From Conchiformibius steedae (GTDB taxonomy: Bacteria; Pseudomonadota; Gammaproteobacteria; Burkholderiales; Neisseriaceae), in NCBI RefSeq assembly GCF_014054725.1, contig NZ_CP059563.1:62001-126000 (forward strand): a stretch of 64,000 nt of DNA, read 5' to 3'. Each line of letters starts with the position of its first letter. Within the stretch, counting starts at the first letter, position 1. A program made the position numbers and the translations under genes. Below, in pieces: positions 1-64,000 of this stretch. The notes below the pieces were generated by a model that worked only from the letters and a program-made list of their open reading frames with translations, searched no databases and was not told the origin of the DNA.

Positions 1-462
1 GTCGTAGTGATGTTCAGACAAGGTTACATATTCGCGCACACTGCGGCGCGAATATTGCAAACGGCTTAAATCCACCACCTGTTCGCGTGGTTCGCTGTCG
101 GAGTCATCTTCAGGCAAACGGTATTCCAAAAGGAATTTGGCGTGAACCATCCGTTCGCCATGGTTAGGACACTGGTAATCCAATTGACAATACAGCAGCG
201 CCGCATAGGGAATATGGTAGGTTTTCGGGTCAGGGTCAATTTGAAAGGAAAAACCCATTGTGCCTAAACGGATAAATTCACGGCTGGTGCGCTGTTTTTG
301 CCAAACAGTCATGCCAATCGCGCCTACTATGCTCATCAGGAAACTCAACAGCAACAATCTGATGTCAAATATACTCAACAATAACAGTAAAACACAGATA
401 GCAGCTATAAAAACCGCTTCTGCTGGCAGACGGGGATAAAAATGCCATTCGCGTGCTTGCAT
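1..462 (-). CDS. Hypothetical membrane protein, C-terminus outside window
   Basis: An open frame runs from an ATG at 462 to the window edge without a stop (154 codons visible), so the gene is partial at its 3' end. The first residues (MQAREWHFYPRLPAEAV) lead into two closely spaced hydrophobic stretches (about residues 15-50). A polar, probably cytoplasmic part with many acidic residues follows. It begins 25 bp after the hisF stop on the same strand and is probably co-transcribed with the his genes. I do not recognise the family. Confidence 0.6.
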   Translation of the reverse strand, partial: MQAREWHFYPRLPAEAVFIAAICVLLLLLSIFDIRLLLLSFLMSIVGAIGMTVWQKQRTSREFIRLGTMGFSFQIDPDPKTYHIPYAALLYCQLDYQCPNHGERMVHAKFLLEYRLPEDDSDSEPREQVVDLSRLQYSRRSVREYVTLSEHHYD

Positions 463-487
463 GCTGTGTATTCCTGTGGGCGCGGGA

Positions 488-1252
488 TTACAGCCGCATT
501 TCAATACCTGCTTGGCGCATTTGCCGTTTGGCTTCGGCAATGGATACTTCGCCAAAGTGGAAAATACTGGCTGCCAGCACAGCATCGGCGTGTCCTTGGC
601 TGATGCCTTCAATTAAATGTTGAATATTGCCTACGCCACCCGATGCAATCACGGGAATATCCACCGCATCGGCAACGGCACGGGTAAGCGGCAGATTAAA
701 GCCGTTTTTGGTACCGTCTCTGTCCATGCTGGTAAGCAGGATTTCGCCTGCGCCGCGTGTTTGCAGTTCACGCGCCCATGCTACGGCATCCATGCCTGTG
801 GGTTTGCGTCCACCGTGGGTAAACACTTCCCAACGGCTGTTGTCGGCATTAACGGCTTTGGCATCTACAGCCGCCACAATGGCTTGCGAACCAAAAAACG
901 CCGCCGCTTCGTCCACCAATTCGGGACGGGTAACGGCGGCGGAATTGATACCAACTTTGTCTGCACCCGCGTTCAGCAAACGGCGCACATCTGCCACGCT
1001 GCGCACACCGCCGCCCACGGTAAGCGGGATAAACACTTGTGAGGCAACGGCTTCAATCACATGCAAAATGGTGTCGCGGTTGTCGCTGCTGGCGGTAATG
1101 TCTAAAAACACCAGTTCGTCTGCGCCTTCGTCGTTATAGCGTTTGGCAACGGCAACAGGGTCGCCCGCATCGCGCAACCCAACAAAGTTTACGCCTTTGA
1201 CCACACGTCCGTTGTCCACATCCAAGCAGGGGATAATGCGTTTGGCAAGCAT
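488..1252 (-). CDS. hisF: Imidazole glycerol phosphate synthase, cyclase subunit HisF
   Basis: 254 residues, the normal length. HisF uses ammonia delivered by HisH to turn PRFAR into imidazole glycerol phosphate and AICAR in histidine synthesis. The (beta/alpha)8 barrel is intact; the catalytic aspartates are Asp11 ([15 protein letters not shown]) and Asp130 (AAVDAKAV). Phosphate-binding glycine motifs ([14 protein letters not shown]) are present. The frame is open further upstream, but MLAKRIIPC is the family start, so the start is placed at 1252. It is the last his gene of the cluster hisH, hisA, membrane ORF, hisF. Confidence 0.97.
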
Positions 1253-1341
1253 GGGTTTACTTTCTAAAAATAAAAATTTAAAAAAATCGGGTGTGCCAAA
1301 CGCACACGGCGCGGCACACCCGTGACAACAGCAGCGGCAGA

Positions 1342-1692
1342 TTATGCCACCCAACTGCCTACTTTTGCCATGCCTTCGGCACTGAACAGCCACTGTGCCA
1401 AAAAGAACCAACCCACGGCAGAACCGATGGCAATGGTCAGATTCAGCGACATATTGTTGGAAAAACGGTCAATCAGTTCCAAGGTAATCACCGAATACAC
1501 AAACAAAATACCCCATACTGCCAGCATGGTGGCATCAAAATGGGGCGGACCGCTCCATTCCATCAGGCTTTTTGCCACAATCGCCACAATGGTAATCCCA
1601 AAGGATTCCATAATGGAATTGACATCGCGGTTCGCCGACCAAATGCACCAAAAACCCAACACGAACGCAGTCAGCATAAATGCACCGTTCAT
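1342..1692 (-). CDS. Small integral membrane protein between hisA and hisF
   Basis: 116 residues, mostly hydrophobic, with about four transmembrane segments. It starts at [16 protein letters not shown] and ends GSWVA. It lies on the same strand as hisA and hisF with short gaps (31 bp after hisA, 89 bp before hisF), so it is probably in the same transcript. No catalytic motif is visible. An unknown membrane ORF sits at this place in the neisserial his cluster as I remember it, but its function is unknown. Confidence 0.75.
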
Positions 1693-1723
1693 AAACAGTT
1701 CCTTTTCGTTTTATTTATTAAAA

Positions 1724-2470
1724 TCATGATAATGTAGATAATTCGTCTGCCAAAGCTTGGGCTTGGGCAAAATCAATGCTGCCTTCGTAAATCGCCCGTC
1801 CCGTTATCGCGCCGCTGATGCCCGCAGGCGCGGCGGCGCACAGGGTGCGGATGTCGTCCAAGCTGCTTAATCCGCCTGATGCGATAATCGGCAAACCCGA
1901 TGCCTGTGCCAACGCAGCAGTGGCGTCAATGTTGACACCACTCATCATGCCATCGCGCCCGATATCGGTGTAAATCACGGCGTTTACGCCGTCATCAGCA
2001 AAACGCTTTGCCAAATCGGCGGCGCGGTGTTCGGTTACGGTTGCCCAGCCATCAATCGCCACCATGCCATCTTTGGCATCAATGCCGACAATAATATGTC
2101 CGGCAAATTCGCGGCAGGCTTGACGCACCAAATCAGGGTTTTTCACCGCCGCTGTGCCGATAATCACATCGTGCAAACCCATGTCCAAATAACGCCCGAT
2201 GGTGTGCAAATCGCGGATACCGCCGCCCAACTGCACAGGGATACGGCTGCCCACCCGCGCCAAAATATCGGCAATGGCGTTCAGGTTTTGCGGTTGTCCC
2301 GCAAACGCGCCGTCCAAATCCACCAGATGCAGCCGCCGCGCCCCTTGTTCCAGCCAATGCTGCGCGGTATCGGCAGGCGAATCGGAAAACACCGTTGCCT
2401 GTTCCATCAGCCCTTGTTTCAGGCGGACGCACTGACCGTTTTTTAAATCAATCGCGGGGATAAGCTGCAT
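1724..2470 (-). CDS. hisA: ProFAR isomerase HisA
   Basis: 248 residues. HisA isomerises N'-phosphoribosylformimino-AICAR nucleotide to PRFAR, the substrate of HisF/HisH. Catalytic Asp8 ([14 protein letters not shown]) and Asp131 (VGIDAKDG) are visible, with phosphate-binding QLGGGIR and ASGGLSS. The frame opens upstream of 2470, but MQLIPAIDL is the family start. It lies between hisH and the small membrane ORF. Confidence 0.97.
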
Positions 2471-2567
2471 AATGGTTGACCTTATATGGCTGCGGTTTAA
2501 CAAATTTCGGCGTGAAATTAGCGTTATTTTACACAATTAGACAGTTTCGGTGCAATGTTAATTCGGT

Positions 2568-3212
2568 TTAAGGCTGCCAGTTTAGAAAATTACGCAACAG
2601 CAGCAAGCCCGCATCGTGGCTTTTTTCGGTGTGAAACTGGGTGGCAAACACATTGTCGCGTCCCACAATACAGGCAAACGCATCGGGATAATCGCTTTCG
2701 CCCAACACAATTTCTTCATCGGCAGGCGCAAAATAATAGCTGTGGACAAAATAAAAGCGCGTTTCATCGGCAATGTCTTGAAACAGCGGATGGGCACGGG
2801 TTTGGCGCACCGTGTTCCAACCCATGTGCGGCACTTTCAAACGTCTGTCCTGTGCATCGGTTTGATGATTAGGAAAACGGCGCACGTCCCCCGCAAACCA
2901 GCCCAAACCCGCCGTATCGCCCTCTTCGCTGTGGGCAAACAGCAATTGCGCCCCCACACAAATCCCAAAAAAAGGCTTGTTGTGCAAAGCTTCCTGCACC
3001 GCTTCGCCCAAACCGCTGCGCTGCAACGCCGCCATACAGTCGGGCATCGCGCCCTGCCCCGGAAAAATCACTTTATCGGCGCGGCGCACCACATCGGCAT
3101 CGGCAGTCAGCACAATTTCAGCGCGGTTGTCTGCCAAAGCAGCCGCAGCGCGTACCGATTTTTCCACCGAATGCAGATTCCCCATACCGTAATCAATAAT
3201 GGCAACCGTCAT
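2568..3212 (-). CDS. hisH: Imidazole glycerol phosphate synthase, glutaminase subunit HisH
   Basis: 214 residues. HisH hydrolyses glutamine and channels ammonia to HisF. Class I glutamine amidotransferase triad: Cys85 in FFGICVGAQLLF, and His194 and Glu196 in FHTEKS near the C-terminus. Start at MTVAIIDYGMGN (3212); the track's earlier start adds nine residues foreign to the family. First his gene of the cluster in transcription order within this window. Confidence 0.97.
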   Translation of the reverse strand: MTVAIIDYGMGNLHSVEKSVRAAAALADNRAEIVLTADADVVRRADKVIFPGQGAMPDCMAALQRSGLGEAVQEALHNKPFFGICVGAQLLFAHSEEGDTAGLGWFAGDVRRFPNHQTDAQDRRLKVPHMGWNTVRQTRAHPLFQDIADETRFYFVHSYYFAPADEEIVLGESDYPDAFACIVGRDNVFATQFHTEKSHDAGLLLLRNFLNWQP

Positions 3213-3458
3213 TATCTGTCCTTTATTTATCCAAACCACAATTCAAAACGCCGCGATTATAGCAAAACCACGCCACACCGCTTTTATGGCAAAAATAGCC
3301 TTTATTTTGCCTAACACCTGCATACTTGCCCGCACCCCTGCCCCGATTCATGCCAAAACCGCGCATTTTTCGCACACATCCTGCCAATTTTTACGCCATA
3401 CGCAGCAAAACGCCCGCTTCAGCGTATAATTTGCGCTTTTTTTACAGGCAGAAACAAT

Positions 3459-4715
3459 ATGGACGGACACACTCAATCGCTTTGGCAACGGCGTTTTCAA
3501 GCCATGGGACCGGGCATTATGATGGCATCGGCGGCAGTGGGCGGCTCACACATTATCGCTTCCACACAGGCAGGCGCACTCTACGGCTGGCAGCTTGCCT
3601 TAATCATTATTCTTGCCAACCTGTTCAAATACCCGTTTTTCCGCTTTGGTCCGCAATACACGCTGGCAACAGGTAAAAGCCTGCTGCAAGGCTATGCCGA
3701 AAAAAGCCCTGTGTATTTATGGGTGTTTTTTGTATTAAACCTGTTTGCCACCGTGATTAACACCGCAGCCGTGGCGATGTTGTGCGCGGCGATTTTAAAT
3801 TTTGTCTTGCCTGCGGCGGCATTGTCGGTGAACACTTTGGCGGTGCTGGTGTTGTCGTCCTCGGTGATTTTGCTGCTGCTTGCGCCCTACCGCACAGTGG
3901 ATAAATTATCCAAAATCATTATGGTCAGCCTCACGCTCACCACCACCGCAGCCGTTGTGGTGGCACTGTTCAACGGTGGTGGCGAAAAAGCAGCCGATTT
4001 TATTGAACCCAATCCGTGGAATATGGGCGCATTGGCGTTTATTGTCGCACTAATGGGCTGGATGCCTGCACCGATTGAAATTTCCGTGATTAATTCCATG
4101 TGGGTATCGGCGAAAAAAACCTTAAGCAAAGTCAGTTACGAAGACGGTTTGTTTGACTTCAATGTAGGCTATATTTCTACTGCATTGTTGGCATTGGTAT
4201 TTTTGGCATTGGGCGCACTGGTGCAATACGGTTCGGGTACGGAAGTCAAAATGGCAGGCGGGGCGTATATCGGGCAACTGATTGATATGTATGCCGCTAC
4301 CATCGGTGAATGGTCGCGCTGGCTGGTGGCGTTTATTGCCTTTGCCTGTATGTACGGCACCACGCTCACGGTGGTAGACGGCTATTCGCGCAGCAATATG
4401 GAAGCCCTGCGCCTGATTGCAGGCTGGGAAAAAACGTCTAACCGTATGTTGGGCTGGTGGATTGTACTGGCGGCGGTGTCGGGCTTGGGCGTGATTTTGT
4501 TTTTTAAAGGCGCGGTGATGGCGATGCTGAAATTTGCCATGATTGCTTCTTTTGTGAGTACACCTGTGTTTGCGTGGTTAAACCTGTCGCTGGTACGGCG
4601 CGGCGGCGAACACGCACCCAAGCCGTGGCTGATGGGCTTGGCATGGCTGGGGCTGGTGTATTTAAGCGGATTTGCGCTGTTGTTCCTGTTACAGCAAACG
4701 GGCATAATTGGCTAA
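3459..4715 (+). CDS. Nramp-related (COG1914-like) membrane transporter
   Basis: 418 residues with about eleven transmembrane helices. The first helix keeps the Nramp frame (GPGIMMASAAVGGSH then STQAGALYGWQ), so this belongs to the APC-fold Nramp superfamily. The metal-binding DPGN of canonical Nramp helix 1 is replaced by GGSH (residues 28-31). The helix-6 Met-Pro-His is replaced by MPAP (residues 202-205). The substrate is therefore uncertain, and canonical manganese or iron transport should not be assumed. Monocistronic, with its own terminator just downstream. Confidence 0.8.
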   Translation: MDGHTQSLWQRRFQAMGPGIMMASAAVGGSHIIASTQAGALYGWQLALIIILANLFKYPFFRFGPQYTLATGKSLLQGYAEKSPVYLWVFFVLNLFATVINTAAVAMLCAAILNFVLPAAALSVNTLAVLVLSSSVILLLLAPYRTVDKLSKIIMVSLTLTTTAAVVVALFNGGGEKAADFIEPNPWNMGALAFIVALMGWMPAPIEISVINSMWVSAKKTLSKVSYEDGLFDFNVGYISTALLALVFLALGALVQYGSGTEVKMAGGAYIGQLIDMYAATIGEWSRWLVAFIAFACMYGTTLTVVDGYSRSNMEALRLIAGWEKTSNRMLGWWIVLAAVSGLGVILFFKGAVMAMLKFAMIASFVSTPVFAWLNLSLVRRGGEHAPKPWLMGLAWLGLVYLSGFALLFLLQQTGIIG

Positions 4716-4722
4716 AGTTTAG

Positions 4723-4752
4723 GGACGGAAAAACCATTTCCGTCCTTTTTCT
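4723..4752 (+). terminator. Rho-independent terminator
   Basis: GGACGGAAA and TTTCCGTCC form a 9-bp stem followed by a T-rich run. It ends the Nramp-related gene and lies just before the stop of the convergent gene at 4755. Confidence 0.8.
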
Positions 4753-4754
4753 TA

Positions 4755-6578
4755 TTACTCTGTCCAACGGTTATGACGCAACTTATCATCTGCGCTTTGC
4801 ATTCGCGCCTGCAATAATTGCAATTCGGGCGACATTTCCCCCGAAATCAGCTGCTTGCCCTGAAACTCGGCGGTTTTATCCTGATGAATAAAAGCCGTGG
4901 TTTCGCCCTGATTCAGCATTAACGGCACAGGCGAGGTGTCGGGACGCAACAGGCTGTTGCCAAAAGTAAATACGTTTTTCCTAACGCCCAAAATATCGGC
5001 AAATGTAGGCAACAAATCGTATTGGCTGGCTTGGCGGGCGTGGCGCACGGGCTGAAGATTGGTGGGGTCAAACACAATCAGGGGAATATGAAAACGCTCG
5101 CGCACATCGTTGCCGCGCACGGTGGTATTGAGGGTGTGGTCGGCGGCAAACACAAAGATAGTGTTGTTATACCAAGCCTGTTTGCGGGCGTGTGCCATAA
5201 ATTGCCCCACTGCCCAATCGCTGTATTTTAAGGTATTTAAAAAACCGTTTTCGCCCTTGCTTTCGTGGGGACGGATGCGGAATTCGCCACCGGGGTCAGT
5301 AAAAGGCTCGTGAGTCGTGCCTGTAAACAAAAAGGCAAAAAACGGCTGTTGCGGCTGTGCGTCCAATTTATCGGCAAGCAGCATTAAGGTATCGTAATCC
5401 CAACCGAAAGCGGGGGTGTCTTGCTCGTATTTTCGGCGCAAAGGCACGTCTTCCTGCCCGTAATATTCTTGAAAACCCAAGGCTTTGGCAATACCGTCCA
5501 TGTGAAAGGAACGGCGTTTGGACGACTGCGCCATAATGGTGCGGTAGCCTTGTGCCTGTGCCAGTTCGGCGATGCGGCTGATGTTGTTTAATTCCAGACC
5601 AAAACCCACAGGCTCGCGCCCCGGTAATGCGGGTACAGACGTTAAAGCGGCTTGAATGCCGATAATGCTGCGTTGCCCTGCGGCGTAAAAGTTGTCCCAT
5701 ACTTGGCTTTGGCGCACCAGTGCGTCCATATGGGGCGTGGCTTGGTAGCCTTGGTTTGCCAGCGCGTCAATATAGCGGTAAGACCAGCTTTCCAACAGGA
5801 TAAACACGATGTTTTTTTTGCCTTGACCCGTGCTTTGCGGCTGATACAAAAACGGTTGCGGATGGGTTTTCGCAAACGCCTGCATTTGCGCTTCGTCCAA
5901 ATACTGCAAAGGTTTTAAACGGTTGCGCTCGCGCCATGCTTGGGCGCTGAGTAATGCGCCGTTTAAGGCAAGGTTTGCCTGTGCCTGACCGTTGCCGCCG
6001 AATGCGTCCACCGCGCTTAAGGGCTTGCCCTGCACCACCATGCCCCGCGCCAAAAACACCACCAGCAACAACATTAATCCGTTTTGCCACAATAAGGTTT
6101 GCCAAGAACGGGTTTCGTTTTGCGCTGCGCTCACTACACTTCGCTGCCACAGCCACGCCAATACCGCTACTGCCATCAAGCCCCCTAGGGTTGCCTGCCA
6201 GCGCGACACCCATGCCATTTTCACCAACACTTCCAAATCGCCGCCGATATTAAACAGCTCGCCCCCCATGTGGCGGTGGGCTTCGTCAAAATAAGCGGCA
6301 TCAATTACCGCCACGGCAAACGCCGCCGCCAACACCGCCGCACACGCCCACGCACACACACGGCGCAGCTTTGCCGTTTGCCAACGCGGCACGGGCAGCA
6401 GCAACACCAGCAAAAACGGCGCACACGCCAGCGCCGTTAATTGCCAGTCAAAACGCAAGCCTGTCCACAATGCTTGCATCAGCGACACGCCTTGAAAATA
6501 ATCGCGGTACACGCCCCACACGGTTAAGCGCAGCAGAGCAAACACCGCTGCGGCAAACACAAAAATTCGGATAATCAT
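4755..6578 (-). CDS. LTA synthase-like alkaline-phosphatase-fold membrane transferase/sulfatase
   Basis: 607 residues. About five N-terminal transmembrane helices (to about residue 200) are followed by a periplasmic sulfatase/phosphoglycerol-transferase domain. Visible motifs: NIVFILLESW at the start of the catalytic domain, GQRSIIGIQA at the usual nucleophile region (Thr in classical LtaS), GTTHEPF, and FAADHTLN near the metal-binding Asp-His. In Gram-negative bacteria such proteins often transfer phosphoglycerol or phosphoethanolamine to envelope glycans. The exact donor and acceptor cannot be read from sequence. The GT90 gene ends only 3 bp upstream, which suggests a joint role in envelope glycan modification. 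Confidence 0.75.
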   Translation of the reverse strand: MIIRIFVFAAAVFALLRLTVWGVYRDYFQGVSLMQALWTGLRFDWQLTALACAPFLLVLLLPVPRWQTAKLRRVCAWACAAVLAAAFAVAVIDAAYFDEAHRHMGGELFNIGGDLEVLVKMAWVSRWQATLGGLMAVAVLAWLWQRSVVSAAQNETRSWQTLLWQNGLMLLLVVFLARGMVVQGKPLSAVDAFGGNGQAQANLALNGALLSAQAWRERNRLKPLQYLDEAQMQAFAKTHPQPFLYQPQSTGQGKKNIVFILLESWSYRYIDALANQGYQATPHMDALVRQSQVWDNFYAAGQRSIIGIQAALTSVPALPGREPVGFGLELNNISRIAELAQAQGYRTIMAQSSKRRSFHMDGIAKALGFQEYYGQEDVPLRRKYEQDTPAFGWDYDTLMLLADKLDAQPQQPFFAFLFTGTTHEPFTDPGGEFRIRPHESKGENGFLNTLKYSDWAVGQFMAHARKQAWYNNTIFVFAADHTLNTTVRGNDVRERFHIPLIVFDPTNLQPVRHARQASQYDLLPTFADILGVRKNVFTFGNSLLRPDTSPVPLMLNQGETTAFIHQDKTAEFQGKQLISGEMSPELQLLQARMQSADDKLRHNRWTE

Positions 6579-6581
6579 GAT

Positions 6582-7541
6582 TTAATCGGCAAAAGTGTGT
6601 TCAAAATAATGTTTCATCACCAGCAGCGACACCAGCCGTTCGCGCTTGGCATCGGCAAACGGGCGCATCCACTCGTTGGCAGCGGCGATGATTTTTTGTG
6701 CGGCGTGCGGATGGCTGCGGTAAAACCTTAGTTTTTCATCCAAATCGCCATAGTCTTCCGCCAAAGGCACATAATGGATATGCGGCTGCAAACGTCCTTC
6801 CATCAGCCATGTTTCGTAACGCGGTGGCGTCATCAGGCACAACGACTGTGAAGCCAAAATCCACTTTAAATTGGTGGCAACATCATTGCCTTCTATGCTC
6901 AACACAAAACGGTGGCGCAATTGTTCCGCCACGCTTAAAAACGGGCGGAAATACGGCTGTCCTGCCGATTTGCGATGCACACAACCCACATCGCACAACG
7001 GATGGTTGTGAAAACGCTCTAAAAAACGCATACGCTGCGGCTGGTGTGCCGCACCGCGCCACACCAACGTGTCTTGTTTTTGTTCAAAGGGATAAGGGTC
7101 GGGAACAATATAGAAATGGCGCACGCTGTCCAGCTTCAGCAGCACGGAGCGGGCGTTGTCGCCACCAATGGGACGGCTTTTCACAAAAGCAGGCTGCGGC
7201 GGTACATGAATCACATCGCCAAATTCACAATCAAAGGGCAAACCCATTGGAAAATAACGCAACAACGCCGCCAAATCGTAAAAATACGCCGAATAACCGC
7301 GTTTTTTAAATGCGCCCGTGTATTTGATGTTGCCACTTAAAGCGTGTTTGCCCGTTAATTGGTTGTAATACGCTACGCGCTGCTCAATATGTTGGCGTTC
7401 GTCTGCAGGCAAACGCTGCAATTCGGCACACACGGCATCGCCGTCCCGCGCCAGCCACGCTGTAGGCAATACACCCAAATGGGCATGGCGGACATAATAG
7501 GCAAATTTATGCAAACGGCGGTGGTAGATATTCGGTTTCAC
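6582..7541 (-). CDS. Glycosyltransferase family 90 (LpsA/CAP10-like)
   Basis: 319 residues from a GTG start at 7541, which follows an AGGAAA ribosome-binding sequence. The first ATG of the frame (7610) lies inside thiN and has no such site. Family features are DTLVWRGAAHQPQRMRFLERF, VHRKSAGQPYFRPF and LSIEGNDVATNLKWILAS. GT90 enzymes transfer sugars such as xylose or glucose to lipopolysaccharide or capsule. It starts 11 bp after the thiN stop and ends just before the LTA synthase-like gene, so the three are probably one operon. Confidence 0.75.
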   Translation of the reverse strand: MKPNIYHRRLHKFAYYVRHAHLGVLPTAWLARDGDAVCAELQRLPADERQHIEQRVAYYNQLTGKHALSGNIKYTGAFKKRGYSAYFYDLAALLRYFPMGLPFDCEFGDVIHVPPQPAFVKSRPIGGDNARSVLLKLDSVRHFYIVPDPYPFEQKQDTLVWRGAAHQPQRMRFLERFHNHPLCDVGCVHRKSAGQPYFRPFLSVAEQLRHRFVLSIEGNDVATNLKWILASQSLCLMTPPRYETWLMEGRLQPHIHYVPLAEDYGDLDEKLRFYRSHPHAAQKIIAAANEWMRPFADAKRERLVSLLVMKHYFEHTFAD

Positions 7542-7552
7542 GGCGGTATTTC

Positions 7553-8197
7553 CTATTTTGGCACATCGGCACTTTGAATCAGTGCCAACACGCCCGCACG
7601 AAAACGGCACGTCATTTCGTCTGCCAAAAATTCATTGCTGATTAAAGCAGGCGGATAGGCATAATCCGCGCCCGTCAGCGGATAACGCACCCCGTGCAAA
7701 TGCACATCTGCCAAGGGCGTTAAACCGATAAAAGACAAATAAGGTTTATCTGCTTCGCGGCGGATGCGGTGGTTGCCCGCGTTTAAAAAACGCAGCGACT
7801 GCCCCTGTTCGGCAAAATAAAATTTCTCGCGCCACGTAGCAAAACGCGGCTGCACGCCTAAACCCACATTACACAGCAAATGGTCTAACCTGCCCGCACC
7901 CAATGCGCCCAAAATCACGATTTTTTCAATTTCGTCCAACGGGTAACGCGGCAGCAGGTGCAGCAGCGCCGCTTCCAAATCGGTATCGTTTTTGGCGGCA
8001 GGCAAACGCAGGATATTCGGACAAGCCTGCGGCGGCGGGGCGCTGTCAAAATCGCCTACCGCCCAATCGGGCATAAACCCCGCCGCCGCCAAACGCGCCG
8101 CGCCCGCGTCCACCCCCACCAGCAGCGCGGGTTTGTCCTGCGCCAACAGGGAAAAATCGGGATTCGCCGCGCCCGCACAAAAAATAAGCGTTTTCAT
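7553..8197 (-). CDS. thiN: Thiamine diphosphokinase
   Basis: 214 residues, typical length. Converts thiamine to thiamine diphosphate with ATP. Family motifs: AVGDFDS (residues about 46-52), KNDTDLE, ALGAGRLDHLL and the thiamine-site SNEF near the C-terminus. No TPP riboswitch is recognisable upstream. It precedes the GT90 gene with an 11-bp gap. Confidence 0.85.
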   Translation of the reverse strand: MKTLIFCAGAANPDFSLLAQDKPALLVGVDAGAARLAAAGFMPDWAVGDFDSAPPPQACPNILRLPAAKNDTDLEAALLHLLPRYPLDEIEKIVILGALGAGRLDHLLCNVGLGVQPRFATWREKFYFAEQGQSLRFLNAGNHRIRREADKPYLSFIGLTPLADVHLHGVRYPLTGADYAYPPALISNEFLADEMTCRFRAGVLALIQSADVPK

Positions 8198-8240
8198 GGC
8201 ATGATGTTGTTGAGTTGTTCCCTTGACCTAGAAAGGGAAT

Positions 8241-8612
8241 TTAATCGGCAACGGGTTTTTCTGCCGCTACTTGTTCAATCAATTGCGACAAGCTCATGCC
8301 GCGCTCTAAAGATTCGTCATACACAAAATGCAGTTCGGGCGTGCGGAACACGGTAATGCGTTTGGATAATTCGCTGCGCAAAAAGCCTTTGGCGTGTTCC
8401 AAAGCAGCGGCGGTATCGGCGCGGGTGTCGCCGTCCAACACGGTGTAATACACGGTGGCATGGCTGTAATCGCGGCTGACTGCCACTTCGTTTACGGTAA
8501 TATTGCCTGCGCGGGGGTCTTTCAAACCCGTACGCAGCAATTGCGCCAATTCACGCATAATCTGTTCGCCCACACGCTCGCTGCGGGAATAGTTTCGCTT
8601 GTGTTTTTTCAC
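8241..8612 (-). CDS. rbfA: 30S ribosome-binding factor RbfA
   Basis: 123 residues beginning at GTG (8610-8612), preceded by AAGGAA. RbfA assists late maturation of the 16S rRNA 5' end in the 30S subunit. Recognised by RSERVGEQIMRELAQLL, DPRAGNITVNEVAVSRDYSHATVYYT written here only in part, and FRTPELHFVYDESLERG. The KH-like fold is complete. In many bacteria it follows infB or precedes truB; neither is present here. Confidence 0.92.
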   Translation of the reverse strand: MKKHKRNYSRSERVGEQIMRELAQLLRTGLKDPRAGNITVNEVAVSRDYSHATVYYTVLDGDTRADTAAALEHAKGFLRSELSKRITVFRTPELHFVYDESLERGMSLSQLIEQVAAEKPVAD

Positions 8613-8780
8613 AATTGTTCCTTATTTACTGAAAACTGCCCAATACGGCTGCCATTATAACCCCATTCCCGCGCCCTTCTGCGCCTTGTTGCGGGATTTG
8701 CCGTTTCGTTTTATATTGTGCGTTTGGCTGCGGCATGGTGCGGCAGCAGGGCAGCTTTGCCCGAACCGTATGAGGTTTTT

Positions 8781-9959
8781 ATGGATACCGATATTCTCGT
8801 CATCGGCGGCGGACCGGCGGGTTTGGCGTTTGCCCGACAATTTGCAGGCAGCCCGCTGCGCCTGACCGTGCTGGAACAAGCCCCCCCCGAAACCCTGCAA
8901 CACCCCCCTTACGACGGGCGCGAAATCGCCCTAACCCACCGTTCTGCCGAAATTTTACAGCGTTTGGATATTTGGCAGCGCATTCCCGCTAATGAAATCT
9001 ACCGTTTGCGCGATGCCAAAGTGTATAACGGCACGTCCGACTACACCCTGCACTTTCCCGAACCCGCACGCGCGCGCGGCGGCAAAACCGACCGTTTGGG
9101 CAACCTGATTTCCAACCACAATATCCGCCGCGCCGCCTATTTGGCGGTGGCAGATACCCCCAATGTGACTCTGCATTGCGGCACGGGTGTCAAAACCGTT
9201 GCCACCGACAAACAATCCGCCTGCGCCACTTTAGCAGACGGCAGCCAAATCCGCGCCCGTTTGCTGGTGGCTGCCGACAGCCGCATGTCGCAAGCACGGC
9301 GGCAGTTGGGCATTGCTGCCGATATGCACGACTTCGGGCGCACCGTAATTGTGTTCCGCACCCGCCACAGCCTGTCTAACCAACACACTGCCAGCGAATG
9401 CTTTTTTTACGGGCGCACCCTTGCCCTGCTGCCCTTGGAAGAACATCTGACCAACTGCGTGGTAACGATTGCCAACACCCGCGCCCACGAACTGCTTTCG
9501 CTTGAACCTGCCGATTTGGTCAAACACATTCAAACCCTGTTGCGCGGCAAATTGGGCGAAATGGAAATCGCAGGCACGGTACACACTTATCCGCTGATGG
9601 GCGTACACGCCAAACGTTTTTATGCCAACCGCGCCGCCTTGGTGGGCGATGCCGCCGTGGGTATGCACCCCGTTACCGCACACGGTTTTAATTTGGGTTT
9701 GGAAAGCACGGATTTACTGGCAGGTTTAATCCTGAAAGCACAACGGCGCGGCAACGACATTGCGTCCCCCGCCCTGCTGGAAGAATACAACTTCAAACAC
9801 CAGCTGCACACCCGTCCGCTGTATCACGGCACCAATGCCATGGTCAATTTCTTTACCACCGATACCGCCCCCGCCAAACTGCTGCGCGGCGCTGCATTAC
9901 GCATCAGCAACAACCTGCCCCCGCTGAAAAAAATCATCAGCAAACAACTGACGGGCTAA
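8781..9959 (+). CDS. ubiM: UbiM-type ubiquinone-biosynthesis FAD monooxygenase
   Basis: 392 residues, flavin hydroxylase of the UbiH/UbiF/UbiM/VisC group. FAD motifs: N-terminal DILVIGGGPAGLAFARQF, the middle ARLLVAADSRMSQAR, and ALVGDAAVGMHPVTAHGFNLG near residue 290. UbiM is the form known in Neisseria, where it carries out several ring hydroxylations. The symbol is given on that basis and on overall resemblance. The start is the ATG at 8781; the upstream open frame has no family similarity. Confidence 0.8.
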   Translation: MDTDILVIGGGPAGLAFARQFAGSPLRLTVLEQAPPETLQHPPYDGREIALTHRSAEILQRLDIWQRIPANEIYRLRDAKVYNGTSDYTLHFPEPARARGGKTDRLGNLISNHNIRRAAYLAVADTPNVTLHCGTGVKTVATDKQSACATLADGSQIRARLLVAADSRMSQARRQLGIAADMHDFGRTVIVFRTRHSLSNQHTASECFFYGRTLALLPLEEHLTNCVVTIANTRAHELLSLEPADLVKHIQTLLRGKLGEMEIAGTVHTYPLMGVHAKRFYANRAALVGDAAVGMHPVTAHGFNLGLESTDLLAGLILKAQRRGNDIASPALLEEYNFKHQLHTRPLYHGTNAMVNFFTTDTAPAKLLRGAALRISNNLPPLKKIISKQLTG

Positions 9960-9999
9960 CCCTTAAAAACGCTTCACAACCATAATCGGAAACCCCACC

Positions 10000-11430
10000 A
10001 TGTCCACCCCAAACAATTTTCATCTGCTGCTGTTCGGCGCAACCGGCGATTTGGCGCAACGCAAACTGTTTCCCGCGCTCTATCGCGCCCACGCCCATGA
10101 TTTGCTGCACCCGCAGGCACGCATTACCGCCATCGGGCGCAGCGAACCCGACACCGCTGCCTTTCTTGCCACCTTGCAACAGCAGGCGCAAAACCATCTG
10201 GCAGACGACTTTAATCTCCAAACATGGCAAACCTTCTGCCAACGCATCGATTACCTGATGCTGGACGTTTCCCAAGCCCAACAGTTTGACGCATTGGCAA
10301 AATTCGCCCAATCGTCTGACACCGTGATTGCCTACCTGTCCACCGCACCGCGTTTTTTTGCCGACATCTGCCAACAGTTGGCACGCGTGGGCTTAAACAC
10401 CCCCAATGTGCGCGTGGTGCTGGAAAAACCCCTCGGCAACGACTTGGATTCGTCCCGACACATCAACGCCGCCGTGGGCGAATACTTTAGCGAAAACCAA
10501 ATTTACCGCATTGACCACTATCTCGGCAAAGAAGCCCTGCAAAACCTGCTGCCACTGCGTTTTGGCAACCCCCTGTTTGAATCGGTATGGAATAAAGACT
10601 TTATCCAATCGGTACAAATTACCGTGGCGGAAACCTTGGGTGTCGGCACACGCGGCGCATTTTACGACCGTACGGGCGCACTGCGCGACATGGTGCAAAA
10701 CCACCTGTTGCAAATGCTGTGTTACACCGCCATGGAACGCCCCGCTTCCACCCATTCCGATGATATTCGTAATGAAAAACTCAAATTATTGGAATCATTA
10801 CGCATTTACACCCCCGCCGAAGTAGATACACACGCCGTGCGCGGACAATACACCGCCGCCCAAGGCATGAACGCCTATTTGGACGAAGCCGACATCGCCC
10901 CCGACAGCCGCACCGAAACCTTTGTCGCTGCCGAGCTGTATATCGATAACCCCCGTTGGACAGGTGTACCGTTTTATCTGCGTACCGGCAAACGCATGGC
11001 GCAAAAACAAGCCCATATTGTCATCAATTTCAAAACCGATCCACACAACCCTTTTGCTGCCGTTGCCAACCGCCTTACCATCAGCCTGCAACCCGATGAA
11101 ACCCTTACCCTGCGCCTAAACACCAAACGCACAGGCAGCGGTATGCAGTCTGCGCCAGCCGATATGGTGCTGGATTTGGCGGCAGCCGCAAACGGACGGC
11201 GCATGGAAGCCTACGAATTATTACTGCTGGAAATCATCGCAGGACGTTTGGGCTTATTTAACCGCCGCGATGAGCTGGAAGCCGCATGGCGTTGGGCGAT
11301 GCCGCTGCTGGAACGCTGGCAAGACCCGTCTGCCCCCGCACCGCAAGGCTATCCTGCGGGTAGTTGGGGTGCTGCCGCCGCACAAGCGCTGCTTGCCCGC
11401 CACGGCGACACATGGGCAGAAAACGCCTAA
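10000..11430 (+). CDS. zwf: Glucose-6-phosphate 1-dehydrogenase
   Basis: 476 residues. Oxidises glucose 6-phosphate to 6-phosphogluconolactone with NADP(+). N-terminal coenzyme motif LFGATGDLAQRKLFPALY; active-site motif RIDHYLGKEALQNL around residue 170. The product feeds the Entner-Doudoroff enzymes Edd and Eda encoded a few kb downstream. pgl, often next to zwf in Neisseria, is not here. A terminator follows. Confidence 0.97.
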   Translation: MSTPNNFHLLLFGATGDLAQRKLFPALYRAHAHDLLHPQARITAIGRSEPDTAAFLATLQQQAQNHLADDFNLQTWQTFCQRIDYLMLDVSQAQQFDALAKFAQSSDTVIAYLSTAPRFFADICQQLARVGLNTPNVRVVLEKPLGNDLDSSRHINAAVGEYFSENQIYRIDHYLGKEALQNLLPLRFGNPLFESVWNKDFIQSVQITVAETLGVGTRGAFYDRTGALRDMVQNHLLQMLCYTAMERPASTHSDDIRNEKLKLLESLRIYTPAEVDTHAVRGQYTAAQGMNAYLDEADIAPDSRTETFVAAELYIDNPRWTGVPFYLRTGKRMAQKQAHIVINFKTDPHNPFAAVANRLTISLQPDETLTLRLNTKRTGSGMQSAPADMVLDLAAAANGRRMEAYELLLLEIIAGRLGLFNRRDELEAAWRWAMPLLERWQDPSAPAPQGYPAGSWGAAAAQALLARHGDTWAENA

Positions 11431-11441
11431 ATACCCGCAAC

Positions 11442-11469
11442 AACAGGGACAAACACTTTGTCCCTGTTT
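11442..11469 (+). terminator. Terminator-like hairpin after zwf
   Basis: Perfect 12-bp inverted repeat (AACAGGGACAAA and its complement) around a 4-base loop, 11 bp after the zwf stop. The T-run is short, so activity is likely but not certain. Confidence 0.65.
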
Positions 11470-11601
11470 GATTGCGCCACACATGACACAGGCTTTGCCT
11501 ACCGGCTAAAATTAAAGCGCGTATGTATTGGTTTTTTACGGAAAACGTGAAAAATACAGTTGATTAAAATCATATTCCCTATCTTACCGTAGGGGTTGCG
11601 C

Positions 11602-11641
11602 ACAAAAAACCTTCCAAATCATATTGGTGATTTGGAAGGTT
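11602..11641 (-). terminator. Rho-independent terminator of tRNA-Lys
   Basis: 14-bp perfect stem (AACCTTCCAAATCA and complement) with a 6-base loop, followed on the minus strand by a T-run. It lies just 3' of the tRNA-Lys gene. Confidence 0.85.
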
Positions 11642-11648
11642 ATTTATT

Positions 11649-11724
11649 TGGTGGGTCGTGAGCGATTCGAACGCTCGACCAACGGATTAAAAGTCCGCTG
11701 CTCTACCGACTGAGCTAACGACCC
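11649..11724 (-). tRNA. tRNA-Lys (UUU)
   Basis: 76 nt with encoded CCA. The acceptor GGGTCGT pairs with ACGACCC. The anticodon arm CGGACTTTTAATCCG shows TTT, and the T-loop is TTCGAAT. Followed by a strong terminator on the same strand. Confidence 0.97.
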
Positions 11725-11801
11725 GAAAAACAGAATAATAAACTGCTTTGCCCTTGGTGTCAATACCCGATGATTTAAATTCTGTAATTTATTAAATTAT
11801 A

Positions 11802-12470
11802 TCAGAATAAGGCATCAATGGCTTCCGATTGTTTGTTGTTTTGGGGCTGGCGCGATGGCGGGCGCACAGGGGTCAGTTCGCGCTCGCCACCCGATGATTG
11901 GCTGTTGTTGCGCGAACGGCTGCCGCGTTCGCCGCTGCCCGAATCGCTGCGCTCGCGGCGGGGCTGGACGGGACGTTCGCGCGGCACGTTTACCGGCTCT
12001 AATACCACTTCGCCGGTGGTGTTGTTTTGACTGCTGCGGCTGCGTTCGCTGTTGCGGGCGCTGTCGCTGTTTTCACGCGGCGGACGTTTGGGACGGGGCT
12101 TGCGCGGTACGCTCTGCCCCGACGTGAGAGCGCGGGTGTTAATCGGCGGCGTTGCGATGCTGCTGTTTAAGGCATTGGCGGCGGCTTCGGCTTCCTGCTG
12201 GCGGTTGGGGTCTTCAGGCTGCGAGGCAGCTTGCGACGCAGCACTGCCGTTCACACCAATTTTGCGTACCGCAACAGCGCCGTTGGGCGACATGGCTTCC
12301 ACCGTGGCGGCAGGGGCGTTTTCCTGTACCACTGCTGCGGTGCGCTTGGGGGTACGGGTGACTTCAAAATACAACAAGGCAATCAATGCGCTGACAATCA
12401 GTGTACCCAATGCCAGCAATCCAATCATGATATTGCCGAAGGTAAATTTAGAGTTTGAATTTTTCGACAT
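11802..12470 (-). CDS. Single-pass membrane protein with disordered Arg/Ser/Pro-rich region
   Basis: 222 residues from MSKNSNSKFTFGN (12470). One transmembrane helix lies at about residues 13-35 (IMIGLLALGTLIVSALIALL). The remainder is low-complexity and basic, rich in Ser, Arg, Pro, Asn and Gln, and would face the periplasm if the N-terminus is inside. It ends with NKQSEAIDALF. The gene follows dolP on the same strand (74 bp gap). No enzymatic domain is visible. The topology resembles small divisome or envelope organisers, but that is only an analogy. Confidence 0.65.
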   Translation of the reverse strand: MSKNSNSKFTFGNIMIGLLALGTLIVSALIALLYFEVTRTPKRTAAVVQENAPAATVEAMSPNGAVAVRKIGVNGSAASQAASQPEDPNRQQEAEAAANALNSSIATPPINTRALTSGQSVPRKPRPKRPPRENSDSARNSERSRSSQNNTTGEVVLEPVNVPRERPVQPRRERSDSGSGERGSRSRNNSQSSGGERELTPVRPPSRQPQNNKQSEAIDALF

Positions 12471-12544
12471 AAAATTTCCGTTTTGACCAAACAGCGACCG
12501 CAGCACCGCCGCCGCCCGCACCGCTACGGCACGGGCAGACGGGG

Positions 12545-13156
12545 TTAATAAGGCGATTCGGTAAAGTTTTCATACAGCGTAACCACGCTCATCACGCCAG
12601 GGGTGGTGCTGACGCGCTGGTTTACCGCTGCCTGCTGTTCGGGGCTGAGCATGCCCATTACATAGGTTACGCCTGCATAAGTAACCACTTTAACATGTCC
12701 CGGATACACACCCGGCACATTTAACAAATTGGCGCGGACACGGGCGGTAATGGACGTGTCGTTGCTGACATCGGCAACAGTACGCGCATTGGGTACCACG
12801 CTGATGTGGTTAAACACGGCGGCGGCGCTGCGTTCGGCGCGTGCGATGCGTTCAACGGTTTGGCGGTCGGCCTGCGAAGCCACCTGCCCCAACAGCAGCA
12901 GACGGCGGTTGTAGCTGACTACGGCAACAGACGGCTTAAAACCGCCATAGCTGTTACGGCGCAAAATAGACTGCGCTTTGCTTTTTACATGCAGTTCCAT
13001 CACTTGGTCATCGGCTTGCGAGCCGGCAGAACGGCGGTCGGTAATCGAAGACGCCGCCAACCCGCCGCCGATGACGGCTGCAGCACAGCCGCTCAGGGCG
13101 GCTGCAATCAGTGTACCCAAGATAGCGGTTCGCAAACCTGTTTTCCACGGTCTCAT
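12545..13156 (-). CDS. dolP: BON-domain outer-membrane lipoprotein, DolP/YraP-like
   Basis: 203 residues from MRPWKTGLRT. The lipobox is LSGCAA (Cys about residue 24). Two BON domains follow: the first around SKAQSILRRNSYGG to FNHISVVPN, the second around SITARVRANLLNVPGV to VVTLYENF. DolP/YraP proteins of enterobacteria and Neisseria support outer-membrane integrity. The neisserial homologue is known as GNA2091. The start was placed at the methionine just before the signal peptide. Confidence 0.85.
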   Translation of the reverse strand: MRPWKTGLRTAILGTLIAAALSGCAAAVIGGGLAASSITDRRSAGSQADDQVMELHVKSKAQSILRRNSYGGFKPSVAVVSYNRRLLLLGQVASQADRQTVERIARAERSAAAVFNHISVVPNARTVADVSNDTSITARVRANLLNVPGVYPGHVKVVTYAGVTYVMGMLSPEQQAAVNQRVSTTPGVMSVVTLYENFTESPY

Positions 13157-13474
13157 GCGGGGGATTCCTTTAAATATATTGGGGAAGGTAAAAGACAAAA
13201 GCGGGCTTTAGTTTGCCCCATGTTTCCACACACAGGGTTACACACATAAAGCGTAGCCCTATGAACATGGATTTTAACTTTTTTTGGCTGTTTATGCACA
13301 TTATTTCTGCCAAAAAACGGCACACCCCTGCACCTGCCCTTATCTGCCCACGCAGCACAGGCGTTTATTTTTTATCGTAACGGCAACATTTGCGGTAAAA
13401 TATCCTGTTTTTTGCCCGACCATTGTTTACACGGGCAAGCTGTTTTTCCACCCGATTTGAAGGGGCATTACCCT
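13157..13474. other. Intergenic region between dolP and the permease gene
   Basis: About 318 bp without a convincing gene. It must hold the divergent promoters for dolP and the permease. I see AT-rich stretches near 13360-13410 but no clear operator or hairpin. Confidence 0.5.
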
Positions 13475-14245
13475 ATGGATTTTGTTGTAAATTGGTTTGC
13501 CGAAGCGTTTCCGCGCCTGTACGAATACCGCAATATGTTTGTATTTGGCGCACTGACTACCTTGGGCATTACGGTGGCATCGGTTGTCGGCGGCACGGTG
13601 CTGGGTTTGTTTGGCGCATTGGCACGGATTGCCCGCACCGAAAAAGGCGGACCCGCATTACAGGCAGGCGCATGGCTGCTGCGTTCGCTTTCTTCGCTGT
13701 ATGTTACGCTGTTTCGCGGCACACCCTTGTTTGTACAAATTTTTATTTGGTACTTTGTGTGGCTGGCGGCGCTGGTTCATCCACAAACAGGCTGGCTAAT
13801 CAGCGGCGATTTGGCGGCAGAGCTGCGGCGCAACCACGGTGCACTGATTGCAGGCGTGCTGGCATTAACCGTAAACGCAGGCGCATACATTACCGAGATT
13901 ATCCGCGCAGGCATTCAATCAATTGACAAAGGACAAATGGAAGCAGCGCGTTCTTTGGGTTTAAGCTACGGACAAGCCATGCGCTATGTGATTTTACCGC
14001 AAGCATTGCGCCGTATGCTGCCGCCATTTGCCAACGAATTTATTACCTTGCTAAAAGACAGTTCGCTGCTGTCTGCCATTGGCGTGGCAGAATTGGCGTA
14101 TGTGCAAAAAACCATTTCGGGGCGTTATTCCATTTATGACGAGCCTTTGTATGCGGTGGCACTGATTTACCTCATCATGACCATGCTGTTGGGCTGGCTG
14201 TTTTCGGTTTTAGAAAAAAAATACGGTATGAAACAGCATCATTAA
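13475..14245 (+). CDS. Polar amino-acid ABC transporter permease
   Basis: 256 residues with about five transmembrane helices. The HisM/GlnP-type EAA loop is clear (EAARSLGLSYGQAMRYVILPQALRRMLPP, residues about 155-183, quoted in part), as is SLLSAIGVAELAYVQ. It would form the membrane channel of an amino-acid uptake system. A matching binding-protein gene lies at 14961-15773 on the opposite strand; no ATPase gene is in the window. Start at the ATG at 13475 after AAGGGG. Confidence 0.88.
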   Translation: MDFVVNWFAEAFPRLYEYRNMFVFGALTTLGITVASVVGGTVLGLFGALARIARTEKGGPALQAGAWLLRSLSSLYVTLFRGTPLFVQIFIWYFVWLAALVHPQTGWLISGDLAAELRRNHGALIAGVLALTVNAGAYITEIIRAGIQSIDKGQMEAARSLGLSYGQAMRYVILPQALRRMLPPFANEFITLLKDSSLLSAIGVAELAYVQKTISGRYSIYDEPLYAVALIYLIMTMLLGWLFSVLEKKYGMKQHH

Positions 14246-14261
14246 TCTTGGTGTAAACAGC

Positions 14262-14290
14262 AAAACGGGCAGAATTTCTGCCCGTTTTTT
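14262..14290. terminator. Bidirectional terminator between permease gene and eda
   Basis: AAAACGGGCAGAA pairs with TTCTGCCCGTTTT in a perfect hairpin with A and T runs on both sides. It lies between two convergent genes. Confidence 0.85.
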
Positions 14291-14309
14291 CTTTGACGGA
14301 AATACCTGT

Positions 14310-14933
14310 TTAAGCGCGTAACGCTGCTGCTTCCCGCGCCAAACGGCTGATGGTTTCCCAATCCCGCGCCGCCACTGCCGCTTTGGGGGCAAGCCACGAA
14401 CCGCCTACACACAACACATTGGGCAAACGCAAATAATCAGGCGCAGTTGCCGCGCTGATTCCACCAGTCGGGCAAAACATCGCTTGCGGAAACGGTCCGT
14501 GCCACGCCTGCAACAACGCCCTTCCGCCTACTACTTCAGCGGGAAACAGCTTGCAGGTATCCAAGCCATGCGCTAACGCCAGCATCAACTCGCCTGCCGT
14601 GGCTACCCCCGGAATCACAGGAACGGCGGCGCGCGCCGCTGCTTCGGCAAAAGCGGGATAAATGCCGGGGCTGATGACAAACTGCGCCCCCGCATCCACC
14701 GCAGCGCGAAGCTGGGTTTCGTCCAACACAGTTCCCGCCCCCACCACCGCATCGGGCAATACTTGGCGGATGCGCGAAATGGCAGCCAAAGCACAAGGGG
14801 TACGCAGGGTAATTTCCAAAGTACGGATACCGCCGTTATACAGTGCCTGTGCCAAATCCGCCGCCACATCCGCATCTTCCACCGCCAGCACGGGCATCAC
14901 GGGGGAAAGCGATAAAACCTCTCGCGCATTCAT
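14310..14933 (-). CDS. eda: KDPG/KHG aldolase
   Basis: 207 residues. Cleaves 2-keto-3-deoxy-6-phosphogluconate to pyruvate and glyceraldehyde 3-phosphate, the last Entner-Doudoroff step. Motifs: PVLAVEDADVAADLA, GGIRTLEITLRTP (catalytic Glu), GAGTVLD, and the Schiff-base lysine in TCKLFPAE. MNAREVL at 14933 has AAGGAA upstream and is preferred to the MVEIRKIL start at 14957. It lies 27 bp after the binding-protein gene, downstream of edd. Confidence 0.93.
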   Translation of the reverse strand: MNAREVLSLSPVMPVLAVEDADVAADLAQALYNGGIRTLEITLRTPCALAAISRIRQVLPDAVVGAGTVLDETQLRAAVDAGAQFVISPGIYPAFAEAAARAAVPVIPGVATAGELMLALAHGLDTCKLFPAEVVGGRALLQAWHGPFPQAMFCPTGGISAATAPDYLRLPNVLCVGGSWLAPKAAVAARDWETISRLAREAAALRA

Positions 14934-14960
14934 TAATATTTTCCTTATTTCAACCAAGAT

Positions 14961-15773
14961 TTATTGCTGCTGCTGCGCCGCCATTGCAGAACCAAACCAT
15001 TTTTCAAACAGCTTGTCGTAAGTGCCATTGGATTTGACGGTTTGCAAACCTTTGTTCAGTTTTTCCAGCAATTCGGTATTGCCTTTTTTCACGGCAAACG
15101 CAAAGTCTTTTTTCTCATTTTCTACTACAATGGAACGCATTTTAAAACCGGGTTGCTGCTTGGCGGCGTATGCCAACACATAGCCGTTGTCCAATGCGCC
15201 GTCTGCGCGTTTGCCGTACACGGCTTTCATCGACACATGATAAGAATCGGTAATCATCACATTGCTGCGCGAACCGGTAATTTTGGCTGCCAATTCGGCA
15301 GGGTTTTTGCTGAATTTGTTTACTGCCAAGGTTTTACCGTGAAAATCTTGCAAGGTTTGAATGTTTTTGTTGTCGTCATTGTCCAGCAGGTAAATCACTT
15401 TGCTGTCGTGCTGTAAAAACGGCTGACTGAAATCCATTTTTTCGGCGCGTTCGGGCTTTACCGAAATGGTGGACGACCAAATATCCAAACTGCCATCGTT
15501 TAAGGTGCGTTCCAAACCGCTGCGCGGGGTGTTGATGATTTCTACGTCAAATCCGCCTGCTTTGGCGGTAGCTTGCAGCACTTCTACTTCAAAACCCGTA
15601 GGTTCGCCTTTCTCGTTGACAAAATGAAAGGGCGGATAGCTCAAATGCGAACCGACACGGTAAACAGGCACGGCGGCAGCGGCGGAAGCCTGTTGTTGTG
15701 CTTCAGGGGTTTTGTGGTCGGAACACGCGCCCAATGCCAGCGCGGTCAAACATAATGCCAAATATTTTTTCAT
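14961..15773 (-). CDS. Amino-acid ABC transporter substrate-binding lipoprotein
   Basis: 270 residues. Lipoprotein signal MKKYLALCLTALALGACS with Cys17. A family 3 extracellular solute-binding domain follows: YRVGSHLSYPPFHFVNEKG, GFEVEVLQA, then FAVKKGNTELLEKLNKGLQ near the C-terminus. It captures a polar amino acid in the periplasm. It sits between edd and eda on the same strand, an unusual place. The likely partner permease is the convergent gene at 13475-14245. Confidence 0.87.
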   Translation of the reverse strand: MKKYLALCLTALALGACSDHKTPEAQQQASAAAAVPVYRVGSHLSYPPFHFVNEKGEPTGFEVEVLQATAKAGGFDVEIINTPRSGLERTLNDGSLDIWSSTISVKPERAEKMDFSQPFLQHDSKVIYLLDNDDNKNIQTLQDFHGKTLAVNKFSKNPAELAAKITGSRSNVMITDSYHVSMKAVYGKRADGALDNGYVLAYAAKQQPGFKMRSIVVENEKKDFAFAVKKGNTELLEKLNKGLQTVKSNGTYDKLFEKWFGSAMAAQQQQ

Positions 15774-15907
15774 CAGAATTCCCTTTCAATAGGTTGTGTG
15801 GTTTAATGTTAAATATAGTTAATCATTGTTTATTGACAGAACAACGCCGTTCAAAAAGTATTCCCATAACAACGTTACCATCTCTTGTGCTGCCGATTAT
15901 ACTCTTT

Positions 15908-17737
15908 TTATTCGCCCCAAGCGTTGCCAAAGCTGCTCGCGCCCGTTTCGGCACTGCCTGCTTGGGCGCGGAAACTGGCAAACAGCTCGCGTCCGAAACC
16001 GTAAGCATTGCGGCTTAAATCGGGTTGGGGAATCTCACGCGCATGCCATTCGGCTTCGTCCACCAGCGCGGTTAATTCGCCTGTTTTGGCATTAAAGCGG
16101 ATTAAATCGCCCGTGCGGATTTTGCCGATGCCGCCGCCGTTTAAGGCTTCGGGCGACATGTGAATCGCCGCCGCCACCTTGCCCGATGCGCCCGACATCC
16201 GTCCGTCCGTAACCAGTGCCACTTTAAAGCCCCTGTCCTGCAAAATGCCCAAAGGCGGCGTGAGTTTGTGCAGTTCGGGCATACCGTTGGCGCGTGGTCC
16301 TTGAAAACGCACCACGCAGACAAAATCGCGTTCCAGTTCGCCACGTTCAAACGCCGCCAACACGTCTTTTTGGTCGTCAAACACAATGGCAGGCGCTTCA
16401 ATGACAAAACTTTCGGGGCGCATGGACGACACTTTAATCACGCCGCGTCCGATATTGCCTTTCATCAGGCGCAAGCCGCCGTCGGGCGAAAAGGCACGGG
16501 CAACGGGGCGGATAATGTCTTCATCGCGGCTTTCGGCAACCGCGTCTTGCCATTTTAATGCACCGTTTAATAAAAACGGCTCTTGAGTATAGGGCTGCAT
16601 ACCGTGTCCCATAACGGTATCCACATCATCATGCAGCAAACCATTGTCGCGCAACTCGCGAATCACAAACGGCAAACCGCCTGCTGCGGCAAAATGGTTC
16701 ACATCTGCCTGACCGTTGGGATAGACGCGAATCAGCAGGGGAATCACGGACGAGATTTCGTCAAAGTCGTCCCAATTCAAAATAATGCCTGCGGCACGCG
16801 CCATCGCCACCAAGTGCATGGTGTGGTTGGTGGAACCGCCCGTTGCCATCAAACCAATTACGGCATTCACAAAGGATTTTTCGCTTAACATTTCGCCCAA
16901 AGGCTGTGCCGTGCCGTTTTTAATGCGTTCAATCAGATGGGCAGCGGCGTGACGGGTCAGCGCTTCGCGTATGGGCGTGTTGGGGTTGAAAAAGGCGGCG
17001 GCAGGCAGGTGCACGCCCATCATTTCCATCATCATTTGATTGGAATTCGCCGTGCCGTAAAAGGTGCATGTACCGGGGCTGTGGTAGGACGCCATTTCGC
17101 TTTTCAGCAATTCATCACGCCCGACTTTGCCTTCGGCGAATAATTGGCGGGTACGCGCTTTTTCTTTGTTGGCAATGCCGCTTGCCATCGGACCGGCAGG
17201 CACGAATATGCCCGGTAAATGTCCGCAGCTTAACGCGCCAATCATCAAACCCGGAACAATTTTGTCGCACACGCCGAAATACAGTGCGCCGTCAAACATT
17301 TGATGCGACAAACCAATCGCGGTACTCATGGCAATTACATCACGCGAAAACAGCGACAGTTCCATGCCTTCATAGCCTTGGGTAATGCCGTCACACATCG
17401 CGGGCGTACCGCCTGCCACCTGCGCGGTGCCGCCGTGTTTTTGCGCTTCGTCTTTAATCCAGTCGGGAAAATCTTTAAATGGCTGGTGCGCCGACACCAT
17501 GTCGTTGTACGCGCTAATCATGCCCAAGTTCGGCACGCTGTTTTGCTGCATTTGAATTTGAATGGTTTTAGGCATGGCGGCGTAGCCGTGCGCCAAGTTG
17601 GAACACGCCAAATGGGCGCGTTCGGGGCGACCGCGTTCGCTTAAAGCGCGGATGCGTGTCAAATAATTCTCGCGGCTGCGGCGGCTGCGTTGAATAATGC
17701 GCTCGGTAACGGCGCGTAAAACGGGATGCAGGTTCAT
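15908..17737 (-). CDS. edd: 6-Phosphogluconate dehydratase
   Basis: 609 residues, typical of Edd. Dehydrates 6-phosphogluconate to KDPG using an iron-sulfur cluster. IlvD/Edd family signatures: [14 protein letters not shown]-type N-terminal motif, [11 protein letters not shown] with a cluster cysteine, [10 protein letters not shown], and [15 protein letters not shown]. With zwf upstream and eda downstream this gives a complete Entner-Doudoroff branch apart from the lactonase. Confidence 0.97.
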
Positions 17738-17866
17738 GGTGTGTGTTCTCGTAATGGTTTGCGCGGGATTGTAACTTAATTACATGGTTTTGACTAATGC
17801 GTATTCTGTCCCCTGCTGCGTTTAACGCTACAATACGCCGTTTCTTGCCCGATTGCCTAAGCTGCC

Positions 17867-20014
17867 ATGCCTTATTACTGCCATATTGTTGTCAATGCGC
17901 CGCTGCCGCCGCTAACTTATTCTTGCGACATGCCCCTGCCCGAAGGGGCGCGGGTGTTGGTGCCGTTCCGCAAAAAAACCGTTAGCGGAATCGTGTGGCG
18001 CGGCGACGTTCCCGCCGATATGGACACGGCAAAAATCGCCGCCGTACACACGCTGTTTGACGAACCGCCGCTGCCCGAATCATGGCGCGAACTGGTTGCC
18101 TTTGCGGCGCGTTATTACCATTATTCTTTGGGATTAACGGCGTTTGCGGCATTGCCGAAAGGCTTGAAAAGCGACCAAGCCTGTCCCGTTCCACCGCCCG
18201 TGTACCGCTATACGCTAAACGCCGCAGGATGGGCGCAAACCCTGCCGCGCCACGCCAAACAACAGGCATTGTGGCAGGCGTTGGCAGATGCGCCGCACAC
18301 TGCCGCGCAGTTAAAACGCATTCACGCAGGCTATGCGCCGCTGTTGGCACGTTGGCGCGAGTGGATTAGCGAAAGCGAAGAAGAAACGGTTTTTCCCGAA
18401 CTGCCTGCACCGCCGCACACGCTTCATCCGCAGCAACAACAAGCCGTTGATGCCATTACCGCCAACACGGGTTTTCAAACGTTTTTATTACACGGCATTA
18501 CGGGCAGCGGCAAAACGGAAGTGTATTTTGAAGCGATGGCACAGGTATTGGCAGCGGGCAAACAGGTGTTGTTTTTATTGCCCGAAATCGGATTAACCCC
18601 GCAATTGCTGGCGCGTTTGCAACAGCGTTTTGGCGATTTGCCGACAGCGGTGCTGCACAGCCAAACCGCCGCAGGACAACGCACCGCCGATTACCGTCAT
18701 GCCCTGTCGGGAAGGGCGCGGCTGGTGGTGGGAACGCGTTTGGCGGTGTTTGCGCCGATGCCCGATTTGGGTTTGATTGTGGTGGATGAAGAACACGATA
18801 CTTCGTTTAAACAGGAAAACGATTTGCGTTACCACGCCCGTGATTTGGCGGTGTGGCGGGGGCGACAGGCGCAATGTGCGGTGGTGTTGGGCAGTGCCAC
18901 GCCGTCTTTTGAAAGCTGGCACAAGGCGCAAACAGGGACTTACCGTTTATTGAGTTTGCCTGAACGCGCCCGCAGCGGCGCGGTATTGCCGCAAACCGAA
19001 ATTTTGGACATCCGCCACACCCGCACCGAACACGGGCTTGCCCCTGCGGTGTGGCAGGCGTTGCGGCATAATTTAAACACAGGCGGTTTGTCGCTGGTGT
19101 ATGTGAACCGGCGCGGCTTTGCGCCTGCGGTGTTTTGCGGCGACTGCGGGCATTTGTTCGGTTGTCCGCACTGTTCCGCCAAAATCGTGCTGCACCAACG
19201 CGCCCGCCAACTGCGTTGCCATCACTGCGGCTACAGCCGTCCCGTCCCCCACGCCTGCCCCGACTGTGGCAACCAAGACTTAACCCCGTTAGGCATCGGC
19301 ACACAACAGCTTGAAGACGCGCTGCGCCACGCCTTTCCGCAAGCCAATATTTTACGCGCCGACCGCGACAGCGTGCGTAACCGTCAAGACTGGCAGGATT
19401 TGTATCAACAGGCAGGCGCAGCCGATATTTTGGTGGGTACGCAAATGCTGGCAAAAGGACATGATTTTGCCCGTTTGAATCTGGTGGCGGTGGCGGGCGC
19501 AGACGGTTCGCTCTACAGCGCCGATTTCCGCGCCCCCGAAAGGCTGTTTGCCGAACTGATGCAGGTGTCGGGACGGTCGGGACGTGCCGAACAGCGCGGA
19601 CGGGTGATTATTCAAACCGCCCTGCCCCACCACCCCGTTTTTGCCGCCGTAAAAGCGCAAGACTATCCCGCCTTTGCCAACGCACAAAACCACGAGCGCG
19701 AAAGTTTCGGACTGCCGCCGTTCGGTTTTCAAGCTGCCGTACGCGCCGATGCCGCCCACTTTGCCGAAGCCGAACAACTGCTTAACCAAACCGCTGCCGA
19801 ACTCGCCCCCCAGCTTCCTGCCGATGTTGCCAGCTGGGGTGCCGCACCCATGCTGATGATGCGTTTGGCAGGACGCGAACGCGCCCAAATCCTGCTGGAA
19901 AGCCCCAACCGTCAAAGCCTGCACCGCGCCGCATCACTGTGGGCGCACGCCCTGCACCGCCGCGCCCGTTCCCCCATGCGCTGGCACATCGATATAGACC
20001 CGCAGCAAATGTAA
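17867..20014 (+). CDS. priA: Primosomal replication restart helicase PriA
   Basis: 715 residues. PriA binds stalled forks and reloads the replisome. Order of features: N-terminal DNA-binding domain (residues 1 to about 190), Walker A LHGITGSGKTEVYF, Walker B VVDEEHDTSFKQ, then the zinc-binding cysteines (CGDCGHLFGCPHC and CHHCGYSRPVPHACPDCG), and helicase C-terminal motifs including ILVGTQMLAKGHDF and MQVSGRSGRAEQRG. Complete. Confidence 0.96.
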   Translation: MPYYCHIVVNAPLPPLTYSCDMPLPEGARVLVPFRKKTVSGIVWRGDVPADMDTAKIAAVHTLFDEPPLPESWRELVAFAARYYHYSLGLTAFAALPKGLKSDQACPVPPPVYRYTLNAAGWAQTLPRHAKQQALWQALADAPHTAAQLKRIHAGYAPLLARWREWISESEEETVFPELPAPPHTLHPQQQQAVDAITANTGFQTFLLHGITGSGKTEVYFEAMAQVLAAGKQVLFLLPEIGLTPQLLARLQQRFGDLPTAVLHSQTAAGQRTADYRHALSGRARLVVGTRLAVFAPMPDLGLIVVDEEHDTSFKQENDLRYHARDLAVWRGRQAQCAVVLGSATPSFESWHKAQTGTYRLLSLPERARSGAVLPQTEILDIRHTRTEHGLAPAVWQALRHNLNTGGLSLVYVNRRGFAPAVFCGDCGHLFGCPHCSAKIVLHQRARQLRCHHCGYSRPVPHACPDCGNQDLTPLGIGTQQLEDALRHAFPQANILRADRDSVRNRQDWQDLYQQAGAADILVGTQMLAKGHDFARLNLVAVAGADGSLYSADFRAPERLFAELMQVSGRSGRAEQRGRVIIQTALPHHPVFAAVKAQDYPAFANAQNHERESFGLPPFGFQAAVRADAAHFAEAEQLLNQTAAELAPQLPADVASWGAAPMLMMRLAGRERAQILLESPNRQSLHRAASLWAHALHRRARSPMRWHIDIDPQQM

Positions 20015-20116
20015 ATCCTGCCTTGGCAGCGGATTTGAAACCCCACCATTCATAGCGGTACAATCTACTTTGATTGCTGCACCCCTTACCGCCATCATCA
20101 TTAAAGGAAAACCGCC

Positions 20117-21655
20117 ATGTTCAAACCCCGTTTCAGCACAGCCGTTACCGCATTGGCATTACTGACTGCCACCCTGCCCTCTGCCGCCCTTGCCGACAAC
20201 GACAACGCCGTTCTCAATGCCCGCAATTCCGTGTACCGCCTATGGATTGGTTTACCCATTCCGCATCAGTTGCTTGCCGCGCAAATGGACGAAGACAGCC
20301 TGCAAACGCTGTCGCAGCAATTAAACAGCGACACCATCGCCGTATTGGATTCTGCGGGCGAAAACGTTTTGTTTGTGCATAACGGTCAAATTTATATGAA
20401 ATTCGGACACGGCACGGCTTATTTGGTTTCCAAACAAGGGCATTTGCTGACCAATCACCACGTTGTCGCCCCCGATTTTGAAAATGCAGATGAAAACAGC
20501 TTGGTAGGCGCACTGGCAGCGGCAGGCATTGAACCGAAGGTGTTTGTGGTGCGTACCACCGGCAAACGTTTAACCCTGCAATCCGCCAATATTTTGGCTG
20601 CCGAAAAAAATCCCGATTTGGCACTGGTGCAGGCGCAGGGTTTAAGCGGCGAACCTTTGGTTTTGGCAGATTCGCAATACAGCCAGCCCACTTTAAAAGT
20701 GTTTTCCATCGGTTTTCCGGGCGCATCGGACGATATTTCCGAATTGGGCGGTATGGCACACCCGAAAGAATTTACCACCGCCGTGATTTCCGAAGGCTCG
20801 CTCAAACGTCCGTTTCACCGCCACGGCGCAACCTTATTGGAACACCACGCCCCCATCAGCGGCGGCAACAGCGGCGGACCTTTGGTGAATGTGTGCGGAC
20901 AGGTGGTGGGTACTAATGTTGCCGTTCACTACACCCAGCAAGGCACAGCGGTCGCCATTGACAGCAACGAATCCAAAGCCCTGTTGGAACAACACAATAT
21001 CCCGTTTCAAAGCAGCCAAACGGCTTGTGAAGACCCTGCCCTTGCCAAACAAAAACAAAACGAAGCCGCACAAGCCGCTCAAAATGCCGAGCAGAAAAAA
21101 CATCTGGAACGTCAAAATCAAGAAATGGAAGCCCAACGCCGCCGTTTGGACGAACAGAACCGTTTGATTGCCGAACAAAACAGCAAAATGATAAACTGGC
21201 TGTACGGCGGTGCAGCGGCGGTAGGCGCGGTATTGCTGCTGATTGGGCTGTATTTATGGCATTTGCGCCGCCGCTTGGCAGCAGGCAGCGCAGCGGTTTC
21301 CCGACAAGCCACACCCGTCAGCGCACCACCCACCATGATGAACCCCACCCCCACCGCCGCGCCCGCTTATGTACTGACCCCTTTAAACGCAGGACTGCCC
21401 GAAACCGTTTTATACGAAAACCACAGCTATGCCCTCGGTCGCGCCCCCGACAACGACATTATCCTGCACAATATGCAGGTTTCCGGACAGCATTGCCGTT
21501 TGTTGGTACGCGCAGACGGCGTGTGGGTAGAAGACTGCCAATCCACCAATGGCACGTTTATTGACGGACAACGCATCAGCAGCAGCCGTTTGCAGCCGCA
21601 ACAAGTATTGTGTTTGGGTACACAAGAAGTATGTTTTACCCTTAACAGGCTTTAA
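20117..21655 (+). CDS. Signal peptide, trypsin-like protease, coiled coil, TM helix and FHA domain
   Basis: 512 residues. A signal peptide (residues 1-26, ending ALA) precedes a trypsin/DegP-like serine protease domain with a plausible triad: His114 or His115 in LLTNHHVV, Asp167 in KNPDLALV, Ser252 in GGNSGGP. A Gln/Glu-rich coiled coil (about 310-358) and one transmembrane helix (about 361-388) follow. The C-terminal FHA domain (about 415-512) has ALGRAPDNDI, SGQHCRL and STNGTF. This predicts a periplasmic protease and a cytoplasmic phosphopeptide-binding domain. There is no PDZ domain, unlike DegP. Substrates are unknown. Confidence 0.8.
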   Translation: MFKPRFSTAVTALALLTATLPSAALADNDNAVLNARNSVYRLWIGLPIPHQLLAAQMDEDSLQTLSQQLNSDTIAVLDSAGENVLFVHNGQIYMKFGHGTAYLVSKQGHLLTNHHVVAPDFENADENSLVGALAAAGIEPKVFVVRTTGKRLTLQSANILAAEKNPDLALVQAQGLSGEPLVLADSQYSQPTLKVFSIGFPGASDDISELGGMAHPKEFTTAVISEGSLKRPFHRHGATLLEHHAPISGGNSGGPLVNVCGQVVGTNVAVHYTQQGTAVAIDSNESKALLEQHNIPFQSSQTACEDPALAKQKQNEAAQAAQNAEQKKHLERQNQEMEAQRRRLDEQNRLIAEQNSKMINWLYGGAAAVGAVLLLIGLYLWHLRRRLAAGSAAVSRQATPVSAPPTMMNPTPTAAPAYVLTPLNAGLPETVLYENHSYALGRAPDNDIILHNMQVSGQHCRLLVRADGVWVEDCQSTNGTFIDGQRISSSRLQPQQVLCLGTQEVCFTLNRL

Positions 21656-21752
21656 TCCATGCAATCAAACGGCATAATAAAAAACACCGTTTGTACATCT
21701 TTCAATAATATTCCGTGTGCGATTGCCACTGAATCCGTTTTTCTTTACATTA

Positions 21753-22642
21753 TAGTTAAAATACTTAATTTTTCATACGTGAGTTAAAAATGACCTACTC
21801 CTCCGACCTGCGCCAAAAAGTCTTGGAAAAATTAGAACAAGGCTACAGCATCCGCCAAACAGCCGAACTGTTCGGCATTCATTTCACCACTGTGCGTAAT
21901 TGGAAAAAGCAGCCGTTTCCCGCCACACCCAAACCGCCACAGGTACGTCCGCCCAAGAAAATCTCCAAAGAGGCACTGTTGGCAGACGTAGAAGCCTATC
22001 CGACCGATTACCTGTATGAACGGGCAGTCCGTTTTGGTTGTACGGCATCGTCCATACGGCAGGCATTAATCCGTTACGGCATCAGTCGAAAAAAAACCGC
22101 TTAAAACACCCCAAAGCCGACCCTCTCCGGCGCAAACGGTTTTTACGTTTGCAGGAACGTTACCGGCGCAGGGGTAAGGACTTGGTTTACTTGGATGAAA
22201 GCGGTTTCCGCCGCGATTGGGTCAGAGCTTATGGCTATGCGGTCAAAGGCAAACCCTGTGTGGTCGAACAAAATTGGCACGGTAAAAACCAAGTCAATGC
22301 CATAGGGGCATGGCATAAAGACAAGCATCTGTTTGCGGTAGGTTTGTTTGAGCAGGGGATTAACGGAATGGTGTTTCAAACATGGGTTGAAAAGGTTTTA
22401 CTGCCCCAATTGCCGTGTAACAGCGTAGTGGTCATAGACAATGCCTCTTTCCACAAAAGGGAGGCGGTTATCAAGCTGCTTGAGAATGAGGGGCATACTG
22501 TTTTATGGCTGCCGCCGTACAGTCCCGATCTCAATCCGATTGAGAAAGTATGGGCTTGGATGAAATCGCTACGTAATAAATGGCGTTTGAATGATATTGG
22601 GCAGTTGTTCTCGTTTTGTATGAATTATTAAACTTTTAAGTA
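21753..22642 (+). mobile_element. IS630-family insertion sequence, apparently intact
   Basis: 890 bp flanked by TA dinucleotides (21751-21752 and 22643-22644), the expected IS630 target duplication. The imperfect terminal inverted repeats are about 28 bp: TAGTTAAAATACTTAAT on the left against TACTTAAAAGTTTAAT on the right, read inward. It holds a two-frame transposase. Its right end abuts a prophage tail gene on the opposite strand; the identical left-end sequence recurs at 45250-45280. Confidence 0.88.
21790..22631 (+). CDS. IS630-family transposase, two frames joined by -1 frameshift
   Basis: The first frame (21790-22104, 104 residues) has a helix-turn-helix (YSIRQTAELFGIHFTTVRNW). The second frame (open from 22038 to 22631) has the DDE catalytic domain: Asp in VYLDESGF, Asp in VVIDNASFHK, Glu in LNPIEKVWAW. 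The second frame is -1 relative to the first, and a run of eight A (22089-22096) lies just before the first stop. This is the usual IS630 frameshift arrangement, giving a fusion of about 280 residues. Confidence 0.87.
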
Positions 22643-22811
22643 TATGCCAATTGCGCCGCGTACACTTCCATGCGGCGGGCGGGCAAACCCGTTTCCGCCG
22701 TATAACGGGCATACAGGCGCAAATCGGCTTCGGGCATTTGCCGCAGCTCTGCCAGTGTTTTCCCCAGCGACAAAGACAGCTCAATTAAGAAACGGTCTCT
22801 GTCGCCAACAG
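22636..22811 (-). CDS. Prophage tail assembly protein T extension (GT product), truncated
   Basis: Frame lying -1 to the G gene. After slippage at 22812-22818 it reads TVGDRDRFLIELSLSLGKTL, AELRQMPEADLRLYARY and then MEVYAAQLAYT before TAA. This resembles the lambda-type T domain. The last two codons and the stop are made by the IS630 end, so the natural C-terminus is missing. It would only be made as a fusion to G. Confidence 0.65.
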
Positions 22812-23273
22812 TTTTTTTAACAAAGTTTCACTTTGAAACTGCGACACAGTGGCATTTAACAGTTTTTGCCGCAATCCGTAAGGCAGCAGCGACAGTAACA
22901 TCAAATCATCATGATTTTCAGGGTTAAAATACAAATCGCCGTCTTCATCAAACAACTCAAAAGCCAAACGGCGTTCTTGATTCAAACCATCGTCTTGGTC
23001 GCCCTGATACTTGGCAATCAATTCTTCGGTTTTTTTAACGGTTTGTGATGCTTCGGCAACCGTAAATGACTTAACATAAATTTCCAAATCGCCGACACCT
23101 TCCACGCGGTGCAGGTGTTCGGTTTGCAGACGTTCGGCTAATGCGGCTTTGTGCGCCGCTTTGCGTTGTTGGGTGTTCATGGTTGATTCCTTTTTGACTT
23201 CAATGCGTTGATGATTTGCGGTTTGAGCCGCTGCCGCATTTACGCGGCGGGGTCGGTGTTTGCGTTTACCCAT
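22785..23273 (-). CDS. Prophage tail assembly chaperone (lambda G-like)
   Basis: Up to 162 residues from ATG 23273; a second good start with AAGGAA lies at 23180 (MNTQQRKAAHKAAL) and would give 131 residues. The protein is acidic in its centre (ELFDEDGDLYFNPENHDDLM) and ends LLKKLLATETVS. Position after the tail tube gene and the -1 frameshift into a T-like frame mark it as the G component. It guides tape-measure folding in siphophages. It is part of a broken prophage. Confidence 0.7.
   Translation of the reverse strand: MGKRKHRPRRVNAAAAQTANHQRIEVKKESTMNTQQRKAAHKAALAERLQTEHLHRVEGVGDLEIYVKSFTVAEASQTVKKTEELIAKYQGDQDDGLNQERRLAFELFDEDGDLYFNPENHDDLMLLSLLPYGLRQKLLNATVSQFQSETLLKKLLATETVS
22812..22818 (-). 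promoter_or_regulatory. Programmed -1 frameshift slippery site in the G/GT gene
   Basis: On the minus strand the codons TTA AAA AAA CTG contain a seven-A run. Slipping back one base here enters the T frame, which stays open to the IS boundary. Position (near the 3' end of G) and direction match the lambda G/GT mechanism. Confidence 0.65.
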
Positions 23274-23290
23274 GTTTTACCTTTCAAAAA

Positions 23291-23923
23291 TTAAGACAAA
23301 GTGGCATCATGCGGGCGCGATTTGAGTTTAAAGCCCACGTTTGCCGTGTATTTGTCTTTAACCTTACCCCTGTATTTCCAGTTTTCCACCGAGCAGGCAA
23401 AACCGCGCACAATATTCACGCCTTTGGGCTTGGTTTGCATATACAGCGTTTCTTGGCTGAACATGGCATTTTCCAACATTTGCTGTACACGGCTTTCGGG
23501 GTCGTAATACAGTTCCATTGATGCGCTGCCCGCTTCCAGCTCTCCTTCTTCCTGCGGATAGTTGTCGCAATTGGTGGTTACATCGGTAAACGACACGCCC
23601 GCAGGCTCTACATCAATGCTGGTGGCATCACAAAAGCCCGTCATGGTTACTTTGGCGTAACGTGCGCCACTGATGCGCCCTGCGCCCGTAAAATCCTGTC
23701 CGACCAGCGTAAAATTGGTGCTGCTGCGGGTTTTCACGGTAAAAAAGCCGTTGGCGGCAGGGTGGCTTGCGCCTTCAATATAAATCACATCGCCCGTTTC
23801 CAAGCCGTGTCCCGTGGCGGCAATATCGGGGTCTTTGCTTGCGCCGATGGTTAAACTTTGATTAACGGTGTCGGGTTTGCGCCCGAATTTGATTTGGGTT
23901 TCGTAAAAACTGCGTTTAGGCAT
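23291..23923 (-). CDS. Prophage major tail tube protein
   Basis: 210 residues beginning MPKRSFYETQIKFGRKP after AAAAGGAAAAATC. It carries a beta-rich segment with ATGHGLETGDVIYIEGA (a fold shared by ubiquitous phage tail and receptor repeats). A C-terminal part follows: SMELYYDPESRVQQMLENAM, then NVGFKLKSRPHDATLS. Tail tubes of siphophages have this layout. It lies directly before the G gene, as in lambda-like tail modules. No phage gene is intact upstream; a Correia-like element follows. Confidence 0.65.
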   Translation of the reverse strand: MPKRSFYETQIKFGRKPDTVNQSLTIGASKDPDIAATGHGLETGDVIYIEGASHPAANGFFTVKTRSSTNFTLVGQDFTGAGRISGARYAKVTMTGFCDATSIDVEPAGVSFTDVTTNCDNYPQEEGELEAGSASMELYYDPESRVQQMLENAMFSQETLYMQTKPKGVNIVRGFACSVENWKYRGKVKDKYTANVGFKLKSRPHDATLS

Positions 23924-24010
23924 GATTTTTCCTTTTTAAACAAAAATTAAATAATCCAGCACGGCATAATGTGCTTTCAGTTCCCAGTGGTATATACAAT
24001 GCAACCGTGC

Positions 24011-24117
24011 TATAGTTGATAAAAATAAAAACAAGACAAGGCGACAACGCCCGCCGTGTACGAACAGTACATAAGGGCGTTGGCAACGCAGTATCGTTGC
24101 GATTTTAATCAACTATA
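24011..24117. repeat. Correia-like MITE, copy A
   Basis: 107 bp with terminal inverted repeats TATAGTTGAT and ATCAACTATA. Most of its sequence is shared, in reverse orientation, with 54633-54740 and, with an internal deletion, with 52565-52633. Internal GGGCGTTGGC and GCGTTGCC segments recall neisserial Correia elements. Confidence 0.8.
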
Positions 24118-24138
24118 CTATACAACTGATGCTGTGCT

Positions 24139-24267
24139 GTGGCGGGTAAAGATAAAAAATTGACAGAAAAAGAAAAATTTCTAGTTGAAAAAGATAAGCT
24201 GTTGGCAGCCAAAGATGAGCAAATCGCTTTATTGCATGAACTTCTGAAACAACTGCAACATAAATAA
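24139..24267 (+). pseudogene. C-terminal fragment of a coiled-coil (phage-regulator-like) protein
   Basis: A 42-codon open tail starting at a GTG without a ribosome-binding site and ending EQIALLHELLKQLQHK. The Lys/Glu heptad pattern (LTEKEKFLVEKDKLLAAKD) resembles the C-terminal tails of phage-type helix-turn-helix regulators. The 5' part is missing, and the Correia-like element lies just upstream. Probably a remnant. Confidence 0.4.
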
Positions 24268-24270
24268 AAT

Positions 24271-24312
24271 AAACAAGCCGTTTGATGAAAACATCATAAC
24301 GGCTTGTTTTTA
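24271..24312. terminator. Bidirectional terminator downstream of serS
   Basis: AAACAAGCCGTT and AACGGCTTGTTT pair around an inner GATG/CATC stem, flanked by A/T runs. It ends serS on the minus strand. Confidence 0.8.
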
Positions 24313-24316
24313 TAAT

Positions 24317-25624
<1,308 letters not shown>

Positions 25625-25769
25625 TTATCACAAAAAACGTATTCTAAACGAAAACCGATTTGCAGGGTTTGCAAAAATAATTCCAATAAAAAATAAAGCA
25701 ATATTTTCTTTCTTGGTTTGAGTGTCTTGACTTTTGCAACATCGCCGTATAGAATGCCAATCTTTCACG

Positions 25770-25847
25770 CGGGGCGTAGCGCAGTCTGGTTAGCGCATCT
25801 GCTTTGGGAGCAGAGGGTCGTGAGTTCGAATCCCACCGCCCCGACCA
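25770..25847 (+). tRNA. tRNA-Pro (UGG)
   Basis: 78 nt with encoded CCA. The acceptor CGGGGCG pairs with CGCCCCG; the anticodon loop TTTGGGA shows TGG. First of three clustered tRNA genes, divergent from serS. Confidence 0.96.
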
Positions 25848-25862
25848 GCAGAATTCCCCAAA

Positions 25863-25939
25863 GCGTTCGTAGCTCAACCGGATAGAGCACCGGCCTTCTA
25901 AGCCGGGGGTTACAGGTTCGAGTCCTGTCGGGCGCGCCA
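25863..25939 (+). tRNA. tRNA-Arg (UCU)
   Basis: 77 nt with encoded CCA. The anticodon arm GGCCTTCTAAGCC shows TCT. The T-arm is ACAGGTTCGAGTCCTGT. It lies 15 bp after tRNA-Pro. Confidence 0.96.
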
Positions 25940-25957
25940 GAAGACAAGTTTTTATGT

Positions 25958-26035
25958 GGTGGTTGTAGCTCAGTTGGTTAGAGCATCGGATTGTGATTCC
26001 GAGGGTCGTGGGTTCGAATCCCATCTGCCACCCCA
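25958..26035 (+). tRNA. tRNA-His (GUG)
   Basis: 78 nt including the extra 5' G that pairs with position 73. The anticodon loop TTGTGAT shows GTG; CCA is encoded. Last gene of the tRNA cluster. Confidence 0.96.
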
Positions 26036-26114
26036 TCTATCCCAAACCCGCCGTATCGCGTACACAGACCGATACGGCGGGTTTGCTTTTACCTGTAAAC
26101 CAATTATCCCGCAC

Positions 26115-26738
26115 TCAACGCGCCAACACAGGCATACGACACTCTTCCGCTGCCGCCGAATAAACTGATACAGGGATTTTTGCCAATGCAAACAAACGCT
26201 CAATCTGCTCTTGGCTGCGTTCGCGGGCGTGGCGCAAAATCCCGTTGGCACACGCCTGCTGCAACAGCTGCTGTTTTGCCTGTACCTGCACCGTATCCAG
26301 CACGCCCGTATCCGCTTTCAACAGATTAAACGCGCCCGTGCGCCAATCATATACTTCAATATGGTCCAGCTGCACCGATAAAATTTGTGCAGGGGGAAGC
26401 TGAATCACAATGCGTTCGTCCAGCACCGAAATATTGCTTTCCACCAATTTATTTAAATCAATGCCTGCTACTGCATTGCCTTTGGCAACAAAAATCCCCT
26501 TTTGGCTGTCCTGCCAAAGCGTGTACCAATTGCCTTCTTTTTCGGTGCGGATAATGGTATCAATATAAAATGCCGTACTTTCCAAACGGTTTAGCTCGCG
26601 TATTTTTGCCAATACGCTGCTTTGGCTCATTACCGTATGGGCTGGGATATCCTCTTTTTTGCTGTTGAATTTGTCGCTAAAATACCACACTGCCAGTGCA
26701 GATACCGCAGCAAACATAGCCATTATGGTTTTTTTCAT
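26115..26738 (-). CDS. DUF4230-like membrane-anchored protein
   Basis: 207 residues. N-terminal anchor MKKTIMAMFAAVSALAVWYF, then a domain with ESTAFYIDTIIRTEK, VAGIDLNKL, IVIQLPPAQILSVQLD and an Ala/Gln-rich C-terminal helix. This matches my memory of the DUF4230 family, which has no established function. Its 3' end lies 79 bp from the tRNA-His gene, convergent with it. Confidence 0.65.
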   Translation of the reverse strand: MKKTIMAMFAAVSALAVWYFSDKFNSKKEDIPAHTVMSQSSVLAKIRELNRLESTAFYIDTIIRTEKEGNWYTLWQDSQKGIFVAKGNAVAGIDLNKLVESNISVLDERIVIQLPPAQILSVQLDHIEVYDWRTGAFNLLKADTGVLDTVQVQAKQQLLQQACANGILRHARERSQEQIERLFALAKIPVSVYSAAAEECRMPVLAR

Positions 26739-26828
26739 TGTGTTTTCCTGATGATGAATATCGAATAACAGTGTTTATGTGCATTATAAAGGCTATTTTT
26801 GGCAGTTTTGGTTAAGAAAATGTTAGCA

Positions 26829-26862
26829 GGGGCAATATCGCAAAGGATATTGCCCCTGTTTT
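26829..26862. terminator. Hairpin terminator downstream of the nitroreductase gene
   Basis: CAGGGGCAATATC on the minus strand pairs with GATATTGCCCCTG. The T-run is stronger on the plus strand, so it may end readthrough in both directions. Confidence 0.55.
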
Positions 26863-26882
26863 AAACGCGGGTATCGGCTAAA

Positions 26883-27488
26883 TTACAGACCGAATACTTT
26901 CAAACGGCTTTCCAAATCGCTAAAGGATTTTTCGCCGGCAGGTGCAGCCACGCCACCGAATACCAATTGGGCGCTCATTTTCCAGTTAGCAGGCAAGTTC
27001 CAAGTTTTGGCAACTTCCGCATCGATAATCGGGGTGTAGTGTTGCAGGTTCGCGCCTACGCCCGCAGCGGCAAAGGCAGTCCAAATCGCGTATTGGTGCA
27101 TGGCATCGCTGTGTGCTGCCCATACAGGGAAACCAGCAGCGTAAGCGGGGAACTGCTCTTGCAGACCTTTTACTACATCTTGGTCTTCAAAGAACAATAC
27201 GCTACCTGCAGCAGCTTTAAAGCCGTTCAGTTTTTCTTGAGTGGGTTGGAATTGGTCAGCAGGAACGATTTTTTTCAATTCATCAGCAGTGATGTCCCAC
27301 AGTTTTTCGTGGTCAGCACCCAACAATACCACTACGCGGGTAGATTGTGAATTGAAAGCAGAAGGGGTGTGTTTTACAGCGTGTTCTACGATTTCAACGA
27401 TTTGTTGCGCAGATACGGGCAATTCTTTGTTCAACGCATATACAGAACGGCGGGTTTCGGCAGCTTGTTGCAAGGTTTGAACGGACAT
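26883..27488 (-). CDS. Nitroreductase-family oxidoreductase
   Basis: 201 residues. FMN-dependent nitroreductase fold: AAETRRSVYALNKELP at the N-terminus (FMN phosphate-binding Arg/Ser), HTPSAFNSQSTRVVVLLG, and AFAAAGVGANLQHYTPI. Similar to the short fungal/bacterial Frm2-like proteins. The physiological substrate is unknown. Monocistronic. Confidence 0.85.
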   Translation of the reverse strand: MSVQTLQQAAETRRSVYALNKELPVSAQQIVEIVEHAVKHTPSAFNSQSTRVVVLLGADHEKLWDITADELKKIVPADQFQPTQEKLNGFKAAAGSVLFFEDQDVVKGLQEQFPAYAAGFPVWAAHSDAMHQYAIWTAFAAAGVGANLQHYTPIIDAEVAKTWNLPANWKMSAQLVFGGVAAPAGEKSFSDLESRLKVFGL

Positions 27489-27716
27489 GTTGTTTCCTTA
27501 AAAGTGTGTCTAAAAGGGCGATTATAACAATAAGCAACCCCAGCCACAAATTTGATAAACTTTGCAAATGATTGAGTTATCCATATTTGCGCCCATGCTG
27601 TCGCTTATCAGGTAAAAATTATTTATTTTGATAAAAATCATGTATTTGCTTAAAAAATACGTTTGCAAAACCGGTGCAGGCGATTAGAATAGCCGCTTTT
27701 TGGAAAGCCCAATCTT

Positions 27717-29021
27717 ATGACAAGTGATTTGCTCAATGATTTACAGGCGCGGGGGCTTATCTCGCAAACCACTGATTTAAATGAATTAGATAAACTTTTA
27801 TCGGAAAACAAAATCGCGCTTTACTGCGGTTTTGACCCCACTGCCGACAGTTTACACATCGGGCATTTGCTGCCCGTGCTGGCGCTGCGCCGTTTTCAAT
27901 TGGCGGGGCACACGCCTGTGGCGCTGGTGGGCGGGGCAACAGGCATGATTGGCGACCCCAGCTTTAAGGCAGTTGAGCGCAGTTTAAACAGCGCGGAAAC
28001 CGTGGCAGGCTGGGTGGACAGCATCAAAAACCAATTAAAGCCGTTTTTAAGTTTTGAAGGCGACAATGCGGCGGTAATGGCAAACAACGCCGATTGGTTT
28101 GGCAAAATGAATTGCTTGGATTTTTTACGCGACATCGGCAAACATTTTTCTGTAAACGCCATGTTGGCAAAAGAATCGGTTAAACAACGCATTGAGCGCG
28201 ATGATGTGGGGATTTCGTTTACTGAATTTGCTTATGCGCTGCTACAGGGCTATGATTTTGCAGAGCTTTACCACCAATATGGTGTGCAATTGCAAATCGG
28301 TGGTTCTGACCAATGGGGCAACATCACTTGGGGTACGGAAACCACGCGCCGTTTGCACGGGCAAAGCGTACACGGGCTGACTTTACCCTTGGTTACCAAA
28401 GCTGACGGCACCAAATTCGGCAAAACCGAAGGCGGCGCGGTGTGGTTAAATGCGAAAAAAACCTCGCCCTATCAGTTCTACCAATTTTGGCTGAAAGTAG
28501 CCGATGCCGATGTGTATAAATTCTTAAAATACTTTACTTTTTTAAGTATTGAACAGATTGATGCCATTGAAGCTGCCGACCAAGCCAGCGACAGCAAACC
28601 CCAAGCCCAGCGCATTCTTGCCGAAGAAATGACCCGTTTGATTCACGGCAGCAGCGCATTGGAAGCCGCGCAGCGCATTACCGACAGTCTGTTTTCAGGC
28701 AACGAAGCCGCGCTAACCGAACAAGATTACGCTCAATTGGCATTGGACGGTTTACCCACGTTTCAAGTATCGGGCAAGCTCAACGCCGTAGAAGCCTTGG
28801 TGCAAAGCGGTTTGGCAAAATCCAATAAAGAAGCGCGTGGATTTGTCAATAATGGCGCAGTGCTGTTAAACGGCGAAACCGCCACCGCAAACAACCCCGA
28901 CCACGCCCCCGACCGCCCCGATGATGCCGTATTGCTAACCGATGCCCACAAACGCTTTGGCAAATACACGATTATCAAACGCGGCAAACGCAATCACGCC
29001 CTCTTGGTGTGGGCTGACTAA
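27717..29021 (+). CDS. tyrS: Tyrosyl-tRNA synthetase
   Basis: 434 residues. Class I synthetase: HIGH motif in [17 protein letters not shown] equivalent [12 protein letters not shown], and a C-terminal S4 RNA-binding domain ([20 protein letters not shown]). Start [15 protein letters not shown] strong terminator follows. Confidence 0.97.
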
Positions 29022-29033
29022 TCGCCCAGCAAT

Positions 29034-29071
29034 AAAAAAATCCGTCTGATGCGTGCAGACGGATTTTTTTA
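29034..29071. terminator. Bidirectional terminator shared by tyrS and psd
   Basis: AAAAAAATCCGTCTG and its exact complement flank a 7-base loop; A and T runs on both sides serve the two convergent genes. Confidence 0.88.
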
Positions 29072-29081
29072 TGGGGAAAGT

Positions 29082-30602
29082 TTATTTCTTCACTTCAGTT
29101 TTAATAATGATTTCTGAAGGTTCAATGGTTTGCCAAGGTTCAGGCACGCTGGCAAACACTTCACGGCGAACAATCGGCGCACGCGCTGCGATTTCTGCCA
29201 AAGCTTCTTCTTCACTGCGGCGGAACGATTCGGCAGCGGCATCTTGCTCTGCTTGTTGGGGCGCAGCAAACGCATTTTCCGCTGCCACACGCGCCAATTG
29301 TTGCGCATCATCTGCGCCGTTGCTTTGCACCAATTCGGGTGTTTGCACGGCAACTTGGCTTTGCTCTGCCTGCAAACGCACCAACTCTTCGGCTTCGGCT
29401 TGTGCTTCCGCTTCCAAACGCGCTGCTTTTTCCAAAGCTGCTTGGGCTTCCGCTTCCAAACGGGCTTGTTCTTCCGCAGCAGCACGGGCTTCTGCTTCAG
29501 CCTGTAAACGCGCTTGTTCTTCGGCTTCAGCTTGTGCTTTGGCTTCTGCTTCTAAACGTGCCTGTTCTTCGGCTTCAGCTTGTGCTTTGGCTTCCGCTTC
29601 TAAACGGGCTTGCTCTTCCGCAGCAGCACGGGCTTCTGCTTCAGCCTGTAAACGGGCTTGTTCTTCCGCTTCAGCCTGTACTTTGGCTTCTGCTTCTAAA
29701 CGCGCTTGTTCTTCTGCTTCAGCTTTTGCCTTGGCTTCAGCTTCAGCGCGGGCTTGTTCCTCTGCTTCGGCTTGTGCTTTGGCTTCCGCTTCTAAACGAG
29801 CTTTCTCTTCGGCTTCTGCTGCCAAACGCGCTGCTTTTTCGGCTTCGGCTTTGGCTTCCATATCGGCTTTTAAACGGCTTTCCGCAACGGCTTTGCTGGT
29901 TTCCGCAGCTTTGGGCGCAGCAGTGTTTTCGCCTTCGCCCTCGCTTTTTTCGCCATCTTGAGCAAAATACGCCAAAATGGTTTCGCTGGCGCGTACTTTG
30001 TCGCCAATGGCAACGTTTGCCACCGCATCAACAGGCAGATACACATCTACACGCGAACCAAAACGGATAAAACCGTAACGTTCGCCGCGTACCATGCTTT
30101 CGCCCGCTTTGGCATAACACAAAATGCGGCGAGCTACCAAACCCGCTACTTGAACAAAAGTAATCTCGTGTCCTTGTTCGGTGGTCATCAACACAGCGTT
30201 GCGCTCGTTTTCGCTGCTGGCTTTGTCTAAAGCAGCGTTTAAAAACTTGCCTGCATTGTATTCCACATGAGTGATTTTGCCGTGCGCGGGGGCGCGTTGG
30301 GAATGCACATTAAAGACATTCATAAACACGCTGATTTTTAAAGCTTCGGTGTGGCGGTAAGGGTCGGTGGATTTTTCCACCACCACAATGCGCCCGTCGG
30401 CAGGACACAGCACGGCATCGGGGGTATCGGGAATATCGCGGGCGGGGTCGCGGAAAAATTGCAGGCAGAACAATACAAACAGCCAAAACGGTACCGACCA
30501 CCAGCCACACAACAGGGTCATCAACACGCTGGCAAGCAAGCCGCCGATAATAAACGGCCAGCCTTCTTGGGCAATAATGGTGTGCGGATAATAACGGTTC
30601 AT
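29082..30602 (-). CDS. psd: Phosphatidylserine decarboxylase with a very long repetitive C-terminal tail
   Basis: 506 residues from the ATG at 30602. Residues 1 to about 212 are a complete neisserial-type Psd: two N-terminal membrane helices, [24 protein letters not shown], and the self-cleavage/pyruvoyl site RFGSRVD (Gly182-Ser183). It makes phosphatidylethanolamine at the inner membrane. As I remember it, neisserial Psd has about 265 residues; this one adds about 290. The addition includes eight 16-residue Ala/Glu/Gln/Arg repeats (residues 265-392), TolA-like and predicted helical or coiled coil. The tail ends [11 protein letters not shown]. After self-cleavage it would be on the alpha chain with the pyruvoyl group. 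Confidence 0.9.
29427..29810 (-). repeat. Eight in-frame 48-bp tandem repeats in psd
   Basis: Eight units of 16 codons with consensus [16 protein letters not shown], from residues 265-280 to 377-392. Units vary ([16 protein letters not shown] occurs twice, [16 protein letters not shown] once). The length is a multiple of three, so copy-number changes would keep the frame. Confidence 0.85.
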
Positions 30603-30896
30603 CAAATGGTTCCTTTGTGGGTGAAACCCCGCCCGCGGGGCGGAAAATCAAAAAACGGCAGACGTAACAACGCGCCGTGTGCTGCGGGGCGCAAACAAAA
30701 ATAGTGTGGGATTATAGCGGAAAACGGCGAAACTGTGCAGGGGCATTTTGCACACAATTCGCGGCTAAGGGCGAAGGCAAGCCAAACAGGAATAAGGTGG
30801 TTTTCAGGTGGTTTGTACCGTATTTGGCAAGGCGGCAGCGGCTGTTGCGCCGCAATTTGCGCCAACAACTTGGCAAACGGGCAAAACCGCAAACCA
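30603..30896. other. Intergenic region upstream of psd
   Basis: About 294 bp without a convincing gene. It contains a GC hairpin near 30627-30640 (CCCCGC and GCGGGG) in the psd leader and otherwise no clear signal. Confidence 0.45.
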
Positions 30897-31619
30897 TCAT
30901 TCAATCAAATTACAAGTATAGGGTTCAAATTTATCAATCATTCCTGCTTCAGATAAAGCATCATGTAAATTTGCTGACATAAAAAAACGTCTAATAAATC
31001 TAGGGTCATGCCATAAGTCCACATCACAATTTAAAGCATGTTTATCAATATTCAGTTCCCCATCATTGAAAATACTGCTGCCAATACGAAAACCATATGT
31101 GATGTCAGGTATGGGTTTTAATCTGGGCGTGGTTTGGATTTCGCAAACGCACATTCGTCTTTCATACAGATTCAGAAAATAATACGTTTCATCACTTGCC
31201 AAACAGCCTGTTGATAAATCATAAATTTGTACAGGTGTCAGGATATTTTCGCCCAATCGGTGTTGTTTTAAGATGGCTGCACAAGACGGATTAAACAGAA
31301 TGCCACCATCCCAGATACTGAATATATAATCTTCACGAGTGGGCAATTTGATTGCTTCATTTTGATAAATGCCAGCCCATAGTGCATCGGGAATCGTTTT
31401 ATTTTGTTTAAAAAAATGATTTGCATCAGATAGCTCTGCAGCAAAAGGAAAATACTTTCTCTTCTTTTCTTTTATTTCAAGTGTCTCTGGCTCCAATCCT
31501 ACCCCCAAAATACCCCGAATTTCTGGGTACATCAAACCACTGTCTTTAACACAGGCTTCCATATCATATTGTTGCACCCTATCTAATGCAAATTGACAAA
31601 TATAAACCTGATTGGACAT
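30897..31619 (-). CDS. Orphan immunity-like protein (Imm11/DUF1629-like)
   Basis: 240 residues, visibly more AT-rich than its neighbours. The C-terminal part DLWHDPRFIRRFFMSANLHD followed by ALSEAGMIDKFEPY resembles the closing motif of Imm11-type proteins that neutralise polymorphic toxins. No toxin gene is next to it. Start MSNQVYICQFALD after AAGGG. The family call is from memory and moderate; base composition suggests transfer. Confidence 0.5.
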   Translation of the reverse strand: MSNQVYICQFALDRVQQYDMEACVKDSGLMYPEIRGILGVGLEPETLEIKEKKRKYFPFAAELSDANHFFKQNKTIPDALWAGIYQNEAIKLPTREDYIFSIWDGGILFNPSCAAILKQHRLGENILTPVQIYDLSTGCLASDETYYFLNLYERRMCVCEIQTTPRLKPIPDITYGFRIGSSIFNDGELNIDKHALNCDVDLWHDPRFIRRFFMSANLHDALSEAGMIDKFEPYTCNLIE

Positions 31620-31797
31620 AACAAACCCTTGGCAAATGGAAATACCGTTTATTTTACCGAAAAAGAGTCTGTTTCAGCTAAAAACGGCTTATTCGGGCTT
31701 ATTGTAAACATTTGCACCAAACGTTTTCTGACAGATGTGAATAGAAATCAAAACCTAGACACTATACAATCTTGTTTTTTGCTTATCCGATTGTTTT

Positions 31798-32733
31798 ATG
31801 CATTTGCACTTTCTCGGTACGGGCGCAGGCTCGCCCGCCACGCAGCGCAATGTGTCTGCCACCGCGCTGAATTTGTGTGCGGAAGGTGCGGGTGTGTGGC
31901 TGTTTGACTGCGGCGAAGCCACCCAGCATCAAATTTTGCACACCAGCATCCGCCCCGGCAAAATCCGCCATATTTTTATTACCCACTTGCATGGCGACCA
32001 TATATTTGGTTTACCGGGGCTATTGGGCAGCCGCAGTTTTTTAAGCGGTAATCAGGCGGAACCGTTGTATTTATACGGTCCGCAGGGTTTGCGCCGTTTT
32101 GTGGAAACGGCTTTGGACGTGTCGCAAACGTATTTAAGTTATCCGCTGCATATTCACGAATTGGATGGCGACAGCGGCAGTTTGCAGCTTGAAAGCGGTT
32201 TTAGCGTGCGTTATCGGCTGCTCGACCACCGCATCCGCTGCTATGGTTTCCGCATTATTGAAGCGGAACGCGCAGGCAGCCTGCAAACCGAGAAATTACG
32301 CGCCCTCGGCATCGGCAACGGCCCGATACTCGGACAGCTTAAACGCGGCGAAAGTGTGAGTTTGCCTGACGGGCGTGTGCTGCACGGGCGCGATTTTCTC
32401 GCTCCGCCGCAGCGCGGACGCGAAGTGGTGATTTTCGGCGACACCCGTTACCGCGCCGAACACGCCGATTTTTGCCGTGATGCCGATGTGTTGGTACACG
32501 AAGCCACTTTTGCGGACAGCGACCGCGCCGCCGCACACCAACACGGACACGCCACCGCCGCCCAAGCCGCCACGCTTGCCCGCGATGCGAATGTAGGCGT
32601 TTTGTATCTGAACCACATCAGTGCCAAATACAGCGGCGACGCCGTTGCCGTATTGGAAAACGAAGCCCGTGCCGTGTTTGCCAACAGCTATATCGTCCAC
32701 GATTTTCAACAAGCCGATATTCCACGCAAATAA
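31798..32733 (+). CDS. rnz: Ribonuclease Z
   Basis: 311 residues. Metallo-beta-lactamase fold nuclease that trims tRNA 3' ends. Zinc motif THLHGDHIFGLPG near residue 65, N-terminal FLGTGAGSPATQRNVSA, later FGDTRY and VHEATFADSD with HGHATAAQAA. Full length; hemB starts 23 bp downstream. Confidence 0.95.
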   Translation: MHLHFLGTGAGSPATQRNVSATALNLCAEGAGVWLFDCGEATQHQILHTSIRPGKIRHIFITHLHGDHIFGLPGLLGSRSFLSGNQAEPLYLYGPQGLRRFVETALDVSQTYLSYPLHIHELDGDSGSLQLESGFSVRYRLLDHRIRCYGFRIIEAERAGSLQTEKLRALGIGNGPILGQLKRGESVSLPDGRVLHGRDFLAPPQRGREVVIFGDTRYRAEHADFCRDADVLVHEATFADSDRAAAHQHGHATAAQAATLARDANVGVLYLNHISAKYSGDAVAVLENEARAVFANSYIVHDFQQADIPRK

Positions 32734-32738
32734 TTTGA

Positions 32739-33764
<1,026 letters not shown>

Positions 33765-33845
33765 ACGTCTGCTTGAAAAAGCCCACCCCCACCCCATATT
33801 TTAAGAACCGAAACCATGATATTTCCATTCCGAAAAGGTAAAAAA

Positions 33846-34394
33846 ATGAGCGAAACCACTCAAAACACCGAAACCCCCGAAAACGAAAACGAAACCGTGA
33901 GCGAACCCACCGTTGAAGAGCTGCAAGCGCGTATTGCCGAGCTGGAAGCAATGGTAAACGAAGAGCAGTTGCGCGGTTTGGCAAACGAACAAAACCTGCG
34001 CCGCCGTTTTGCCGAAGAGCTGAAAAAAGCCCAAAAATACGCCGCTGCCGATTTTGCTGCCGAAATGCTGGTGGTAAAAGACTATTTGGAAATGGCATTA
34101 TTGGACACCAGCGGCAATTTTGAGATGCTGCAAACGGGCGTATCCATGACCTTAAACGAATTGCAAAAAGCCTTTGACACCACAGGCATTCAAGAAATCC
34201 CCACGCAGGCAGGCGATAAACCTGACCCGCACCGTCATCAGGAAATGCAGGCTGTAGAAAGCGAACAGGAAGCAGGCACCATTGTTGCCCTGCTGAAAAA
34301 AGGCTATACCATGAACGAGCGCGTGTTGCGCCCTGCGATGGTAACCGTTGCCAAAGCCGCTGAAGCAGCAGAAACAGACAACGGCGCAAATTGA
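33846..34394 (+). CDS. grpE: Nucleotide exchange factor GrpE
   Basis: 182 residues from MSETTQNTE (AAGG upstream). Long acidic N-terminus and coiled coil (about 20-75), then the beta domain ending GYTMNERVLRPAMVTVAK. GrpE releases ADP from DnaK. dnaK is not in the window. Terminator 24 bp downstream. Confidence 0.95.
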   Translation: MSETTQNTETPENENETVSEPTVEELQARIAELEAMVNEEQLRGLANEQNLRRRFAEELKKAQKYAAADFAAEMLVVKDYLEMALLDTSGNFEMLQTGVSMTLNELQKAFDTTGIQEIPTQAGDKPDPHRHQEMQAVESEQEAGTIVALLKKGYTMNERVLRPAMVTVAKAAEAAETDNGAN

Positions 34395-34417
34395 TTGTCT
34401 GTTTATCCGACACACCC

Positions 34418-34446
34418 AAGGGGCAAAGCCTGTGCTTTGCCCCTTT
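34418..34446 (+). terminator. Terminator after grpE
   Basis: AAGGGGCAAAGC and GCTTTGCCCCTT form a 12-bp stem with a short loop and a short T-run. Confidence 0.75.
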
Positions 34447-34488
34447 ACGCTATAATGCCCCGTTTAAACCAATTGATTAGGAACCATC

Positions 34489-35355
34489 ATGGCATTTTCT
34501 TCCCTGTTTACCCTGTTGGACGACATTACCGCCGTGTTAGACGATGTAGCACTGATGACCAAAATGGCAGCCAAAAAAACCGCTGGTGTGGTGGGCGACG
34601 ATTTGGCATTAAATGCCAACCAAGTTACGGGCGTACGCGCCGAACGCGAGTTGCCCGTGGTGTGGGCAGTGGCAAAAGGGTCGTTTTGGAATAAAGTGAT
34701 ATTGGTGCCGATTGCGCTGCTGTTGGCGGTATTTGCGCCCGTATTGATTACGCCGCTGTTGATGATAGGCGGCGCGTATTTGTGTTTTGAAGGTGTGGAA
34801 AAACTGTTGCACAAATTTTTTCCCCACCACGACGAAGCCGAAACCGCACCCGCTGCGGAAATAGACGAAAGTGCCAAAATCCGTGGCGCAATACGCACCG
34901 ATTTTATTTTATCGGCAGAAATCATTATTTTGGCATTGGGCGTGGTAGAACAATCGCCTTTGTCCATCAAAATTGGCGCATTGTGCGCGATTGCCATTGG
35001 CATGACGGTATTTGTGTACGGATTGGTCGCTTTAATTGTGAAAGCCGATGATTTTGGTGCCTACCTGCTTACCAAACCCGCTGCCGCTGCACGCCAATTC
35101 GGACGTGGGATTTTAACGGTTATGCCGTGGCTGATGCGCGGCTTGAGCGTGGCGGGAACGGCGGCGATGTTTTTGGTGGGCGGCGGGATTTTCACGCACG
35201 GCATTCCTGCCTTGCATCATTTTTTACACCAGCGCGGCTGGGACACAGGCGTGATGGCGCTGTTGGCGGATTTGCTGACGGGCGTGGTGGTGGGTGCGGC
35301 AGTGTGTGCTGTGGTTTTGCCGTTGCTGAAACTGCTGTCTAAAAAATCTCACTAA
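34489..35355 (+). CDS. DUF808 (YedI-type) inner-membrane protein
   Basis: 288 residues, several transmembrane helices. The N-terminal FTLLDDITAVLDDVALMTKM and QVTGVRAERELPVVWAVAKG are the hallmark of this family. The C-terminal half has glycine-rich helices (TAAMFLVGGGIFTHGIPALHH in part). Function unknown. Confidence 0.88.
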   Translation: MAFSSLFTLLDDITAVLDDVALMTKMAAKKTAGVVGDDLALNANQVTGVRAERELPVVWAVAKGSFWNKVILVPIALLLAVFAPVLITPLLMIGGAYLCFEGVEKLLHKFFPHHDEAETAPAAEIDESAKIRGAIRTDFILSAEIIILALGVVEQSPLSIKIGALCAIAIGMTVFVYGLVALIVKADDFGAYLLTKPAAAARQFGRGILTVMPWLMRGLSVAGTAAMFLVGGGIFTHGIPALHHFLHQRGWDTGVMALLADLLTGVVVGAAVCAVVLPLLKLLSKKSH

Positions 35356-35385
35356 TCATTATTTTTCAAACAGATAAACAATCCA

Positions 35386-36315
35386 ATGGATATTTGCTTT
35401 AACCGCCGTCCTTTCCGTGCCGATTCGCCCCGTGCTGTTACCATCGGCAATTTTGACGGCGTACATTTGGGACACAAACACATTTTGCAAACCCTGCGCA
35501 CCGAAGCGCAGGCGCGGCGTTTGCAAACCGCCGTGGTGATATTTGAACCGCAGCCGCCCGAATTTTTCGCCCGCCGTCTCGGTACGCCCGACCCGCTGCG
35601 GCTAACCCCCTTGCGCGACAAACTGCGTCTGCTCAAACAAAGCGGCTGCGTGGATGCCGTGCGGGTGCTGCGGTTTAATGCCGAATTTGCCGCCCAATGT
35701 GCGCCCGATTTTATCCGTCAAACCCTGTGCCGCGACATGAACACCCGCTATCTGCTGGTGGGCGACGATTTCCGCTTTGGCAAAGGGCGCGGCGGCGATT
35801 TTGCCTTGCTGCGCCAATGCACTGATTTTGTTACCGAACAAACCCCCAGCGTATTGGCAGCAGGCGGACGTGCCAGCAGCACTGCCGTGCGCTATGCCCT
35901 GCAACAAGGGCGTTTGGATATGGCACAACAAATTCTCGGTCGCCCTTATGCTTTAAGCGGGCGCGTAAAACACGGTGCTAAATTAGGGCGCACACTCGGC
36001 TGCCCTACCGCCAACATCCATCTGCCCGCCCACCGCTACGCCTTAAACGGCGTGTTTGTGATAGAAGCATCGGGCAGCTTCGGCACACGTTACGGCGTTG
36101 CCAGTTTTGGCACGAACCCCACCGTTTCCGACACCCCCTCTGCCAAGCTGGAAGTGCATTTATTTGATTTTCAGGGCAAGCTATACGGACAACGCCTAGA
36201 AGTGTCGTTTTTGCACAAGCTGCGCGATGAAACCCGTTTCAGCAGCTTAAACGCTTTGCAGGCACAAATCCAAGCCGATATGGACGCGGCGCGTAATTGG
36301 GCAGGTGCACGTTGA
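35386..36315 (+). CDS. ribF: Bifunctional riboflavin kinase/FAD synthetase
   Basis: 309 residues. Phosphorylates riboflavin to FMN and adenylylates FMN to FAD. The N-terminal adenylyltransferase has TIGNFDGVHLGHKHIL (HxGH motif) and DFRFGKGRGGDF. The C-terminal kinase has GRTLGCPTANIHLP and NGVFVIEASG. It starts 30 bp after the DUF808 gene and may be co-transcribed with it. Confidence 0.96.
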   Translation: MDICFNRRPFRADSPRAVTIGNFDGVHLGHKHILQTLRTEAQARRLQTAVVIFEPQPPEFFARRLGTPDPLRLTPLRDKLRLLKQSGCVDAVRVLRFNAEFAAQCAPDFIRQTLCRDMNTRYLLVGDDFRFGKGRGGDFALLRQCTDFVTEQTPSVLAAGGRASSTAVRYALQQGRLDMAQQILGRPYALSGRVKHGAKLGRTLGCPTANIHLPAHRYALNGVFVIEASGSFGTRYGVASFGTNPTVSDTPSAKLEVHLFDFQGKLYGQRLEVSFLHKLRDETRFSSLNALQAQIQADMDAARNWAGAR

Positions 36316-36455
36316 AGTCTCGCTTTTTCGGCAACAAGGCTTTAAAATAACGCCGTTTGCGCGTAGCGTTTACGCGCCCGTTTCCGCTTTGCGTACCGTT
36401 TTCCCCCCGAAAACGGCAAATTCCCCCACCCGTCTTGTGATATAAAGGAAAAACA

Positions 36456-37889
36456 ATGTCCCAATTTGATGTTGCCGTAATCGGCGCAGGTCCTGGCGGT
36501 TATGTTGCCGCCATCCGCGCTGCCCAACTGGGTTTGCGTACCGTGTGCATCGACGCTGGCACCAATAAAGCTGGCGATGCCCCCGCCTTGGGCGGCACCT
36601 GCCTGAATGTCGGCTGCATTCCGTCTAAAGCCCTGCTGCAATCAAGCGAACACGTCCACACCATTTTGCACGACTTTGCCGAACACGGCATCAGCTTAAG
36701 CGAAGTGCGTTTTGATGCCGAAAAAATGATTGAGCGCAAAGACGCCATCGTTACCAAGCTCACAGGCGGTATCAAATACCTGTTTCAAAAAAACAAAGTA
36801 GAAAGCATTTTTGGACGTGCTTCCTTTGCCGGCAAACACGGCGACAACTGGCAGCTTTTGATTGACAACGGCAAAGGCGAACACCGCAGCATTGAAGCCA
36901 CCCATGTGATTGTGGCAACAGGTTCTGTACCGCGCCCACTGCCGCTCACCGAAATCGACAACATCAATGTTTTGGACAACGAAGGCGCACTCAACCTTAC
37001 CCGCGTTCCAGGCAAACTGGGCGTAATCGGTTCGGGCGTGATTGGTTTGGAAATGGGTTCGGTATGGAAGCGCGTGGGCGCAGACGTAACCATTTTGGAA
37101 GCCGCCCCCACCTTCCTTGCCGCCGCCGACCAACAAATCGCCAAAGAAGCCTTTAAATACTTTACCAAAGAACAAGGGCTGAACATTGAATTGGGCGTAA
37201 AAATCGCCGCCGTAAATAAAGGCGCAAACAGCGTTTCCGTTCAATACGAACACAACGGCGAAAGCAAAACCGTGGTATTTGACAAACTGATTGTTGCCAT
37301 CGGACGCATTCCCAACACCCAAGGTCTGAATCCCGAAGCCGTCGGTTTGGCGGTGGACGAACGCGGATTCATTACCGTAGATGACGAATGCCGCACCAAT
37401 CTGCCCAATGTTTGGGCGATTGGCGACGTGGTTCGCGGTCCGATGCTCGCGCACAAAGCCAGCGATGAAGGCGTTGCCGTTGCCGAGCGCATTGTCGGAC
37501 AAAAACCCCATCTCGATTTCAACTGCATTCCGTGGGTCATTTATACCGACCCCGAAATCGCATGGGCAGGCAAAACCGAAGAACAACTGAAAGCCGAAGG
37601 CATTGCCTACAAAAAAGGCACATCAGGCTTTGGTGCCAACGGACGCGCCTTGGGCTTGGGTAAAGCCAAAGGCACGGTAAAAGTGCTGACCTGTGCCGAA
37701 ACCGACCGCGTATTGGGCGTACACATGATTGGACCGATGGTAAGCGAACTGGTTGCCGAAGCCGTGATGGCATTGGAATTTAAAGCCAGCGGCGAAGACA
37801 TTGCCCGCATTGTGCACGCGCACCCCACCTTGTCGGAAGTGCTGCACGAAGCCGCGCTTGCCGCCGACAAACGCGCCCTGCACGGCTAA
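36456..37889 (+). CDS. lpdA: Dihydrolipoyl dehydrogenase
   Basis: 477 residues, E3 of 2-oxo-acid dehydrogenase complexes. FAD motif [19 protein letters not shown], redox disulfide [19 protein letters not shown] motif [16 protein letters not shown], and C-terminal base region [13 protein letters not shown]. There is no N-terminal lipoyl domain. The complex partners (aceE, aceF, sucA, sucB) are not adjacent. AAAGGAAAAACA precedes the ATG. Confidence 0.96.
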
Positions 37890-37978
37890 AATCCCATTTT
37901 GATGTTTCCATGCGGACAGGCAGCAGATGCGCCCGTCCGCATTTTGATACCCGCCGTTTCCCCAGCCAAGGCATACTG

Positions 37979-38737
37979 ATGAATCAAGAAACCGTTTTAA
38001 ATCAAATTAAAGCTATTATTTTGCCGTATATTCAAAATAATAACGATAAGATTAGGTTTGGAAGCCAAGCCTATCCAGACGTAGGTCAAATAGGAATTGA
38101 AAGAATTTCATCAGAAAAAATAAGCGAATATATTGAAATATCAATAGATGAAACCTGTTCACTTCACAATCTGATGCTGGATTTACAAAAATGCCAAGAT
38201 TTTAGTCCCGAACCGTGGACACATTTCCAAGCTATTGTTTACCGTTCAGGTCATATAGATTGGCAACTGGCTAATATTCCCTATGAAGATAACTGGATAA
38301 GTCTAGATATGCGTGGCATTAGCGAACTAACATGGACAGAAGCCGATGCCCATCGTATTCCGTATGATATTTGGAAAAAGAAATCCAAACAGTATATCAG
38401 CGAACACGACCGTTTTTATCAGGAATTACTGTCTGTTTTTGAAAGAAATATGGAACGCGTAGGCTGGACGGTACTGTTTCGCGGCAGCATGATTCAAGGA
38501 CAGCCGCAGTATGAAGCCTTTGCTATTGAAGCAGATGGCACTTTCCACCCCCAAGCCCTTGAATTAAAGAAAAGCCAGCACTTGCGCTTACCCAAGCTGT
38601 TGCGGCAAATGCAAAAATCCAAACTCTATCCGCAGCCGTGGACGCATTTTGAATGCCGTTTGGGTTTTATGATTCCGTTTGAATTTCAGGTTTCCCGCCA
38701 CCCCGAAACCGAACCATCTGAAAATCATCATGTTTAA
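37979..38737 (+). CDS. Orphan immunity-like protein with internal duplication (YezG/DUF600-like, weak)
   Basis: 252 residues from MNQETVLNQIKAI. Two related halves are visible: DFSPEPWTHFQAIVYRSG at about residue 75 and KLYPQPWTHFECRLGF at about residue 220, each preceded by a Leu-rich Gln/Lys helix. The W-T-x-Gly-x-Tyr-Asp pattern of the first half recalls YezG-type immunity proteins, but the match is weak. The 5' half of the gene is AT-rich. No toxin gene is nearby. It overlaps the next ORF by 8 bp, so translation may be coupled. Confidence 0.5.
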   Translation: MNQETVLNQIKAIILPYIQNNNDKIRFGSQAYPDVGQIGIERISSEKISEYIEISIDETCSLHNLMLDLQKCQDFSPEPWTHFQAIVYRSGHIDWQLANIPYEDNWISLDMRGISELTWTEADAHRIPYDIWKKKSKQYISEHDRFYQELLSVFERNMERVGWTVLFRGSMIQGQPQYEAFAIEADGTFHPQALELKKSQHLRLPKLLRQMQKSKLYPQPWTHFECRLGFMIPFEFQVSRHPETEPSENHHV

Positions 38738-39131
38738 TAAATATTTAATCTTATCCGCTGCGATGCTTTGTGCTGCTTGCGCCGTTCCGTCTGCCACGCC
38801 GTCTGTGCTGGGCAAATGGCGTTGTGAACACCCCCGCTTTACGCAAACACTGCACTTTGGCGCAGACCACAGCCTTGTCCGCACGCTTACCTTGCACCAG
38901 CCCAAATCGGGTATGCGTTTTCGCGGTACTTGGCAATGGCAAAACGGTTATCTGCACACGCACGACCAGCCGATTTTGCCACGCCCGCAGGATTTACCCA
39001 TGCCCGAAAAAACTGCGCCTTGGTTGTCTGTGCGTTACCGTGTGCGTGCGCCTGAAGCAAATACCCTGTTGCTGCAAGCCGAAAATGATTCGGAAATCTT
39101 ACATTGCCGTCAAATATCGTCAGGACATTAA
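38730..39131 (+). CDS. Small putative lipoprotein
   Basis: 133 residues from the ATG at 38730, inside the end of the preceding gene. Signal MFNKYLILSAAMLCAAC places a lipobox Cys at residue 17. The mature part contains VLGKWRCEHPRFTQTLHFG and RFRGTWQWQNGYL, a pattern seen in small lipocalin-like or stress lipoproteins. No family is recognised. It ends 12 bp inside the convergent YeiH gene. Confidence 0.65.
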   Translation: MFNKYLILSAAMLCAACAVPSATPSVLGKWRCEHPRFTQTLHFGADHSLVRTLTLHQPKSGMRFRGTWQWQNGYLHTHDQPILPRPQDLPMPEKTAPWLSVRYRVRAPEANTLLLQAENDSEILHCRQISSGH

Positions 39132-40133
39132 GGCAACAAGACCTACGTTTACCGCGTAACCACCCACCAGCAGAAATACCGCCAACATCGCCGCCAATAA
39201 TAAGGGTTTCGCGCCTGCCTGCCGCACCGCCGCTGCCTGTGTCCGCAAGCCCAAAGCCGCCATTGCCATTGCCAGTATAAAAGTATCAATTTGCACCAGC
39301 ATTTCTACCCATGCAGTCGGCAACCACTGCAGCGAATTTAATCCCGCCACCGCAATAAAACCCAACACAAACCACGGCAATGCAATACGGTGTTTGCCCC
39401 CGTGCGTATCAGGACGGCGACGCGACAGCCACGCCCCCAACACCAGCAAAAACGGCGCAAGCAGCATTACCCGCAACATTTTTTCAATCACCGCCACCGC
39501 CGCAGCGGTTTCACTAATGGCATTACCCGCCACCACCACTTGTGCCACTTCATGCACGGTAGAACCCACATACAGCCCGTAAGCCTGTTCGTTCATCCCC
39601 AGCCACGGATACAGCAGCGGATAGGCAAACATCGCTACCGTACCGAATACCACCACCGTTGCCACCGCCACCGCCGTTTTGTGGGCATCGGCTTTGACAA
39701 CGGGTTCTGCACCCATGACCGCCGCTGCCCCGCACACGGAAGCCCCCGCACCAATCAGCATCGCCGTGTCTTCGTCCATCTGCAAACGCTTACCCAAGTA
39801 ACACGCCAGCAAAAAGGTTGCCGACAGCATCACCGCATCAATCAGCACACCCGTCCAACCCACCTGCACGATTTGGCTAAATGTAATCCGAAAACCATAC
39901 AGCACAATCCCTGCCCTTAACAGGCGTGTACGGGCAAAATCCACCCCCGCGCCCGCACCTGCCACCACACGCGCAAACACGCTATTTCCCAACACCATCC
40001 CCACCACAATCGCCACTGTCAGCGCACCAATGCCCCAGTTTTGCAACACAGGCAAACGCGCCAACGCAATACTGGCTGCTGCCAATACCGCTGCCAATAC
40101 CAATCCCACGCCGTTTTTATGCCAAAAATTCAT
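39120..40133 (-). CDS. YeiH/UPF0324-family membrane protein (putative sulfate exporter)
   Basis: 337 residues, about ten helices. Family motifs: GVGLVLAAVLAAASI, MVLGNSVFAR, RLLRAGIVLYGFRITFSQI, GAGASVCGAAAVMGAEPVVKA (in part) and STVHEVAQVVVAGNAIS. The transported substrate is not established for this protein; sulfonate or sulfate export has been suggested for relatives. Confidence 0.88.
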   Translation of the reverse strand: MNFWHKNGVGLVLAAVLAAASIALARLPVLQNWGIGALTVAIVVGMVLGNSVFARVVAGAGAGVDFARTRLLRAGIVLYGFRITFSQIVQVGWTGVLIDAVMLSATFLLACYLGKRLQMDEDTAMLIGAGASVCGAAAVMGAEPVVKADAHKTAVAVATVVVFGTVAMFAYPLLYPWLGMNEQAYGLYVGSTVHEVAQVVVAGNAISETAAAVAVIEKMLRVMLLAPFLLVLGAWLSRRRPDTHGGKHRIALPWFVLGFIAVAGLNSLQWLPTAWVEMLVQIDTFILAMAMAALGLRTQAAAVRQAGAKPLLLAAMLAVFLLVGGYAVNVGLVALMS

Positions 40134-40223
40134 CTTTCACGTTTTCCATTCCAAGCATTTTGATCATAAACACCAAGCAAAAACCATATCCCCCGAATCG
40201 GTGGGCTGATTCGGGGGACGGGT

Positions 40224-40946
40224 TTAATCGCGGCGCATACTTCGACACACCAGCAAACCGATTTCATACAGCGCCAGCATGGGTAGTGCCAACATCACTT
40301 GCGATAAGACATCGGGCGGCGTGACCACCGCTGCCACCACAAACACCCCCACCACCACATACGGACGCGCCGCTTTTAGGGTTTCCAGCGATACCGCCCC
40401 GCCCCGATACAGCAACACCACCGCCACAGGCACTTCAAACGCCGCCCCGAATGCCAAAAACATCCCCAATACAAACGACAGATAATTGCCGATATCGGTT
40501 GCCATATTGACCCCTTCGGGCGTCATCGCCGCCAAAAAGCGGAACGCAGCGGGAAACACCAAAAAATAACAAAATGCCACCCCCGCTGCAAACAACAGCA
40601 GGCTAGAAGCCAATAAAGGCACAATCAGGCGTTTTTCATTACGGTACAGCGCAGGTGCAACAAACGCCCAGATATGGTAAAGCGTATTGGGCAGCGACAA
40701 AACCAATCCACCCATAAACGCCACTTTTAAAGGCACAAACAGCGGCGATGCCACATCGGTCGCAATCATGCTGGTTTGCGGCGGCAATACCGACAGCAAG
40801 GGTTTGGCAATCAGCGCATACAGTTCCTGCGCCCACGGCAGCAGCACCAGTATCCCGATGACGATACCCGCCACGATATACAGCAAGCGGCGGCGCAATT
40901 CCAGCAAATGAGCGGTTAAAGGCTGTTCTTCGGCGTGTTCGGTCAT
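40224..40946 (-). CDS. tatC: Twin-arginine translocase subunit TatC
   Basis: 240 residues with six helices. TatC recognises twin-arginine signal peptides with TatB. N-terminal QPLTAHLLELRRRLLY (conserved HLxELRxR), then FVAPALYRNEKR and FGAAFEVPVAV (conserved Phe-Glu). Its start overlaps the tatB stop by 4 bp, so translation is coupled. Confidence 0.97.
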   Translation of the reverse strand: MTEHAEEQPLTAHLLELRRRLLYIVAGIVIGILVLLPWAQELYALIAKPLLSVLPPQTSMIATDVASPLFVPLKVAFMGGLVLSLPNTLYHIWAFVAPALYRNEKRLIVPLLASSLLLFAAGVAFCYFLVFPAAFRFLAAMTPEGVNMATDIGNYLSFVLGMFLAFGAAFEVPVAVVLLYRGGAVSLETLKAARPYVVVGVFVVAAVVTPPDVLSQVMLALPMLALYEIGLLVCRSMRRD

Positions 40947-41356
40947 CGGCGAATCCTTAAACGCGGCGGACGGCGGCGCAAATCACGTTTGCGTGCCAAA
41001 GATTGTTTGTAAACAGATTTTACCTGCAAACCCGTGATGCGGTTTGGCACACCGTGTTCGTCCAAACCAAAATCGGCAGGCGTACGCGGTTCGGGCAAAC
41101 GTTCCCATGCAGGCAAAGTGTCGTGCAGGCTGTCGCGGATATCCGCTGCCGCATCTTCAAATTCGGTTTTGATTTTCGCCAGCTCCGCATATTCGCCCTG
41201 ACGCATCAGCTCGCCTTTCACATTGCCGGCCATGCGGCGGATTTTTCCCACCCACTGCCCCGCCGTGCGCGCAGCTTGCGGCAGGCGTTCCGGACCCAAC
41301 ACCACCAATGCCACCGCGCCTGCCACCAGCATCTCGCTAAAGCTCAGCTCAAACAT
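40943..41356 (-). CDS. tatB: Twin-arginine translocase subunit TatB
   Basis: 137 residues. N-terminal helix [20 protein letters not shown] with Glu8, hinge GPERLP, amphipathic helix (AARTAGQWVGKIRR) and a long charged tail. Start overlaps the tatA stop by one base (TAATG). The C-terminus is Arg-rich. Confidence 0.95.
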   Translation of the reverse strand: MFELSFSEMLVAGAVALVVLGPERLPQAARTAGQWVGKIRRMAGNVKGELMRQGEYAELAKIKTEFEDAAADIRDSLHDTLPAWERLPEPRTPADFGLDEHGVPNRITGLQVKSVYKQSLARKRDLRRRPPRLRIRR

Positions 41357-41568
41357 TATGCGCTTTTATCGTTTTTTGCGCCTGCATCGGCTTTTTCGGC
41401 AGGTGCATCGTTTTTATCGTTTTCGGCACTGCCTTTTTCCAAGCCTTCTTTAAAATCGTGTACCGCACCGCCCAAATCGCGCCCCACATTGCGTAATTTT
41501 TTCGTTCCAAAAATCAGCACCACCACCAGCAAAACCACCAGCCAATGCCAAATTGACGTGAATCCCAT
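41356..41568 (-). CDS. tatA: Twin-arginine translocase subunit TatA
   Basis: 70 residues. Short N-terminal helix ([16 protein letters not shown]), hinge [14 protein letters not shown] and amphipathic helix, then a charged tail. TatA oligomers form the translocation passage. It starts 17 bp after hinT, in the operon hinT-tatA-tatB-tatC. Confidence 0.96.
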
Positions 41569-41585
41569 GTTTTATCTCCTAAAAT

Positions 41586-41915
41586 TTAAGGCGCGGGCGT
41601 ACCCAAAATATGAATATGCAGGTGGAACACTTCCTGTCCGCCACCTTTGCCCGTATTGATTTGGGTTTTAAAACCCGCGTTTAAACCGTGTTCGCGGGCA
41701 ATCTGCGGTACTTTTACCATCATTTTGCCCAATAAATCGGCGTGTGTTTCATCAGCGTGCGCCAGCGAATCCAAATGCACTTTGGGAATCAGCAACAAAT
41801 GCACGGGCGCAGCAGGATGAATATCTTTAAAACACAGCATATCCGCATCTTCATACACCACCGTAGCGGGAATCTGCCGATGAATAATTTTGCAGAAAAT
41901 ACATTCTTCGTTCAT
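41586..41915 (-). CDS. hinT: HIT-family nucleotide hydrolase HinT
   Basis: 109 residues from MNEECIFCKIIHRQIP. Histidine triad HLHIHILG near the C-terminus with catalytic His, and QEVFHLH. Hydrolyses purine nucleoside phosphoramidates. The upstream in-frame methionines at 41993 and 41951 extend it by sequence foreign to the family. First gene of the tat operon. Confidence 0.94.
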   Translation of the reverse strand: MNEECIFCKIIHRQIPATVVYEDADMLCFKDIHPAAPVHLLLIPKVHLDSLAHADETHADLLGKMMVKVPQIAREHGLNAGFKTQINTGKGGGQEVFHLHIHILGTPAP

Positions 41916-42059
41916 GATTTTGTTTCGCCTTCCTAAAGGGCAAAACGGCATTTTAACAAAATTCCGTTTTGTGTGGTTTGCCAAACTGCACACGGCGCAA
42001 GCGGATTGGGTTTTCCGCCTGCGCCGTGTGCGATTAGGGACACGCCCTAGCCGTTTGAA

Positions 42060-43514
42060 TTAAAATTTAAACGTATATTGTGCGCCCAAAATATTGGCAT
42101 AGTTTTTAAATTTTGCCGAAGATGCGCCTTTGCTGTCCACATCGCGCCCGCTGGCACGGGGTGCGTTCATTGCTGTATCGTTGATGTGGATGTGGCTGTA
42201 TGCCACGTCAAACACATGCTGTTTGCCTAAGTTGTATTTCACACCTGCCGACCACCAAATACGGTTGCCGTCAGGCAAAGTATTCAAACGCGATTCGGCA
42301 CTGCGTACGGGGCTTTGGTCAAACGCCACACCAGCGCGTAACTGCAAAGGCTCGCTGACTTGATACGATGCGCCCAACGCCACTTTAAACGTATCGCGCC
42401 AGTTCGGGCTTAAATGCGTATGGTCTGCCGTGCCGCCGCCACCGATTTTTTTCGCATTTTCAAATTTCAGCGTAGCCGTTTTAAAACGGCTGTGGCGCGT
42501 CCAAGTGATGTCGCCAAACACATCTACCTTATCGCTGGCTTGATACATACCGTGTACCGACAGCGATTCGGGTGTCACAATTTTTACTGATGCATTTTCT
42601 TCAGGCACATAGCCGTTATCGGCAACGGCTTTTTTCGCCACCGCCGACAAAGGCAGATTTACCCCCGCAGCCACAGGCACGGGATTGTGATTATTAAACA
42701 CCGAAGCGGCGTTATCGGTATCGTAATGCCATTTGGCTTTGCCTTTGAGCGTGTGCGACACATGCGAACGGTAATTTACCCCCACGCGGGCGCGTTCGTT
42801 AATGTCAAACAACCAGCCCAAATGATAACCAAAGCCCCAGTCCTTGCCTTTTACTTCGGCATAGCCGTCTGTCTTACCGTGGGTTTGTGCATTGGGATTG
42901 CGTTCTGCCGCTTTAATGGCATTATCAAATGCACCTGTGGCGTTCCAATCGGCAAATTTACGCAATTCGGCATCGGAATGCTGGGCAATCAAACCCACAC
43001 CAAACGAATGCTTGTCGCCCGCACGAAACGCCAACGCAGGCTCAACCGCAATGGTGGTCAAACCCAATTTATTCATATTGTAGCGCAGCACCGAATCTTT
43101 ATCGTATTTGGTGCCCGATGCAAACGGCGTATAAACCCCCACGCCCACGCTTAAACGGTCGTTGATTTTGTATGCACCATAAAGATGCGGCGCAACCGCT
43201 GCTGCCACGGTAATCTTGCCCGAACGGCTACCGTTTACTGGTTTGCCGTTAATATGCTGTGCCTGTGCATCAAAATAATGAATATGCGGCATCACCACAT
43301 TTAATGCCGCAGACACTTCATGCTGTTCCAGCTTGTTCAAACCCGCAGGGTTATAAAATAAAGTAGTCGCATCAGATGCTTCTGCACCGTTGGCATTGGC
43401 AGTGCTTTGTGCGCTGACTGACTGTGTACCAAAATGATAACCCGAAGCCGCAGCCTGATGCGCAAACAAAGTACACGCCAGCCACGCCAACGGTTTTAAA
43501 GTTTTAGACAACAT
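42060..43514 (-). CDS. OmpP1/FadL-family outer-membrane transporter
   Basis: 484 residues from the ATG at 43514, which has GAAAGGGG upstream; the ATG at 43547 lacks such a site. Signal peptide ends HQAAA-SG. The mature start SGYHFGTQSVSAQSTANANG and DATTLFYNPAGL are the FadL hatch signature. The rest alternates beta strands and ends GAQYTFKF with the terminal Phe of outer-membrane proteins. Imports hydrophobic compounds such as long-chain fatty acids. Confidence 0.92.
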   Translation of the reverse strand: MLSKTLKPLAWLACTLFAHQAAASGYHFGTQSVSAQSTANANGAEASDATTLFYNPAGLNKLEQHEVSAALNVVMPHIHYFDAQAQHINGKPVNGSRSGKITVAAAVAPHLYGAYKINDRLSVGVGVYTPFASGTKYDKDSVLRYNMNKLGLTTIAVEPALAFRAGDKHSFGVGLIAQHSDAELRKFADWNATGAFDNAIKAAERNPNAQTHGKTDGYAEVKGKDWGFGYHLGWLFDINERARVGVNYRSHVSHTLKGKAKWHYDTDNAASVFNNHNPVPVAAGVNLPLSAVAKKAVADNGYVPEENASVKIVTPESLSVHGMYQASDKVDVFGDITWTRHSRFKTATLKFENAKKIGGGGTADHTHLSPNWRDTFKVALGASYQVSEPLQLRAGVAFDQSPVRSAESRLNTLPDGNRIWWSAGVKYNLGKQHVFDVAYSHIHINDTAMNAPRASGRDVDSKGASSAKFKNYANILGAQYTFKF

Positions 43515-43547
43515 CAACGAAACCCCTTTCAAAAATCTTTTCATCAA

Positions 43548-43836
43548 ATAAATAAAAAAACCACATCAAAACAGCATGGAATGCCTTAATCCAAGCGTTT
43601 TGACAAGCGACTTGTAAAGCATAGATTGGTAATTCTATTCTAAACAACCGAAAAAAAACAGTATTTTTTATAAAAAATTTGATTGGGGAAAGCAGCCGTT
43701 TTTTTACAACCTCCGACAATTGACCGCCTGCTTGCCCTTCTGTAGAATCGCGCAAATTTTTTCCCAAGCACACTTATAAATCAACAAATATTTGATTTTA
43801 AATGTTTTTAAAACACACTTTCATAAGGAATTTTTC
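43548..43836. other. Divergent intergenic region between ompP1 and CitMHS genes
   Basis: About 290 bp, AT-rich, with no convincing gene. It should hold promoters for both genes. AATTGACCGCCTGCTTGCCC near 43718 contains a TTGACC that could serve as a -35, but no certain partner is seen. Confidence 0.4.
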
Positions 43837-45153
43837 ATGCTGACTTTTATCGGATTATCCATTATTGCGATAATCGTTGCCCTGCTGATTAGCGAAAAAG
43901 TCTCGCCTGTGATTGCCATGATTTTAGTGCCTTTGGCGGGCGCATTGGCAGCAGATTTTAATTTGGCACAAATTGAAACCTTTTACACAGACGGCACCAA
44001 ATCGGTGCTGAAAATCGTAACCATGTTCATTTTTGCCATTTTGTTTTTTGGCATTATGAGCGATGCGGGTTTGTTCAAACCGCTGATTGACGGGCTGGTG
44101 CGGCTGACACGCGGCAATATTGTTGCCGTGAGTGTCGGCACGGTGCTGGTTTCTGTGGTCGCCCAGCTGGACGGCGCAGGCGCAACCACCTTTTTGCTGG
44201 TTGTACCTGCTCTGCTGCCGTTGTATCAGCGTCTTGGCATGAATCCTTACTTATTGTTTTTACTACTGGCTGCCAGCGCAGGATTGATTAACTTACTGCC
44301 GTGGGGCGGACCGACAGGGCGCGTTGCCACCGTATTGGAAATGGACGTAGGCGAGTTATACAAACCCCTGTTTACCGTGCAAATCATTGGTTTGGTGTAT
44401 ATTTTGGCACTGTCAGCATTTTTGGGCGTGCGCGAGAAAAAACGCATTTTGGCAGAACATGGCAAATTGCCCGATGTTGGCAACCTGCTTGCCCAAGCCC
44501 CCGCCGTGGCAGACCATTTGGCACGTCCCAAATTATTTTGGGTAAACATCGGCTTATTTGTCTTAACCATGGGCGTACTGTTTTCCGACACCCTGCCCGC
44601 AGGCTATGTGTTTATGATTGCCACCTCGCTGGCATTGCTGATTAACTACCGCCAGCCCAAACAACAAATTGAACGCATCAACGCCCACGCAGGCGGCGCG
44701 ATTATGATGGCAAGCATTATTTTGGCAGCGGGTACATTTTTAGGCATTTTAAAAGGTTCGGAGATGCTTGATGCCATTGCCAAAGATTTGGTAAGCGTGC
44801 TACCCAATGCACTTTTGCCCTATCTACATATTATTGTGGGGATTTTTGGTATTCCTTTGGAATTGGTACTCAGCACCGATGCCTATTATTTCGGTTTGTT
44901 CCCTGTGGTGGAACAAATTACTTCGCAATCGGGCGTGGACCCACGAGCTGCGGGTTATGCTATGCTGATTGGCAGTATTGTTGGCACATTTGTGACTCCG
45001 CTTTCGCCCGCGCTATGGATGGGCTTGGGCTTGGCACAGCTTTCTATGGGCAAACATATCCGCTATTCGTTTTTCTGGATTTGGGCTTTATCGCTGCTGA
45101 TTTTGGCAAGCAGTATTATGGTGGGGGTCGTGCCTTTGCATCCTGCGCCCTAA
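43837..45153 (+). CDS. CitMHS-family citrate/divalent-cation-type transporter
   Basis: 438 residues, about twelve helices. Start MLTFIGLSIIAIIVALL after ATAAGGAA. Family motifs: AQLDGAGATTFLLVVPALLP, LLPWGGPTGR, and the C-terminal VLSTDAYYFGLFPV with FVTPLSPALWMGLGLAQLSM. CitMHS proteins import citrate complexed with magnesium or calcium. A second, broken copy of its C-terminal quarter lies exactly about 10 kb downstream (54607-55163). Confidence 0.87.
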   Translation: MLTFIGLSIIAIIVALLISEKVSPVIAMILVPLAGALAADFNLAQIETFYTDGTKSVLKIVTMFIFAILFFGIMSDAGLFKPLIDGLVRLTRGNIVAVSVGTVLVSVVAQLDGAGATTFLLVVPALLPLYQRLGMNPYLLFLLLAASAGLINLLPWGGPTGRVATVLEMDVGELYKPLFTVQIIGLVYILALSAFLGVREKKRILAEHGKLPDVGNLLAQAPAVADHLARPKLFWVNIGLFVLTMGVLFSDTLPAGYVFMIATSLALLINYRQPKQQIERINAHAGGAIMMASIILAAGTFLGILKGSEMLDAIAKDLVSVLPNALLPYLHIIVGIFGIPLELVLSTDAYYFGLFPVVEQITSQSGVDPRAAGYAMLIGSIVGTFVTPLSPALWMGLGLAQLSMGKHIRYSFFWIWALSLLILASSIMVGVVPLHPAP

Positions 45154-45168
45154 CAAATTGGGTTAAGA

Positions 45169-45206
45169 AATCAGCCCTGCAATCATTGCTGTTGCAGGGC
45201 TGATTT
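45169..45206 (+). terminator. Terminator of the CitMHS transporter gene
   Basis: AATCAGCCCTGCAA and its complement form a 14-bp stem around TCATTGCTG, with a T-rich end. Confidence 0.85.
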
Positions 45207-45249
45207 TATACTTTTCCTTTAGGTTTTTAAGAAACAAATACAGTAACTG

Positions 45250-45280
45250 GCGTATGAAAAATTAAGTATTTTAACTATAA
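45250..45280 (-). repeat. IS630 left-end remnant beside truncated tape measure gene
   Basis: The reverse complement of 45251-45280 is identical over 30 bases to 21750-21779, the left end of the intact IS630 element including the TA. No transposase follows. Sequence beyond 45250 diverges, so only the terminal repeat is left. Confidence 0.85.
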
Positions 45281-47499
45281 GTGTGGGGCAATTGAGAAGC
45301 CTTGCCCAAAATGGCGAATTATCATCACAAAAATTAGTGCAAGCCCTGCAAAAAGCGGGCGATGGTGTCCGCGCTGATTTTGCCAAAACGGATTTTACCA
45401 TCGCGCAATCGTTTACTGTTTTACAAAACAAATTAACCGAGTTTGTCGGACAAACAGGCGAAAGTTCGGGCGCAATTAAGGTGTTTTCAGGCACTTTGCG
45501 CTTTTTGGGCGACAATATAGACAGCGTGGCAACCGTAGTCGGCGGTTTAGCTGCGCTGTCGCTAACCCGTTGGGCAATCACTTCGGCGGCGGGGTTGGTG
45601 CAGATGACCGCCGCCATGATTGCCACATCGGGCGCAGCGGGTACGGCAACGGCGGCGCAAACGGCGTTATCGGTTGCGGTTGCTCGCACGGGTACGGCTT
45701 CTGCGCTGGCATCGTTCCAAGTTCGCGGTTTTGCGGGGTCGTTGGCGGTGCTGCGTGTGGGCGCGGTAGCGGCAACAGGTGCGTTGTTGGGTTTGGCGGC
45801 AGCCACGCTTAAAGCCAGCTTTAACCTGCTCGCCAAAGGTGCGAGTGTCGCGGGTGGTGCATTAACGGCAATGTCCGCCCGCATCGGCGCGGCAGGCACG
45901 GTCGGCAAATTAGGCGCAATCGGCACGGCAGCAGCGGCAGCGGGGACAGGCTTATACTCGCTTTACAAATTTACCAAAGGCGAAGATGCGTCCAACTGGA
46001 TTAGTGATTCGGTGGACAAACTTTTTGGCTTGGACACGCAAGTAGAATCGCTGGGGACAAAGCTGTATGACTGGCTTAATCCCATTGAAAAGTTTAATGA
46101 AAAATTAGACGAAGCAGCGGTTAAAGCCCATGCGGTATCGGGCTGGCAATCCATTAGTGGCGCAATCGCCGCGCAAGGCGGTTTTGCCGAATATTCGGCA
46201 GGAAAACAAAGCGATGTGGGTTTGAGTAAAGCCATCAGCGACACCGTGCTGAAGTACCAAGAACAAGCGGCAGCGATTGGCAAAACCAAAGAGCAGATGG
46301 ATTTGCTGACTTTGACGGCGCAGAAAGAAGAACTGCTTAAAAAGAAAAAAATTGAGTTTGAAGAAAAGTTTAAGCACGAAAACGCCGATAACCGCGCCAA
46401 ACTGGTGCAGCAAAGTTTAGCCAATACTGCCGCCGCTTTAGATGCCGATATTAAAAGCGTTTCGGCAGCGATGAAGCAAGCAGAAACCGCCGCTAAAGCC
46501 AAAGCGGAAGCCGATAAAGCCGCCGAAATCGCCGCCAAAAACCGCCGCACCATTGACGAAAGCATGGCATCGCTGGCGCAGCAAATGGCAGAATTGGGCA
46601 AATCCAGCGAAGAAATCACGCAAATGCGTTTGGCGGCTGCGGGTGCAACGCAAGGCGAACTTGCCAAAACCCGCGCCATGCAAGACGTTATCCGTCAATA
46701 TGAGCGGCAAGCAGGCGTAATGAAAACCCTTGACGACTTGCGCGGTCAGTTGGAACGTGTCGGCAAATCCGCCGCCGAAATCAAGCTGTTGGATTTGAAA
46801 AATGCGGGCGCGACTGCCGAACAATTGTCGCAGGCAAGCGCATTACTGCAAGCCATCGCCGCTAAAGAGCAGGCACACCAAACCATCAGCACAGCGGGCG
46901 ATAAAATGCTGGGCGCGGCAAACATGATGCGCCAAGCTGCCGACAAATCGGTCAGCAGCGTTGATGAGCGTTATGCCGCGCTACAGGCAAAAGTGGCGCA
47001 ATCCCGCGCCGCCGATGCCGCCCGTGAAGCCGATATTCGGCAGCGCGAAAAAGCCAAAGCCGCCACGCAAGGCGGGTTTACCGATTTGCAATGGCAACTG
47101 TGGTCGCGGCAAACCTACGGGCATGATTGGTATGAGCGCACGGCAGAATACAAAGCCGCTGTTGCCGCTTCTAAACAACACGCCGAAGCCGCTACAGCCG
47201 CCGCCGCATCACTGCAACAGGCGGGCGGCAGCTTGGGCAATGCCGCCCACAATCTGCAAAACGCCGCTGATAAGCTGTTTCAGCAGGCAACCAGCAGTTT
47301 GCCCGCACCTGCTGCCGTACAAAACGGCGTACAAGGTGCGCCCAATATGGGGCAAATTACCCTAGATTTGCGCTTTCCCAACGGCAAAGCCCTAACCGGT
47401 ATTTTGTTTGGCAATCAAGAGTTTTTAAAGAAACTCAAAGAGCAGACCACCGCCAATGTGGAAAGTTGGCTGCTGGGTGTGCGCGATGCCGTGCGCTAA
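45280..47499 (+). pseudogene. Prophage tail tape measure protein, N-terminus lost
   Basis: 738 codons open from 45283. The visible protein begins in the middle of a tape-measure domain (SLAQNGELSSQKLVQALQKA then FAKTDFTIAQSFTVLQNKL), so about 200 residues of the usual N-terminus are missing. Hydrophobic helices (about residues 85-225) and a very long Ala/Gln/Lys coiled coil follow, then a natural end KEQTTANVESWLLGVRDAVR. The gene starts directly at the IS630 end, so it is truncated rather than GTG-initiated. The part upstream in the phage map (tube, G/GT) is now at 22636-23923. Confidence 0.8.
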
Positions 47500-47584
47500 C
47501 GGGATTTTTCCGCTGCATCAAGCCGTGTTTGGCTTGGTGCGGCGGAAGCCCTATAATCGGCTTTTCTGTTTGCGAGCCAATACC

Positions 47585-48430
47585 ATGATTAACCTGTATC
47601 AATTATTGGGCATCGCCCCCAATGCCACGCCCGACCAAATCCGCAAAGCCCTAACCACCGCCGCACAACAACAATCCCTGCCTTTAGACACCCTGCAAAA
47701 ATGCCAAACATGGCTATTAGACACAAGCAAGCGCAAGCAGTACAACGCCCGCTTGTTCGCCGAACACCCCGAAATTTTGGAAAACATGATGGCGCAAGCC
47801 AATCCGCCTGCCCCCGCTGAAACAGAAAAAACCGAACCCCCAACCAAACCATCACAAGCGAGCGGCAATCTGTATGAGTTATTGGGTGTCAAACCCAATG
47901 CGCCCGATGCCCTTATCCGCGATGCCATCAAACAAGCCGCCGAAAACGGCATGGATACCGATTTACTGGCACAAGCAAGGTTTCACTTGCTGCACAAAGA
48001 GCGGCGGACGAAATACAATCACAAAATCGGCATAAAAAGTCAAAAGAAACTATATTGGGGTATTGGCACAGTTTTAGCCATAATGGTTTGTATAGGCACT
48101 TGGAAATACATAAATCATTATGCTGAAAATGAAAAAATCAAAGCTATCAGCAAAGAAGTTTCTTTCCAGTTTAAAGACCCGCAAAGTGTTCAATTTGAAA
48201 ATCTAAAGCTGGTTTGGATTGAAAATCAATGGCTGTATTTATGCGGTTTTGTCAATGCTAAAAATGGCTTTGGTGCTTATACAGGGTTATCGCCATTTGC
48301 ATACGATACCACAATAAAATCATTGATTTTGCCTGATTCCAGTTACATTAACATTCCATCAAAAAAAGTAGAAAATCTCAAAATAATCAACAATGGCGAA
48401 GAAGCCATTAAGATAATTTGCCAACAGTAA
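47585..48430 (+). CDS. Prophage-encoded membrane protein with two J-domain-like repeats
   Basis: 281 residues from the ATG at 47585. Two similar segments, YQLLGIAPNATPDQIRKALT and YELLGVKPNAPDALIRDAIK, each followed by a helix ending R/K-K-x-Y-N (KRKQYNARL, RRTKYNHKI), resemble J-domains without the HPD motif. One transmembrane helix (about 160-178) precedes a C-terminal domain with FKDPQSVQFENLKL and LCGFVNAKNGFGAY, a motif I recall from uncharacterised secreted or membrane proteins. Probably a phage accessory (moron) gene; function unknown. Confidence 0.65.
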   Translation: MINLYQLLGIAPNATPDQIRKALTTAAQQQSLPLDTLQKCQTWLLDTSKRKQYNARLFAEHPEILENMMAQANPPAPAETEKTEPPTKPSQASGNLYELLGVKPNAPDALIRDAIKQAAENGMDTDLLAQARFHLLHKERRTKYNHKIGIKSQKKLYWGIGTVLAIMVCIGTWKYINHYAENEKIKAISKEVSFQFKDPQSVQFENLKLVWIENQWLYLCGFVNAKNGFGAYTGLSPFAYDTTIKSLILPDSSYINIPSKKVENLKIINNGEEAIKIICQQ

Positions 48431-48485
48431 AAACAGCGGCGCAGGACGGACGTTGTTTTTTGCCTATAGCGAGCTGCTACAATAG

Positions 48486-48508
48486 CAAAAACTCCCCTTT
48501 CGGGGCGT
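48486..48508 (-). terminator. Terminator of the small prophage membrane-protein gene
   Basis: On the minus strand CCCC-GAAA-GGGG is followed by a run of five T. It lies about 20 bp after the stop of the 59-residue gene. Confidence 0.6.
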
Positions 48509-48527
48509 TCTGTTACCGATTAGGCGG

Positions 48528-48707
48528 TTACTTAACCAAACCCAAAATAATCAAAGCAATGCAAACCAAGTAAATTGTCCAAATTTTGTAGCGGTGCTTT
48601 ACCAAAAAATCCATTTGGGCTTTGGTTTTTTGCCACTCAATACGGGTTTTTTCAATATCCTGATTGGTTTGTTCTAATTCGCGGCTAAATTTCTTGTAGT
48701 CAAACAT
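48528..48707 (-). CDS. Small prophage membrane protein
   Basis: 59 residues, ATG at 48707 with AAAAAGGTAAC upstream. It starts MFDYKKFSRELEQTNQDIEK, a charged coiled-coil helix, and ends with one transmembrane helix (IWTIYLVCIALIILGLVK). It sits next to the integrase on the same strand. Comparable small coil-plus-helix proteins occur in prophage lysogeny regions; function unknown. Confidence 0.65.
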   Translation of the reverse strand: MFDYKKFSRELEQTNQDIEKTRIEWQKTKAQMDFLVKHRYKIWTIYLVCIALIILGLVK

Positions 48708-48763
48708 AGCAGTTACCTTTTTTCAACCCCGCTTGCGCGGGCTGTTCAGTTTAGAACATCAGA

Positions 48764-49978
48764 TTAAAACTTGCGGCGGTACTTTTCGCGCAATGCCATC
48801 ACATCATTGCCCCACTTTTCTAAAGCATCGCGCCGCTCGTCCAAAAATTCGGCACGGTCGTAAGCGCGGTCAGTTTTATTTTTATCATGATGCGATAATA
48901 ATAAATCTCTAATTTCTTTGCTAATTTTATAGGTATCGCGCAAATAGGTGGTTGCCAAAGTCCGCAAACCGTGTGCAGTAGTCGGCAAATTCAGGGTATT
49001 GCGTAATTGCTGGCGGGCAGTTTCTACATCTTTCGGCTTTAAGAATCCCTGCCCCTCAAACAGGTAAATCCCCTTTACATTCAATTCCATTGCTTCACGG
49101 TAGATTTGTTTTAATGCGGTGCTTAACGGCACGATATGCGGGCGTGTTTTCATGCGTTCCAATGGTATTTCCCAAATTTCTTTTTCTAAATCAATCTCTT
49201 TAATAGGCGTTTCTGCTGCTTCATTGGGGCGTGTCATACTTAAAAGCTGCCAGTAAATCAGCAGTTTGTTTGATGGGGATAGTTTTTTTGTGGTTTCTAA
49301 ACGCTCAATAAGTAACGGCAAATCCTGTGGCAACAAAGCATCAAAATGTTTTTCTTTTGGCTTGTCAAATACTTGCTTGCCAATCAAACGCACGGGATTG
49401 TGTGTTACCGTACCATCTGCCACAAGATAGTCAAACATCAGCCCCAAACTGGTTTTAACCCGTTGCAGGTATTCCAACACGCCGCGTTTTTCCATCTTCC
49501 GCAACACTTTCACAATTTCTGCTGTGGTAAGGGTACGTACATCGCGCCCTTTAAAGTCGGGCAAGATATTGGCTTCAATCGCTGCCAATACCTGTGCGGC
49601 ATATTTCGGATTTTTACCGCGCCCCTGCTTTCCGCCCTGCCGCGCCCAGCGTTCATGCCATTCGGCGAGCCGATTTTCAAATCGGTATTGTGCGCCTGTG
49701 TCTGTGGCAATGGATTTAGGATTTTTACCCGCTGCCAGTTTCGCTTTGATTTCTGCCCGCCAATCGCGGGCATCAGCTAATGAGTGGTCGGGGTACATAC
49801 CAAGTGTGAGCGTGTCTTGTTTGCCATTTGGTCGGGTATAAGTGAGCCGCCACGATTTTTTGCCTGACGGCAGCACCCATAGGGCAAGCCCACCACCATC
49901 GGGCAATTTATACATTTTGGGTTTGGGTTTCGCGCCTTTGACTTGCGCGGGTGTGAGCGGGATAACGATTTTAGGCAT
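48764..49978 (-). CDS. int: Tyrosine recombinase, P4-type prophage integrase
   Basis: 404 residues from MPKIVIPLTPAQVKGAKP. N-terminal DUF4102-like arm-binding domain (KLPDGGGLALWVLPSGKKSW), then the catalytic domain with Arg (MTRPNEAAE), Lys/Arg region RMKTRPHIVPLS, HGLRTLA, the LSHHD histidine and nucleophile Tyr in RAYDRAEF. All catalytic positions look present, so it may be active. It lies 165 bp from tRNA-Ser, a usual attachment site for this class. Confidence 0.92.
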   Translation of the reverse strand: MPKIVIPLTPAQVKGAKPKPKMYKLPDGGGLALWVLPSGKKSWRLTYTRPNGKQDTLTLGMYPDHSLADARDWRAEIKAKLAAGKNPKSIATDTGAQYRFENRLAEWHERWARQGGKQGRGKNPKYAAQVLAAIEANILPDFKGRDVRTLTTAEIVKVLRKMEKRGVLEYLQRVKTSLGLMFDYLVADGTVTHNPVRLIGKQVFDKPKEKHFDALLPQDLPLLIERLETTKKLSPSNKLLIYWQLLSMTRPNEAAETPIKEIDLEKEIWEIPLERMKTRPHIVPLSTALKQIYREAMELNVKGIYLFEGQGFLKPKDVETARQQLRNTLNLPTTAHGLRTLATTYLRDTYKISKEIRDLLLSHHDKNKTDRAYDRAEFLDERRDALEKWGNDVMALREKYRRKF

Positions 49979-50066
49979 GGCATTGAGTTGGTATTTGAGC
50001 AATACCAGAAAAAATACCACAAAAAAAAGAAAAAGAGTGCAACGCTGTGAAAAGCATTGAAAAGTA

Positions 50067-50101
50067 AAAACAGGCTAACTTGATGAAAGTTAGCCTGTTT
50101 T
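50067..50101 (-). terminator. Terminator of tRNA-Ser
   Basis: AAACAGGCTAACTT and its complement pair around a 5-base loop with a T-run on the minus strand; located 43 bp after the tRNA 3' end. Confidence 0.8.
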
Positions 50102-50143
50102 ATGTGGTTTTTAAATACAGGTAAAAGTATTTAAAAAATGTTG

Positions 50144-50236
50144 TGGCGGAGTAAGAGGGATTCGAACCCTCGATGCAGGTTGACCCCACATGCTTCCTTA
50201 GCAGGGAAGTGCCTTCAGCCTCTCAGCCATTACTCC
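50144..50236 (-). tRNA. tRNA-Ser (GCU)
   Basis: 93 nt with long variable arm and encoded CCA. Acceptor GGAGTAA pairs with TTACTCC; anticodon arm CTTCCCTGCTAAGGAAG shows GCT. It lies upstream of the integrase on the same strand and is the likely original prophage attachment locus. Confidence 0.96.
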
Positions 50237-50431
50237 AGTTCAAGATTTGAATTGTATCCGTGCTTGATAAATGTGTCAAGCCAATTGAACGGGATTGGTT
50301 TTTTTCTATTGTTTTATTTATAAAATTATTTGATGCAATATACAATGGGTAACGGTTTTTTAAAAAATCGGTTTTCAGCGCTTTGCCGTTTATAATGCGG
50401 ATAAAATCAGCAATAACGGCAAGGAAACACA

Positions 50432-50986
50432 ATGAACGAATGGCATCAAGGCAGATGGCAAGGCGCAAAGCAATGTTTTTCGCCTAATTTTTCCCCGCGC
50501 CCTGACAATACGGCGGTGGATTTGGTGGTGTTGCACAATATTTCGCTGCCGCCGTTTGAATACGGCGGCGATGCGGTAGAACGGCTGTTTACCAATCAAA
50601 TTCAGCCTGATGCACACCCGTTTTTCAAACAATTACAGGACTTGCGCGTATCGGCACATTTTTTTATTGCCCGCAGCGGCGAAACGGTGCAGTTTGTGTC
50701 GTGTGATGAAATGGCGTATCACGCGGGCGTGTCGCGCTTTGAAGGGCGTGAGCGTTGCAATGCGTTTTCAATAGGCATTGAGATAGAAGGTTGTGATTTT
50801 GAACCGTTTGAAACGGCGCAATACACGGCTTTAACGCGGCTTTTGCAGGCTTTGTGCCAGCATTATCCGATTACGGCGGTGTGCGGGCATCAGGATATCG
50901 CGCCGCAGCGCAAAACCGACCCCGGACATTTTTTTGATTGGGCGCAATTAGAACGTTTCGGCTTTCCCGTGCGACGGAACGTGTAA
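50432..50986 (+). CDS. ampD: 1,6-anhydro-N-acetylmuramyl-L-alanine amidase AmpD
   Basis: 184 residues, cytoplasmic amidase of peptidoglycan recycling. Zinc ligands and motifs: VVLHNISLPP, SAHFFIARSGETVQFV, AYHAGVSRFEGRERCN, IGIEIEG, and the C-terminal CGHQDIAPQRKTDPGHFFDW in which His and Asp complete the site. Its 3' end overlaps the convergent ORF by 39 bp. Confidence 0.95.
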   Translation: MNEWHQGRWQGAKQCFSPNFSPRPDNTAVDLVVLHNISLPPFEYGGDAVERLFTNQIQPDAHPFFKQLQDLRVSAHFFIARSGETVQFVSCDEMAYHAGVSRFEGRERCNAFSIGIEIEGCDFEPFETAQYTALTRLLQALCQHYPITAVCGHQDIAPQRKTDPGHFFDWAQLERFGFPVRRNV

Positions 50987-51430
50987 GGCATAGCCGTTGT
51001 GTTGGCGGCGGTAGTAATAGCTGCTGCCCCATACGGCGCGGTAAATGGTATAAACCGGACCTTGCGCGGGCAAAGGCACGGGATTGGGCGTTTCTGCTGC
51101 GCCGTCTGTTTCGGCTTCGGGGCTGTCCACCGCTGTTTTGCCTGTGTACAACACATCAGACGGCTGCGCTTCAGGCTTGTGATAATCTTCCACCAACACC
51201 AGCTTGGGCGGCGGCAAACCTGCCTGCCAGCCTTCGGGCAATTCGGGTTCTGCCACAGGCAAATCTGCCTGCTGCGGTACGGGCGGCTGCTCAATCTGCG
51301 CCTGCCAGCCCGTACAGCGTCCTTGCGAAAACGACAACGCCGTAGTTTGCACGGGAAAATGCTCGCCGCCGCCATCAATGCGCTGCCCGCCGTAGGGATT
51401 ACGGGGAAAATTTTCTTGAAAAGTAGCCAT
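50948..51430 (-). CDS. Hypothetical Pro/Gln-rich protein
   Basis: 160 residues from MATFQENFPRNPYGGQ. No signal peptide or membrane helix. The centre is rich in Pro, Glu and Gln (PPVPQQADLPVAEPELPEGW) and the end is Tyr-rich (VWGSSYYYRRQHNGYAL). It overlaps ampD at the 3' ends. Not recognised; other frames are also open here, so the reading frame is chosen for its length and start. Confidence 0.5.
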   Translation of the reverse strand: MATFQENFPRNPYGGQRIDGGGEHFPVQTTALSFSQGRCTGWQAQIEQPPVPQQADLPVAEPELPEGWQAGLPPPKLVLVEDYHKPEAQPSDVLYTGKTAVDSPEAETDGAAETPNPVPLPAQGPVYTIYRAVWGSSYYYRRQHNGYALHVPSHGKAETF

Positions 51431-51713
51431 GTTTAAGGAATTCCGTTAAGTATTTGTTTCAACAAAAGGACAGCATTAAAACGCAAACCTGTGTTGTCCC
51501 AAACGGCAAAAGCCTTTCATCAAGTTTCCTTTTCGGTTTGAAAACCCTGCCGTTTACGGCGGTAAAATAAACGTTTGTTCGGGCGGAGAGCCACTCCGTC
51601 CGAATCAGGGCAACACATGTGCTTGATGTGTAGCCCCGTGTGTTGAAACATCTTGACCCAACCCCACCATTTTGCCACCATCAAGGCATGGTTTCAAACC
51701 AAAAAGGAATTTT
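51431..51713. other. Intergenic region upstream of prmC
   Basis: About 283 bp without a gene. A hairpin near 51578-51598 (GGGCGGAG and CTCCGTCC) is visible but has no T-run. No other clear signal is seen. Confidence 0.4.
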
Positions 51714-52538
51714 ATGAACCATATTACCCCTGCCGACTGGCTGGCGCAGTGTCCGCTGCCGCGTTTGGAAAAATATTTACTGGTGCAACACGCCACCCGT
51801 CTTACCCGCGCCCAACTGCTCACCCGCGACCACCTGCCGCTTACCGCCGAACAACAACAGCATTTGCAAGCCTTGCTGCAACGGCGTTTGGCAGGCGAAC
51901 CGATGGCGTATATTTTGGGAACACGCGGATTTTACGGGCGCGATTTTGCCGTTTCGCCCGCCGTGCTGATTCCCCGTCCCGAAACGGAACACCTGTTGGA
52001 AGCCGCTTTAGCCCATTTGCCCGAACACGGCACATTGTGGGACATCGGCACAGGCAGCGGCATTATTGCCATTACCGCCAAGCTGGAACGCCCCGATGCC
52101 CGCGTGTTTGCCAGCGATGTGTGCGCCAATGCTTTGGGGGTTGCACGTGGTAACGCCGCCACACTCGGCGCAGACATTGCCTTTGCCCAAGGTTCATGGC
52201 TAGACGTGCAAGCTGCGCCGCCGCTGTGTCATATTATCGTATCCAATCCGCCTTATATTGAAGCAGACGACCCGCATTTGCACACAGGCGATTTGCGTTT
52301 TGAACCACAGCACGCACTAACCGATTTTTCAGACGGTTTAAGTGCCTACCGCCACATCGCCGCCGCTGCGCCCGCACACCTGCATCACGGCGGCTGGCTG
52401 CTGTTTGAACATGGCTATCAGCAAGGCGCAGCCGTACGCCAAATTTTACGCGACAACGGTTTTCAATCTGTCGCCACCCTGCCCGATTTGGCAGGACATG
52501 AACGGATAAGTTTCGGACAGCGGCACAGCCCGACATAG
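51714..52538 (+). CDS. prmC: Peptide chain release factor N5-glutamine methyltransferase PrmC
   Basis: 274 residues from MNHITPADWLAQC after AAAAAGGAA. Methylates the GGQ glutamine of release factors RF1 and RF2. SAM motif WDIGTGSGIIAI, substrate motif IIVSNPPYIE, and LIPRPETEHLLE before the Rossmann core. Complete. Confidence 0.95.
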   Translation: MNHITPADWLAQCPLPRLEKYLLVQHATRLTRAQLLTRDHLPLTAEQQQHLQALLQRRLAGEPMAYILGTRGFYGRDFAVSPAVLIPRPETEHLLEAALAHLPEHGTLWDIGTGSGIIAITAKLERPDARVFASDVCANALGVARGNAATLGADIAFAQGSWLDVQAAPPLCHIIVSNPPYIEADDPHLHTGDLRFEPQHALTDFSDGLSAYRHIAAAAPAHLHHGGWLLFEHGYQQGAAVRQILRDNGFQSVATLPDLAGHERISFGQRHSPT

Positions 52539-52564
52539 CTGGCCCATTACTCGCTTACTGATAA

Positions 52565-52633
52565 TATAGTGGATAAAAATAAAAACGAGACAAGGCGACA
52601 ACACTGTATCGTTGTCGATTTTAATCAACTATA
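52565..52633. repeat. Correia-like MITE, copy C, internally deleted
   Basis: 69 bp beginning TATAGTGGAT and ending ATCAACTATA. It keeps both ends of copies A and B (the GACAAGGCGACAAC and GATTTTAATCAAC segments) but lacks about 38 bp of the centre. Its left end TATAGTGGAT is that of classical neisserial Correia elements. Confidence 0.75.
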
Positions 52634-52670
52634 TATGCTGCATCTTGCGTGAAGTCGTCAGTTATACTAT

Positions 52671-52806
52671 GCTTAACTCTCAAGCGATACAGCAGACGTT
52701 CCAGTTGTCGAAAAACAACAGACGGGTTGATGCTGGGATTTCCTGATGTATCATATGCGCCGTCTGTGATTAGGGAAGCCGTATCATCGGCTTCCCTAGT
52801 TTTTTC
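52671..52806 (+). ncRNA. Candidate small RNA with terminator
   Basis: A TATACT -10-like box (52663-52668) precedes about 135 nt without an ORF. Potential helices: GTTGT/ACAAC around CGAAAA, and ACAGACGG with CCGTCTGT. It ends with a strong terminator (AGGGAAGCCG, loop TATCAT, CGGCTTCCCT, then six T; 52771-52806). No good -35 is seen. Identity unknown. Confidence 0.4.
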
Positions 52807-52865
52807 TAAAAGTACGGTTGCATTGTAAACATTGCCTGATTTAAAAGGTAACTTTCCTTACTCTC

Positions 52866-52903
52866 TTTATTCTTAAAATAAGCTGCACTATAATGATTCT
52901 CAC
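52866..52903 (+). promoter_or_regulatory. Sigma-70 promoter overlapped by a Fur-box-like sequence
   Basis: TTTATT (52866-52871), a 17-bp spacer and TATAAT (52889-52894). The -10 overlaps TATAATGATTCTCA, which matches one half and the centre of classical Fur boxes (ATAATGATTCTCATT type). Repression by Fur with iron would be expected. Confidence 0.6.
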
Positions 52904-53024
52904 GCGGTACAGTGGTCGCGCTGATTGGGAGTGTTAGGGGAATAACATCGGTCGGCTGATTACCCAGTGTACCATTAGCGCAATTCCCTAAAAGGCTGCT
53001 ATTTATCCATAGCAGCCTTATTTG
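52901..53024 (+). ncRNA. Candidate iron-responsive small RNA (NrrF-like)
   Basis: About 124 nt between the Fur-box-like promoter and a terminator (AAGGCTGCTA, loop, TAGCAGCCTT, 52992-53019, then ATTTG). Internal pairings: TGTTA/TAACA around GGGGAA, TGGG/CCCA inside GGTACA/TGTACC, and a competing GCGCTGAT/ATTAGCGC that crosses the last. No ORF fits. NrrF is the Fur-repressed small RNA of Neisseria; that identity is inferred from promoter logic only, not from sequence comparison. Confidence 0.5.
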
Positions 53025-53156
53025 CATGCTTACCACAGCTGTCCCTACAAGCAAATATCCACCCGATGTGTGAAAGCAAACCTTTTCACCATATCTTGCC
53101 AAAGGTTTATTTTTTCTGTACATTCTCACACAATTCCCACAACGCAAGGACGCATC

Positions 53157-53567
53157 ATGACTTACTGGCTGGCAGCCGCTGCATTGCTGTTTGCGGCAGA
53201 GATTTTTTTAGGTACGGTGTATCTGCTGGTGCTGTCGGCAGCTTTGGCGGGTGCAGGTTTGGCGGCATGGCTGTTTGGTGCGGACAGCACTGCCCCGTGG
53301 TGGACGGCATCGCTGTTGTCGCTGGCGGGCGTGGTGTGGGTGTACCGTTGGCGGCGGCGTGCTGCCCCTGCCCCCGCCGTACAAAACGACTTGGACATCG
53401 GTCAAAGCGTTACGCTGGAAAGCGAGTTAGGCGGTGGATTATGGCGCGTACAATACCGCGGCACACAATGGGAAGCCCGTTTTCCCGACCCGCAGCACCA
53501 CGCCCACGCAGGCAGCCACGCCGTGATTATCGGCAAAGACGGCATTGTTTTGCTGCTGCGTTCCTAA
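53157..53567 (+). CDS. NfeD-family membrane protein
   Basis: 136 residues from MTYWLAAAALLFAAEIFLG (AAGGA upstream). Two or three N-terminal helices, then an OB-fold domain (IGQSVTLESELGGGLWRVQY to HAVIIGKDGIVLLL). Short NfeD proteins pair with stomatins; the stomatin gene follows after 37 bp, so the two form an operon likely acting on membrane microdomains or protein quality. Confidence 0.9.
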   Translation: MTYWLAAAALLFAAEIFLGTVYLLVLSAALAGAGLAAWLFGADSTAPWWTASLLSLAGVVWVYRWRRRAAPAPAVQNDLDIGQSVTLESELGGGLWRVQYRGTQWEARFPDPQHHAHAGSHAVIIGKDGIVLLLRS

Positions 53568-53604
53568 TAATTTTTTCAATCAGCTTGTTAAGGAGTCAAA
53601 CATT

Positions 53605-54552
53605 ATGTCATTTTTACCTTTGGTGATTTTAGCGGTGGTGATTATCATCGGCTTTCAAGCATTTAAAGTTGTTCCACAGCAAGAAGCCTATATTGTGGAA
53701 CGTTTGGGGCGTTTTCACTCCGTACTCAAACCCGGATTAAACATTCTCGTTCCCTTTCTCGACCGCATCGCCTACCGCCACTCGCTCAAAGAAATCCCGC
53801 TGGACGTCCCCAGCCAAGTCTGCATCACCCGCGACAACACCCAATTAACCGTAGATGGGATTTTGTATTTTCAAGTTACTGACCCCAAACGCGCTTCTTA
53901 CGGTTCCAGCAACTACATTCTCGCCATTACCCAGCTGGCACAAACCACCTTGCGTTCCGTTATCGGGCGCATGGAATTGGACAAAACCTTTGAAGAGCGC
54001 GACGACATCAACCGCACCGTAGTCGCCGCATTAGACGAAGCCGCCGTATCGTGGGGCGTAAAAGTGTTGCGTTACGAAATCAAAGACCTTGTTCCCCCAC
54101 AAGAAATTTTACGCGCCATGCAGGCGCAAATCACCGCCGAACGCGACAAACGCGCCCGCATCGCCCAATCCGAGGGTTTGAAAATCGAACAAATCAATTT
54201 GGCAACAGGCGAACGCGAAGCCGAAATCAAAAAATCCGAAGGCGAAGCGCAAGCTGCCGTCAATGCTTCACAAGGCGAAAAAGTCGCCCAAATCAACCGC
54301 GCCGAAGGCGAAGCGCAAGCCCTGCGTTTGGTGGCACAAGCCAGCGCCGATGCCATCCGCACCATTGCCGCCGCCATTCAAGAACCGGGGGGCAGCGAAG
54401 CGGTGAATTTAAAAGTGGCAGAGCAATATGTAGAAGCCTTCTCAAAACTTGCCAAAGAAAACAATACCTTGATTATGCCTGCCAATATCGCCGATTTGGG
54501 CGGATTGGTTTCCGCAGGTATGAGTATTGTCAAATCACAGAAAAATCAATAA
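53605..54552 (+). CDS. Stomatin/SPFH-domain membrane protein (QmcA-like)
   Basis: 315 residues from MSFLPLVILAVVIIIGFQ. N-terminal membrane anchor, SPFH domain (VPQQEAYIVERLGRFHSVLKPGLN in part, then IPLDVPSQVCITRDN, VTDPKRASYG), and a long coiled coil of Ala/Glu/Lys (SEGLKIEQINLATGERE to INRAEGEAQAL). Forms large membrane-associated oligomers. Co-transcribed with nfeD; ends at a terminator built from uptake sequences. Confidence 0.93.
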   Translation: MSFLPLVILAVVIIIGFQAFKVVPQQEAYIVERLGRFHSVLKPGLNILVPFLDRIAYRHSLKEIPLDVPSQVCITRDNTQLTVDGILYFQVTDPKRASYGSSNYILAITQLAQTTLRSVIGRMELDKTFEERDDINRTVVAALDEAAVSWGVKVLRYEIKDLVPPQEILRAMQAQITAERDKRARIAQSEGLKIEQINLATGEREAEIKKSEGEAQAAVNASQGEKVAQINRAEGEAQALRLVAQASADAIRTIAAAIQEPGGSEAVNLKVAEQYVEAFSKLAKENNTLIMPANIADLGGLVSAGMSIVKSQKNQ

Positions 54553-54565
54553 TTTTTTGATAAAG

Positions 54566-54606
54566 ACAAACAGGCTGCCTGAAAATCACTCAGGCAGCCT
54601 GTTTGT
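54566..54606 (+). terminator. Terminator containing an inverted pair of DNA uptake sequences
   Basis: 17-bp perfect stem with 7-base loop. The left arm carries AGGCTGCCTGAA (54572-54583), the Simonsiella-dialect DUS; the right arm carries its inverse with 11 of 12 matches. Inverted DUS often serve as terminators in Neisseriaceae. Confidence 0.85.
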
Positions 54607-55163
54607 TTGGTGCTCAGCACCGATGCCTATTATATAGTTGATTAAAATCGCAACGATACAGCGTTGCCAACGCCCTGATGTACTGTTCCGTACACGGCGG
54701 GCGTTGCTGCCTTGTCTCGTTTTTATTTTTATCAACTATAGTAAATACAGTGAAAAATGTAACACTTTTCAGGGAGTTTTTCATGCACTTGTATTGATAA
54801 TTTATAACAAATAATCAATTTCTTACCTAAAAACTTACACCCTATGATATTTTATTCAACTTGTGCAATTTTCAGATGAATTCACAATATTTCGGCTTGT
54901 TCCCCGTGATGGAACAAATTACCTCGCAATCGGGCGTGGACCCACGCGCTGCGGGTTATGCCATGCTGATTGGCAGTATTGTCGGCACATTTGTGACTCC
55001 GCTTTCGCCCGCGCTGTGGATGGGCTTGGGCTTGGCACAGCTTTCTATGGGCAAACATATCCGCTATTCGTTTTTCTGGATTTGGGCTTTATCGCTGCTG
55101 ATTTTGGCAAGCAGTATTATGGTGGGGGTCGTGCCTTTGCATCCTGCCACCGTAATGAATTGA
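54607..55163 (+). pseudogene. Broken second copy of the CitMHS transporter C-terminus
   Basis: 54607-54632 matches the region around 44861-44887 (CTCAGCACCGATGCCTATTA), and 54889-55155 matches 44887-45153. The encoded tail (FGLFPVMEQITSQSGVDPRA to VGVVPLHPATVMN) is almost identical to that of the intact gene. The two parts are separated by about 256 bp holding a Correia-like element and about 148 bp of AT-rich unknown sequence. The open frame from 54861 starts in the insert and is not a real gene start. The 5' three quarters of the gene are absent. Confidence 0.85.
54633..54740. repeat. Correia-like MITE, copy B
   Basis: 108 bp with TATAGTTGAT and ATCAACTATA ends, the reverse orientation of copy A. 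It inserted at a TA inside the duplicated transporter sequence. Confidence 0.82.
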
Positions 55164-55198
55164 GTTCAAAATCTCTACCCTGCAATAATCATATGAGA

Positions 55199-55228
55199 GC
55201 AGCCTGAAATTTGTGGGTTTCAGGCTGC
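55199..55228. terminator. Inverted uptake-sequence-like hairpin
   Basis: GCAGCCTGAAA and TTTCAGGCTGC form an 11-bp stem with an 8-base loop. The arms resemble the Kingella-type DUS (AGGCAGCCTGAA) with mismatches. There is no T-run, so terminator activity is uncertain. Confidence 0.55.
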
Positions 55229-55293
55229 CCTATTCTTGGATACAAATGTGGGACTAATCCTAACTAAACATCATTTGCTACTATGTTGAGCTT

Positions 55294-57795
55294 TTAACTC
55301 AATATACGTTCTAACTTAGGAATTAAGAGCTCTATTTTCTCCCTAGATATCTCAACTGTTTTATCATCTTGAACACTCATAGGCGAACTTCCTATACTAA
55401 GCTTATATCTTTGAAGCGCTTTTAAAAAATAATCAATATTATCAGGTGTGTATCCATGTATATGCTTTAAGATGACCTCACATAAATATCTTATTTGTCG
55501 AAAAGAAGCACGTTTTTTATCTTTCTCAGTTACAACATCAAGATATTGAATTGCCTCTTTTAAATATGGTATTGTTTCCTCTGCCTTTTCCAGCAAGGAG
55601 CTTTTATAAATATAAAAACGTGCTAATTGAGTTTGCAAGTCATAGGTCTTATAACCCCTTTTCTTTCTGGCTAACTCCATCGCTGTATCTAAATATTTTT
55701 TTGCTAATTCTAAATGGGGTTGAGGTTCACTTTCCGCATACGCCAACCGTGCAATGGCATATTGCAACCAAAAATGTGGATTCTCAATTTCTAATCCAAA
55801 TCCTCGTAGTGTTTCATAATATTGAATCAATGAATTTCGTTTTTCTTTTTTAGTAGAGATCATCCGTTGTATATTTGTATATGTTGCTAACATTTTATAT
55901 GTTTTTCCATATTTATATGCCCCTTTTTGGAAATTATTTTGCTCCTTTTGCCCTAATGTAAAGCATCTCTTTGCAACTGTTGACAATATTTCAACCATTA
56001 AAGCTGGATTAGGGAATTGCTCAAAAAAGAATTGTGCAAATAATGTAGATTTTGGAGTAACAAAATTACCTTGGTTTCGTGTAAAGAAATGATTTAATAA
56101 CTTATCCTTTCCAAAATCAGGTTGAATTATACGGCTACTTTCTGTTATTTTATATAATACATTTTTTTCCACTTCCTCACCATAAAGGATATGTAACATA
56201 AAAACTGTTGTTAGGATCATTAATTTTTCCCTTTGAAGTTCGAGATCCTGAAATATTGGATTATATTTCTGAATAATAGATTCAGATTTTAATAACGACA
56301 ATAGCAAATGACTTAACTGTTTATTTGAGTCTGCTAGAAGCCTTGTTTTTTTATCAAATTTATTATTGGGATATAGTTCATCAAGTATAGGAATAAGAAA
56401 ACCATTATTCTCTAAAATTGATAAAAATTTTTCCCCTTGAGATCCGTTAAGTTTATCAGCGCAAATTTCACGAATCATATCAGATGATAGGCAGGGGGTA
56501 CGAAAAACTAATTCATTAAATGCCAATTCGTATTCATCAGTTCTTAATGAAACTATCACTTTATCATCTTGGCGAATTTTTTGACGTAAATAGCGTATAA
56601 GATTATGTATCTCATCTGTATAATTATTCACATCCAAAACAAATATAGCCTTTTGTTTTGTTGATAAAATAATATCAATATCTTCTAATGGGGAGTAAAA
56701 TGATTTATTAAGCGTGAAAACACCATATCCTTTGTGAAAATAAAATATACAAAGCTGCTCAACTAGTACAGTTTTCCCAACACCTAAATCCCCATATACA
56801 AAAATAAAACTTTTATCTATACTATCAAGATTTAAATCATTGATTCTATTAACAGCATAATCCTTGTAATCTTCAATTCTAACAACTTTCTCAAGTAAAC
56901 TTTGATTTTCATGCCCTAATATCAGGAACTTTTCTGTTTCTTCATTGACATTTAAATTTTTCTTTTCAGAGCGTATTAACTTGAACTCTTTAAAATTTAT
57001 ATAAACCTTTTCATTTGTTTCAGTACTATATACTGTATTGAGCTTTGAAAGATCTCTTGCAAAATTTTCCACTCCTTTGGTATAAACAGTTCCAAAATCA
57101 TCTAGGATTGGATTTTCATTATTTGAAATGAAGAAAGTTTTTTCCTTAAGAGCATCATGAAAATCAAAAAATAACTTTGCAATATCAAAATCATAACTTA
57201 AAGAGTACCCTACAAAAAATATAGCTTTGCTTGCAATGACTTCTGTAAAAAAACTTTCATACCATGGACTTTTTACAAACTGATCTGCTAAATAACTTAC
57301 ATTTGCTAGCTTAAAGTTATTTTCTAAATCATTGGGAGTGACTGTTTCAATATAACCATTAATATGAATAATATTCTTTGAGTTTGCATGAAAATCATTA
57401 GGATTCATCATCGGCGAAACTGCATTCCGTTCCAATCCCAAATGTTGTGCTTGTACTTCAAAAGAGTTATCATAATTTGTTGTAAAAATACTTCTCCAAG
57501 GTGTTTCAACAATGTCTTTGTAATAATTAGGTAATTTTTTTGTTTGAAAAATGGGCTTGATCAATGAAATCAAATCACCTTTACTTTTCTTTTTTAGAAA
57601 AATTTGTGTACTATATCCTAAATCAAAATCATTAGCTCCTGAAGGATCGATCTCTTTATAAATTAATTTCGATAACTCCCTACCTATGGGCATTTTTTCA
57701 TCATTCAGATTAATAACCTCAGATGACATACCAGCACCATAAAATAATAATGCCTGCCCAGATTTTGCATGATATAAAGCCTCTTCGTAATTCAT
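55294..57795 (-). CDS. SIR2-STAND NTPase-TPR protein, probable antiphage defence
   Basis: 833 residues, ATG at 57795 after AGGAG. N-terminal SIR2-like domain (about 1-250): LLFYGAGMSS (residues 17-25), TTNYDNSFE (105-113), IHINGYIE (143-150) and FFVGYSLSYDFD (193-204), the set expected for an NAD-cleaving SIR2 effector. Central P-loop NTPase: Walker A VYGDLGVGKT (333-342), Walker B-like KAIFVLDVNNY, then VIVSLRTDEYE. C-terminal helical TPR-like repeats (about 650-800). This layout matches the Avs/STAND class with a SIR2 effector: the TPR part senses a phage protein and the SIR2 part depletes NAD. The gene is far more AT-rich than its neighbours, so it was probably acquired. Confidence 0.8.
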   Translation of the reverse strand: MNYEEALYHAKSGQALLFYGAGMSSEVINLNDEKMPIGRELSKLIYKEIDPSGANDFDLGYSTQIFLKKKSKGDLISLIKPIFQTKKLPNYYKDIVETPWRSIFTTNYDNSFEVQAQHLGLERNAVSPMMNPNDFHANSKNIIHINGYIETVTPNDLENNFKLANVSYLADQFVKSPWYESFFTEVIASKAIFFVGYSLSYDFDIAKLFFDFHDALKEKTFFISNNENPILDDFGTVYTKGVENFARDLSKLNTVYSTETNEKVYINFKEFKLIRSEKKNLNVNEETEKFLILGHENQSLLEKVVRIEDYKDYAVNRINDLNLDSIDKSFIFVYGDLGVGKTVLVEQLCIFYFHKGYGVFTLNKSFYSPLEDIDIILSTKQKAIFVLDVNNYTDEIHNLIRYLRQKIRQDDKVIVSLRTDEYELAFNELVFRTPCLSSDMIREICADKLNGSQGEKFLSILENNGFLIPILDELYPNNKFDKKTRLLADSNKQLSHLLLSLLKSESIIQKYNPIFQDLELQREKLMILTTVFMLHILYGEEVEKNVLYKITESSRIIQPDFGKDKLLNHFFTRNQGNFVTPKSTLFAQFFFEQFPNPALMVEILSTVAKRCFTLGQKEQNNFQKGAYKYGKTYKMLATYTNIQRMISTKKEKRNSLIQYYETLRGFGLEIENPHFWLQYAIARLAYAESEPQPHLELAKKYLDTAMELARKKRGYKTYDLQTQLARFYIYKSSLLEKAEETIPYLKEAIQYLDVVTEKDKKRASFRQIRYLCEVILKHIHGYTPDNIDYFLKALQRYKLSIGSSPMSVQDDKTVEISREKIELLIPKLERILS

Positions 57796-57808
57796 TTAGA
57801 TCTCCTAA

Positions 57809-60800
57809 TCAAAACATTCTTAACAACCGTTTAACCGATACTGGATGAGGCGTCTTCAACTCCTGCGCAAACAAGGAAACGCGCAATTCCTCTAACTGCC
57901 AAGCAAACGCCAACAATTCATCAAACACAGGCTGGTTTTGCCGTGTTAGTGATTGTAACTTATCGTTTAGCATCTGTTCAAGCTGGTTAATATCCGCTTC
58001 CCTTGCTTGGTCGCGGGCAGGATTGGCGCTATATTTTTCCATCCGCAGGGTCATGGCTTTTAGATACACGGGCAGCCGTTGCCATTGCGCCCACGGGGTA
58101 CGCGTGGCAAATCCTGCCGAAAGTAGCTGTTCCACACGGCGACGCAGCAATGGCGTTAGCGGATGTTTACCCAGTTTGCCGTTTAATTCGGTATAGGCGG
58201 CGGCGGTTTCCTGCAAATAGCGGCTCAGGGCTTCTTTTACCGCAGGCAAGCGGCTGCGGGCGCGTTTAATTTGTTCTTTAAAGGCTTTTTCACTGCGCGG
58301 CAGTTCGTCTTCGCCGATAAAGGCGCGGTCGCACACGGCTTGGGTCAAATCATCGCGCAGGGTGTCGGCAGGAATATGTTTCAGCAACATTGCTGCTTGG
58401 GTAAAACCTTGAATACCTTTGTTTAAATCTTTCATATGGTCTTTAAGCTGAAGCTGCATCAGCGCAATCACGCCTGCACGGTGGGCGTGTGCGGCAGCTT
58501 CGGGCGTATCAAACAGGCGTAAGGCGATGTTGCCGTTTTTTTCTTTTTGTAGGGCAAGGTAACCCGTGAGCTGCTGTTTGCCACGCGCAAATTTAATGCT
58601 TTCAGGCAGCGTGCCGATGCTCCAATCGGTCAAGTTATCCCGTTCAAATTCTTGGGTATTATCGCGGAAAGTCATGGCGGCGGCGTTGCCAAGCTGCTGT
58701 TGCAGTTGCGCCAAATCGCGCCCCGTTGCCAACTCCTGTCCGCCATCGTCCACCACGCGGATATTGGCGTAACAATGTTCGGGTAAACGCTGTGCAGCCC
58801 AATCGTCCAAATTAATCTGTTCCAACAAACGCATATCGCCCGTGTGTTTGGCAACGGCATGGGCAAGCTGCGGCAAAATCGGCTGGCTGTGGTCAGGTTC
58901 GGCAGCGAGAAAACGGGTAATAAAATCAGGCACAGGCACACATACGCGGCGGATTTGTTTGGGTAATGCCTTAATCAGCAACTGTAATTTTTCGCGTATC
59001 ATGCCCGGAACGAGCCATTCCAATTCGGCGGCGTTGACGCGGTTTAATACGGTTAGCGGTACGGTCAGCGTAACGCCGTCAAGCGGGTGATGCGGTTCAA
59101 AACGGTAATTTAGTTTAAATTTTCCGTCCTGATTACGCCAAAATTTGGGGAACTGCTCTTCGGTAATGTGCGCGGCGGCGTGCTGCATCAAATCTTCGCG
59201 CGACAAAAATAGTTGTTTTTCATCAACTGTTTTCAGCCACGCTTCAAAGGTGCGGATATCCGCCAGCGCAACCGTTTTGTTTTCCGATACTTGATAATTT
59301 TCAGGCAGCCTGTCGTGGTAAAACGCAAACAAGGCTTCTTCGTCCACCAACACATCTTGCTTGCGCGATTTATGCTCTAATTCGCTGATTTCACGAATCA
59401 GTTTTTTATTGTGGATAAAAAACGCTGCTTTTAAATCGCATTCCTGCGCCACCAATGCGCTGCGGATAAAAATTTCCCGCGCTTCTTCGGGCGCAACCTT
59501 GCCATAAGCAATCGGACGGCGCGGCAAAACCGTTAAACCATAAAGGGTTACGCGCTCACTTGCCACCACTTCGCCACGTTTTTGTTCCCAATGCGGCTCA
59601 AAATAATGATAGCGCACCAAATGCGGCGCTTCCGCTTCAATCCATTCGGGCTTGATTTCCGCCACATCGCGGGCATAAAGTTTTGTCGTTTCAGTCAGTT
59701 CCGCCGCCATCACCCATTTGGGTTTGGCTTTAAACAAAGACGACGCGGGAAACAAATGAAAATGGCTGCCGCGTGCGCCTGTGTAGTCGTGTCCTTCAGG
59801 CGACTTCATACCCACGTTGGCGATTAAGCCCGTTAATAAAGCGCGGTGGATTTGTTCGTAGCCTGCGGCTTTTTTGGCACGGATTTGGGCGCGATGCTGT
59901 TTTTTATCCAATTGTTTTTGTTTTAATTTGGCGGATAAATCTTGGTCTTGTACCGTTTCGTTGGCTTGCAGTTGCGCCACTTTTTCAGGCTGCCTGAACG
60001 CGCGTTCCTTTTCCACCAAACCCATTTCTACCGCAATATCAGCCAGTTGCTTATGCAATTCGCGCCACTCGCGCATACGCAAATGCGATAAAAAATACTG
60101 ATGGCACCATTGCACCAACTGCTTATTGGTCAAGCCCTTATCACGCTCGCGCTGGAAAGAATCCCAAATATTCAAATAACTTAAAAAATCCGACTGCTTA
60201 TCGGCAAAACGCTCATGCGCCTTATTCGCTGCTTCACGCGCTTCCAAAGGGCGTTCGCGCGGGTCTTGAATCGACAAGGCAGACACAATCACCAGCATTT
60301 CCGCCACGCAATCATGCTTTTGCGCCGCCAACAGCATACGCGAGATTTTCGGGTCTATCGGCAGGCGCGACATCTGCTCGCCTGTTTTGCTTAATTGGTT
60401 TTTGTCGTTTACCGCGCCAAGTTCTTGTAAAACTTGAAAACCATCGTTGATATAACGCTGGTCGGGCGCTTCTAAAAACGGAAACGCCGCCACATCGCCC
60501 AATTTCAGCGCCGCCATACGTAAAATCACCGCCGCCAAATTGCTGCGGATAATTTCGGGGTCGGTAAACGGTGGGCGTTGTTCAAAATCTTCTTGCGAAT
60601 ACAAACGGATGCATACGCCTGCCGATACGCGCCCGCAACGCCCCGACCGTTGCCGCGCCGCTGCCTGCGAGATTTTTTCAACGTGCAACTGCTCCACTTT
60701 TGCCCGCGCCGAATAGCGTTTCACCCGCGCCAAACCCGTATCAATCACATAGCGGATGCGCGGCACGGTTAGCGAGGTTTCAGCGACGTTGGTGGCAAGA

Positions 60801-61792
60801 ATAATGCGGCGCGTGTCGCCCTGCGGATGGAAAATTTTGTGCTGCTCTTGCGCGGAAAGTCGCGCAAATAGCGGTAAAATATCATCATTTTTACGCAAGG
60901 GCGATTTGCGTAAGGCTTCGGCAGTCTCGCGGATTTCGCGCTCACCCGGTAGAAAAACCAAAATATCGCCTGTGCCAAAACGCGCCAATTCGTCCGCCGC
61001 ATCCACAATGGCATCGGCGGTTTCTATTTCTGCTTCATCTTCATCATCGGCTTGCAAGGGGCGATACAGCACGTCCACAGGATAGGTGCGCCCGCTTACC
61101 TCAATCACGGGTGCGCCGTTAAAATGCTGGGAAAAACGCTCGGCATCAATGGTCGCTGATGTGATAATGACTTTTAAATCAGGTCGCTGTGGCAGAATTT
61201 GTTTCAGATAGCCAAGTAGGAAATCAATATTCAGGCTGCGCTCGTGCGCTTCGTCAATAATAATGGTGTCGTAAGCGGTAAGAAAACGGTCGGTTTGGGT
61301 TTCCGCCAGCAAAATGCCGTCTGTCATCAGTTTGATGCTGGCATCGCGTGCGGTGTGGTCGGTAAAACGCACTTTATAACCAACGGCTTGCCCAATATTC
61401 TGCCCCAGCTCTTCAGCAATGCGTTCCGCCACAGAGCGCGCCGCCAAACGGCGCGGTTGGGTATGCCCGATTAAACCTGCCGCGCCGCGCCCCAATTCCA
61501 AACAGATTTTCGGCAGCTGCGTGGTTTTACCCGAACCCGTTTCGCCACAAATAATGGTAACTTGGTTAGCGGCAATGGCATCGCGGATTTCGGCGCGTTT
61601 TTCATGCACGGGCAGGCTGTCGTCAAACTGCGGTTTGGGCAAGTTTTGTAGGCGTTTTTGGTAAATTTCGTGGGATTTTTGGTATTTTTGTTGAACTTTT
61701 GCCAAACCGCCGAATTTTTGCGGCTGTTTAAACGCACGTTGTAAGAAATAACGGTCTTTGGCAAGCACTTGGGATAAATCGGGCTGCTGCAT
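57809..61792 (-). CDS. hrpA: ATP-dependent RNA helicase HrpA
   Basis: 1327 residues, DEAH-box helicase. Walker A IICGETGSGKTTQLPK (residues about 80-95), GHTQPRRLAARSVA, DEAHERSLNIDFLL, VIITSATIDAERF, and RQRSGRCGRVSAGVCIRLYS (motif VI). A long C-terminal DUF3418-type region follows. HrpA resolves stalled ribosomes in some proteobacteria. It contains two uptake sequences. It ends convergent to nothing: the SIR2-STAND gene starts 13 bp after its stop on the same strand. Confidence 0.95.
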   Translation of the reverse strand: MQQPDLSQVLAKDRYFLQRAFKQPQKFGGLAKVQQKYQKSHEIYQKRLQNLPKPQFDDSLPVHEKRAEIRDAIAANQVTIICGETGSGKTTQLPKICLELGRGAAGLIGHTQPRRLAARSVAERIAEELGQNIGQAVGYKVRFTDHTARDASIKLMTDGILLAETQTDRFLTAYDTIIIDEAHERSLNIDFLLGYLKQILPQRPDLKVIITSATIDAERFSQHFNGAPVIEVSGRTYPVDVLYRPLQADDEDEAEIETADAIVDAADELARFGTGDILVFLPGEREIRETAEALRKSPLRKNDDILPLFARLSAQEQHKIFHPQGDTRRIILATNVAETSLTVPRIRYVIDTGLARVKRYSARAKVEQLHVEKISQAAARQRSGRCGRVSAGVCIRLYSQEDFEQRPPFTDPEIIRSNLAAVILRMAALKLGDVAAFPFLEAPDQRYINDGFQVLQELGAVNDKNQLSKTGEQMSRLPIDPKISRMLLAAQKHDCVAEMLVIVSALSIQDPRERPLEAREAANKAHERFADKQSDFLSYLNIWDSFQRERDKGLTNKQLVQWCHQYFLSHLRMREWRELHKQLADIAVEMGLVEKERAFRQPEKVAQLQANETVQDQDLSAKLKQKQLDKKQHRAQIRAKKAAGYEQIHRALLTGLIANVGMKSPEGHDYTGARGSHFHLFPASSLFKAKPKWVMAAELTETTKLYARDVAEIKPEWIEAEAPHLVRYHYFEPHWEQKRGEVVASERVTLYGLTVLPRRPIAYGKVAPEEAREIFIRSALVAQECDLKAAFFIHNKKLIREISELEHKSRKQDVLVDEEALFAFYHDRLPENYQVSENKTVALADIRTFEAWLKTVDEKQLFLSREDLMQHAAAHITEEQFPKFWRNQDGKFKLNYRFEPHHPLDGVTLTVPLTVLNRVNAAELEWLVPGMIREKLQLLIKALPKQIRRVCVPVPDFITRFLAAEPDHSQPILPQLAHAVAKHTGDMRLLEQINLDDWAAQRLPEHCYANIRVVDDGGQELATGRDLAQLQQQLGNAAAMTFRDNTQEFERDNLTDWSIGTLPESIKFARGKQQLTGYLALQKEKNGNIALRLFDTPEAAAHAHRAGVIALMQLQLKDHMKDLNKGIQGFTQAAMLLKHIPADTLRDDLTQAVCDRAFIGEDELPRSEKAFKEQIKRARSRLPAVKEALSRYLQETAAAYTELNGKLGKHPLTPLLRRRVEQLLSAGFATRTPWAQWQRLPVYLKAMTLRMEKYSANPARDQAREADINQLEQMLNDKLQSLTRQNQPVFDELLAFAWQLEELRVSLFAQELKTPHPVSVKRLLRMF
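59300..59311 (-). repeat. DNA uptake sequence, Simonsiella dialect
   Basis: TTCAGGCAGCCT on the plus strand is the exact complement of AGGCTGCCTGAA; inside hrpA. Confidence 0.8.
59987..59998 (+). repeat. DNA uptake sequence, Simonsiella dialect
   Basis: Exact AGGCTGCCTGAA within hrpA, 12 of 12 bases. Confidence 0.8.
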
Positions 61793-61910
61793 CGGAAATC
61801 AGAAATAATAAACAATATTAAGTATTTGATTGTACCAGCAAAGTAGGCAACTGAAAATAAAAAACCGAACCGTATGACACGGTTCGGCGTTGATGCTTAA
61901 GCGCAAGGCA

Positions 61911-62354
61911 TTATTCGGCAGCAGCGGCTTCTTCTTGCGATTGCTGATACATGGCATCAAAGTTAATCGGTGCCAGCAATACGGGCGGGAAGCCTGCGCG
62001 GGTTACGGTAGAAGATACTGTTTCACGCGCATAGGGGAACAGGATGTTCGGGCAGGCGACGCCCAACAGGATTTTAATGTCTTCCTCGGGGATGTTGGAC
62101 AGGCGGAAAATACCTGCTTGATTGACTTCGCTCAAAAATACCACGCGTTCGTCTTTTAAAGTGGCGGTAATGGTAACGGTAATGCCGCACTCATAAAAGC
62201 CGTCTTCCACTTTTTGGCTGTGGGTGGCCACACGCATATCCACTTCGGGGGTTTCCGATTCCAAAAAGATTTGCGGGGCGTGGGGTACTTCTAAAGACAA
62301 ATCTTTAACATACAGTTTCTCAATGCTAAAAACGGGTTGGTCTTGTTCGCTCAT
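61911..62354 (-). CDS. secB: Protein-export chaperone SecB
   Basis: 147 residues. Tetrameric chaperone that keeps Sec substrates unfolded and hands them to SecA. Family sequence: [31 protein letters not shown]-like [33 protein letters not shown] and [18 protein letters not shown]. Complete. It lies upstream of hrpA on the same strand with a gap of 118 bp. Confidence 0.96.
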
Positions 62355-62514
62355 GGCTGATTCCTTATTTCGGTCGGACGCCCGTGTCGGAAAAATGAAT
62401 CGGGGCGGCAGAAATGTTAAAAACCATGCTTTTTATTCAATATCTGCCGCCTTGTCAAGCCTGAACGGACAAAATCACGGCAGCCAAAAACCGCTTTAAT
62501 ACCAAACCGGCATG

Positions 62515-62551
62515 AAAAACAGGGGCTTCCCAATTAGGCAAACCCCTATTT
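62515..62551 (-). terminator. Terminator of the LysM-protein gene
   Basis: On the minus strand AAAATAGGGG pairs with CCCCTGTTTT around an internal loop, followed by T. It lies 22 bp after the LysM gene stop. Confidence 0.6.
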
Positions 62552-62573
62552 TCAGTAAAGTGCTCAAGAAAAT

Positions 62574-63881
62574 TTATTTAACGTGTTCAATCACGTCTTT
62601 CCAATCGCGCTCTACATCGTCCAAAAAGCCGGGCGTGCCTTCAATCATACCGCCCTGCAATACGGTGGATTCTTCTTCATCCACCGACAAATCGCCCCCC
62701 GGTGCGCGTAACACATCACCTTTGCTCACATTGGTGCTGCTTTCCAAAATAATCGCCGATGAAACGTGTTCGCCGGTGCGGTACACCATCGCTAAACCGA
62801 TTTCTTCGGTGGGCAGGTTCACAAACTGCGAGGCTTTTTTATCGGGATTGTTCCATTCGGTTTTGACAATGCGATTAGGTTTGTACACCGCCAACACCGT
62901 ACCTGCATCAATGCCGTCTGCTTCGCCCTTGTTCAGAATAATGGTTTGGGTCATCGCGCTTTCGGAAATGCCGTCCATCATGGTCACAATGCGGGCATCT
63001 ACATCACGCGCAGGCGGATGGGGCATCATATAGAAGCCTGTCAGCACATCGGGTTTTTTCAGCAGGTAATCGCCGCGCAAAATTTCCGATGTGGCATTGG
63101 TCAGCTTCATTGCTTGGGCAGTACGCACGGCAACACGTTTATGCCCTTCGCGCACATAGTATTCGTCCGCACTCAGTTTCTCGCGCTGCTTGGGTGTCAT
63201 TTCCTGATTGTCGCGGTTTGCCATGCCGTGGTCGTGAACAGGCAAAGTTGAGGCTTCGCCGGCAAATTCTACCAAACGTCCCAAAGATTTGCCGCTAATC
63301 GGGTCTTTCAAATCTTCTTTTACGCGGTAAACTAGATAGCTGCCCGATTCAATCGGACCATCGGCATAAATGCGGTCTTCCGTGGTAAACAGCGTGCGTC
63401 CGTCTTCCCCCGCCACAATGCGCGGTGCGTGCGCCAAATCCTCTTCGGCAACAAACTGCGGGTGCTTCATAAACAAACGGTAGAAATCCACATTAATGGT
63501 GGGAATGCTGTTATCCAAATCTATGGTACGCGGTCCCAGCTTAATGGTGGGAATACCGCCTTGCGACGTGCTGGCACGTCCGCCACGGGCGCGTTTTTTC
63601 GCCGTCAGCACGGGTCGTCCGTTTACATAGCTCAAATACAGTTCCTGCCCCGGATAAATCAGGTGCGGATTGCGGATTTTGCCACGGTTTACCTGCCACA
63701 GCGCCGGCCATTTCCACGGACGGTACAAATATTTACCCGAAATTTCCCATAAAGTGTCGCCCTGCTTGACCACATAACGCGCAGGCGCATTGGGTTTCAC
63801 TTTTAACTTGGATTTGGCAAACGCTGGCGCCGAAAGCGCCACGCCTGCGGCGCAAAACAAAACAGTAAGGTGCTTGTGCAT
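62574..63881 (-). CDS. Periplasmic LysM-domain protein
   Basis: 435 residues from MHKHLTVLFCAAGVALS at 63881 with AGGGG upstream; the open frame continues upstream but without a signal peptide. Signal peptide ends AFA-K. One LysM domain (about 36-88): YVVKQGDTLWEISGKYL, NPHLIYPGQELYL. The long C-terminal part (SESAMTQTIILNKGEADGID then VLAVYKP) is typical of the neisserial LysM protein encoded upstream of def/fmt. It is expected to bind peptidoglycan; no hydrolase domain is visible. Confidence 0.88.
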   Translation of the reverse strand: MHKHLTVLFCAAGVALSAPAFAKSKLKVKPNAPARYVVKQGDTLWEISGKYLYRPWKWPALWQVNRGKIRNPHLIYPGQELYLSYVNGRPVLTAKKRARGGRASTSQGGIPTIKLGPRTIDLDNSIPTINVDFYRLFMKHPQFVAEEDLAHAPRIVAGEDGRTLFTTEDRIYADGPIESGSYLVYRVKEDLKDPISGKSLGRLVEFAGEASTLPVHDHGMANRDNQEMTPKQREKLSADEYYVREGHKRVAVRTAQAMKLTNATSEILRGDYLLKKPDVLTGFYMMPHPPARDVDARIVTMMDGISESAMTQTIILNKGEADGIDAGTVLAVYKPNRIVKTEWNNPDKKASQFVNLPTEEIGLAMVYRTGEHVSSAIILESSTNVSKGDVLRAPGGDLSVDEEESTVLQGGMIEGTPGFLDDVERDWKDVIEHVK

Positions 63882-63895
63882 GTTAGCCCCTGAGA

Positions 63896-63924
63896 TTGAC
63901 AATTGACAAATAAGCGCAATAATA
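63896..63924 (+). promoter_or_regulatory. Possible promoter for a gene right of the window
   Basis: TTGACA at 63896-63901 and AATAAT at 63918-63923 (16-bp spacing) read to the right, divergent from the LysM gene. No coding start is recognised before the window ends. Confidence 0.4.
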
Positions 63925-64000
63925 GAGCATTTTGCCGCCCTTGTGCCAGCGTTTGTGTGATTTTCTGCATCAGGCATGGTACGATTGCGACACCATAAGC

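Follow-up and report, generated by a model that had tools for sequence, protein, structure and literature searches.

Why does a phosphatidylserine decarboxylase (Psd) of Conchiformibius steedae continue for 294 residues beyond its catalytic core, with about eight 16-residue repeats on the way? Conchiformibius, Alysiella and Simonsiella are described, in the accessible text of PMC9395523, as the multicellular longitudinally dividing (MuLDi) Neisseriaceae. They form filaments of cells lying side by side that split lengthwise, and a membrane enzyme with an unusual tail in such an organism raises the question of what the tail is for. The gene is located in a window of 64,000 nucleotides, by which we mean the whole stretch of DNA analysed here (positions 62,001 to 126,000 of contig NZ_CP059563.1). 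Its minus-strand frame is open from ATG and encodes 506 residues (Table 1). The open frame, the profile matches and the repeats located by TRF confirm a preliminary description of the locus as a complete Psd core with a repeat tail. That description closed the protein with a further acidic segment and so left something out: there is no net charge on the final 40 residues, which constitute a conserved motif.

Table 1. Features of the psd gene; positions are those of the window, residues those of the encoded protein.
Feature	Position	Strand	Basis
psd gene: Psd core, helical arm and conserved C-terminal motif	29082..30602	-	open frame, NF003680, PF02666
Psd catalytic core, residues 1-212	29967..30602	-	PF02666, NF003680 and TIGR00164 matches stop at 210-214; AF2
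Hydrophobic membrane segment, residues 13-50	30453..30566	-	hydropathy; AF2 helix 8-50
Gly182-Ser183, predicted self-cleavage site giving the pyruvoyl group (RFGSR)	30054..30059	-	invariant in alignment A3
Flexible linker, residues 213-243	29874..29966	-	AF2 pLDDT 35-67 by block
Long charged helix (predicted), residues 244-414 (171 residues)	29361..29873	-	AF2; i+3/i+4 charge pairs
Eight 16-residue repeats, residues 265-392, last one degenerate	29427..29810	-	TRF period 48; unit list
Second linker and start of short helix (predicted), residues 415-466	29205..29360	-	AF2
Conserved C-terminal motif, residues 467-506 (40 residues)	29085..29204	-	alignment, codon comparison, family distribution

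The decarboxylase core and the length of its tail

The identification as Psd was borne out by both profiles. Residues 1-214 match NCBIfam NF003680 at 2e-110 (367.3 bits against a cut-off of 262), and the protein is the single PF02666 match in its genome (1.1e-43; 149.7 bits against a curated cut-off of 22). None of G182-S183, D69 and H100 varies among the 32 rows of alignment A3. In E. coli Psd the catalytic residues are D90, H144 and S254, with self-cleavage at Ser254 of an LGST motif, as stated in the accessible part of PMC7952604; D69, H100 and S183 would be their equivalents, the local motif being FGSR here and not LGST. All 19-residue hydropathy windows starting at residues 13-32 have means above 1.4. 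Of the 21 ten-residue blocks that make up the core in the AF2 model, 16 reach a pLDDT of at least 80. Judged from its sequence, the Psd looks intact and membrane-anchored, and synthesis of phosphatidylethanolamine (PE) is predicted. Assuming cleavage at Gly182-Ser183, the calculated mass of the pyruvoyl-bearing alpha chain is 34.7 kDa, compared with 3.4 kDa if the protein ended at residue 214, in agreement with the earlier proposal that the tail stays on this chain. A PDB sequence search with the core as query gave no match at 0.001. The PDB fold search with the full model returned low TM-scores, the best (0.21/0.30) for PsiD decarboxylase, followed by LytM-domain proteins, and E. coli Psd was not among the best 50 matches listed.

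Psd proteins of the PRK05305 class (NF003680, PF02666) have the same core, above curated cut-offs, and the same invariant Gly-Ser site, but in the frames read outside the family they end directly after the core, whereas the protein of the window adds a 294-residue arm with its motif. Counted from the FGS[R/C] site, the tail comprises 322 residues. In Neisseriaceae other than Conchiformibius and Alysiella, the frames read have 30-133 residues after the FGSR site; those read from beyond the family have 29-42, one scan there having passed over the G046 frame. The remaining same-class frames of the family are at most 322 residues as a whole, so their tails are bounded at about 138. The tail had been called a strong expansion of a short neisserial enzyme, and both halves of that statement hold, since 11 named Neisseria/Bergeriella loci encode 240-281 residues with short tails. 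Long open frames in G048, G058 and G060, outside the family, were rejected as counterparts; they are upstream extensions with tails of only 29-42 residues.

In Neisseria and its relatives, many short-tailed Psd have a variable Pro/Ala linker and, at the very end, a charged stretch that recurs (e.g. IEASADKVRAAVEKEF). The enzymes of Neisseria, Eikenella and Snodgrassella likewise have a variable linker after the core and often a short helix-like stretch at the end, but the terminal sequence is a different one, without the motif of Conchiformibius and Alysiella. A design of linker plus end piece may therefore predate the MuLDi form.

An assembly artefact is an unlikely source of the tail, because the window is part of a 2.10 Mb contig in a 3-contig genome, and because in the one-contig Alysiella genome G011 the tail is longer still and lies within a single open frame. 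In two draft assemblies the arm breaks the contig (Conchiformibius sp. MAG, G001) or holds a run of N (Alysiella crassa DSM 2578, G019).

Other features of the window deserve mention. An 833-residue protein at 55294-57795 (minus strand) joins SIR2-like and STAND NTPase domains (PF13289, PF25199), a pairing reminiscent of phage defence, and had no PADLOC match. A tape-measure protein (PF20155) and a phage integrase (PF00589) at 45283-50020 suggest a prophage or a remnant of one. The helicase at 57809-61792 (minus strand), which we take to be HrpA-like, matched its relatives in some other Neisseriaceae (G002, G023 and others) in separated pieces within open frames of up to 2517 residues, pointing to large insertions.

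A variable arm and a conserved end

By TRF, a 48-bp unit recurs 7.9 times at 29439-29816 (77% matches) and a 144-bp super-unit 2.1 times at 91%; the latter fits a fairly recent duplication. Identity at lag 16 is 0.60 in the repeat, and the differences among the seven units compared are concentrated at third codon positions. From core to motif the arm measures 254 residues here, built on a 16-residue unit. That of G011 has 380 residues and a unit of 20, and that of A. crassa about 327, its run of N included. Since the repeat runs at lag 16 here and at lag 20 in G011, the spacer appears to have turned over while the end stayed. The flexible linker before it contains ESRLKAD, a stretch with counterparts ETRLKAD and AARLKAD in Alysiella but none in the visible part of G001.

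Within the longest Pro/Gly-free stretch of each protein, attracting minus repelling charge pairs at i+3/i+4 amount to 47 here (-5 +/- 7.5 when shuffled; 0 of 2000 shuffles reach 47) and to 71 in G011 (-1 +/- 8.5; 0 of 2000 reach 71). With A. crassa included, an excess of opposite charges at these spacings is found in three of three proteins, at 0 of 2000 shuffles each. The hydrophobic resultant at 102.86 degrees, a value without shuffle control, is 0.238 (19 residues) here and 0.096 (29 residues) in G011; for A. crassa it is 0.221 at 102.86 and 0.795 at 100 degrees, from six residues, too few to judge. With no clear heptad stripe apparent in the two long arms, the repeat looks more like a single alpha-helix (SAH) than a coiled coil, for which the preliminary description had advised a prediction; the charge pattern also points to such a helix. 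SAH domains are known from other proteins, for example INCENP, according to the accessible text of PMC4571873. The arm shares with them the dense i/i+4 Glu-Lys/Arg pairs and, as it seems, the lack of a clear heptad, but they are mainly E/K/R, whereas the arm is Ala-rich and its helix a predicted one.

AF2 models one helix over residues 244-414, with pLDDT of 80-95 by block at 261-410 and 55-74 before that, although it is prone to high confidence on Ala/Glu/Lys-rich repeats. The predicted helix would be about 25.7 nm long (171 residues at 1.5 A per residue), which fits the role of spacer suggested earlier. Residues 414-430 fall below pLDDT 50, a helix follows at 432-473, and 477-506 are again below 50; the motif stands in only two rows of the AF2 alignment, so its modelled disorder is weak evidence. 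Both the helix and the unfolded motif are accordingly predicted features.

The long Ala/Glu/Lys-rich helix of TolA domain II also lies behind an N-terminal membrane segment. The arm is like it in composition and in this segment, but has no TolA family match and is probably cytoplasmic. The term TolA-like, used for the tail before, thus applies to composition only: TolA families are missing from the Pfam results both for the whole protein (E 0.001) and for the tail (E 10). What Pfam does list for the tail, bactofilin at E 0.16 for instance, does not reach the cut-off and resembles low-complexity noise.

The end of the protein behaves differently from the arm. Identity of the motif to that of the window's protein is 94% in G001 (35 residues only, at a contig end), 82% in G019 and 72% in G011, and 22 columns are invariant across the four sequences. 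Over 36 codons, Conchiformibius and A. crassa have 13 identical, 18 synonymous and 5 non-synonymous codons, with 5/4/22 differences by codon position. A. crassa and G011 differ by 14 synonymous and 6 non-synonymous codons, and the weakest pair, Conchiformibius and G011, by 8 and 7. At the level of sequence, the terminal segment is conserved, while the preceding arm changes its repeat unit and its length from one genus to the other. FtsZ likewise has a variable linker and then a short conserved C-terminal docking peptide. The common design is a variable spacer with a short conserved terminal peptide, for which docking would have to be assumed here; the protein and the peptide are different ones, and the linker is predicted to be helical, whereas that of FtsZ is disordered.

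Distribution, copy number and the absence of MraZ

Of 83 Neisseriaceae genomes searched, four contain the motif, none with an E above 6.2e-16: 2 of 2 Conchiformibius (G000, the window's genome, and G001, assigned to one genus) and 2 of 2 Alysiella (G011 and G019, likewise assigned to one genus), versus 0 of 79 genomes of other genera at E <0.3. Ten other genomes match at E 0.338-1.51, which we read as chance; a 668-residue frame of G004, at E 1.5, was set aside as presumably an FtsY-like protein. Neither Simonsiella, the third MuLDi genus, nor a named Kingella is among the 80 named loci of the family survey. Across 399 genomes of the order, profile A2 of the motif matched five. One was the window's own genome (3.4e-29), and the other four matches, partial and at E 0.0049-0.0088, were dropped as chance, the one that was read lying in a frame we take to be EarP. 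Profile A2 does find G001, G011 and G019, which are absent from these matches and presumably lie outside the 399-genome sample. Secondary matches in the own genome (E 0.18, 0.6, 0.7 and 8) are unconvincing, the first three lying in frames that are presumably terminase-like and LysR-like and in a spurious-looking one. A pattern scan of viral_contigs matched 14 stretches, of which none was confirmed.

Psd of either class is present in 79 of the 83 genomes. The remaining four are G018, rated 100% complete, and three genomes that are 58-68% complete. PE synthesis in G018 is unexplained, or its gene was masked or missed. Both Alysiella encode the tethered Psd plus an E. coli-type Psd; Conchiformibius encodes the tethered Psd alone. 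The E. coli-type Psd of Alysiella groups with that of its relative G004 (99/95), so the tethered copy is kept beside an ordinary one, which speaks for a special task. In Conchiformibius, the tethered Psd is the sole one and therefore must also make bulk lipid, which counts against the tether reading set out below.

In the Psd core tree (39 chosen loci; Silvimonas, two Snodgrassella, ESL0693 and Laribacter, five in all, were left out), the tethered core of Alysiella groups with Conchiformibius (100/99). The genome tree, which is of SerS only (29 of 30 genomes, the partial G028 copy left out), joins Alysiella to G004 (100/99) to the exclusion of Conchiformibius, on a poorly supported backbone. 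G004 itself has MraZ and only an E. coli-type Psd. These sequences are compatible both with transfer of the gene between MuLDi lineages and with an ancestral gene that the two genera share and their relatives lost. The accessible text of PMC10715097 places Alysiella and Simonsiella within Kingella, and Conchiformibius in the same wider clade. Compared with window positions 20001-42000, both Alysiella neighbourhoods share psd only (in G019 just 1.3 kb is available on one side), and that of G001 has psd and tyrS in common.

Longitudinal division and multicellularity have been tied to the loss of mraZ, rapZ, dgt and gloB, the gain of amiC2-cdsA, and changes in MreB and FtsA; mraZ is among four genes exclusively absent in MuLDi compared with rods, and the MreB and FtsA of MuLDi cluster similarly (PMC9395523, accessible text). 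In our set, PF02381 (MraZ) is absent from seven of 83 Neisseriaceae genomes. Among the 71 genomes that are >=90% complete and <=5% contaminated, the MraZ-less ones are G000, G001, G011 and G019, exactly the four carriers of the motif; the other three MraZ-less genomes are 60-83% complete and do not have it. This association concerns two genera and not four independent cases: it amounts to at most two cases, or one if the gene was shared, and the coincidence may be shared history. The preliminary description had missed the motif, the fact that in this set only Conchiformibius and Alysiella have it, and its coincidence with the absence of MraZ; it otherwise stands as regards the Psd, the short-tailed comparison, the alpha-chain tail and the spacer.

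A possible tether for lipid synthesis

The C-terminus of this Psd may have evolved into a tether, in which a stiff single alpha-helix about 25 nm long carries a conserved peptide at its end. Self-cleavage would leave the arm on the catalytic alpha chain, and the peptide would dock on a cytoplasmic or inner-membrane partner, so that the enzyme, or the PE made by it, is held at a set distance from that partner, plausibly a component of the division or cell-wall apparatus of the MuLDi Neisseriaceae. We infer the docking, the cytoplasmic side and the link to division, the side because the E. coli enzyme is active at the cytoplasmic face of the membrane (PMC7952604, accessible text). In our judgement it is an even bet that this membrane enzyme, by way of its stiff arm and docking peptide, positions PE synthesis at a partner plausibly belonging to this apparatus. 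We are considerably more doubtful about the most specific form of this reading, where the partner would be a septal or cytoskeletal one specific to MuLDi (e.g. the altered MreB or FtsA), PE would be made at the growing guillotine-like longitudinal septum, and the gene would have been passed between the two MuLDi lineages together with the trait.

The arm and motif might instead organise lipid synthesis itself, the motif binding another lipid enzyme (e.g. phosphatidylserine synthase) or a lipid surface, in a metabolon that is not directly tied to division. The dependence of bulk synthesis on the tethered enzyme in Conchiformibius, which has no other Psd, speaks for this, as does the position of amiC2 next to the phospholipid gene cdsA in all MuLDi species (PMC9395523, accessible text). 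Other Neisseriaceae manage with short tails, however, and a net-neutral motif does not suggest simple binding to acidic lipids; we hold such a metabolon to be unlikely. The chances are similarly low that the tail is a low-complexity expansion of little function of its own, with the motif kept for stability, folding or turnover, for example as a protease-protecting cap. The fast-changing sequence of the arm would agree with that, and so would the variable Ala/Pro-rich tails of other Neisseriaceae, many of which end in a short charged helix-like stretch. Against it are the 22 invariant columns over two genera together with the mainly third-position codon change relative to A. crassa, the low pLDDT of a motif that is not confidently placed on the core, and its absence from short-tailed enzymes.

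The periplasm has a width of the order of 25 nm, the same order as the length of the predicted helix, and the hydrophobic segment extends over 38 residues. A TolA-like protein could be built from these elements, with a single N-terminal crossing, the catalytic domain outside, and the arm reaching to the wall or outer membrane and helping sister cells to stay attached side by side. However, a segment of this length could form a hairpin, the TolA family is absent from the Pfam scans, and the E. coli enzyme works on the cytoplasmic side (PMC7952604, accessible text), all of which makes this arrangement very improbable.

The enzyme as such is known, and its tethered form with the motif appears undescribed in the literature searched. 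Phosphatidylserine decarboxylase was not found together with Alysiella, Conchiformibius or Simonsiella, and a search for bacterial Psd with a C-terminal extension and a coiled coil gave nothing related, going by titles. The words 'phosphatidylserine' and 'psd' occur 0 times in the main text of the MuLDi paper, as far as accessible (PMC9395523). A comparison of gene presence would probably miss the tethered Psd, because the core enzyme is common to rods.

The tethered Psd is a candidate contributor to the rise of longitudinal division and multicellularity in oral Neisseriaceae. Its 40-residue peptide is a ready bait for a putative partner, and if the tether with its docking peptide holds true, lipid synthesis would be connected to the site of septum growth.
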